Shown here one piece after another: positions 1 to 32,982 of a DNA stretch of 32,982 nt (its first letter is position 1; each line of letters starts with the position of its first letter). This stretch comes from Bacteroidia bacterium (GTDB taxonomy: Bacteria > Bacteroidota > Bacteroidia > JANWJV01), in the NCBI GenBank assembly GCA_025451785.1, contig JANWJV010000163.1, forward strand, positions 1-32,982. Reading direction: 5' to 3'. The position numbers and the translations under genes were made by a program. The notes under the pieces were generated by a model that saw only the letters and a list, made by a program, of their open reading frames with translations, ran no database searches and had not been told where the DNA came from.

Positions 1-191
1 CTGATGTGGTAACGGAAACTCTCCTTCTTCTCCACCACAGGAGACTCAGGATAATCATTGAGCAACTGCGATATAAGAGCGGCTCTCACATAGGGCCAAA
101 CACATTCTGACCGGTAGCGAAGAGAATTTACGGGATAGTTTTTCTCTATGTCATTGATAATTCCAAGGATCTCCGGATGGGTCTTCTTCAT
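1..191 (-). CDS. unidentified protein, C-terminus cut by window edge
   Basis: An open frame starts at ATG (191-189) and runs without a stop to the left edge, giving 63 residues that begin MKKTHPEILGIINDIEKNYP. A stretch VWPYVRAALISQLL near residue 32 recalls the N-terminal Trp-Pro-x-x-Arg segment of some bacterial surface-polysaccharide proteins, but that is only an impression and no family can be assigned. It begins 22 bases after the stop of the DapA-like gene on the same strand, so it is probably the next gene of the glycan operon. The missing nonulosonate or chain-assembly enzymes may continue beyond the edge. Confidence 0.6.
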   Translation of the reverse strand, partial: MKKTHPEILGIINDIEKNYPVNSLRYRSECVWPYVRAALISQLLNDYPESPVVEKKESFRYHI

Positions 192-213
192 GTGATACCC
201 TTTGCAACCCAGG

Positions 214-1164
214 CTATTGGATCAGTCTGTCAATTGGCATGGAGTCCATCAGCTTTTGAACTTCCTTGTACTGCGCTTCGTTCAGCTCCATAAGAGGCAT
301 ACGCTCTTTCCTGTTCAAAAGCCCGCGGTGCTGCATGGCCGCCTTTATGACCAGGTGCCAGCCGAATTTCTTTAAACCCTTCTCAAAGAAAGGCACTTCT
401 ATTTCATTGACGATCTCGTCGCGCTTCTTAAGGTCGCCCTTCTGGTGATACTCCCAAAATTTTACCGCAAGCCTGGGCTCGAATACCCCAATGCCATTGA
501 GCCATGCCTGGCAGCCCTGGTCGGCAAACTGTAGCCATTGGCGTTTTCCTCCGCCGGAGATGATAATACCTACACGGTCCTTGATCGCCGCGACGATATC
601 TCTTGAAAGGTCATCGTTCTTCGCGTCTTCCTTGATAGCGATAACATTGGGTATGTCGGCGATCCTGTCAAGAAGGGAGATCGAATAATTGACAGGAGGT
701 CCGCCGTAACCATTCAGGAAGGGCATCTCGTGGATGAGGATCCCGATGTTCGAGGCGTCTGATACCATTTTGAAATGTTTGTGGATCTGTTCTTCCGAAT
801 AGAACTTTTCGCGGCAGATCAGGGAAATGATATCTGCACCGATGCTTTCCGCGTGTCGGGCAAATTCAATGGAGACCTTCGTGGAACAATGCAGCGGATC
901 GGCGACGATCACTACGTGGTTCTTGTCAAGCGACTTCACCTTTTTCGCCACAAAGGCATTCAGCGTTTTTATTTCCTCCCAGCTAAGTTCGCTGAAGCGG
1001 CTGTTGTAGCCCATTACGAAAAAGATCTTACCGCCGGCACGGTGTATCTGCTCAATGTTCTTTTCAAGGGAAGCGAAATCGATCTCTTCATCGGGCAGAA
1101 AGGGGGTGAGGATCGAGAATGCCGGTCCTTTTATTTTTTGTTTGATCGCGTCGAACTTCTTCAT
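214..1164 (-). CDS. dihydrodipicolinate synthase/N-acetylneuraminate lyase (DapA/NanA) superfamily protein, atypical active site
   Basis: This 316-residue protein has the length and fold signature of the class I pyruvate aldolase superfamily: opening GPAFSILTPF, central NVIAIKED with the expected Schiff-base Lys178, and a late ISGGG segment. The other active-site landmarks differ. The Tyr of the usual YNVP motif is His145 here (IHEMP), followed by an insertion rich in Gly/Pro. The GTTGE pyruvate-carboxylate motif is replaced by GYNSRFSEL (residues 52-60). It is therefore unlikely to be the housekeeping DapA. Its place, 9 bases after the CMP-nonulosonate synthetase gene, suggests an aldol or retro-aldol step on a keto-acid sugar of the surface glycan, which is inference. 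The start is ATG at 1164. Confidence 0.8.
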   Translation of the reverse strand: MKKFDAIKQKIKGPAFSILTPFLPDEEIDFASLEKNIEQIHRAGGKIFFVMGYNSRFSELSWEEIKTLNAFVAKKVKSLDKNHVVIVADPLHCSTKVSIEFARHAESIGADIISLICREKFYSEEQIHKHFKMVSDASNIGILIHEMPFLNGYGGPPVNYSISLLDRIADIPNVIAIKEDAKNDDLSRDIVAAIKDRVGIIISGGGKRQWLQFADQGCQAWLNGIGVFEPRLAVKFWEYHQKGDLKKRDEIVNEIEVPFFEKGLKKFGWHLVIKAAMQHRGLLNRKERMPLMELNEAQYKEVQKLMDSMPIDRLIQ

Positions 1165-1173
1165 AGTTGTTTT

Positions 1174-1890
1174 TTATTTGAATGAGAATTGTCCGTTATC
1201 AATGAGGAATTGTGCGTACTTCATATCCATCTCGTTGTCGATGTCCACCGAATGGATCCGGTCCATCAGGTAGCCTTTCACATTTCCCTTGAAAAAATTC
1301 TTGTTCTTCCGGATATTGTTGATCCAGGAAATATAGAATCCACCATTGGGTCTGAAATAGGGAACAAAGTCCTGTGAGCGGGTCTCTCCCGTAATAAGCG
1401 GAGAGGGAGAAAGCACCGCTTCAGGGTTCAGCAGTTTAGTTTCGGCGTTCATTGTAAGCGACAGCTGAATGGGGTCTTCCATCTTGGTGATGCTTACCAC
1501 TGAGTCCACATCTTTCGTTAGCAACTCATAGGCCTCACGGATATGAACAGGACGACGAAAGGGGCAAGTGGGAAGAAAGAAGGCAAGCGAGTCGTATAAC
1601 TGGTCATAACCCGGGCGCTCCGCGATCTCCACAATGAGCTGAAGCACTTTAGTAGTATCCTGCGCCAGGTTCGACTCCCGCTTCTCAGGTGTAGCTCCGG
1701 GGACATTTTTTGCCACCGCAAGTATTTCATCGTCATCGGAAGAGAGGATCACCTTGTCAAATACGCCAGAACCAACAACAGCCTCAAGTGTATGTTGAAC
1801 CAACGGTTTACCATCTAATAATTGAAGGTTCTTTTTCAGAAGCCTTTTCGAGCCACCCCTTGCGGGTACAATACCTATCCTTTTCGACAT
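1174..1890 (-). CDS. neuA: CMP-nonulosonate (acylneuraminate) cytidylyltransferase
   Basis: This 238-residue protein would activate a nonulosonic acid (sialic, legionaminic or pseudaminic type) with CTP to give the CMP-sugar used by glycosyltransferases. The nucleotide-binding signature PARGGSKRLLKKN (residues 9-21) is nearly canonical, followed by LDGKPLVQHTLEAV, the ILSSDDDEI acidic motif and LLPTCPFR-like FFLPTCPFRRP. The C-terminal IHSVDIDNEMDMKYAQ carries the Asp residues that complete the Mg site in this family. It lies one base after gmd and two genes after the nonulosonate synthase, so synthesis and activation are co-transcribed. Which nonulosonic acid is used cannot be read from the sequence, so the symbol is by family only. 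Confidence 0.9.
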   Translation of the reverse strand: MSKRIGIVPARGGSKRLLKKNLQLLDGKPLVQHTLEAVVGSGVFDKVILSSDDDEILAVAKNVPGATPEKRESNLAQDTTKVLQLIVEIAERPGYDQLYDSLAFFLPTCPFRRPVHIREAYELLTKDVDSVVSITKMEDPIQLSLTMNAETKLLNPEAVLSPSPLITGETRSQDFVPYFRPNGGFYISWINNIRKNKNFFKGNVKGYLMDRIHSVDIDNEMDMKYAQFLIDNGQFSFK

Positions 1891-1891
1891 A

Positions 1892-2911
1892 TTATTTAAG
1901 GGTTTTCAGTGCATTCTCATACATCTCAGAGGCGAGGGCATCAAAGGAGGTCTTACTCTCCCATCCCAACTCCTTCCTGATCTTTGAGGGATCGCCGGTG
2001 ATCTTGTTCTTATCGTATTTCCTGTAAAGTTTAGGGTCTACCACCACGTGCTTATTCATATCCAGGCCCGCATGATGAAATACCTTTTCAACAAAATATT
2101 TAAGCGGGTGACTTTTACCGGTTGCTATAACATAATCACCCGGCTTATCCTGCTGAAGCATGAGCCACATCGCTTCCACATAGTCTCTTGCATGACCCCA
2201 ATCCCTTTCAATTTCCAGGTTACCCAGCATAAGTTTATCCTGAAGTCCCCGCTTGATAGCAGCAACACCTTTGGCAATTTTTTGCGTAGCGAAATTATCG
2301 CTGCGACGGGGAGATTCGTGGTTAAAACAAATTCCGCAGGAAGCGTGCAGTTGATAGGTATTGCGGTATATTTTCACCATGTTGTGAGCAAATAGTTTGC
2401 TGCAACCATAGGGTGTATTAGGCTCGAACGCGCTTGTTTCGTTCAGCACTGTTGCCGGATTATCGCCATACATGTCAGAACTTGAGGATTGGAAAAAACG
2501 CGCTGTTGGAGCAGCCTCAAGAAGAATATTCAGAAGAGTGAGTGTACCAAGGGCATTCACCTCTGAGGTGATCTCGGATGACTTGAAGGACAAGTTTACG
2601 TGCGACTGCGCTGCCAGGTTGTATATCTCAACCGGTTTGTATTGATGAACGAGTTTCCAAAGGGAGGCAGGCTCCAGCACGTCGCCATACTCAAGTACAA
2701 AATCTTTTTCGGTGAGCAAATGCGCTATGTTCAGCAGAGAGGTATTTTCATGAACATTTTGTTTGACCACCAGGCTCTTATGCGTACCAACAACACGATA
2801 CCCTTTTGAAAGAAGCAGTTCGGAGAGGTAGGAGCCATCCTGTCCTGAAACGCCGGTGATGAGCGCTGTGCGCTGGGAGCCTTTAGTACTCATATTTTTC
2901 AAGTCGTTCAA
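1892..2911 (-). CDS. gmd: GDP-mannose 4,6-dehydratase family NAD-dependent sugar dehydratase
   Basis: This 339-residue extended SDR enzyme has the Gmd-type dinucleotide motif TGVSGQDGSYL (residues 19-29), EIYNLAAQSHV, a YGCSK catalytic Tyr/Lys pair, NHESPRRSDNF and the strongly Gmd-like run DWGHARDYVEAMWLMLQQDK. The family oxidises C4 and eliminates water from GDP-mannose to give the 4-keto-6-deoxy sugar. It is about 30 residues shorter than E. coli Gmd, and the region after the Rossmann strand differs. It overlaps the end of the upstream NeuB-fusion gene by 29 bases and is followed one base later by neuA. In Campylobacter a dehydratase acting on GDP-GlcNAc feeds legionaminate synthesis, so this enzyme may serve the nonulosonate pathway rather than make GDP-fucose or GDP-rhamnose precursors. 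That is inference. Confidence 0.85.
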   Translation of the reverse strand: MNDLKNMSTKGSQRTALITGVSGQDGSYLSELLLSKGYRVVGTHKSLVVKQNVHENTSLLNIAHLLTEKDFVLEYGDVLEPASLWKLVHQYKPVEIYNLAAQSHVNLSFKSSEITSEVNALGTLTLLNILLEAAPTARFFQSSSSDMYGDNPATVLNETSAFEPNTPYGCSKLFAHNMVKIYRNTYQLHASCGICFNHESPRRSDNFATQKIAKGVAAIKRGLQDKLMLGNLEIERDWGHARDYVEAMWLMLQQDKPGDYVIATGKSHPLKYFVEKVFHHAGLDMNKHVVVDPKLYRKYDKNKITGDPSKIRKELGWESKTSFDALASEMYENALKTLK

Positions 2912-4796
2912 GCGCTATCCATTGTTTCTCACCTTCATTCTCATGTCCCATCCATATTTCAGGTATAAAAGAAGCCGCGGGGGTGAGTTGGTTAAGAAGT
3001 GTAGCTACTTTCTCAAAATCGATCTCGCCTTCATCTATCTGCAAGCCTTCGCTGTCCAAACCGGCCGCGTCTACAATGTGAAGGTGGGCACTGTATGGAG
3101 CCACCTTTTTAACAAAATCGTTAAAGTCCATCTTCAGGTGATTCGCTGCCAGTTTTGAATGAGAGATATCAAAACAGATCTGGTACCCGCTTGCTCTGCA
3201 GAAGGCCGCAGTATCATCAGGGTTTACAAACAAATTACAAAAAAGCTGTCCACCAAAGTACCATGGGAAGGGAGGCAAAGTTTGGGGTATTATCTTCACT
3301 CCTCCCTGGTCGATCTTGCTCAGGCTGTCGGCAACACGCTTATACGCTTGTTCCGTTTCTGCAGGTGTAAAAAAACGTTCTTTCGAAAATCCACCTACAC
3401 TCACAATGATCAGGGGCTCGGTCGCTTTTTTAAAATAGGATTTCAGTTCACGGGTCAGGTTCACCACCCGCTGCAGTTCCTTAATAGAACGCGCACGGTA
3501 CACTTCATCATCTGAAGCAAGGTTCAACAGGTGATCACCGGCAAAGGTGTCGGGAGAATGAACGGTAAGGTCAAGGTCAAGAGGGGAATTAAAAAATTTC
3601 CTGAAATCCTCGTCCATATCTTTATAACTGAGATGGAATTCGAGAAAATCCGGGTTGGATTTGCTCAGAAGTATTTTACTGTCGTGGTAACGGACCGGAA
3701 TACCCCATTTCCTTTTAAAGGAATACTCTCTGGCTACCGCAGTACCATTCTTACTTATATCCTCCGGAAAAAAGAAGTCACCGGGCTTAAGATCGCGCTT
3801 CGCCTTTGTTCCCACCAATTGGTCGATGTACATTGGCTGCAAACCCCTGCCGGGGCTTTTTACCTCCAGCATTTCCTTCCTTATGATCTCACCCGCCTTT
3901 AGCTCACAATTAATCATCAGGCTCTTGGCCAGGTTCACACGGTTCATCAGTTCTCCCTGGTTAGGCTTGCGTTCAGTGTCCTCCCCCATCGCCAGTTCCA
4001 GGTCCCTTATTTGCTTTACCATTTCCTCCATTTCATCGGGAAGCAAACTCACCTTATGGTCGTTTCCCTCCATGTTCTTGTCAATAGTAAAGTGTTTCTC
4101 AATAATGCGGGCGCCCATGGCAATGGCTGCCAGTGGAATATGCCCGCCCCGTTCATGCCCCGAATAACCCACCACATGGTCACCAAGAGCGGCAAGCCGT
4201 GGAATGAAGTTGAGGTGAATGTCCTTCATATGGGGCGGATAAGTGGAATTACAGTGAAGGAGCGCATAAGGAGCCTTATAACTATTTAAGAGCCTGATGC
4301 CACTTTCAATCTCTGCCTGGAATGACATACCGGTGGAGATGATAAGCGGCTTTCCTGTTTGGGCTGCCTTGGCCAGCAGTTCATGATTCGTAAGGTCGGC
4401 CGATGCTATCTTATAACCCTCCATTCCATAGTTCTCCAACAGTTCTAATGTTGGCAGGTCCCAGGGAGTACACAAAGGGATCACCTTCATCTTTTTACAA
4501 TGGTCAAAGCAGGCAAACATGTCTTCAGGGCTCAGTTCGAAACGACTGAGAAGATCGAGGGTATATTGGGTACTCAGGTTTTCTTTAGCATCGTTCGCGT
4601 TGCCTGCGTTGCTATACAGAGACGCGAGGTTACGCATCTGGAACTTCACGCAATCCACTCCAGCCTTTGCCGCGAGCTCGATGAGATTTTTGGCGAGGTT
4701 CACGTCCCCGTTATGGTTGATCCCGATCTCGGCGATAATGAATACCGGATGCTTTTCTCCTATTTTCCTGGACCCTATGCTAATTTCCCTTCCCAT
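2883..4796 (-). CDS. N-acetylneuraminate synthase family protein (NeuB/LegI/PseI) fused to a C-terminal TIM-barrel isomerase-like domain
   Basis: Three parts can be read in 637 residues. Residues 15-260 are the NeuB aldolase barrel (IIAEIGINHNGD, FQMRNLASLY, STYPP at 185, GYSGHE at 210, EKHFTID at 233), which condenses phosphoenolpyruvate with an N-acyl hexosamine. Residues 285-350 form a SAF/antifreeze-like domain (NLAKSLMINCELKAGE, KRDLKPGDFF) that normally closes over the active site. Residues 360-637 are an AP-endonuclease/xylose-isomerase-like barrel with possible metal ligands Asp543, His546, His573 and Glu613. Ordinary NeuB ends near residue 350. No stop or frame change separates the parts. 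The last domain might isomerise or epimerise the hexosamine acceptor, but this is inference. The gene overlaps gmd by 29 bases. The ATG at 4796 is 47 bases from the upstream PhyH gene. Confidence 0.9.
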   Translation of the reverse strand: MGREISIGSRKIGEKHPVFIIAEIGINHNGDVNLAKNLIELAAKAGVDCVKFQMRNLASLYSNAGNANDAKENLSTQYTLDLLSRFELSPEDMFACFDHCKKMKVIPLCTPWDLPTLELLENYGMEGYKIASADLTNHELLAKAAQTGKPLIISTGMSFQAEIESGIRLLNSYKAPYALLHCNSTYPPHMKDIHLNFIPRLAALGDHVVGYSGHERGGHIPLAAIAMGARIIEKHFTIDKNMEGNDHKVSLLPDEMEEMVKQIRDLELAMGEDTERKPNQGELMNRVNLAKSLMINCELKAGEIIRKEMLEVKSPGRGLQPMYIDQLVGTKAKRDLKPGDFFFPEDISKNGTAVAREYSFKRKWGIPVRYHDSKILLSKSNPDFLEFHLSYKDMDEDFRKFFNSPLDLDLTVHSPDTFAGDHLLNLASDDEVYRARSIKELQRVVNLTRELKSYFKKATEPLIIVSVGGFSKERFFTPAETEQAYKRVADSLSKIDQGGVKIIPQTLPPFPWYFGGQLFCNLFVNPDDTAAFCRASGYQICFDISHSKLAANHLKMDFNDFVKKVAPYSAHLHIVDAAGLDSEGLQIDEGEIDFEKVATLLNQLTPAASFIPEIWMGHENEGEKQWIALERLEKYEY

Positions 4797-4843
4797 TTGC
4801 AGAAATAAGGTGGAAAGATATACAAATTACCAATGATGTCTAG

Positions 4844-5596
4844 CTAGCCAGCCCTAAAAAGCGAGCGCAGCTTTGACACAAAACCCTGGGTGTTTTCCTT
4901 CGATGGACGGGTATGTCCCCGCATCACCCATCTCTCGCCTTCGGACACGGTACCGGCCCGGTGAAATACATTCGTATCGAATATGATCAGAGAGCCGGCC
5001 TTGCCTTCAACAGACACCGCGTCCTTTTCAGTATATGGCAGTTCGCGCGTGAGCTCTCTATTCTCATAATTAACCTTACCTCCTAGTTTTTTTCTTATCT
5101 CATCCGCCTTTTTGTGGGAGCCTGGAACGCAGGCAAAAGCTCCATTCGTTTTCGTAGTATCATTAAGATAAATAAAGAACTTGAACGTAGGTTGTACATC
5201 AAAATGAAGGTCGTTGGCTACATGTTTCGAGCCCACTACGTCCTTCACAAAGAAAATTTCCTTGTTCAGTACAAAATCCTTCTGCAAATAATTTTTTGCC
5301 ACCCTGCGCATCCAATCGGAGCTGAAGACCTTTTGTGTAAAGGGAATTACCGACCCTTCTATTTTTTCAATGAAAATATTACAAGCCTTACCCACTGAAT
5401 AATCAAGTGGCTTTATGAAGCTATTGCCATCGCTTTCCAAAGCGTAATGGAATTCTTTCACCAGGCCCTTTAACTCTTCTTCCGATAGAAAATTACGAAC
5501 AACCAGCACGCCATTCTCCTTCAATAAGAGGTTCAAGCGCTTGTAGTCTTGTGTCTCTTTCTTGTCTACTTCAGGTATGGAGTTCATTATTTTCAT
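4844..5596 (-). CDS. phytanoyl-CoA dioxygenase (PhyH) family Fe(II)/2-oxoglutarate oxygenase
   Basis: This 250-residue protein begins with the typical opening LLKENGVLVVRNFLSEEELKGL. It carries the iron facial triad as HFD (in NDLHFDVQP) and a distal His in NVFHRAG, with the 2-oxoglutarate-binding Arg shortly after (WVMRGHTRP). FFIYLNDTTKTNGAFACVPGSH matches the PhyH core. Members hydroxylate small molecules, lipids or sugars. The substrate here is unknown, but its place between a methyltransferase and a nonulosonate synthase suggests glycan or lipid-carrier modification. The ATG at 5596 overlaps the stop of the upstream methyltransferase by four bases (ATGA). A second ATG three codons later (5587) is an alternative start. 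Confidence 0.85.
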   Translation of the reverse strand: MKIMNSIPEVDKKETQDYKRLNLLLKENGVLVVRNFLSEEELKGLVKEFHYALESDGNSFIKPLDYSVGKACNIFIEKIEGSVIPFTQKVFSSDWMRRVAKNYLQKDFVLNKEIFFVKDVVGSKHVANDLHFDVQPTFKFFIYLNDTTKTNGAFACVPGSHKKADEIRKKLGGKVNYENRELTRELPYTEKDAVSVEGKAGSLIIFDTNVFHRAGTVSEGERWVMRGHTRPSKENTQGFVSKLRSLFRAG

Positions 5597-6303
5597 TTAA
5601 TGACCGTATAGGCCGGTATGGAAAAAGGAGAAGCGTCTTTTTGGAACTCTAGGCCGTTCTTTTCACAGAATTCGATAAGCGCTTTCGTTTCCCCTCCCTG
5701 CTGCTTTTCATCGATACATATCACTGCGCCCGGTGAAAGATAGGGCTTGAACAGCTCCATTCCTTTGATCGAGGGTAGATAAGCGTTGCAATCGACGTAT
5801 AGAAGGGCGGCCCTGAAATTGGTTTTTTGCTCGAGGAATTTCGGCACCTCGGCAAGGATATCACCTTCGATCAGTTCGCACAAATTACCAAGACCAACTC
5901 TTTTAATTTTATCCTGCACCCATATCCTCGAATTGTCCTTCCATGCCTCGGCATTCAAATGTTTGTCCATCTTGAGGCTCTCTTCATTAAAACCGGAAAA
6001 GGTGTCAAAGCCATAATATCTTCTTACCATCTCGTCCCCGTTCATCTTTATCTGGTGACCAAAAATGATAGAGTTCCTTCCGTAAGCGACACCAAGTTCA
6101 ACAATGTGGCCAGGCACTTTTGCTATCTTCTGATAGACCCGGTCAAGCCAGAGAATGTACTTGTACTCCCCGTGTTCCAGGTATTTCTGGGACTCGATGT
6201 AATGGTTGAATTCCTTTTTCCCACGCAACTGTTCCAATTCGTGATCGGAAACGATGCTCTGTCCTCTTTTGGAAAGATACCCTTTTAACATTCTCTTTAG
6301 CAT
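5593..6303 (-). CDS. TylF/macrocin-O-methyltransferase-like SAM-dependent methyltransferase
   Basis: This 236-residue protein has a class I SAM-binding motif GHIVELGVAYGRNSI (about residues 65-79), then YYGFDTFSGFNE, a pattern typical of TylF/MycF and rhamnosyl O-methyltransferases. Later segments are ALLYVDCNAYLPS and VICIDEKQQGGE. Such enzymes methylate sugar hydroxyls and use acidic residues to hold Mg. It sits 7 bases after the SGNH-hydrolase gene and overlaps the PhyH gene by 4 bases, so it belongs to the export and decoration operon. A methylated residue could cap the chain, since terminal methylation is known to mark chain length for Wzt-type exporters. That role is inference. Confidence 0.8.
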   Translation of the reverse strand: MLKRMLKGYLSKRGQSIVSDHELEQLRGKKEFNHYIESQKYLEHGEYKYILWLDRVYQKIAKVPGHIVELGVAYGRNSIIFGHQIKMNGDEMVRRYYGFDTFSGFNEESLKMDKHLNAEAWKDNSRIWVQDKIKRVGLGNLCELIEGDILAEVPKFLEQKTNFRAALLYVDCNAYLPSIKGMELFKPYLSPGAVICIDEKQQGGETKALIEFCEKNGLEFQKDASPFSIPAYTVIK

Positions 6304-6310
6304 TCCACCT

Positions 6311-6994
6311 TCATTTTACCTGTTTATAACATCCGAATTTCTTGTCGAAAGCAAATTCCTTCATCACTCCGGCATGTGACCAGTTAAACTCCTTATCGTA
6401 CCCCGAAGTTTCAATAAGACCGTACGACGTAAGCACCTCCTCTATCAAGGGCTGTATCTTATTGTTCATGTGAACATTGTCACCATAGTATTTGTCATGG
6501 ATAATATTCGCGTCGCCGGAATACAACTTGTCATTGATATAAATAAAACGATACCCGTTTGATCCGCACATCTGTTTCAGCTGCTCATTATAATGATCTA
6601 CAACCACGTTCTGAAGGATCCGCTGGGACGGAGTTACATTAAATATCACCGGCTCAAACCTGATCGTTTTTTGCAGGCTCTTTAACATAGTTTCATAACG
6701 GGTCACAGAACTATTAACTTTCGCCTGGTACCCGGTAATATCCGGGTCCAGGGTCGATTCCCAGGGGTACCAGCCCTGCCCAGTATAGTAGCGCGTATCC
6801 GGTTCGCCTAAAACAAAGATCACTTCTTTAAGGCTTTTTATGTGGGAAAGAACAGCGGGTATCTTGGAGGCCACTCTTGCTGCATTCTCCTCGCTGATAA
6901 AGTTATGCTCCTTCCCAGCCCCCAGGAACATCGGGAAGAAGTTGGAGTTATGGGCAAAGGCCCTCGAATGGCTATCTCCTAGAACGCAAATCAT
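6311..6994 (-). CDS. SGNH/GDSL-like hydrolase or sugar O-acyl esterase
   Basis: The 227-residue protein opens with ICVLGDSHSRAFAH, which is block I of the SGNH fold with the nucleophile Ser at residue 8. It ends with GDNVHMNNKI, matching the D-x-x-H catalytic pair of block V. VIFVLGEPDTRYY resembles the block II/III region. No signal peptide is visible, so it probably acts in the cytoplasm before export, either removing or transferring acyl groups. Its ATG overlaps the wzt stop by four bases, and a methyltransferase gene follows after 7 bases. Similar SGNH proteins are frequent in capsule and O-antigen clusters, but the exact substrate cannot be given. Confidence 0.7.
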   Translation of the reverse strand: MICVLGDSHSRAFAHNSNFFPMFLGAGKEHNFISEENAARVASKIPAVLSHIKSLKEVIFVLGEPDTRYYTGQGWYPWESTLDPDITGYQAKVNSSVTRYETMLKSLQKTIRFEPVIFNVTPSQRILQNVVVDHYNEQLKQMCGSNGYRFIYINDKLYSGDANIIHDKYYGDNVHMNNKIQPLIEEVLTSYGLIETSGYDKEFNWSHAGVMKEFAFDKKFGCYKQVK

Positions 6995-8253
6995 AAAAGC
7001 TTGTATTCGATCTCCGGAGCAACGATGGCCCCGGGACGGTAACGGTTCTTCATCCCTCTAAAGGTGTAATTATCGACCACCTCGAAACTGAGGGCGCGCT
7101 CTACACGGTGGAATATCTTGTCACTTTTTGTTCGCAGCGAAAATGTAACGAAATACTTTCCCGGCTTCAGCAAGCGGCCCGGAAAACCCACATGGAGATC
7201 GATAATGCCGGGTCGATTATTGAGCAACACATCCTTCTCGTTCTCATCGGTTGAGCTCACAATAATGGTATTTCCATTCACATCCTCGATCACAATTCCG
7301 AGGAACATGCCGGGAATATTAAGTTTTGCCTGGAGCGAAAAATCGATCCTGATCTTTTCAGAAGTATACTCGAGCACAGAATCTTTTGCTTCCTTCAACT
7401 CCACTTTTCTAACCATCGCCTGTTCATTGATCTCATCAAAAACAGCAGAACTATAAAGCCCTTCCCTCTCCGTATTCGCACTAAGGTACTGTGCAATGGC
7501 CTCATTGGCACCACCATCGAATACCAAACTGCCATTGGAAAGTACTATGGCCCGCGAACAAAGGTTACGCACAGCATTCATATTATGCGAAACAAAAAGC
7601 ACAGTACGGCCTTCCTTGTGGCTTACATCCTGCATCTTTCCCAAACATTTTTTCTGAAAGTCGGCATCCCCCACCGCCAGCACTTCATCCACCACCAGTA
7701 TCTCCGGTTCCAGATGGGCGGCCACGGCAAAGGCCAGGCGTACATACATACCGGAGGAGTACCTTTTCACCGGTGTGTCGATGTATTTGTCTACACCCGA
7801 GAAAGCGACTATCTCATCGAACTTGGAGCGGATCTCCGCCTTGCTCATGCCCAGGATGGCGCCATTCAAAAAAATATTCTCCCTTCCGCTGAGGTCGGGA
7901 TGGAAGCCGGTACCCACTTCGAGGAGGCTGGCGATGCGGCCCTTTATCTTTGCTGTTCCGCTGGTGGGGGTAGTAACCCTCGACAATATTTTTAACAGGG
8001 TCGATTTGCCGGCACCGTTCTTCCCGATGATCCCTAAAGCCTCCCCTTGCTTCACATCAAAACTTATATCCTTCAGCGCCCAGTGCTCCGAAACGCTGAA
8101 AGTATCATCTTGCCCTAGTTTGGCATATGGATCTGGTTTGCCGCGGGTCTTGGCCCAAAAACGCTTTAGGTCACCGGCGAGTGTTCCGGTACCTACCCGG
8201 CCCAGCCTATAATACTTGCTGAGCCCTTCCGCCTTTATAACGATCCTGCTCAT
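6991..8253 (-). CDS. wzt: polysaccharide ABC exporter ATP-binding protein, Wzt/TagH type with C-terminal substrate domain
   Basis: This 420-residue ATPase powers export of an undecaprenyl-linked polysaccharide with the Wzm permease. Walker A is GKNGAGKS (77-84), the ABC signature is YSSGMYVRLAFAVA, Walker B is ILVVDEVLAVGD, and the H-loop lies in SHNMNA. The first 60 residues carry an extension before the ABC core that is common in this subfamily (LSKYYRLG). Residues from about 275 to 420 form an extra domain like the immunoglobulin-like Wzt C-terminal domain (LNIPGMFLGIVIEDVNGN, KSDKIFHRVERALSFEV), which in known systems recognises the modified end of the glycan. The gene directly abuts the permease gene (8254/8253) and overlaps the SGNH gene by 4 bases. 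Confidence 0.93.
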   Translation of the reverse strand: MSRIVIKAEGLSKYYRLGRVGTGTLAGDLKRFWAKTRGKPDPYAKLGQDDTFSVSEHWALKDISFDVKQGEALGIIGKNGAGKSTLLKILSRVTTPTSGTAKIKGRIASLLEVGTGFHPDLSGRENIFLNGAILGMSKAEIRSKFDEIVAFSGVDKYIDTPVKRYSSGMYVRLAFAVAAHLEPEILVVDEVLAVGDADFQKKCLGKMQDVSHKEGRTVLFVSHNMNAVRNLCSRAIVLSNGSLVFDGGANEAIAQYLSANTEREGLYSSAVFDEINEQAMVRKVELKEAKDSVLEYTSEKIRIDFSLQAKLNIPGMFLGIVIEDVNGNTIIVSSTDENEKDVLLNNRPGIIDLHVGFPGRLLKPGKYFVTFSLRTKSDKIFHRVERALSFEVVDNYTFRGMKNRYRPGAIVAPEIEYKLL

Positions 8254-9111
8254 TTATACTGTATCCATAAAATCTTTTTCAACCCTGCTGAAATTCCACG
8301 CTCCGATAACAAGCGCGGCAAATGCGACCACTGTACTGTACACAAGCCCGGTATAACTTAACATGCCTTGCCCGAAAAAAGCGAACCTGAATGCTTCGAT
8401 CACCGGCGCCAATGGATTGTACTTTACCAGGAAACTGAACTGGGGAGGCAAAATAGAAGAAGCGTAAATAACAGGACTGGCATACATCAATAACTGCACA
8501 CCGAATCCCACCAGGTGGGTAAAGTCACGGTACTTGGTAGTAAGCGAGGAAACAATGATCCCCAGGCCCAGGCCCAGCGCAGCCATGATCAGCAAAAGCC
8601 AGGGGAGCAGCAATACAGAACTATTGATGTTCAGATCGAAAGACCTGAACACAACAAAATAAAAAAGGAAGCAAAGGAAAAGCACGAACTGGATCCCGAA
8701 CGTTACCAGGTTACTGATCACGATCGACAGCGGCACCGAAAGCCTTGGGAAATAAACCTTCCCGAAAATATGCGCGTTGCTTACAAAAGTGCTCGATGTT
8801 TTATTGATACAGGCCGCAAAAAAATTCCAGACCACCAGTCCCGAAAGGTAAAATAGCAATGGAGGTAAGCCCGACGTAGGGATCTTGGCCACCTTACTAA
8901 AAATGATGATATAGATGAAAGTAGTTAGAAGCGGTTGGATGATATACCATAACGGCCCCAGGATCGTTTGCTTGAACTGGGCGACAAAGTCGCGCTTCAC
9001 AAAAAGAAAAAGAAGGTCACGATAGCGCCAAAGGCTCTTCAGGTTAAGGTCGAAGAACTTCGGCTTAGCGCCGATCACCAGGTCCCATTCCTTTTCCTTT
9101 TCCTTGCTCAT
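8254..9111 (-). CDS. wzm: polysaccharide ABC exporter permease, Wzm/RfbA type
   Basis: This 285-residue ABC-2 type membrane protein has the N-terminal amphipathic region WRYRDLLFLFVKRDFVAQFKQTILGPLWYIIQPLL that is diagnostic for Wzm/KpsM/TagG permeases. About six membrane segments follow (for example FIYIIIFSKVA, LSGLVVWNFFAAC, FVLFLCFLFYFVVF, LLLPWLLLIMAALGLGLGIIV, the ASPVIYASSILP loop, and VVAFAALVIGAWNF). It forms the inner-membrane channel for the glycan together with Wzt, whose ATG follows immediately after this TAA stop. The ATG at 9111 overlaps the sulfotransferase stop by four bases. Confidence 0.93.
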   Translation of the reverse strand: MSKEKEKEWDLVIGAKPKFFDLNLKSLWRYRDLLFLFVKRDFVAQFKQTILGPLWYIIQPLLTTFIYIIIFSKVAKIPTSGLPPLLFYLSGLVVWNFFAACINKTSSTFVSNAHIFGKVYFPRLSVPLSIVISNLVTFGIQFVLFLCFLFYFVVFRSFDLNINSSVLLLPWLLLIMAALGLGLGIIVSSLTTKYRDFTHLVGFGVQLLMYASPVIYASSILPPQFSFLVKYNPLAPVIEAFRFAFFGQGMLSYTGLVYSTVVAFAALVIGAWNFSRVEKDFMDTV

Positions 9112-9860
9112 GCAGCCAAATTGGAGCCCTGCTTACGCAAGGCGTTTTCAAAGAGTTTCACAGCAAAGTCATATAGTTCTGCATCCAATGAATTGCATTC
9201 CATGACCGAGGCCTTCACATGCTCCGGCACCTGCTCTTTTTTCACCCTCGTGGCCGACACATTCTCCTTATGGTATTCCCCTATCTTCCATCCCAGCTTA
9301 TCGGCCATCAGCTTCAGCCCTTCATCGAAACGTTCGAGAATACCCACAAAACAAAACTCCTCCAGGTGTTTTTTTGCCAGATCGAGCATTTGCCGGTTAC
9401 CGGAACCAAAAGGATATTTTTTAGGGTCCGACATGCCCGATACCTGGCGGCACTGCCAGTTGTCGGTCTCGATCGTCCACTGTCCCTTCACATATTCCTC
9501 GAGGCTGGCCCCCGACCGGTTGAGCTCCTTGTAGAGGTAATGCACCGGGGTGTTCCTGGCAAAATAGTAATGAGAGATGACCCTGTCCACCGGCTCCCTT
9601 AAAAAGGTAAAATAGGTACACGATGCATTCAGCCTTTCATGAAGTCCGTAGCTCAAATGCCCCCTTACTAAACGCAGACGGTTCCATTTCCAGAAGCTCA
9701 GAGAGTTCAGCTCATTGGCTGCCCTTTCTACAGCGCCATCCCTGAGGGCGTATTGTTGTCCTCCGGGGAATTGCTTGTCGAGGATCGTATTTAGCGTAGT
9801 GCCCCCGGCTTTGGGGATATGCAAAAAAAGAAGAAGTTCATTGTGCTTTTTCCTGAACAC
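9108..9860 (-). CDS. sulfotransferase family 2 (carbohydrate sulfotransferase-like) protein
   Basis: This 250-residue protein contains the PAPS 5'-phosphosulfate-binding loop LLFLHIPKAGGTTLNTIL (about residues 9-26) and the 3'-phosphate segment FTFLREPVDRVISHYYFAR (about 84-102). Both are characteristic of the sulfotransferase_2 / heparan-sulfate 2-O-sulfotransferase group. It would transfer sulfate from PAPS to a sugar hydroxyl. The start is GTG at 9860. No in-frame ATG precedes the P-loop, so the GTG is well supported. It is the first gene of the long exporter operon, with a good -7 box just upstream, and overlaps wzm by four bases. Sulfation of the exported polysaccharide is the likely role. 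Confidence 0.85.
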   Translation of the reverse strand: MFRKKHNELLLFLHIPKAGGTTLNTILDKQFPGGQQYALRDGAVERAANELNSLSFWKWNRLRLVRGHLSYGLHERLNASCTYFTFLREPVDRVISHYYFARNTPVHYLYKELNRSGASLEEYVKGQWTIETDNWQCRQVSGMSDPKKYPFGSGNRQMLDLAKKHLEEFCFVGILERFDEGLKLMADKLGWKIGEYHKENVSATRVKKEQVPEHVKASVMECNSLDAELYDFAVKLFENALRKQGSNLAA

Positions 9861-9878
9861 GGGCGGTCAATTACCTGG

Positions 9879-9886
9879 CAAAAATA
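9879..9886 (-). promoter_or_regulatory. predicted -7 box (TATTTTTG) for the sulfotransferase/exporter operon
   Basis: Read on the minus strand, this is a full match to the Bacteroidota -7 consensus TAnnTTTG. It is the only good match in the 46-base gap between the epimerase stop and the sulfotransferase start and lies 18 bases before the GTG. No convincing -33 TTG at standard spacing was seen. Confidence 0.5.
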
Positions 9887-9906
9887 GCATCTTTTAAGGA
9901 CAATTC

Positions 9907-10860
9907 TCAGAAAGCGTTATAGGTAGCCTTTAATCCCTCCGCAAATGAGGTATTGGGGGAATAGGCCAATGCTTCAGCGGCAAGGGAGATATCGGCCACC
10001 GAGTCTTTTACATCGCCTTTGCGTTCGGAGGCATATTGCGGTTGGATCTTTGAACCGGCAAGGGCAGCGATAGAACTGAACAATTGGTTAACGCTGGTTC
10101 GCTGTCCGCAAGCGATGTTGAACACCTTGCCCGAAACCTTTTCCTTTTCAGCAAAGAGGGCGAGAATATTTGCTTTCACCGCATTGCTTACAAAAGTGAA
10201 ATCGCGGCTTTGCTCTCCATTCCCGTAAATGACAGGAGCCTCGCCTCTTTTGATCGCGTCGATGAACAAGGGGATGGCCGCGGCATAAGGATCGTTCACT
10301 TTTTGACGGGGACCAAAGATGTTGAAATAGCGCAGACCCACAATTTCCATCCCATAGCAGGAAGCGAAGGTCTTCGCGTAAAGTTCTCCTGCCCTTTTAG
10401 AGGCTGCATAGGGAGAAAGAGGGTTGCCTGTTTCAGTTTCCCGTTTGGGCAATACAGGGCTGTCGCCATAAACGGAAGATGAACTTGCATAGACGAGTCT
10501 TTTCACTCCGGCCTCTTTAGCTGCCATCAGTATATTGATGAAGCCTTCGAGGTTAACGCTGGTAGTGGTAAAAGGGTCCTTTAGTGATCGTGGCACAGAG
10601 CCCACCGCCGCCTGGTGAAGTACGAAGTCAATGCCCTGCATCGCTTCCGCGCAAACATCCCTGTCCCGAATATCGCCTTCCATAAACTCAAAGGCTTTAC
10701 TCCCCTCGTGATGGGCAATATTCTGTTTGCTGCCGTTAAAAAAATTGTCGAGAACCCTCACTTTGCCCGCACCCTGACGCAACAGCTCATCCGCGATGTG
10801 CGAGCCGATAAAGCCGGCACCGCCGGTTATAAGAAAACTAAACTTATTAAGGTTATTCAT
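9907..10860 (-). CDS. NAD-dependent sugar epimerase, WbpP/GalE-like (UDP-GlcNAc 4-epimerase type)
   Basis: This extended SDR enzyme of 317 residues has the dinucleotide motif ITGGAGFIGSHIADELL, then QAAVGSVPRSLKDPFTT, SSSSVYGD and catalytic YAASK. The run GSVPRSLKDP and the ASSSSVYGDSP / RYFNIFGPRQ segments are most like WbpP-type UDP-N-acetylglucosamine 4-epimerases, which supply UDP-GalNAc or the uronate equivalent. Substrate specificity is not certain. I chose the ATG at 10860 because it sits just ahead of the Rossmann motif; a GTG four codons upstream (10872) is possible. The gene follows the Wzc kinase gene by about 20 bases and is probably in its operon. Confidence 0.88.
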   Translation of the reverse strand: MNNLNKFSFLITGGAGFIGSHIADELLRQGAGKVRVLDNFFNGSKQNIAHHEGSKAFEFMEGDIRDRDVCAEAMQGIDFVLHQAAVGSVPRSLKDPFTTTSVNLEGFINILMAAKEAGVKRLVYASSSSVYGDSPVLPKRETETGNPLSPYAASKRAGELYAKTFASCYGMEIVGLRYFNIFGPRQKVNDPYAAAIPLFIDAIKRGEAPVIYGNGEQSRDFTFVSNAVKANILALFAEKEKVSGKVFNIACGQRTSVNQLFSSIAALAGSKIQPQYASERKGDVKDSVADISLAAEALAYSPNTSFAEGLKATYNAF

Positions 10861-10881
10861 TGTCGGTTTCACCGATTCGCC

Positions 10882-13272
10882 CTATCCTTTTTTGCGCCCT
10901 TCATTACCGTAACCATAGCCGTAACCGTAACCATAGCCGTAACCAGCTCCATAGCCATAACCATAGCTGTAACGGTTGTAATAATAACGCGAACGTTTTT
11001 TCTTAACGCCGTTGAGCACGAAACCGAAATTCTTTATGTTATTTCCGTTCACGATCTCGTGCGCGTTGTTCACACTGTGTTTATTGGCAAATTTGGTATT
11101 GAGAACGAAAAGGGAGATGTCGGCATAACGCATCATATAGATCGCGTCGGAGATCAAGGCCACAGGGGGTGTATCCACGATCACATAATCGTAACGTTCT
11201 TTGGCGAACTCGAACATCTCAGGCAAATGTTTGCTCAGGATCAACTCAGAAGCATTGGGCGGTATGGGGCCCGAAAGGATCACGTCCAGGTTCTCTACAG
11301 GGCTCTTCAGGATAGCATCCTCAGGCTTTGTTTTCCCAATGAATATTGTACTTAAGCCTACCTCTGACTTCATATTGAAGCCGATCTGGATCTTAGGCTT
11401 ATGAAGATCAAGCTCTAGAAGAAGCACCTTCTTGCCAGCTTTTGCAAGGATCGCCCCGATGTTAATAGAGCAGAACGTTTTTCCCTCCCCGGGATTATTG
11501 GAGGTCACCAGGATGACCTTGGAAGAATTATCGGCCGCGAAATACTGAAGATTGGTTCGGATGGTACGGAACGATTCGGTAATTGGTGATTTAGGATCAG
11601 CCTCCACAGTAACCAACAGCTCTTTGATATCTTTCGAGAACAATACTTCTCCAATGATCGGCAATTGGGTCTTGGCTTTCAGCTCTTCCAGACTTTCAAT
11701 ACGATCGAACATGGTAACTCTAACAACGATGATCAAAAGACCAATTAACAGTCCGACTCCAACAAATGAATAAGTAATGCTCTTCCTGTTGGGCTTCACA
11801 ATACCAATGGAACGTGCTGCTTCGATCACCTTAGTGAGAGGAATAATACCGGCTCTTGCAATAATGGTATTGGCCCGGCGCTGAAGTAAGAACACATACA
11901 TGTTCTCGTTCACGCTCAGCTTTCGCTGGATGTTCACCAACTCCCTCTGTTTCTTTGGAATGGTTCGTATGCTGGCGATATAAACCGCGATCTGCTGTTC
12001 CACGTCCCTGATCCTGGAATTCATCGCGATGCGTGAATTGGAGATATAGGTGAGCAGGTTGCTCTTGAGCTTTTCTATCTTCTGCCGCAATTCCTCAATG
12101 GAAAAATTCTCCTTGGTGGCCCTTACAAGAGCTCCGTTAAGCTCCAGCTGCATGGAATAAAGTTCCGAAGTGCTTCTCTTAAGGAACTCATCATTTGAAT
12201 TGATATATACGGCGGGCGGAAGAAAGGCGGGGTCCTTTCCTTCGATAATATATTTCTCAAGCGCATCCATCGCGCCGATCTGGAGTATAAATGAGGTCTT
12301 CGACTTATCGAAATCACTTAGTTTGTTAAAATAGTCTTCCTGCTCCTTGCTTAGATCAAGAATAGCCTTCTCCTCCTTATAACTTTGCATGGTATCCTGG
12401 ATGTCGTTGAGTACATCCGTCACCTCTTCCATTTGCTTATCGATGTAGTAGAGGGTCTTTTCGTTAATGTCCATCCTCGCCTTTACCGTATTTTCGATGT
12501 ATACAGCCGCGAGCGTATCCAGGAATGCCACTGCTCTTTTAGGGATCGGGTCCTCCAGCGTGATTTGCATAATATTGGTCAGCTGAGGATTCTCTACATT
12601 AAGACTGCCCAGGAACTGGTATACCAGGTAAGAGCGGTTATGCACCAACACCTGGTAATCCACCTGCTGCAGGCTGGGCAGGGTCTTTTCGTTCACCAGG
12701 TTCATCTTCTCCACCATGATCTTGAAATCATTGTCGAGCGCTTCCTGGCCAAACTTGAACTTCTTCGTGAACTCCGCTTCTCCCTTTTTATATTTCAGCT
12801 CATATTCATTAATGCTCAGCACCCTGAAATCCATTTGTTGTTCATACAACTCGGAGTTCATGTATTTTACCCGGAAACGAAAGGGCAGTCCTTCAAACAC
12901 TTCGGTGGTGCGGAGACGGCCCACGATGAAATAGGACACATCGAGGCTCATGCGCTCCAGCGCCCTCTCCACCATGTCATAGCTCTGGATCACCCGCTTT
13001 TCGTTGGAGTTATCGATATAGAACTGGTAACCTCCGTATTGATTGGAAGTAAAGTTCTCACCGATAAGACTGCCAGGGTTGTACTGGTCGTTACTCTTTA
13101 AAAGGATCTGGGTTTGGGCCGCGTAAACATCGGTAAGCTTGTATGCATACAGGAAGGCAATGAGATAGGAAAAACCGCCAAGCACCGCGATGATCCACCA
13201 GTTCCGGGAAGCGATCCGGAGCAGCGTCTTTAGGTCATCAAAACTGATGATACTGGTGCTTTCTTTCTGCAT
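10882..13272 (-). CDS. wzc: Wzc-type polysaccharide co-polymerase and tyrosine autokinase (BY-kinase)
   Basis: This 796-residue protein spans the inner membrane. Residues 1-60 carry the Wzz domain start and first membrane helix (WWIIAVLGGFSYLIAFLYAY), a long coiled periplasmic region with heptads follows, and a second helix is near residue 510 (FVGVGLLIGLLIIVV). The cytoplasmic BY-kinase has Walker A SNNPGEGKT, Walker A' LLLELDLHKPKI (Glu-Leu-Asp rather than the commoner Asp-x-Asp) and Walker B YDYVIVDTPP. The tail holds 13 Tyr, mostly as Tyr-Gly repeats, in place of the usual small Tyr cluster. Such kinases control chain length and export with a Wza channel, but no wza gene is in the window. 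The N-terminus faces the divergent T9SS-cargo gene across a 162-base gap. Confidence 0.93.
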   Translation of the reverse strand: MQKESTSIISFDDLKTLLRIASRNWWIIAVLGGFSYLIAFLYAYKLTDVYAAQTQILLKSNDQYNPGSLIGENFTSNQYGGYQFYIDNSNEKRVIQSYDMVERALERMSLDVSYFIVGRLRTTEVFEGLPFRFRVKYMNSELYEQQMDFRVLSINEYELKYKKGEAEFTKKFKFGQEALDNDFKIMVEKMNLVNEKTLPSLQQVDYQVLVHNRSYLVYQFLGSLNVENPQLTNIMQITLEDPIPKRAVAFLDTLAAVYIENTVKARMDINEKTLYYIDKQMEEVTDVLNDIQDTMQSYKEEKAILDLSKEQEDYFNKLSDFDKSKTSFILQIGAMDALEKYIIEGKDPAFLPPAVYINSNDEFLKRSTSELYSMQLELNGALVRATKENFSIEELRQKIEKLKSNLLTYISNSRIAMNSRIRDVEQQIAVYIASIRTIPKKQRELVNIQRKLSVNENMYVFLLQRRANTIIARAGIIPLTKVIEAARSIGIVKPNRKSITYSFVGVGLLIGLLIIVVRVTMFDRIESLEELKAKTQLPIIGEVLFSKDIKELLVTVEADPKSPITESFRTIRTNLQYFAADNSSKVILVTSNNPGEGKTFCSINIGAILAKAGKKVLLLELDLHKPKIQIGFNMKSEVGLSTIFIGKTKPEDAILKSPVENLDVILSGPIPPNASELILSKHLPEMFEFAKERYDYVIVDTPPVALISDAIYMMRYADISLFVLNTKFANKHSVNNAHEIVNGNNIKNFGFVLNGVKKKRSRYYYNRYSYGYGYGAGYGYGYGYGYGYGNEGRKKG

Positions 13273-13280
13273 AAACCGGA

Positions 13281-13294
13281 CTAAAGTACTAAAA
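13281..13294 (-). promoter_or_regulatory. promoter-like element upstream of wzc (TTTTAGTACTTTAG)
   Basis: On the minus strand this 14-base string ends 8 bases before the wzc ATG and contains TACTTTAG, a 7/8 match to TAnnTTTG. The identical 14-mer occurs at 27880-27893 just before the SecD-like lipoprotein gene. If it is a -7 box, the transcript would be nearly leaderless. Confidence 0.35.
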
Positions 13295-13398
13295 ATTGGG
13301 CAGAAGGGGTTTGAGGGGTGTTGGCAGAATGTTAAAAAGCCCCTTTTTGCAAGGAAACTTTTTAAGGTATTTCATCGTATATGGTACTAAAATTTCCC

Positions 13399-13406
13399 TA
13401 TCTTTG
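13399..13406 (+). promoter_or_regulatory. predicted -7 box (TATCTTTG) for the T9SS-cargo gene
   Basis: This is a full match to TAnnTTTG, placed 28 bases before the ATG at 13435, which leaves a normal short leader of about 20 bases. A -33 TTG at ideal spacing is not evident. The upstream in-frame start at 13381 would lie before this box, which argues for the 13435 start. Confidence 0.5.
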
Positions 13407-13434
13407 CCACAATCAGCCTAAAACCTATATTCAC

Positions 13435-16158
13435 ATGAAACGATCCATACTCTCCGCAGTATTATCTTTCCTTTCCCTTACTTCATTTGCTACCCAATTT
13501 ACCAGCAATGGCGCGGGAGGCTCATGGACATCAGCTGCCAGCTGGACCCAAAGCGGTGTGGTGGATGCTGACGGGATACCGGATGTGAACGATACAGTGA
13601 CCATTAACGCGCCGGCCGTGATCACGGTGCTGGCCCACTCCTATTCCGACAATCTCACCATCAATGTGGGAGGAACGCTTACCATGGGTGGTGGCGGAGG
13701 GCTTTGGATGCAGGTGCGAGGCAACTTTGATAATTTCGGTACCATGAACGGAACAGGGGTGTTGTACATGAATGCGCTGGCCCCCAGCAAGACATTGAAC
13801 AGTCCTGGTGTTCTTACTACTAACGGCTCTATTTTCTTTGGCGGCAACGTTACCATTTCGGCGGCTACCGTGATAATAAATAAGCAAGGCCATTTCCAGG
13901 TAAACTCCCAGGCGACTGTAACCAACAACGGGAACATCACCGTTTCCATCACCAATGCTGTGCTGGGATCAACCGGCAGTTCTACCTGGATCCAGGGAGT
14001 TAACTCCACCCTGAAATGCCCCGGCACCATTATGGCTACCGGAAGCCTTGACGCCAGCGCCTCGGGCAATACTGTAAATTATAACTACGGAGGTCCGGTT
14101 ACCATTCCTGTAGCCAGCACTTACCATCACCTGACCATTTCAGGTGGGAACTGCAGCTTAAGCGCCCCGTTAACCATTAACGGCAACTTTACTCTTACAA
14201 GTTCCGGTGGCATTAACCTTAACACGAATAACTTATCCGTTGGCGGCAATTACACTACGAACGGTGGTATCACTAACATGAGCCAGATCACCACTTTTAT
14301 CGGAGCTGGCCCCCATCTTATCTCTAAAAGCGCTGTAGGTGCTCTTGCGTTCGGAAGGCTTATCTGCTCAGGCACCGGCACCACCACGCTCAACAAGGAC
14401 ATTAGTACTACCAGCTCGATTAATATTGACGCAGGCGCAACGCTCGACGTGAGCGCATCTAATTTCTCGATCCTCTGTTCAGGCAACTGGATCAACAACG
14501 GAACTTTTACCGCGCAAGCAGGTACCGTTACTTTCAACTGTACTATCGACCGCAGCATCAGCGGAAGCAGCATCACTACTTTTAACAACATTAACATGAG
14601 CCTGAATGCCGGAAGGACCTTATCACTCTCTTTTCCCGCAAGGCTCAGCGGCACCATGACCTTTACCACCGCCTGCCGCTTCAACACCAATGGCAGCACC
14701 TTCACCCTGCTTTCCAACTTCTTCGGCACCGCCGGCATCGCCGCTTTGCCCGCAGGAGCAACCCTGGCCGGCAGCGACTGGGTAGTACAGCGCTTTGTAC
14801 CCGCTGCGGTTAACCCTTATTGGGATTACCTCGCGACACCTGTTACCGGCGCCACCATCCAGGACTGGGATAACGACTTTTACATGAGCGCTGTAGGCGG
14901 CAATAACGGAACAGCCTGCTGCCCTACCTTTTACTCCGTACGCAGGTTCAACGAACCTACCAACGCGTATGCGAACGTGACCAGCGTAGGAACGTCCATC
15001 ACCAGCGCCACTGGCTATATGTGCTGGCTGGCCGATGACCTCAACCAGCTTTCGGCATTTACCTTTGATACCCGTGGTACCGCGGTTTTCAATACACAAA
15101 CCAAAGCGGTTACTAAAGGAGCGGGAGGAGGATTCAACCTTATCGGTAACGTATTTCCTTCGGGCATCAGCTGGGCTGGTTTCCGTGCTACCAATGCCGG
15201 TACCATTTCCAATACCTATTACATCCTTGATGACCAGATAAAGAACTACGCGAACTGGAACGGCACCACCCAGGTGGGCACCGGCAAACTGGCGGTATAT
15301 AACGGCGGCGATGCCATCATCCCCTCTTCGCAGGGCTTTATGGTGGTCGCTACTGTAGGCGGCACCCTTTCCTTCAACGAAGCGCACAAAGCGGCAGCGG
15401 CCGGAACCTGGACCAAAATGAACGGCAACCTGGCGGCCCACTACCTTAGGATACACGTTGCAAGCAATATGAACGACCTGCAGGGAGAGACCTCTGTGTC
15501 TTTCCATCAGGACGCCAGCGGAAATTATGACGCTGAGTTCGACGCTCCTTTCATGAGCAGCCCTTATGAACTGTCGCCCAATATCGGCACTGTAAGTGCT
15601 GACAAGCAAGAGCTCCTTTCCAACACCCTGCTGCGCGATGGCAAGAGCGTAAGCGTTCCGCTTTTCGTAAAAACAAAACAGGCGGGCGAATACACCCTTA
15701 CTTTCAAAGGCGGCGAGAAGTTTGACGAATATACCTGCGTTTACCTCGAAGACCTCAAGACCGGCAAGCTGACCGACATCAAGAAAGGCGGTATCGCGAA
15801 GTTCATCGCTCCCAACGGAGCTTCTGAAGCGGAGTTCATGATCCACTTCAACAATAACGAGAACGGAGCCTGCGAGGCACTGGCACAGCAGCCTGCTGAT
15901 AACAATACTATTGGCAGCGACATCGCTGAGAACATCAAGGTATTCAGGGGAAGTGACGCGATCTACGCTAACTTCAACTTCAGCGAGATCACCAGCGTGA
16001 ACATCGCTGTGTTCAACGTTCTTGGCGAAAAAGTGAGCGAAGACCGCCAGATGAACATCAGCAATAACCAGGTAAGGATCCCGGTGGATGCCAAAGGCGT
16101 TTACATCGTGAGGGTAACTGCCAATGAGCAGGTGTTCAACACGAAAGTGAGCTATTAA
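13435..16158 (+). CDS. large secreted protein with type IX secretion C-terminal sorting domain
   Basis: With the ATG at 13435 the protein has 907 residues and begins with a clear signal peptide, MKRSILSAVLSFLSLTSFA. The next part (GGSWTSAASWTQSG...PDVNDTVTI) resembles the G8-like start of Bacteroidota surface proteins. It leads into about 400 residues rich in Thr, Asn, Ser and Gly with repeated short strands (LTINVGGTLTMGG, NNGNITVSI, INGNFTLTSSGGINL), as expected of a parallel beta-solenoid. A second part (DWVVQRFVPAAVNPYWDYLATP) is common in this group. The last 80 residues form a type A T9SS sorting domain ending GVYIVRVTANEQVFNTKVSY. It should be exported across the outer membrane and anchored or released. 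Function, perhaps matrix or adhesion, is inferred. The PIDGG gene follows after 31 bases. Confidence 0.88.
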   Translation: MKRSILSAVLSFLSLTSFATQFTSNGAGGSWTSAASWTQSGVVDADGIPDVNDTVTINAPAVITVLAHSYSDNLTINVGGTLTMGGGGGLWMQVRGNFDNFGTMNGTGVLYMNALAPSKTLNSPGVLTTNGSIFFGGNVTISAATVIINKQGHFQVNSQATVTNNGNITVSITNAVLGSTGSSTWIQGVNSTLKCPGTIMATGSLDASASGNTVNYNYGGPVTIPVASTYHHLTISGGNCSLSAPLTINGNFTLTSSGGINLNTNNLSVGGNYTTNGGITNMSQITTFIGAGPHLISKSAVGALAFGRLICSGTGTTTLNKDISTTSSINIDAGATLDVSASNFSILCSGNWINNGTFTAQAGTVTFNCTIDRSISGSSITTFNNINMSLNAGRTLSLSFPARLSGTMTFTTACRFNTNGSTFTLLSNFFGTAGIAALPAGATLAGSDWVVQRFVPAAVNPYWDYLATPVTGATIQDWDNDFYMSAVGGNNGTACCPTFYSVRRFNEPTNAYANVTSVGTSITSATGYMCWLADDLNQLSAFTFDTRGTAVFNTQTKAVTKGAGGGFNLIGNVFPSGISWAGFRATNAGTISNTYYILDDQIKNYANWNGTTQVGTGKLAVYNGGDAIIPSSQGFMVVATVGGTLSFNEAHKAAAAGTWTKMNGNLAAHYLRIHVASNMNDLQGETSVSFHQDASGNYDAEFDAPFMSSPYELSPNIGTVSADKQELLSNTLLRDGKSVSVPLFVKTKQAGEYTLTFKGGEKFDEYTCVYLEDLKTGKLTDIKKGGIAKFIAPNGASEAEFMIHFNNNENGACEALAQQPADNNTIGSDIAENIKVFRGSDAIYANFNFSEITSVNIAVFNVLGEKVSEDRQMNISNNQVRIPVDAKGVYIVRVTANEQVFNTKVSY

Positions 16159-16189
16159 AAAATTAATTTGTTCCGAAAAAAACGGCACT

Positions 16190-16399
16190 ATGTCAAAGAC
16201 CTTCAAAATAGTTTTCTTCACAGCGCTTTTCCTCATGGCTCCCCTCTTCATGCAACTGGGGATCTGCCAACCTCCTCCTCCCACAGGTCCTCCCTGCTGG
16301 CCTCCTCCCTGCATGCCCATTGACGGAGGCATCAGCTTCCTGCTTTTAGCGGGAGCTGCTTACGGTGGCAAGAAGGTGTACGAGGCTTACAGGAAATGA
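16190..16399 (+). CDS. small PIDGG-motif protein with exosortase-type C-terminal sorting signal (PID-CTERM-like)
   Basis: The 69-residue protein is nearly all sorting signals. Residues 1-26 are a signal peptide (KTFKIVFFTALFLMAPLFM...GIC), residues 27-42 a Pro/Cys-rich linker with PPPP and two Cys, residues 43-47 the motif PIDGG, then a short hydrophobic helix ISFLLLAGAAYG and a basic end KKVYEAYRK. This tripartite layout (motif, helix, positive charge) is the hallmark of exosortase substrates. From memory it fits the PID-CTERM signal described in Bacteroidota, though no search was run. The stop overlaps the exosortase ATG by four bases, so the two are translationally coupled and the small protein is the obvious dedicated substrate. 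The mature peptide would be only some 20-40 residues. Confidence 0.85.
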   Translation: MSKTFKIVFFTALFLMAPLFMQLGICQPPPPTGPPCWPPPCMPIDGGISFLLLAGAAYGGKKVYEAYRK

Positions 16400-16935
16400 C
16401 CGCATTAGCGGATCTTACTAAGAACCCGGTATTTCGATTCCTTGCCAAGTTCCTGGCATTTTACCTTCTTTGGTATGTCCTTTACGAATTCCTGATCAAC
16501 CCCTGGGGCGAGCTCGACAGGCTGGTGATCAATAATTCTATTTTCTTTACTGATCATCTCCTCCACTTGTTCGGCTATAAGACCTTTATGAGCAACGATC
16601 CCACCATACGTACCATCGGGGTGGATGGCAGCCATGGCATTTGGATCGGTGACCCCTGTAACGGCTTAGCGCTTTTCTCTCTCTTCACCTGCTTTATGCT
16701 GGCCCTACCCGGTCCCTGGAAGCACAAGACCTGGTTCATTCCGGCCGGAATACTTGTGATCCATTTCCTGAACATACTCCGTATCACCGCTCTTTGCATC
16801 ATCGCTTATTATTCACCTGAATGGCTCGCCTTTAATCATACCTATACCTTCACGATCCTTGTCTATGCCTTCATCTTTTACTTTTGGATCCTCTGGGTAC
16901 AACGCTTCTTTTTGCCAACAAGGAAGAGACCATGA
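16396..16935 (+). CDS. exosortase/archaeosortase family protein (short Bacteroidota type, XrtX-like)
   Basis: This 179-residue polytopic membrane protein carries the three family catalytic residues in order: Cys88 in GDPCNGLALF, Arg129 in FLNILRITAL and His148 in AFNHTYTF. About five hydrophobic segments surround them. Exosortases are thought to cleave C-terminal sorting signals and transfer the protein to a surface carrier. Its length and lack of the extra domain of long exosortases suit the compact Bacteroidota types (XrtF, XrtX). Because the neighbour carries PIDGG and the next gene is a small membrane protein, the XrtX/PID-CTERM assignment is likeliest but unsearched. ATGA overlaps occur with both the upstream PIDGG gene and the downstream membrane gene. 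Confidence 0.9.
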   Translation: MTALADLTKNPVFRFLAKFLAFYLLWYVLYEFLINPWGELDRLVINNSIFFTDHLLHLFGYKTFMSNDPTIRTIGVDGSHGIWIGDPCNGLALFSLFTCFMLALPGPWKHKTWFIPAGILVIHFLNILRITALCIIAYYSPEWLAFNHTYTFTILVYAFIFYFWILWVQRFFLPTRKRP

Positions 16936-17390
16936 GGCTGAACACAAAAGTAATTTTACTGGGCTTGCTTTTGATAGCGCTCAGCTTCTTCAGGGAATTT
17001 GTGTTCCTCAACATCAACGAACAGAGCCGTGTTACCTATTACCATACAACTGACTCGCACGTATCTCCTTTGATGAGCTTCCTGGAGAACTTCAGCTACC
17101 CTGTATTGTACTACAGCAAGTGGTTTCTCACGCTCTTCTTCCCTCTTCTTTTTATGTACATCTCCTGCATGATCGTAAAAGAAGTTTTTAAGAACAAGAA
17201 CTATATAAGGTGGACTATTTTCAGCTACGCAGGAGTAGTAGGATTATCGATCCTGCTGTTTGCCCTTGGCTGGCTTTTTAATTTCAGTGAGAAGGGATAT
17301 ACCTTTGCACGCGCCATCATCGGAATTACTGAATCACCTGTAATACTCATGCTGCTTATTCCGGTATTTAAGATACAGGACTCCAAGTAA
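16932..17390 (+). CDS. exosortase-associated four-helix membrane protein
   Basis: With the ATG at 16932, overlapping the exosortase stop by four bases, the protein has 152 residues. It shows four hydrophobic helices: VILLGLLLIALSFF, YSKWFLTLFFPLLFMYISC, FSYAGVVGLSILLFALGWLF and SPVILMLLIPVF. Between the first two is FLENFSYPVLYYSKW, a segment like that of the small membrane proteins encoded beside short exosortases in Flavobacteria and relatives. No catalytic motif can be seen. Its role is probably as a partner or scaffold of the exosortase, which is inference from coupling. An earlier in-frame start at 16884 lies inside the exosortase gene and is less likely. Confidence 0.75.
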   Translation: MRLNTKVILLGLLLIALSFFREFVFLNINEQSRVTYYHTTDSHVSPLMSFLENFSYPVLYYSKWFLTLFFPLLFMYISCMIVKEVFKNKNYIRWTIFSYAGVVGLSILLFALGWLFNFSEKGYTFARAIIGITESPVILMLLIPVFKIQDSK

Positions 17391-17396
17391 CACTTT

Positions 17397-18464
17397 ATGA
17401 AACTTTCCCTGCCTACACTTCAGAACAGAAATTTCGGACTGGATGTGGTGCGGGCGCTTTCCATCCTGCTGGTATTGATCGCCCATACCGCCAGGTTCGA
17501 AAACCTGGAACTGGGCGTACTGGGCGTAGAGATCTTTTTTGTTCTCAGCGGTTTCCTTATCGGTCAGATCCTGATCCGAGACTTCAGCGATGGGATCACC
17601 TTTTCCAAAATGATGCACTTCTGGAAAAGAAGGTGGTTCAGGACACTGCCCCTGTACTACAGCATCATCCTGGTAAAATTCCTGTTCATCGACTCCAGCC
17701 TCGGGAAGGATGTACTGGTCTATTTCTTTTTTCTCCAGAACAATTTTGTGGGCATACAATTCTTCGAGGTCTCCTGGAGCCTGGTGATCGAAGAATGGTT
17801 CTACCTCTGCACACCGATTGCCCTCTATTTCCTTTTCAGGAAAGGCCTGGAGCCGCACAAACTGCTGTATCTGTTTGTTGCGGGCATTGCCATAGCTATG
17901 GTTGCAAGGATCGCCTGGGTATCATACAGCAATGTACCTTTTGGCGGCATCAGGGGCAATTTCCCTTTTCGTTTCGATTCGCTCATCTTCGGCTTGCTGC
18001 TGGCCAACACCAAGATGAACTATCGCGCGCTTTACAATAAACTGAACAACCGCTTTGTCTTCCTCTTCGGGCTGGGGCTCGTCATCACGCTCATCTGGCT
18101 GCTAGGCAACGTTAGCCGCGCCGATGCCTATGCCAATACCAGCCTCTGGACCCGCAGCGCATGGTTCAGCCTCATGAGCTTCGGAATATTCCTGGCCCTT
18201 CCCTGGTTTGAAAATTCCGTCACCATGGATAAAATTAAAAAGGTGAAACCATTGTTCTGGCTCTTCAGCTGGACAAGCATTATCACCTATTCCATTTATC
18301 TCACGCATACGTTTACTCTCGATGTATACGGAAGTTATACCAGGCACCTTGACCTGTCGCTGTCCCTTAATTACCTTCTTGAATACCTTGTGGTATTCAC
18401 GGTCTCTTTCCTTGTCTTCGTCTTTTGCGAATATCCCGCTACACGGCTAAGAGACGTTTTGTAG
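17397..18464 (+). CDS. OafA/YrhL-type membrane acyltransferase (acyltransferase family 3)
   Basis: This 355-residue protein with about ten membrane helices starts with the family signature FGLDVVRALSILLVLIAHTA, His30 being the conserved residue of the active site. It continues with GVEIFFVLSGFLIGQIL and the typical WKRRWFRTLPLYY arginine cluster. WSLVIEEWFYL matches the second conserved acidic motif. Such enzymes O-acetylate or otherwise acylate surface sugars, moving acyl groups across the inner membrane. It starts six bases after the membrane-protein stop, so it belongs to the exosortase operon. It may modify the glycan or the carrier to which the sorted PIDGG protein is attached (inference). 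Confidence 0.85.
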   Translation: MKLSLPTLQNRNFGLDVVRALSILLVLIAHTARFENLELGVLGVEIFFVLSGFLIGQILIRDFSDGITFSKMMHFWKRRWFRTLPLYYSIILVKFLFIDSSLGKDVLVYFFFLQNNFVGIQFFEVSWSLVIEEWFYLCTPIALYFLFRKGLEPHKLLYLFVAGIAIAMVARIAWVSYSNVPFGGIRGNFPFRFDSLIFGLLLANTKMNYRALYNKLNNRFVFLFGLGLVITLIWLLGNVSRADAYANTSLWTRSAWFSLMSFGIFLALPWFENSVTMDKIKKVKPLFWLFSWTSIITYSIYLTHTFTLDVYGSYTRHLDLSLSLNYLLEYLVVFTVSFLVFVFCEYPATRLRDVL

Positions 18465-18469
18465 ATTTG
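18462..18469 (+). promoter_or_regulatory. predicted -7 box (TAGATTTG) for trmD, almost at the start codon
   Basis: This full match to TAnnTTTG overlaps the last bases of the acyltransferase gene and ends 4 bases before the trmD ATG. If used, transcription would start at or just inside the ATG, giving a leaderless message. No -33 element at normal spacing was found, so chance is possible. Confidence 0.35.
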
Positions 18470-18473
18470 CATC

Positions 18474-19145
18474 ATGCGCATCGACATCATCTCCGTTGTA
18501 CCCCAACTGCTCGAAAGCCCTTTCTCGCATAGCATCCTTAAGCGCGGCATTGATAAAAAGCTGGTGGAGGTGAACATTATCAACCTGCGCGACTTCGCTA
18601 CCGATAAACACAAGACCGTTGACGACTACGCCTACGGCGGAGGGGCCGGCATGGTGATGATGATAGAGCCCATCGCGGCCTGCATCGAAGACCTGAGGTC
18701 GAAATGTACTTACGACGAGATCATTTACCTGAGCCCCGACGGGGAACTGCTGGACCAGAAAATGGCCAACCAGCTGTCGACGCTTAAGAATGTGATCATG
18801 CTTTGCGGCCATTACAAGGGTATTGACCAGCGCATCCGCGACCATTTCATCACCCGCGAGGTCTCCATCGGCGACTACGTTCTATCGGGCGGCGAACTGG
18901 CCGCCGCAGTGCTGGCCGACGCCATGATACGCCTTATTCCGGGGGTCATTTCTGATGAGACCTCCGCCCTTTCCGACTCCTTCCAGGACGGCCTTTTGGC
19001 CCCCCCGGTTTATACCCGCCCCGCCGACTATAAAGGCCTAAAAGTGCCTGAAATACTGCTTTCTGGGCATAATGAACAGATCGAGAAATGGAGGCATGAG
19101 CAGAGTATTGATCGGACCAAAAAGCGCAGGCCCGGCCTGCTCTGA
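18474..19145 (+). CDS. trmD: tRNA (guanine-37-N1)-methyltransferase TrmD
   Basis: This 223-residue SPOUT-class enzyme methylates G37 next to the anticodon and prevents +1 frameshifting. The sequence opens with [21 protein letters not shown] (E. coli TrmD: IGIVSLFPEMF..). It has [13 protein letters not shown], the trefoil-knot SAM site [12 protein letters not shown] and [16 protein letters not shown], and the late motif [11 protein letters not shown]. Length is normal for Bacteroidota, a little shorter than proteobacterial TrmD. It is followed by rplS as in most bacteria, but rpsP and rimM, which usually precede it, are missing here. The gene ahead is the acyltransferase of the exosortase module, nine bases away. 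Confidence 0.96.
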
Positions 19146-19156
19146 CCCCCTCTGTG

Positions 19157-19187
19157 TCTCCCCCTATTTCTTCGAAACAGGGGGAGA
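19157..19187 (+). terminator. strong hairpin after trmD
   Basis: A perfect 9-bp stem (arms 19157-19165 and 19179-19187, T-rich/C5 against G5/A-rich) is extended by TTTC/GAAA around a tiny loop. It begins 11 bases after the trmD stop. No T-run follows, so it may be a processing or attenuating hairpin instead of a strict intrinsic terminator. It separates trmD from the rplS promoter. Confidence 0.5.
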
Positions 19188-19243
19188 ATCCTTACGCTCC
19201 AGTGAAGGCTAATAATTTTTTAGTTCTAATTAATGTTTTTCCC

Positions 19244-19251
19244 TATATTTG
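19244..19251 (+). promoter_or_regulatory. predicted -7 box (TATATTTG) for rplS
   Basis: This full TAnnTTTG match lies 34 bases before the rplS ATG. About 20 bases upstream lies TTTTAG (19218-19223), a weak -33 candidate. The A/T-rich leader and placement fit a ribosomal protein promoter in Bacteroidota. Confidence 0.55.
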
Positions 19252-19285
19252 CATTCCTTTTTAAAAAACACCAATATTTTAAGTC

Positions 19286-19693
19286 ATGGGCTTACTCGAA
19301 TACGCAGAAGGAAAACTTGCTCACAAGAACAAGCTTCCTGATTTCAAAGCAGGCGATACTGTTACCGTACACTATAAGATCAAAGAAGGCGACAAAGAGC
19401 GCGTTCAGCAATACCAGGGTGTAGTGCTGCAGCGCCGCGGAACTGGTGCCCTCGAGTCGTTTACCGTACGCAAGATCTCTAACGGCGTTGGCGTGGAAAG
19501 GATCTTCCCGCTCAACTCACCTTATATCGAAAAAATTGAAGTGAACAAGCAGGGTTCTGTACGCAGGGCCCGCATCTTCTACCTGCGCAAGCTCACCGGC
19601 AAAAAAGCCAGGATCGCGCAAAAGAAGAACCTGATCGTTGGCGGAGAAACCGAAACGCCGGCAGCAGTGAACGAAACTGCAGCTGCACAATAA
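19286..19693 (+). CDS. rplS: 50S ribosomal protein L19
   Basis: This 135-residue protein of the 50S subunit lies at the interface with the 30S subunit. Family signatures are [58 protein letters not shown] and [18 protein letters not shown]. The C-terminal 20 residues ([17 protein letters not shown]) are a low-complexity tail absent from E. coli L19 but usual in Bacteroidota. The ATG at 19286 gives the standard N-terminus. It is followed by a near-ideal terminator shared with convergent dnaK. Confidence 0.97.
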
Positions 19694-19694
19694 A

Positions 19695-19729
19695 AAAAGA
19701 AAACCCCGCGATTCGCGGGGTTTTCTTTT
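19695..19729. terminator. bidirectional intrinsic terminator between rplS and dnaK
   Basis: A perfect 16-bp inverted repeat (19695-19710 and 19714-19729) with loop ATT has a CCCCGCG/CGCGGGG core and flanking A4GA4 / T4CT4 tracts. Because the A and T tracts are symmetrical, it can end transcripts of both convergent genes. Confidence 0.9.
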
Positions 19730-19732
19730 GTA

Positions 19733-19752
19733 CCCCTGACTGAAGTCAGGGG
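19733..19752. repeat. REP-like hairpin touching the dnaK stop codon
   Basis: The arms CCCCTGACT (19733-19741) and AGTCAGGGG (19744-19752) flank GA, and the last base is immediately followed by the dnaK stop codon. Its form (G/C arms around a short central G-A) is like the short palindromes scattered through RAYT-bearing Bacteroidota genomes. It is additional to the terminator four bases away, so a termination role would be redundant. Confidence 0.6.
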
Positions 19753-21672
19753 CTATTTTTTATCATCCTTCACCTCTTCGTAGTCCACATCCGTAACATT
19801 GCCATTGCCCTGACCGTTAGCATTGGCATCAGCGGTGGTATCGGTATTCGACTCCTGCTGGGCGTTCTGCGTAGCCTTGTACATCTCTTCCGATGCTGCT
19901 GCCCAGGCAGTGTTAAGGCCTTCGAGCGTGGTATCGATGCGAGCCAGGTCTTTCGACTTGTGCGCGTCCTTCAATTCTGAAAGCGCTTTTTGGATCGCTT
20001 CCTTCTTATCAGCCGAAAGCTTGTCGCCATATTCCTTGAGCTGTTTCTCCGTTTGGAAAATAAGCCCGTCGGCAGCGTTCAGCTTGTCCACCTCTTCCTT
20101 GACCTTGCGGTCGCTTTCCGCATTCGCTTCCGCTTCCTGCTTCATCTTTTTGATCTCAGCATCGGTCAAGCCTGACTTGGCTTCGATACGGATGTTCTGC
20201 GCCTTGCCGGTAGCCTTGTCTTTAGCGGACACTTGCAGGATACCATTGGCATCAATATCGAAGGTCACTTCGATCTGGGGAGTTCCCCTGGGTGCCGGTG
20301 GTATGCCGTCGAGGTTGAACTGCCCGATGGTACGGTTGTCTTTCGCCATGGGCCTTTCCCCTTGCAGCACATGTATCTGTACCGAAGGCTGGTTGTCAGA
20401 AGCCGTAGAAAAAGTTTCTGTTTTCTTAGTGGGAATGGTTGTGTTGGCTTCAATAAGTTTGGTAAGCACTCCGCCGTAGGTCTCGATGCCGAGCGAAAGC
20501 GGGGTTACATCAAGCAGGAGCACGTCCTTCACCTCGCCGGTAAGAACACCACCCTGGATAGAAGCGCCAATGGCCACCACCTCGTCGGGATTCACACCCT
20601 TGGAAGGTGCTTTGCCGAAGAACTTTTGTACCGCGTCCTGTACGGCGGGGATCCTGGTAGAACCGCCCACGAGGATCACCTCGTCGATCTGGCTCGTGCT
20701 GAGGCCCGCGTTCTTAAGTGCCGACCTGCAAGGCTCGATGGTTCTCTTAATAAGATCATCAACCAGTTGTTCGAACTTGGCCCTGGTAAGAGTTCTCACC
20801 AAGTGTTTTGGAATGCCGTCAACAGGCATAATATAAGGTAAGTTGATCTCGCTGGAAGTTGTGCTTGACAGTTCGATCTTGGCCTTCTCCGCAGCTTCTT
20901 TCAAACGCTGCAACGCCATAGGGTCTTTAGAAAGATCAAGGCCGCCGTTCTCTGACTTGAACTCATCTACCAGCCACTCGATGATCTTCTGGTCGAAGTC
21001 ATCACCGCCAAGGTGAGTGTCGCCATCGGTGCTCTTCACTTCAAATACACCTTCACCAAGTTCCAATACCGAAACGTCGTGTGTACCGCCACCGCAGTCG
21101 AACACAACTATCTTCATGTCCTTGTTCTTTTTGTCCATGCCATACGCAAGGGCAGCGGCAGTAGGTTCGTTGATGATACGTTTCACCTTAAGGCCGGCGA
21201 TCTCGCCTGCTTCCTTGGTGGCCTGGCGCTGGGAGTCGTTAAAATAAGCGGGCACAGTGATCACCGCTTCGCTCACTTCGTGGCCGAGATAATCTTCGGC
21301 CGTCTTTTTCATCTTCTGTAGAATGATGGCTGATATTTCCTGGGCGCTGTAATTGCGGTCGTCGATCTTCACACGCGGTGTGCTGTTCTCGCCTTTGATC
21401 ACTTCGTAAGGTACCCGTTTGATCTCGCGGGAAGCCTCATCGAAGTTAAGGCCCATGAAACGTTTGATAGAATAAATTGTTTTTCGGGGATTGGTGATCG
21501 CCTGGCGTTTTGCCGGGTCACCCACTTTGCGCTCGCCGCCTTCAACGAAAGCCACAACCGATGGGGTAGTACGTTTGCCTTCGCTGTTGGGGATCACCAC
21601 CGGTTCGCTGCCTTCCATAACGGCAACACATGAGTTGGTGGTTCCGAGGTCAATGCCAATAATCTTGCTCAT
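19753..21672 (-). CDS. dnaK: molecular chaperone DnaK (Hsp70)
   Basis: This 639-residue ATP-driven chaperone has, in order, the phosphate-1 motif [17 protein letters not shown], the phosphate-2 region [18 protein letters not shown], the adenosine motif [13 protein letters not shown] and the linker [15 protein letters not shown]. The substrate-binding domain includes [13 protein letters not shown] and [16 protein letters not shown]. The end has a Gln/Asn/Thr-rich stretch and the acidic EEVKDDKK terminus (family EEVD-like end). Neither grpE nor dnaJ is adjacent, so it is a solo gene, convergent with rplS. No CIRCE operator was seen in its upstream gap. Confidence 0.97.
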
Positions 21673-21846
21673 AAGAATCGTTTTTTATATGAATTTTACT
21701 AAAATACTTTGTTTTTAACTGATTTGAGCAGTCAATGACCATGCCAGCGGGCTACTCTTGCTATAATGGCATAAGAAGACACGATTGTCAGAAAATGGTC
21801 GGTGACAAAACGACATGAATAACCATGGGCTTAAGCCCATGGAAAC
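21673..21846. other. intergenic region between dnaK and a lipoprotein gene
   Basis: These 174 bases hold the dnaK upstream region and one palindrome (21823-21842). No open frame of note, CIRCE inverted repeat, tRNA or clear TAnnTTTG box on the dnaK strand was seen. The minus strand has only a weak TATTTTAG near 21700. Confidence 0.5.
21823..21842. repeat. 20-bp perfect palindrome near the lipoprotein stop codon
   Basis: CCATGGGCTT followed by its exact reverse complement AAGCCCATGG makes a 20-bp perfect palindrome ending 4 bases before the stop codon of the neighbouring minus-strand gene. As RNA it would fold into a stable hairpin, probably a terminator or REP-like element. No T-tract follows on the minus strand, which favours a REP element. 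Confidence 0.6.
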
Positions 21847-22875
21847 TCAGTTACACTTCCAGGGGCTCGTGGGATTCTTGGAGCAGAAGTTAAGGTTCCA
21901 GGTGTACTGCCCGGCATAAACAGAGTCTTCTGATTTCTGGCCGAGAAGCTTGTTGGGGATGATCTTTACATAACGGGCCGAGAAGATACCGATGCCGTTT
22001 TTGATGTTACTGAACTCGGGACGCTCCTGCACCACGCTGGTAGAAGGACGGTTCACTTCCATATAGGTGTTGAAATCATCGGCCGCTACCGACACAATGA
22101 AATCGAGGCCACCTACCACACGGTACACGGTATTGTTAGGGCTGATATGCGTTTGCAAGAACTTGTAAAACTCAGCTCCAAGAAATTTTTCTTCCATGGC
22201 CTCGCCGCCGCCAAGTCCCTGCGACTTTTGTGTAGGGAATACCCAGTCAACGGAATGCTGCGTGATCTGTGTAGTATCCTGCTTCAATATCTCCGACCAG
22301 TGAAAACGGATCACCAACTGGTACAGCCTGCCATTGGCAGTTGAGGTCCAGTAAACCTTAAAGGGATTGGTGGGATTGGTAAAGCTGAGGCTTCCGCTGC
22401 TGGTGGTGGGATTTCCGAAAGAGAAATCGGCCACGAGCGGAGTTTTGGAAGTAACAGTATGGCTGGTCTTTTTATTTGTTACGGTGAGCAGGTATTCGCT
22501 GTCGTCGAAAAGTGGAGAGGTAGTTTTATACAACACCTGATCAGGCGCGTAAAAAGTACCGGAGTTCTTGAGCACTGATGAATCGCGCTGCATGATAATG
22601 GTTTGGGTGGTAACACCGTTCTTCACCCGCTGAAGGGTAACATCGAGGTAATTGCCATAGGTAGATGAATCATACACCTGCGCCATCTGGAGGGCATTGC
22701 CCTCGCCCAAAAATGCCTTATTGATCTTAATGTATTGTGCCGTATCACCCTGGTTGAGCAGCCCATAAACCACGGTGGTCTCTTTCCATTCGTCTATCAC
22801 CACAAGGTCGTTCTTGCAGGTAGAGCAAAAAAGGGCAGTAAGAATAACGGGAATAAATGCTCTTTTCATGGACAT
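21847..22875 (-). CDS. predicted lipoprotein of unknown function
   Basis: The protein has about 342 residues, starting at ATG 22875 (a second ATG at 22869 is equally possible). MKRAFIPVILTALFCSTCKNDL is a lipoprotein signal with the likely lipidated Cys in STCKND, a form common in Bacteroidota. Next comes VVIDEWKETTVVYGLLNQGDTAQYIKINKAFLG, a pattern seen in Bacteroidota surface lipoproteins of the DUF4249-like type, with beta-rich repeats (YLLTVTNKKTSHTVTSKTPL) after it. Sure family assignment is not possible. It ends near a palindrome. The promoter TAGCTTTG sits just before the start, divergent from panB. Confidence 0.7.
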   Translation of the reverse strand: MSMKRAFIPVILTALFCSTCKNDLVVIDEWKETTVVYGLLNQGDTAQYIKINKAFLGEGNALQMAQVYDSSTYGNYLDVTLQRVKNGVTTQTIIMQRDSSVLKNSGTFYAPDQVLYKTTSPLFDDSEYLLTVTNKKTSHTVTSKTPLVADFSFGNPTTSSGSLSFTNPTNPFKVYWTSTANGRLYQLVIRFHWSEILKQDTTQITQHSVDWVFPTQKSQGLGGGEAMEEKFLGAEFYKFLQTHISPNNTVYRVVGGLDFIVSVAADDFNTYMEVNRPSTSVVQERPEFSNIKNGIGIFSARYVKIIPNKLLGQKSEDSVYAGQYTWNLNFCSKNPTSPWKCN

Positions 22876-22881
22876 ACCCCG

Positions 22882-22889
22882 CAAAGCTA
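22882..22889 (-). promoter_or_regulatory. predicted -7 box (TAGCTTTG) for the lipoprotein gene
   Basis: On the minus strand this is a full TAnnTTTG match ending 6 bases before the ATG at 22875 and 12 before the ATG at 22869. The expected start of transcription is at or just before the first ATG, so the message would be leaderless or nearly so. Confidence 0.45.
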
Positions 22890-22930
22890 TAAAATAATCG
22901 CCATTGGGGAGATATTAAGGGCCTTTGTTT

Positions 22931-22938
22931 TATATTTG
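22931..22938 (+). promoter_or_regulatory. predicted -7 box (TATATTTG) for panB
   Basis: This full TAnnTTTG match is 14 bases before the first possible panB ATG (22953) and 38 before the second (22977). It faces the lipoprotein promoter about 40 bases away, so the two genes form a compact divergent promoter region. Confidence 0.5.
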
Positions 22939-22976
22939 GCAGGTATTAACCAATGAGCGGCCTCAAAGGGCAGGAA

Positions 22977-23792
22977 ATGGCAAAAAAGAAAGAGGAAAAA
23001 AAGGTCACCACGCACGTGCTGCTTGAAATGAAGCGCAGAGGCGAAAAGATTGCTATGATCACCGCCTATGACTACTCCATCGCCAAGATCATTGACCATG
23101 CCGGCATTGATGTGATATTGGTGGGTGACTCGGCCTCCAACGTAATGGCGGGCCATGAAACCACCCTTCCCATCACCCTCGACCAGATGATCTATCATGC
23201 TTCATCGGTTATCAGGGCCGTCAACAGGGCGCTGGTGGTGGTGGATCTTCCTTTCGGATCTTACCAGGGCAACTCAAAGGAGGCGCTTAATTCGGCTATC
23301 CGCATCATGAAGGATTCGGGCGCGCATGCGGTGAAGCTGGAGGGCGGAAAAGAAGTAAAGGAATCGGTGGAGCGTATCTTATCAGCGGGCATACCCGTGA
23401 TGGGCCACCTGGGCCTTACACCACAATCGATCTATAAGTTCGGAACCTATACTGTTAGGGCAAAAGAAAAAGAAGAAGCGGAGCGCCTCATCGCTGACGC
23501 GCGGATATTGGAGAAGGCGGGCTGCTTCGCCATCGTTCTTGAAAAGATACCCGCAACGCTGGCAACCAAGGTAGCCAAAGAGCTTGACATTCCCGTAATA
23601 GGCATCGGTGCCGGCGGCGGTGTTGACGGCCAGGTGCTCGTGCTGCATGATATGCTGGGCATCACTACTGAGTTCAGCCCAAGGTTCCTCAGGAGGTACG
23701 CTGATCTTTACAAGGATATAAAAGGCGCGGTAGGGAATTACATTTCGGATGTAAAGAGCAAAGACTTTCCTAACGCAGAAGAGCAGTATTGA
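22977..23792 (+). CDS. panB: 3-methyl-2-oxobutanoate hydroxymethyltransferase (ketopantoate hydroxymethyltransferase)
   Basis: This cytosolic enzyme makes ketopantoate from alpha-ketoisovalerate and methylene-tetrahydrofolate, the first committed step towards pantothenate and CoA. The 271-residue sequence has the family landmarks [34 protein letters not shown] (Mg and substrate loop), [30 protein letters not shown] and [23 protein letters not shown] prefer the ATG at 22977, preceded by GGCAGGAA, because [19 protein letters not shown] resembles other Bacteroidota PanB starts. The ATG at 22953 (MSGLKGQE) would add eight residues. panC is not adjacent. Confidence 0.95.
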
Positions 23793-23796
23793 GAAG

Positions 23797-23867
23797 AAGG
23801 ATTAAGGAATAAGGATTTAGGATTTTTATCCCTCAAATCCTTAATCCTTAATCCCAAATCCTTAATC
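23797..23867. repeat. TTAATCC-type inverted repeat between panB and the pseudouridine synthase gene
   Basis: The region is made of degenerate copies of TTAATCC and its complement. A perfect 12-base inverted pair lies at 23797-23808 and 23838-23849, with several further partial copies (TTAATCCC, AAATCCTTAATC) up to 23867. It occupies nearly the whole 80-base gap and could fold as a long imperfect hairpin. Confidence 0.65.
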
Positions 23868-23872
23868 TATCA

Positions 23873-24571
23873 ATGGACATCCTATACGAAGACAATCATC
23901 TTATAGCCGTTAATAAAAAGCCTTCTGAAATTGTTCAGGGTGATAAGACCGGTGATGTTCCCCTGAGCGAGAATGTGAAGGAGTACATTCGTAAGAAATA
24001 CGGCAAACCCGGCGAAGCATTCTTAGGTACCGTGCATCGCATCGACAGACCCGTTAGCGGAGTGGTAGTGTTCGCGAAAACAGGTAAAGCATTGGCACGG
24101 ATGAACGAACTGTTCAGGACACGCGAAGTAAAAAAGACCTACTGGGCCGTAGTGAAGGACCGTCCGAAGGAAGAGAAAGGGCACCTGGTGCATTACCTTA
24201 AGAAGAACGAAGCCAAGAACATGTCTAAGGCATTCGATAAGGAAGTGGCCGGCGCGCTGAAGAGCGAACTGGACTATACCTTGCTTTGCAGCTCCGAGAA
24301 TTATCACTTGCTGGAGGTAAATCCTTTAACAGGCCGCCATCACCAGATACGTGCCCAGCTTTCGGCGATCGGCTGCCCGATAAAGGGTGACATAAAATAC
24401 GGTTCGCGAAGGACCAACAAAGACGCTTCTATACACCTGCACGCGAGGCAGGTAGAGTTCATTCACCCGGTAAAAAAAGAAGCGGTGCTGATCACCGCCC
24501 CGCCGCCCGACGAGGTGCTATGGAACGACTTCACGCGAAGCCTCAATATAAGAACACCCATTGCGGGATAA
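23873..24571 (+). CDS. RluA-family pseudouridine synthase
   Basis: This 232-residue enzyme isomerises uridine to pseudouridine in rRNA or tRNA. The catalytic motif HRIDRPVSG (Asp58) is close to the family HRLDRxTSG, followed by YWAVVKDRPKEEKG, LLEVNPLTGRHHQIRAQLSAIGCPIKGDIKYG and HARQVEFIHPV. There is no N-terminal S4 domain, as in the short RluA subgroup. Bacteroidota have several such paralogues and the exact target site is not determinable. The ATG at 23873 follows the TTAATCC repeat. The DUF4290 gene follows about 37 bases after the stop. Confidence 0.92.
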   Translation: MDILYEDNHLIAVNKKPSEIVQGDKTGDVPLSENVKEYIRKKYGKPGEAFLGTVHRIDRPVSGVVVFAKTGKALARMNELFRTREVKKTYWAVVKDRPKEEKGHLVHYLKKNEAKNMSKAFDKEVAGALKSELDYTLLCSSENYHLLEVNPLTGRHHQIRAQLSAIGCPIKGDIKYGSRRTNKDASIHLHARQVEFIHPVKKEAVLITAPPPDEVLWNDFTRSLNIRTPIAG

Positions 24572-24608
24572 AAGAAAACAGGTACTTTTGAAAAACAAGA
24601 ACAACGAG

Positions 24609-25259
24609 ATGGAGAACGAAACAAACATGGAGTACAATACCAGCCTCCCCCACCTGATCATTCCGGAGTATGGACGCAATATCCAGAAGATGATCGATTT
24701 CGCCATTTCGGTGAAGAACCGTGATGAGCGCAATAGCGTGGCAAAGGCTATCATAAATGTTATGGGCCAGCTAAACCCTCACCTGAGGGATGTACCCGAT
24801 TTCAAGCACAAGCTCTGGGACCACCTCTTTATCATCTCCGATTTCAAACTGGATGTTGATTCTCCTTATCCCATGCCTACGCGCGAGACCTTTATCTCAA
24901 AGCCGGAGAAGCTCAACTATCCTAAGGACGATATCCGCTACAAACACTTTGGCAAGCTCATCGAAGAGATCATCGCTAAAGCCAAAGAATACAAGGAAGG
25001 CGAAGAGCGTGATTTCCTGGTGCAGACCATCGCCAACCATTTGAAAAAATCATACCTGCTCTGGAACCGCGATTCGGTTGAAGATGAATTGATCGTTGAA
25101 AACCTGAAAGAACTTTCGAAAGGCAAGCTCAAGCTGGCCGACAACGCCAAGCTAAGCGACACCAACGAGATCCTCGCGCGCAACAAGGCCAGCAAACCAA
25201 GCACTAATCCTACCAATAACAAGAAGAAGGATTTCAAGCGCAAGCGGTTTAAGAAATAA
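24609..25259 (+). CDS. DUF4290 domain-containing protein
   Basis: The 216-residue protein has the DUF4290 profile near the start: YNTSLPHLIIPEYGRNIQKMIDFAISVKNRDERN, MGQLNPHLRDVPDFKHKLWDHLFIISDFKLDVDSPYPMPT. No membrane helix or signal peptide is visible, so it is cytoplasmic. The C-terminal third is lysine-rich and poorly ordered (SKPSTNPTNNKKKDFKRKRFKK), which suggests nucleic-acid contact, but function is unknown. The ATG at 24609 is the first ATG; a second one, six codons on, starts at the conserved MEYNT. It is widespread in Bacteroidota, and here it precedes murA by two bases. Confidence 0.85.
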   Translation: MENETNMEYNTSLPHLIIPEYGRNIQKMIDFAISVKNRDERNSVAKAIINVMGQLNPHLRDVPDFKHKLWDHLFIISDFKLDVDSPYPMPTRETFISKPEKLNYPKDDIRYKHFGKLIEEIIAKAKEYKEGEERDFLVQTIANHLKKSYLLWNRDSVEDELIVENLKELSKGKLKLADNAKLSDTNEILARNKASKPSTNPTNNKKKDFKRKRFKK

Positions 25260-25261
25260 TT

Positions 25262-26566
25262 ATGGGAGTTTTTGAGATAACAGGAGGCAAACGCTTAAAA
25301 GGCGAGATCGTTCCGCAGGGAGCGAAGAACGAGGCCCTTCAGATCATTTCGGCCGTGCTGCTAACACCCGAAAAGGTAACGATCAGCAATATACCTGACA
25401 TCGTTGACGTAAATAAGCTCATCGACCTGTTGCGCGAGCTGAAGGTGAAGGTGGAGAAAACAGGCCACGAAGAATTTACTTTCCAGGCCGACGATGTGGA
25501 TGTGGATTACCTGAGCTCCGAAGCTTTCCGCAAAAAGGGCGGAGGACTGAGAGGTTCGGTGATGATCGTAGGCCCCATGCTTTCGAGGTTCGGGAAGGGA
25601 TATATCTCCAAACCGGGCGGCGACAAGATCGGCCGCAGAAGGCTCGACACCCATTTTATCGGCTTCCAGAACCTGGGTGCCAAGTTCGTATACGACAGCA
25701 AGAACGAGTTCTATAAAGTAGAGGCCGGCAACCTGAAAGGCTGTTATATGCTTTTGGACGAAGCCTCCGTTACCGGCACCGCCAACGTGGTGATGGCTGC
25801 GGTGATGGCCAAAGGCACCACCACCATTTACAACGCTGCTTGTGAGCCTTACCTGCAGCAGCTTTGCAAAATGCTGAACAGCATGGGCGCGAAGATCTCA
25901 GGCATTGGCTCTAACCTGCTTACCATTGAAGGTGTGGAATACCTCACAGGCTGCAAGCACCGCCTGCTGCCCGACATGATCGAAGTGGGAAGTTTTATCG
26001 GCCTTGCCGCGATGACCCAGAGCGAGATCACTATCAAGAACGTTGGTTACCCCAACCTCGGGATCATCCCCAAGACCTTCGAACGCCTGGGAATACAAAT
26101 GGAATTGAAAGGGGATGACCTTTACATTCCCGCGCAGGAATCATACGAGATAGAGACCTTTATTGATGGCTCCATTCTTACTGTTTCCGACGCCATATGG
26201 CCCGGCTTTACGCCCGACCTTTTGAGCATTGTGCTGGTGGTAGCGACACAAGCCAAGGGCAGCGTGCTCATCCACCAAAAGATGTTCGAGAGCAGGTTGT
26301 TCTTCGTTGACAAGCTCATCGACATGGGCGCGCAGATCATCCTTTGCGACCCGCACCGCGCTACTGTTATAGGGCTTGGAAGAAAACAAAAACTGAGGGC
26401 CATCTCCATGGCCTCCCCTGATATCCGTGCCGGCGTATCGCTGCTCATCGCGGCCCTTTCTGCCGAAGGAAAAAGCACGATCTACAACATCAACCAGATC
26501 GACAGAGGTTACCAGAACATCGATACACGCCTTAACAATATTGGCGCGGAAATTGTACGCAAGTAG
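25262..26566 (+). CDS. murA: UDP-N-acetylglucosamine 1-carboxyvinyltransferase MurA, Asp in place of catalytic Cys
   Basis: This enzyme transfers enolpyruvate from PEP to UDP-GlcNAc in the first committed step of peptidoglycan synthesis. The 434 residues follow the family throughout: ITGGKRLKGEIVPQGAKNEALQIISAVLLT (Lys22), GLRGSVMIVGPMLSRFGKG, TGTANVVMAAVMAKG, FIGLAAM and IYNINQIDRGYQNIDTRL. The loop residue that is normally Cys115 (PGGC) is Asp121 here (PGGDKIG, codon GAC at 25622-25624). The Cys is the site alkylated by fosfomycin, and natural Asp variants in mycobacteria and chlamydiae are insensitive to the drug. It follows the DUF4290 gene by two bases and is followed by a thioredoxin-like gene. 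Confidence 0.95.
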   Translation: MGVFEITGGKRLKGEIVPQGAKNEALQIISAVLLTPEKVTISNIPDIVDVNKLIDLLRELKVKVEKTGHEEFTFQADDVDVDYLSSEAFRKKGGGLRGSVMIVGPMLSRFGKGYISKPGGDKIGRRRLDTHFIGFQNLGAKFVYDSKNEFYKVEAGNLKGCYMLLDEASVTGTANVVMAAVMAKGTTTIYNAACEPYLQQLCKMLNSMGAKISGIGSNLLTIEGVEYLTGCKHRLLPDMIEVGSFIGLAAMTQSEITIKNVGYPNLGIIPKTFERLGIQMELKGDDLYIPAQESYEIETFIDGSILTVSDAIWPGFTPDLLSIVLVVATQAKGSVLIHQKMFESRLFFVDKLIDMGAQIILCDPHRATVIGLGRKQKLRAISMASPDIRAGVSLLIAALSAEGKSTIYNINQIDRGYQNIDTRLNNIGAEIVRK

Positions 26567-26604
26567 AAAAATTGGTAACTTTATTACCATTCAATCCAAA
26601 CCCC

Positions 26605-27192
26605 ATGTCTAAAAAGACCCTTCTCCTCGCCGTAACCGCAGCTTCGATGCTCGCCTTCGGCTTCATCTACAAGAACAACGACCGCCAAACAGGCAATGTC
26701 ATTGGCACCAATATCGGCAACAAAGCCCCTGAGTTGAAGTTCAAAAATCCAGAGGACAAAGTCCTCGCCCTTTCTTCCTACAAAGGCAAGATCGTGCTGG
26801 TCGATTTCTGGGCTTCCTGGTGCGGACCCTGCCGGTTGGAAAACCCCAACGTGGTAGCCACCTATAACAAATACAAGAACGCCAAGTTCAAGAACGGCAA
26901 AGGCTTCGTGATCTTCAGCGTTTCATTAGACCAGAACAAAGACGCATGGGTGCGCGCCATCCAGGCCGATAACCTTACCTGGACCGAGCACGTGAGTGAT
27001 CTTAAAGGTTGGTATTCCGATGCCGCCGCTATTTATGGCGTTAACTCCATCCCCACCAATTTCCTTCTCGATGCCAACGGCATCATCCTCGCGAAAGGAC
27101 TTCGCGGCGTTGACCTGGAGGGAGAGCTGAAGAAGCTGGTGAAGGAAGAGCCTAAGAAAGTAACTACTCCCGCAACTGGCGGTACCAATTGA
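26605..27192 (+). CDS. TlpA/ResA-like membrane-anchored thioredoxin-fold protein
   Basis: This 195-residue protein has an N-terminal signal or anchor (KTLLLAVTAASMLAFGFIY) that places it in the periplasm. The thioredoxin domain has WASWCGPCRLENP (Cys73, Cys76), the cis-Pro in SIPTNFLL and KGKIVLVDFWASWC. Family members reduce disulfides during cytochrome c maturation or envelope protein folding, but no cytochrome gene is nearby to specify a role. The ATG at 26605 fits better than an upstream TTG. A pair of RAYT-associated hairpins starts 8 bases after the TGA stop. A weak -7-like TAACTTTA lies about 30 bases before the ATG. Confidence 0.88.
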   Translation: MSKKTLLLAVTAASMLAFGFIYKNNDRQTGNVIGTNIGNKAPELKFKNPEDKVLALSSYKGKIVLVDFWASWCGPCRLENPNVVATYNKYKNAKFKNGKGFVIFSVSLDQNKDAWVRAIQADNLTWTEHVSDLKGWYSDAAAIYGVNSIPTNFLLDANGIILAKGLRGVDLEGELKKLVKEEPKKVTTPATGGTN

Positions 27193-27199
27193 GCCGTGC

Positions 27200-27265
27200 G
27201 CCAGGTCTTTCGACCTGGCATACCTCCACCCGGCGCCCTGAGCCGCCAGGTCTTCCGACCTGGCG
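27200..27265. repeat. tandem REP-like hairpin pair beside the RAYT gene
   Basis: Two near-identical hairpins, arms GCCAGGTC (27200-27207) with GACCTGGC (27212-27219), and GCCAGGTC (27245-27252) with GACCTGGC (27257-27264), have loops TTTC and TTCC. Each is followed by the shared bases (G/A)TAC. They lie between the tlpA stop and the RAYT stop codon. The spacing and identity suggest a REP/BIME-like unit recognised by the neighbouring transposase, and they may double as a terminator for both convergent genes. Confidence 0.75.
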
Positions 27266-27270
27266 TACAA

Positions 27271-27816
27271 CTAAGAAAATATTTCAGTATAGTGAAGTAT
27301 CGGGATCAGTGGTTGTTTCTCCTTCAGATAAAACCCCGCACTTGAGTGCTTATAATCTTCCGCTTCGGACACCAGGTTCTTTTTGACTGGATTCAAATGG
27401 ATATAATTCATTTTGATCAAAAGGACCCTTTTACTCCTTATTACAACATCATCAAAAGGCCCCATCCATATCTTGAATTTTTGCTTTCTGCTGTCAAACC
27501 TCAGCTTCTCTAGCAACTCTCTTCTTCCCTCATGTTCGATCAACTGCCGCAATTTTACTGCTGTAAACTTCTTGAAATCCCTCATATAATCGGAGAGATG
27601 ATTTTTGCTTTCAAAATAGAGGATAAGATGAATGTGGTTAACCATTAAAACATATGCAATGATCTTGGCGCTATACTTTTGGTTCAGGAACAACAAGGAC
27701 GAGTAAAGGATTTGAAAGTAGCTGTCGTTAACGAATAAATGCATCCAATCATTGCAAGTAGTCGTTATGAAAAAACATGAGTATTCCAGGAGTCTATTTC
27801 TACCACGTGTAGGCAT
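27271..27816 (-). CDS. REP-associated tyrosine transposase (RAYT), Y1/HUH family
   Basis: This 181-residue protein starts at ATG 27816 (MPTRGRNRLLEYSCF); a TTG six codons upstream is possible. The histidine motif of the HUH nucleases is seen as VNHIHLILYF and the catalytic Tyr is in KMNYIHLNPVKKNLV. The YKHSSAGFY end is typical of TnpA_REP (Y1_Tnp) proteins. RAYTs nick and rejoin single-stranded DNA at REP palindromes and are usually domesticated single-copy genes. Two hairpins lie immediately 3' of its stop (27200-27265). It is divergent from the SecD-like lipoprotein gene and convergent with tlpA. Confidence 0.88.
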   Translation of the reverse strand: MPTRGRNRLLEYSCFFITTTCNDWMHLFVNDSYFQILYSSLLFLNQKYSAKIIAYVLMVNHIHLILYFESKNHLSDYMRDFKKFTAVKLRQLIEHEGRRELLEKLRFDSRKQKFKIWMGPFDDVVIRSKRVLLIKMNYIHLNPVKKNLVSEAEDYKHSSAGFYLKEKQPLIPILHYTEIFS

Positions 27817-27879
27817 GATCAAAATTACCTTCAATCATAAAACACTTCTGTTTTTCATCACTGATATTTATCATGCCGT

Positions 27880-27893
27880 TTTAGTACTTTAGC
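27880..27893 (+). promoter_or_regulatory. promoter-like element upstream of the SecD-like gene (TTTTAGTACTTTAG)
   Basis: It is identical to the 14-mer found before wzc (13281-13294) and contains TACTTTAG, a 7/8 match to the -7 consensus. It ends 6 bases before the start codon, a distance like that in wzc. Confidence 0.35.
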
Positions 27894-27899
27894 TAATAT

Positions 27900-29033
27900 A
27901 TGGTCTATCATTTAAGGATAGGTACAGTTTGGTTATTGTTGGTAATATGTTCATTGCCAGGCTGTGACTTTATCAGCAACCTTCGAAACAACGATTCATA
28001 TATTGTTTTGGTTGAGCTTAAAGAGGTAGGCGAACGCGGCAAATTCATTGCTGTACAACAGCGTCGGTTTGAACGTTTGAATCTTTTCTCAGCTTCAATG
28101 GAGACAGAAACCACTTTGATAGTTGGGCGAAGTGACAGTCTACTGAAGTTTACATTCAGCAATGTTTCAGACCGCGATATTCCTTCCATTAAAGCACTCT
28201 TCAATGCCAGAGGCAATCTTGCTTTCTGGGAAACGGCTGAGAACAAGGAATTGTATCCCATTATAGATTCCGCGAATAAACTGCTCTCAAGAAAACTATT
28301 TCCTGAAAGGGCAGCGAAAGAGGAAGATGTTGGCACAATGTCTGGCAGCCGGCCTGACACAGGCAACCTGGCAGGCAAGAGCTTATTGCAACAGCTAGAC
28401 GAAAAAAAGGTAAAGGAGCCAAGACCTGAAAAATTCTCAGAGGAGGATAATCCTCTCATCGGAATTCTTCAGCCAGCGATATACCTGAGCGATGTGCAAC
28501 AATACAGCCTTAGAGACGGTCCTGTGATCGGCTATGCTGATCAAAAAGACACCGATAGAATAATGTCCTACCTGCGGATGCCAGAAATAGCGGCCCTGTT
28601 TCCACATAATGTCTTGTTCTTATGGGGGTTTAGACCTACTCAGAGGTCTGGCAGTACCTTCGAACTTGTCGCAGTCAGAAAGCAAAAAGAACCTGAAGAA
28701 GAATCCTTTAGTGGTGATATTATACATTCGGCAGAAAAATACTTTGACACAGAAAACGGTGGTCGCCCACAGATCAGCATGACCATGACGCCATCTGCAG
28801 CGATCAAATGGAAAAAAATGACCGCATCTAATATTGGCAGGTCCATCGCCATCGTCATAGACGGTAAGGTGATCACCTACCCTACTGTACAAAATGAGAT
28901 CCCAAATGGTCGATCCAGTATAACTGGCGATTTTACAGTGAGTGAAGCCAATCAGTTGGTTAGCCTGTTGCTTGCGGGTCCGCTGCCTTATCATTTTACC
29001 ATCGTTTCGGAGGAGTTTGTTGAGGGTAAATAG
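27900..29033 (+). CDS. lipoprotein homologous to the Bacteroidota SecD periplasmic (P1) domain, without membrane channel
   Basis: This 377-residue protein begins with an uncertain start codon at 27900, right after an in-frame stop, and has a lipoprotein signal VWLLLVICSLPGC with Cys22. Two parts match the SecD/SecDF P1 domain of Bacteroidota: residues 96-130 (ALFNARGNLAFWETAENKEL...), and 205-375, with GPVIGYADQKDTDRIMSYL, FLWGFRP, GRPQISMTMTPSAAIKWKKMT, NIGRSIAIVIDGKVITYPTVQ and GDFTVSEANQLVSLLLAGPLP. In true SecD this region is followed by six transmembrane helices. Here the protein ends instead. No secY or secF lies nearby. It could work with SecDF, or be an independent periplasmic chaperone (inference). 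Confidence 0.82.
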   Translation: MVYHLRIGTVWLLLVICSLPGCDFISNLRNNDSYIVLVELKEVGERGKFIAVQQRRFERLNLFSASMETETTLIVGRSDSLLKFTFSNVSDRDIPSIKALFNARGNLAFWETAENKELYPIIDSANKLLSRKLFPERAAKEEDVGTMSGSRPDTGNLAGKSLLQQLDEKKVKEPRPEKFSEEDNPLIGILQPAIYLSDVQQYSLRDGPVIGYADQKDTDRIMSYLRMPEIAALFPHNVLFLWGFRPTQRSGSTFELVAVRKQKEPEEESFSGDIIHSAEKYFDTENGGRPQISMTMTPSAAIKWKKMTASNIGRSIAIVIDGKVITYPTVQNEIPNGRSSITGDFTVSEANQLVSLLLAGPLPYHFTIVSEEFVEGK

Positions 29034-29054
29034 ACAATGTAGGATCGAATTTCA

Positions 29055-29070
29055 CGGGTGGAAACACCCG
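29055..29070. repeat. GAAA-loop hairpin 1
   Basis: CGGGTG (29055-29060), loop GAAA (29061-29064), CACCCG (29065-29070). It lies about 20 bases after the SecD-like stop codon. A related hairpin is at 29115-29136. Confidence 0.55.
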
Positions 29071-29114
29071 GGAGTACCGTATCTGAAAATTGAAAAAATT
29101 ATTATCTTCGCTCT

Positions 29115-29136
29115 CCCCGGATGGAAACATCCGGGG
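29115..29136. repeat. GAAA-loop hairpin 2 in the yebC leader
   Basis: CCCCGGATG (29115-29123), loop GAAA (29124-29127), CATCCGGGG (29128-29136) form a perfect 9-bp stem with a GNRA-type tetraloop, ending 10 bases before the yebC ATG. Compared with hairpin 1, a G-C pair has become A-T, a compensatory change. Confidence 0.6.
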
Positions 29137-29146
29137 GCATATATTT

Positions 29147-29854
29147 ATGGGACGTATTTTCGAAAAGCGTAAGCACAAGATGTTCGCCCGGTACGACCGG
29201 ATGGCCAAAGGCTTTACCCGCATCGGTAAGGAGATAGCCATTGCGGTGAAACAAGGTGGTCCCAATCCCGACAACAACCCCCGTTTACGTACCGCTATCC
29301 AGAACGCCAAAGGCATTAACATGCCCAAGGACCGTGTGGAGAACGCCATCAAACGCGCTTCCGAAAAAGGCAGCGCCAACATGGAGGAGATCACTTACGA
29401 AGGCTACGCGCCGCATGGCATCGGCCTGGTGATCGAGTGCGCTACCGATAATCCTACCCGAACTGTTGCCAATATACGCATGTACTTTAGCCGCGCGGAG
29501 GGCAGCTTGGGAAAAACAGGTTCTCTCGACTTTATGTTCGAACGCAAAGGCGTTTTCCGCGTCGCCGCGGCAGGCCTTAACAAGGAAGAACTGGAACTGG
29601 AACTTATCGACTTCGGCATGGATGAGATGGAAGAGCACGAAGGCGAGATCTATATCTACACCAAGTTCACCGACTTTGGCGGCATGCAAAAAGCGCTGGA
29701 GCAAAAGAACCTCAACGTAGTAAAGGCCGAACTGCAACGCATTCCCACCACCACTACACAACTCTCCGAAGAACAAGAGAACCAAGTACTGGAACTGGTG
29801 GAGACGATGGAGGCGGACGATGATGTGCAGGCTGTATTTCATAATATGAAGTAA
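29147..29854 (+). CDS. YebC/PmpR family protein (TACO1-like)
   Basis: This 235-residue cytoplasmic protein of the YebC/TACO1 family was long annotated as a DNA-binding regulator and is now linked to translation of proline-rich peptides. The N-terminus MGRIFEKRKHKMFARYDRMAKGFTRIGKEIAIAVKQGG is as in the family, followed by IQNAKGINMPKDRVENAIKRA, YEGYAPHGIGLVIECATDN and the LGKTGSLDFMFERKGVF domain boundary. I use the ATG at 29147, since an upstream start at 29090 would include the hairpin region in the protein. A TATCTTCG sequence (29103-29110) is a 7/8 -7 box match. Confidence 0.93.
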   Translation: MGRIFEKRKHKMFARYDRMAKGFTRIGKEIAIAVKQGGPNPDNNPRLRTAIQNAKGINMPKDRVENAIKRASEKGSANMEEITYEGYAPHGIGLVIECATDNPTRTVANIRMYFSRAEGSLGKTGSLDFMFERKGVFRVAAAGLNKEELELELIDFGMDEMEEHEGEIYIYTKFTDFGGMQKALEQKNLNVVKAELQRIPTTTTQLSEEQENQVLELVETMEADDDVQAVFHNMK

Positions 29855-29856
29855 GC

Positions 29857-29880
29857 CATCCTTCGACTCCGCTCAGGATG
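29857..29880. repeat. widespread TTCGACTCCGCTC-core hairpin element
   Basis: The arms CATCCT (29857-29862) and AGGATG (29875-29880) flank the core TCGACTCCGCTC. I recognise this string as one of the short repeated intergenic sequences found in many unrelated bacterial genomes, frequently in Bacteroidota. It begins 3 bases after the yebC stop codon. Confidence 0.6.
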
Positions 29881-29912
29881 ACGAGATCCTAGAATCCTAA
29901 AACCTTTATTTT

Positions 29913-31241
29913 TTGTTTTCCCCGGAATACATACGCCATTACAAGAAGACCCTTGCCCTTGCCTACCCGGTTTGCGTAAGCCAGCTCGGCCATATGATGG
30001 TGGGCGTGGTAGATACCGCCATGGTGGGGCAGATCGGCCCCGGGCCCCAGGCGGCAGTGGCGCTTGCCAACAGCCTTTATGTTTTAGTGCTGGTGTTCGG
30101 CCTTGGTGTTTCAGTAGGTGTTACGCCACTAGTAGCTTCAGCGCATGCCAGGGGTGACAAGGCCCAGTTAAGCTCACTGCTCAAACATTCCTTTTTGATC
30201 AACACCATTCTCGGCATCCTGTTATTCCTTTTGCTTCTGTTTGTTTATCCCTGTCTCAATTGGTTTGGCCAGCAAGACCAGGTACTGGTGCTCGCCGTTC
30301 CTTTTCTAAATGTAATGATGATGAGCATGATCCCGCTGGGGATCTACTCAGGACTCAAACAATTTGCTGAAGGTTTGTCGGATACCCGAACCGCGATGTT
30401 CATTACCATTGGCGCCAACCTGGTAAACATCCTTCTTAACTGGCTCCTCATTTTCGGCCATTGGGGTTTCCCGGCCATGGGACTGATGGGCTCCTGCTGG
30501 GGCAGTTTCATTGCACGCGTAATGATGGCCATTGCCATGTACCTGTACGTTTATCGGGGCAAGCGCTTCGCACCCTACCGTGATGGCCTGGGCCTTTCGG
30601 GCTTATCGAAAGATCTGACAAAAAAGATATTGTCGCTTGGTATTCCTTCGGGAATGCAATCAGTATTCGAACTCAGCGCCTTTAGTTTTGCGGTGATCAT
30701 GATAGGATGGATAGGCGTAAAAGAGCAGGCCGCGCACCAGGTAGCCCTCTCCCTGGCAGCGATCACGTACATGATCGCCAGCGGCCTCTCTTCGGCAACT
30801 TCAGTACGCGTAAGCAATCACCTTGGTTTGAATGACAGAAAAGGATCCAGGCAGTCGGGCTTCACGGGCTTTTTTATTGTCGCCGCCTTTATGGGATGCA
30901 TGGCGCTTGTTTTCGTCCTCGCCAGGTATCCTCTTACTTCTCTCTTCACCAAAGATCTTGAAGTATTAACTATTGCCGCTTCCCTTATGATCATCGCTGC
31001 CTTCTTCCAATTGTCGGATGGATTGCAAGTAGTAGCACTGGGCGCGCTACGAGGGCTTAAGGACGTGAATGTACCTACGGTAGTAACGTTAATTGCCTAT
31101 TGGGTGATCGGCATACCTTGCTGTTACCTGTTCGGCTTTACCTGGGGGATGGGTGTACACGGCGTATGGTACGGGCTCTCCCTCTCCCTTTTTGTTGTGG
31201 CGGTGACGCTAGTGCTGAGGTTTCACCTCAAAACCAAGTGA
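29913..31241 (+). CDS. MATE family multidrug/Na+ efflux transporter
   Basis: This 442-residue inner-membrane antiporter with 12 predicted helices has the pattern TLALAYPVCVSQLGHMMVGVVDTAMVGQIG in helix 1, GVSVGVTPLVASAHARGD and WGVSLGIPSGMQSVFELSAFSF-like LSLGIPSGMQSVFELSAF. It belongs to the NorM/DinF-like branch in which Bacteroidota have many members; substrates are unknown. No ATG occurs near the N-terminus, so I take the TTG at 29913, which gives a family-like MFSPEYIRHYKKT start. The gene's 3' end overlaps the convergent aroA gene by 33 bases. Confidence 0.88.
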   Translation: MFSPEYIRHYKKTLALAYPVCVSQLGHMMVGVVDTAMVGQIGPGPQAAVALANSLYVLVLVFGLGVSVGVTPLVASAHARGDKAQLSSLLKHSFLINTILGILLFLLLLFVYPCLNWFGQQDQVLVLAVPFLNVMMMSMIPLGIYSGLKQFAEGLSDTRTAMFITIGANLVNILLNWLLIFGHWGFPAMGLMGSCWGSFIARVMMAIAMYLYVYRGKRFAPYRDGLGLSGLSKDLTKKILSLGIPSGMQSVFELSAFSFAVIMIGWIGVKEQAAHQVALSLAAITYMIASGLSSATSVRVSNHLGLNDRKGSRQSGFTGFFIVAAFMGCMALVFVLARYPLTSLFTKDLEVLTIAASLMIIAAFFQLSDGLQVVALGALRGLKDVNVPTVVTLIAYWVIGIPCCYLFGFTWGMGVHGVWYGLSLSLFVVAVTLVLRFHLKTK

Positions 31242-32459
31242 CCTCAGATCATCCCAAAAAGAGGGATAGGATTTCTTAACCACTTCAGGATCTTCGATAC
31301 GAACAGGAGCCAGCATCGCCAGCGGGGCAAAGGCCATGGCCATGCGGTGGTCCTTATAGGTCTTAACCACCAACCCGGGTTTAAATTTCGCCGGAAGGAT
31401 CATCACTGTTCCATCATCTACCACGCGCAGTTCTGTTCCCGCTTTTTCAAGTTCATCCTTCAGCGCCTGCACACGGTCGGTCTCTTTGATGCGAAGCGTG
31501 CTTAGGCCATTGAAGAGCGAGGGGATGCCCAGGGCCGAAGTAAGTACCGCGAATGTTTGAGCAAGGTCAGGACAATCAGAAAAATTAAAACCGAAATGCT
31601 CACGAAACGATGTCTTTTTGCTTAGCCGAACTCCTTCCTCTGTATACTCAGTATGCACACCAAAAAAACGGGCAAGGTCACGGGCCACCGCATCGCCCTG
31701 CAGGCTGACCTTTTTCAATCCTTTGATGTGAAGATCGGCCTCATCGGCCAGGGCTACCATCGAATACCAATAGGAAGCGGCGCTCCAGTCGGCTTCGGCC
31801 TCAAAGGCATAGCCTTCATCACTTTTAATATGATATTCCTGTTTACTAACTGAGAGCACATTGTCCTGCCAAACACCGTACACCCTGAAGTGTTCCATCA
31901 TGCGCAGGGTCATATTGATATACGGACGCGAAACGATCTCGCCTTTAAAACGGATCACCAGCCCTTTCATAAGCACCGGGGCTATCATGAGCAGGGCCGA
32001 GATGTACTGGCTGCTTACACTCCCGTCGATCTCCACTTCTCCTCCTTTCAACACCATACCATTGATCTTCAGTGGAGGATATCCGTCTTTTTCTGCGTAC
32101 TCGATCTCCGCGCCAAGACCGCGAAGCGCCTCCACAAGAATTCTAATGGGGCGTTCCTTCATGCGGTCAGACCCGGTAAGTGTTTTTGTTCCAGGAGTGG
32201 CAGCGAAGTACGCTGTAAGGAAGCGCATGGCGGTGCCGGCTGCTCCTACGTCGCAGATGGTTGATGGCTGATGGTTAATGGTTGATGTAAGTATTAGCAG
32301 CAGGGTTTGGGTGTCCTGGGCGGTGCTAATATTTTTGATCTCGAAGGGCTGTTTGCAGAGCGCGCGGATGATGAGGGCGCGGTTGCTTTCGCTTTTGGAA
32401 GAAGGCAGCGCGATGGTGCCTTTCAGCACTCTGTTAGGCCTGGATACTTCGTAGATCAT
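31209..32459 (-). CDS. aroA: 3-phosphoshikimate 1-carboxyvinyltransferase (EPSP synthase)
   Basis: This enzyme condenses shikimate-3-phosphate and PEP in the shikimate pathway. The 416 residues from ATG 32459 show LPSSKSESNRALIIRAL, DVGAAGTAMRFLTAY, SSQYISALLMIAPVL, DCPDLAQTFAVL, LRIKETDRVQALKDEL and YKDHRMAMAFAPLAM, all family motifs. The LPSSKSESNR Lys/Ser/Arg trio contacts the substrate phosphate. Its ATG overlaps the aroB stop by four bases. A 32-base repeat-like run (32256-32287) is read in-frame as STINHQPSTI directly before DVGAAG, a position that varies in other AroA proteins. Confidence 0.95.
   Translation of the reverse strand: MIYEVSRPNRVLKGTIALPSSKSESNRALIIRALCKQPFEIKNISTAQDTQTLLLILTSTINHQPSTICDVGAAGTAMRFLTAYFAATPGTKTLTGSDRMKERPIRILVEALRGLGAEIEYAEKDGYPPLKINGMVLKGGEVEIDGSVSSQYISALLMIAPVLMKGLVIRFKGEIVSRPYINMTLRMMEHFRVYGVWQDNVLSVSKQEYHIKSDEGYAFEAEADWSAASYWYSMVALADEADLHIKGLKKVSLQGDAVARDLARFFGVHTEYTEEGVRLSKKTSFREHFGFNFSDCPDLAQTFAVLTSALGIPSLFNGLSTLRIKETDRVQALKDELEKAGTELRVVDDGTVMILPAKFKPGLVVKTYKDHRMAMAFAPLAMLAPVRIEDPEVVKKSYPSFWDDLRSLGFEVKPQH
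32256..32287. repeat. degenerate GATGGTT(A/G)ATG repeats inside aroA
   Basis: The plus strand reads as tandem copies of about ten bases built on GATGGTTGATGG / TGATGGTTAATGG. It is similar to short tandem or dispersed sequences seen between genes in Bacteroidota, but here it is in-frame within coding sequence. Confidence 0.55.
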
Positions 32460-32982
32460 TTGCGCAGGTTCACCTGTTCGCGATAATAGCGGAACGATTC
32501 TCGGATCACCTCGATCGTACATACCTTATCAGTTTCCGCTTTGCCTATCCTACTGATAAGCGCGAAATGGATCTCGCCCTTTTTGTTCTTCTTATCGTGG
32601 CGCATCAGCTCTATAAGGCGGTGATCATCAAAGGCCTCGAGCTTCACCGCTTTGTAAACAGAAAATATATACTCTGTGATGTCATCGAGATCGCTGTGAT
32701 TGAGCTTAGCTTTTTTGTAGGAAAGATAGGCTTCGCAGATCATGCCAATGGCTACCGCTTCGCCGTGTAAAAGCGTTTGCGCCCTTTCAAGAAAATAACT
32801 TTCAAGCGCATGCCCTATGGTATGTCCGAAGTTCAATATCTTACGCAGGCCTTTCTCTTTCGGGTCTTCCGTAACGATCTTGTTCTTTATCTCCACCGAA
32901 CGCGTGATGAGCGGAACAAGGTCTTTTAACTGGCTTAGGTCAGCGCCCTTGATCTTTTTCCAGTATTTGCTGTCGGCCACCA
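32456..32982 (-). CDS. aroB: 3-dehydroquinate synthase, N-terminus cut by window edge
   Basis: The frame is open to the right edge, leaving about 175 residues of the C-terminal half. The metal site is visible in LNFGHTIGHALES (His pair) and LLHGEAVAIGM, with LRHDKKNKKGEIHFALISRIG near the end, as in the AroB family. The enzyme converts DAHP to 3-dehydroquinate using NAD and a metal. A GTG near the edge is internal, not the start. Its TGA overlaps the aroA ATG, so both shikimate genes form one operon although they catalyse steps two and six. Confidence 0.93.
   Translation of the reverse strand, partial: VADSKYWKKIKGADLSQLKDLVPLITRSVEIKNKIVTEDPKEKGLRKILNFGHTIGHALESYFLERAQTLLHGEAVAIGMICEAYLSYKKAKLNHSDLDDITEYIFSVYKAVKLEAFDDHRLIELMRHDKKNKKGEIHFALISRIGKAETDKVCTIEVIRESFRYYREQVNLRK

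Follow-up and report, generated by a model that had tools for sequence, protein, structure and literature searches.

The window, i.e. the whole stretch of 32,982 nucleotides that was analysed, stems from a genome of the Bacteroidia and contains a gene for a free SecD P1 domain that is predicted to be lipid-anchored. The coordinates of this gene, of the parts of its product and of neighbouring elements are compiled in Table 1. An intact yebC gene begins 113 bp 3' of the stop codon of the P1 gene.

Table 1. Position of the P1 gene, the parts of its product and adjacent elements in the window
Feature	Position	Strand	Basis or remark
Free SecD P1 lipoprotein, CDS	27900..29033	+	377 aa; ATG start; frame open throughout; matches to PF22599 and SecDF model
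Predicted lipoprotein signal peptide (residues 1-21) and lipidated Cys22 (codon 27963-27965)	27900..27965	+	Pattern and hydropathy
P1 base subdomain (~residues 33-112)	27996..28235	+	Sequence eroded; beta-alpha-beta pattern in AlphaFold2 model
Insert between base and head (~residues 113-267)	28236..28700	+	GPVIGYADQKDT...FLWGF; aligned to Bacteroidota SecDF, common to both
P1 head subdomain (residues 268-363)	28701..28988	+	PF22599, E=9.9e-25; substrate-binding part in SecD
14-bp promoter-like string TTTTAGTACTTTAG	27879..27892; 13281-13294	+; -	~8 bp before the ATG of the P1 gene and the start of wzc
Y1 (IS200-like/RAYT) transposase ORF	27271-27834	-	

The RAYT that the first-pass annotation had noticed near the P1 gene corresponds to the Y1 transposase ORF. 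The segment consisting of transposase and P1 gene is flanked on both sides by paired hairpins, which are of two types with two copies each. The type GCCAGGTCTTNCGACCTGGC is located at 27200-27219 and 27245-27264 on the 3' side of the transposase, and the type CCCGGRTGGAAACAYCCGGG at 29053-29072 and 29116-29135 after the P1 gene. One further copy per type is found elsewhere in the genome at ≤2 mismatches (C103:1581 and C28:1073). This arrangement is reminiscent of REP elements with their RAYT; the position of transposase and hairpins next to the P1 gene does not imply a link to it. The 14-bp string that had been described as common to the P1 gene and wzc was located at both genes, and these are its only two exact copies within the 3-Mb genome. 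It looks like a promoter element of the -7 type and might act as such; the pair is a weak sign of a possible shared control of the P1 gene and wzc. Transposase and string are of weak value as context and contribute nothing on the function of the P1 protein; homologues elsewhere lack a conserved neighbourhood.

The only Pfam match of the ORF is PF22599 (SecDF_P1_head), which covers the head listed in Table 1; SecD_1st gave no match in the Pfam scan. In the NCBIfam SecDF model PRK13024.1-5, residues 93-374 align to profile positions 215-485 of 993 with E=2e-55, which corresponds to P1 only, and the score of 188 compares to a cut-off of 1037 for full-length SecDF. A sequence search of the PDB gave 3aqo, the P1 domain of Thermus thermophilus SecDF in isolated form, as the nearest solved sequence (E=2.8e-15). 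The window protein is one SecD P1 domain on a predicted lipoprotein.

The periplasmic segments of Bacteroidota SecD quoted in the first-pass annotation all occur in the translation; one refinement concerns the base of the domain. Judged by the alignment columns with ≥90% invariance in SecDF, the insert of the window protein has retained 9 of 11 residues and the head 31 of 40, whereas the base is badly eroded (6/34) and does not retain the conserved SecDF sequence RIDxFGVxQPNIQ...GRILVELPG. The corresponding numbers in twelve other free copies are 10-27 for the base, 7-11 for the insert and 27-32 for the head. Despite the erosion of its sequence, the fold of the base is still present in an AlphaFold2 model of the mature chain, which was computed from an alignment of 39 sequences (mean pLDDT 80.4, pTM 0.72). 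A fold search of the PDB with this model yielded nine matches at E<=0.001, all of them SecDF. The top match is 3aqo_A (E=2.3e-11), and normalisation by the 3aqo P1 chains gives TM-scores of 0.62-0.67. Structure prediction is thus in line with the proposed P1 fold.

The absence of a transmembrane channel, which had been deduced at first inspection, agrees with both hydropathy and tblastn. The signal peptide is the sole strongly hydrophobic stretch of 19 residues (Kyte-Doolittle value 1.93 at residue 7); beyond residue 30 no 19-mer exceeds 1.19, and neither channel nor SecF half is present in the window protein. For comparison, the genome's own SecDF fragment possesses 97 windows with a hydropathy above 1.6. 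A tblastn search of the window with SecDF detected no channel remnant, P1 being the only match at a significant E-value. The true secDF of the genome is located on another contig (C61); it is truncated by the contig start, its channel part is complete and 817 aa are open. The P1 domain of this SecDF and the window protein share 53% identity over residues 176-374. Because the two P1 domains are only about 53% identical and lie on different contigs, they belong to distinct genes and not to one split gene.

The predicted signal peptide is MVYHLRIGTVWLLLVICSLPG, with cleavage directly before the Cys (C). The lipobox SLPGC, already recognised in the first reading of the sequence, contains an unusual Pro at position -2, and the same LPGC recurs in one homologue (L104). 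Surface lipoproteins of Bacteroidota are marked by an acidic export signal around positions +2 to +6 (PMC5080379). The mature N-terminus of the window protein, CDFISNLR, lacks such a signal, and an acidic pair was found in only 1 of 25 lipobox-bearing homologues. As nearly all of these proteins are devoid of the surface-export signal, the window protein and its relatives probably face the periplasm, anchored in either the inner or the outer membrane.

In order to find relatives, genomes of Bacteroidia were searched with the window protein or with an alignment of four free copies. The majority of matches are full SecDF proteins of about 1000 aa, and shorter proteins recur among the rest. Some two dozen proteins consisting of a free P1 or P1 head occur in other Bacteroidia genomes, nearly all of which also possess a full SecDF. 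In one family, 8 of 36 genomes carry a free P1; further copies exist in six additional families, and head-only or degenerate forms in six others. Outside these families the close look was limited to genomes with at least two matches, and the tally is therefore a lower bound. An order-level search for kin returned only the genome of the window itself. A hydrophobic stretch plus lipobox is present in 25 of the 29 scored free P1 proteins (that of the window included), compared to 18 of 150 other long ORFs from the same stretches, and two of the four misses resemble near-lipoboxes by eye (ILDSC in L082, LTNCC in L113). All ten homologues scanned with Pfam match P1 domain models only. Homologues with the same lipoprotein architecture thus exist, and the sequences argue that the free lipid-anchored P1 is a real protein type that recurs across Bacteroidia.

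Other versions exist at some loci. Two different free P1 lipoproteins are encoded in tandem on the same strand at L107:2920-4855, and again at L108:1588-3566. At L112:1482-1961, L114:1616-2074 and L113:1778-2263, the SecD P1 head alone makes up small lipoprotein-like proteins (about 150-160 aa). One free copy (L074:3637-4764) has a single in-frame TAG at a Trp conserved in its relatives, and is either a young pseudogene or the result of an assembly error. The possibility of cargo was rejected for phages, where only weak, head-only matches in two unannotated records occurred, and for plasmids, whose annotated examples among the matches listed are secD or secDF genes.

A conserved operon or neighbourhood was not seen among the loci of free P1 homologues compared; most copies lie among unrelated genes. 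In three genomes of the family mentioned above (G099, G410 and G398), secDF follows the free copy directly on the same strand, and in these copies the lipobox is followed by a long N-terminal part that still resembles SecD. Both properties fit the expectation for duplicates of P1 alone. Furthermore, in the region L076:1460-5036 a free P1 lipoprotein adjoins groEL, and secG is close by on the same strand.

Free copies evolve fast and form long branches in trees. For two pairs of free copies other than the window gene, a simple counting method gave dN values of 0.18 and 0.33 and partly saturated dS values of 0.86 and 1.34, and hence dN/dS ratios of ~0.21 and ~0.25; those of the matching secDF pairs are ~0.05 and ~0.09. 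The two tested pairs are under purifying selection that is weaker than that of SecDF. Over insert and head together, the window copy is most similar to its own SecDF (52%), all others reaching 47% or less; several of the remaining free copies, although not all, are likewise nearest to the SecDF of their own lineage. The trees are unstable through their long branches. AU tests reject neither a single clade of all free copies (p 0.31) nor a sister relationship between the window copy and its own SecDF, the log-likelihood of which lies 18.65 above that of the free search (p 0.725). The affinity to SecDF of the same lineage and these tests make a repeated origin of free P1 copies likely, albeit unproven. 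At 44%, the G+C content of the P1 gene is lower than that of six neighbouring genes (50-52%) and of the genome's own secDF (52%). Such a difference could stem from a transfer from a relative of lower G+C or from relaxed codon choice, both of which are possible.

The P1 head of SecDF is thought to grip emerging chains, and the membrane part to pull. According to work on Vibrio and E. coli (PMC11470409, PMC7793623), the cavity that binds the substrate lies in the P1 head of SecD; a movement of this head with the flow of cations has been proposed, and it makes contact with the chaperone PpiD. The window protein is most likely a motor-less, lipid-tethered polypeptide-binding factor of the periplasm. 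The free gene would have arisen from the P1-coding 5' part of secDF, with a lipoprotein signal in place of the first transmembrane helix. The predicted N-terminal lipid would hold the free P1 to the membrane, facing the periplasm, and the head might still bind unfolded stretches of polypeptides that leave the Sec channel or cross the periplasm. A free P1 without the proton-driven channel is unable to pull, so it would grip passively, as a tethered chaperone that holds chains and prevents their backsliding, and may exchange substrates with SecDF.

We give this passive holding function about an even chance. It is favoured by the confinement to P1 in both sequence and fold, by the missing channel and the separate secDF, as well as by the combination of lipobox and P1 in many genomes, at a frequency well above that of the control ORFs. 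The retention of head and insert residues with loss of the base, the dN/dS ratios of the two pairs, the three copies just upstream of secDF, the one beside groEL near secG and the missing acidic surface-export signal point in the same direction, as does, by analogy, the role of the P1 head as the substrate binder of SecD with its PpiD contact. On the other hand, fast evolution and base loss could also signal relaxed constraint, most genomes have no conserved operon with Sec genes, and the G+C content of the gene differs from that of its neighbours.

Alternatively, a free P1 could regulate SecDF by competing for the partners of the head (the SecYEG exit, PpiD/YfgM-like chaperones or BAM) or for substrate, and thereby tune or buffer the motor. 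Homology to that domain of SecD which moves and contacts partners, a full SecDF in nearly all carriers and the three copies immediately upstream of secDF are compatible with such a regulator; it is nevertheless unlikely, though the likeliest of the alternatives, because most copies lie away from secDF and have diverged strongly, base included. A decoy, which the first-pass annotation also considered, is likewise conceivable. Recruitment to an unrelated role in the envelope, in which the P1 fold would persist as a scaffold for binding, e.g., a specific envelope protein or ligand, would fit the patchy occurrence, the divergence, the head-only and tandem versions and the lack of a conserved neighbourhood. 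However, the SecDF-type residues of head and insert are mostly kept, which suggests that the original binding was retained and renders this recruitment rather improbable. We also doubt, slightly more strongly, that the free P1 is a paralogue in slow decay that no longer has a function. Long branches, the in-frame TAG of one homologue, dN/dS ratios above those of secDF and the lost base residues would fit slow decay, but the window gene has 377 intact codons and an intact lipobox, dN/dS is ~0.2 in two pairs of relatives and the architecture recurs. An origin of the P1 gene from decay or breakage of a full secDF, or from faulty assembly, can practically be dismissed: the genome's true secDF does lie at a contig edge with its start cut off, but its fragment overlaps the same P1 region at ~53% identity on a different contig, the frame of the P1 gene is unbroken, no remnants of the lost part are nearby and the yebC gene behind its stop codon is intact.

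We tentatively propose, with somewhat less confidence than in the passive holding function itself, that Bacteroidia have repeatedly detached the substrate-binding P1 of SecDF and turned it into lipid-anchored periplasmic chaperones, which would constitute an undescribed class of accessory factors in Sec export. The domain itself is well known and recognised by Pfam, and annotation may simply call these proteins SecD fragments. The literature search, which was largely confined to open papers, yielded no report on free P1 or SecD-like lipoproteins, and their novelty is provisional. They represent an unstudied set of envelope proteins and a way to probe P1 without the motor, i.e. to ask if gripping by itself promotes export, prevents backsliding or controls the translocon.

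Compared to SecDF and SecD of the RND superfamily, the free P1 corresponds in sequence, fold and domain order (base, Bacteroidota insert, head) to their P1, and the periplasmic location is the expected one. In contrast, it has neither transmembrane channel nor SecF half and hence no proton-driven motion, it carries a predicted lipid anchor in place of TM1, and its base residues are eroded. An extra SecD-type sequence beside the main SecDF is also known from second sets, namely SecDF plus SecD/SecF in Streptomyces coelicolor (PMC4139356) and SecD2/F2 in Vibrio (PMC7793623); these are complete motors, whereas the free P1 keeps P1 alone. PpiD and YfgM (PMC7793623, PMC11470409) are anchored by a transmembrane helix and not by a predicted lipid, and their fold is unrelated as far as known. 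The contact with SecD has been shown for PpiD, and it is by proposal that the free P1 is likened to PpiD and YfgM: like them, it would be tethered and would capture emerging chains independently of ATP and without pulling.
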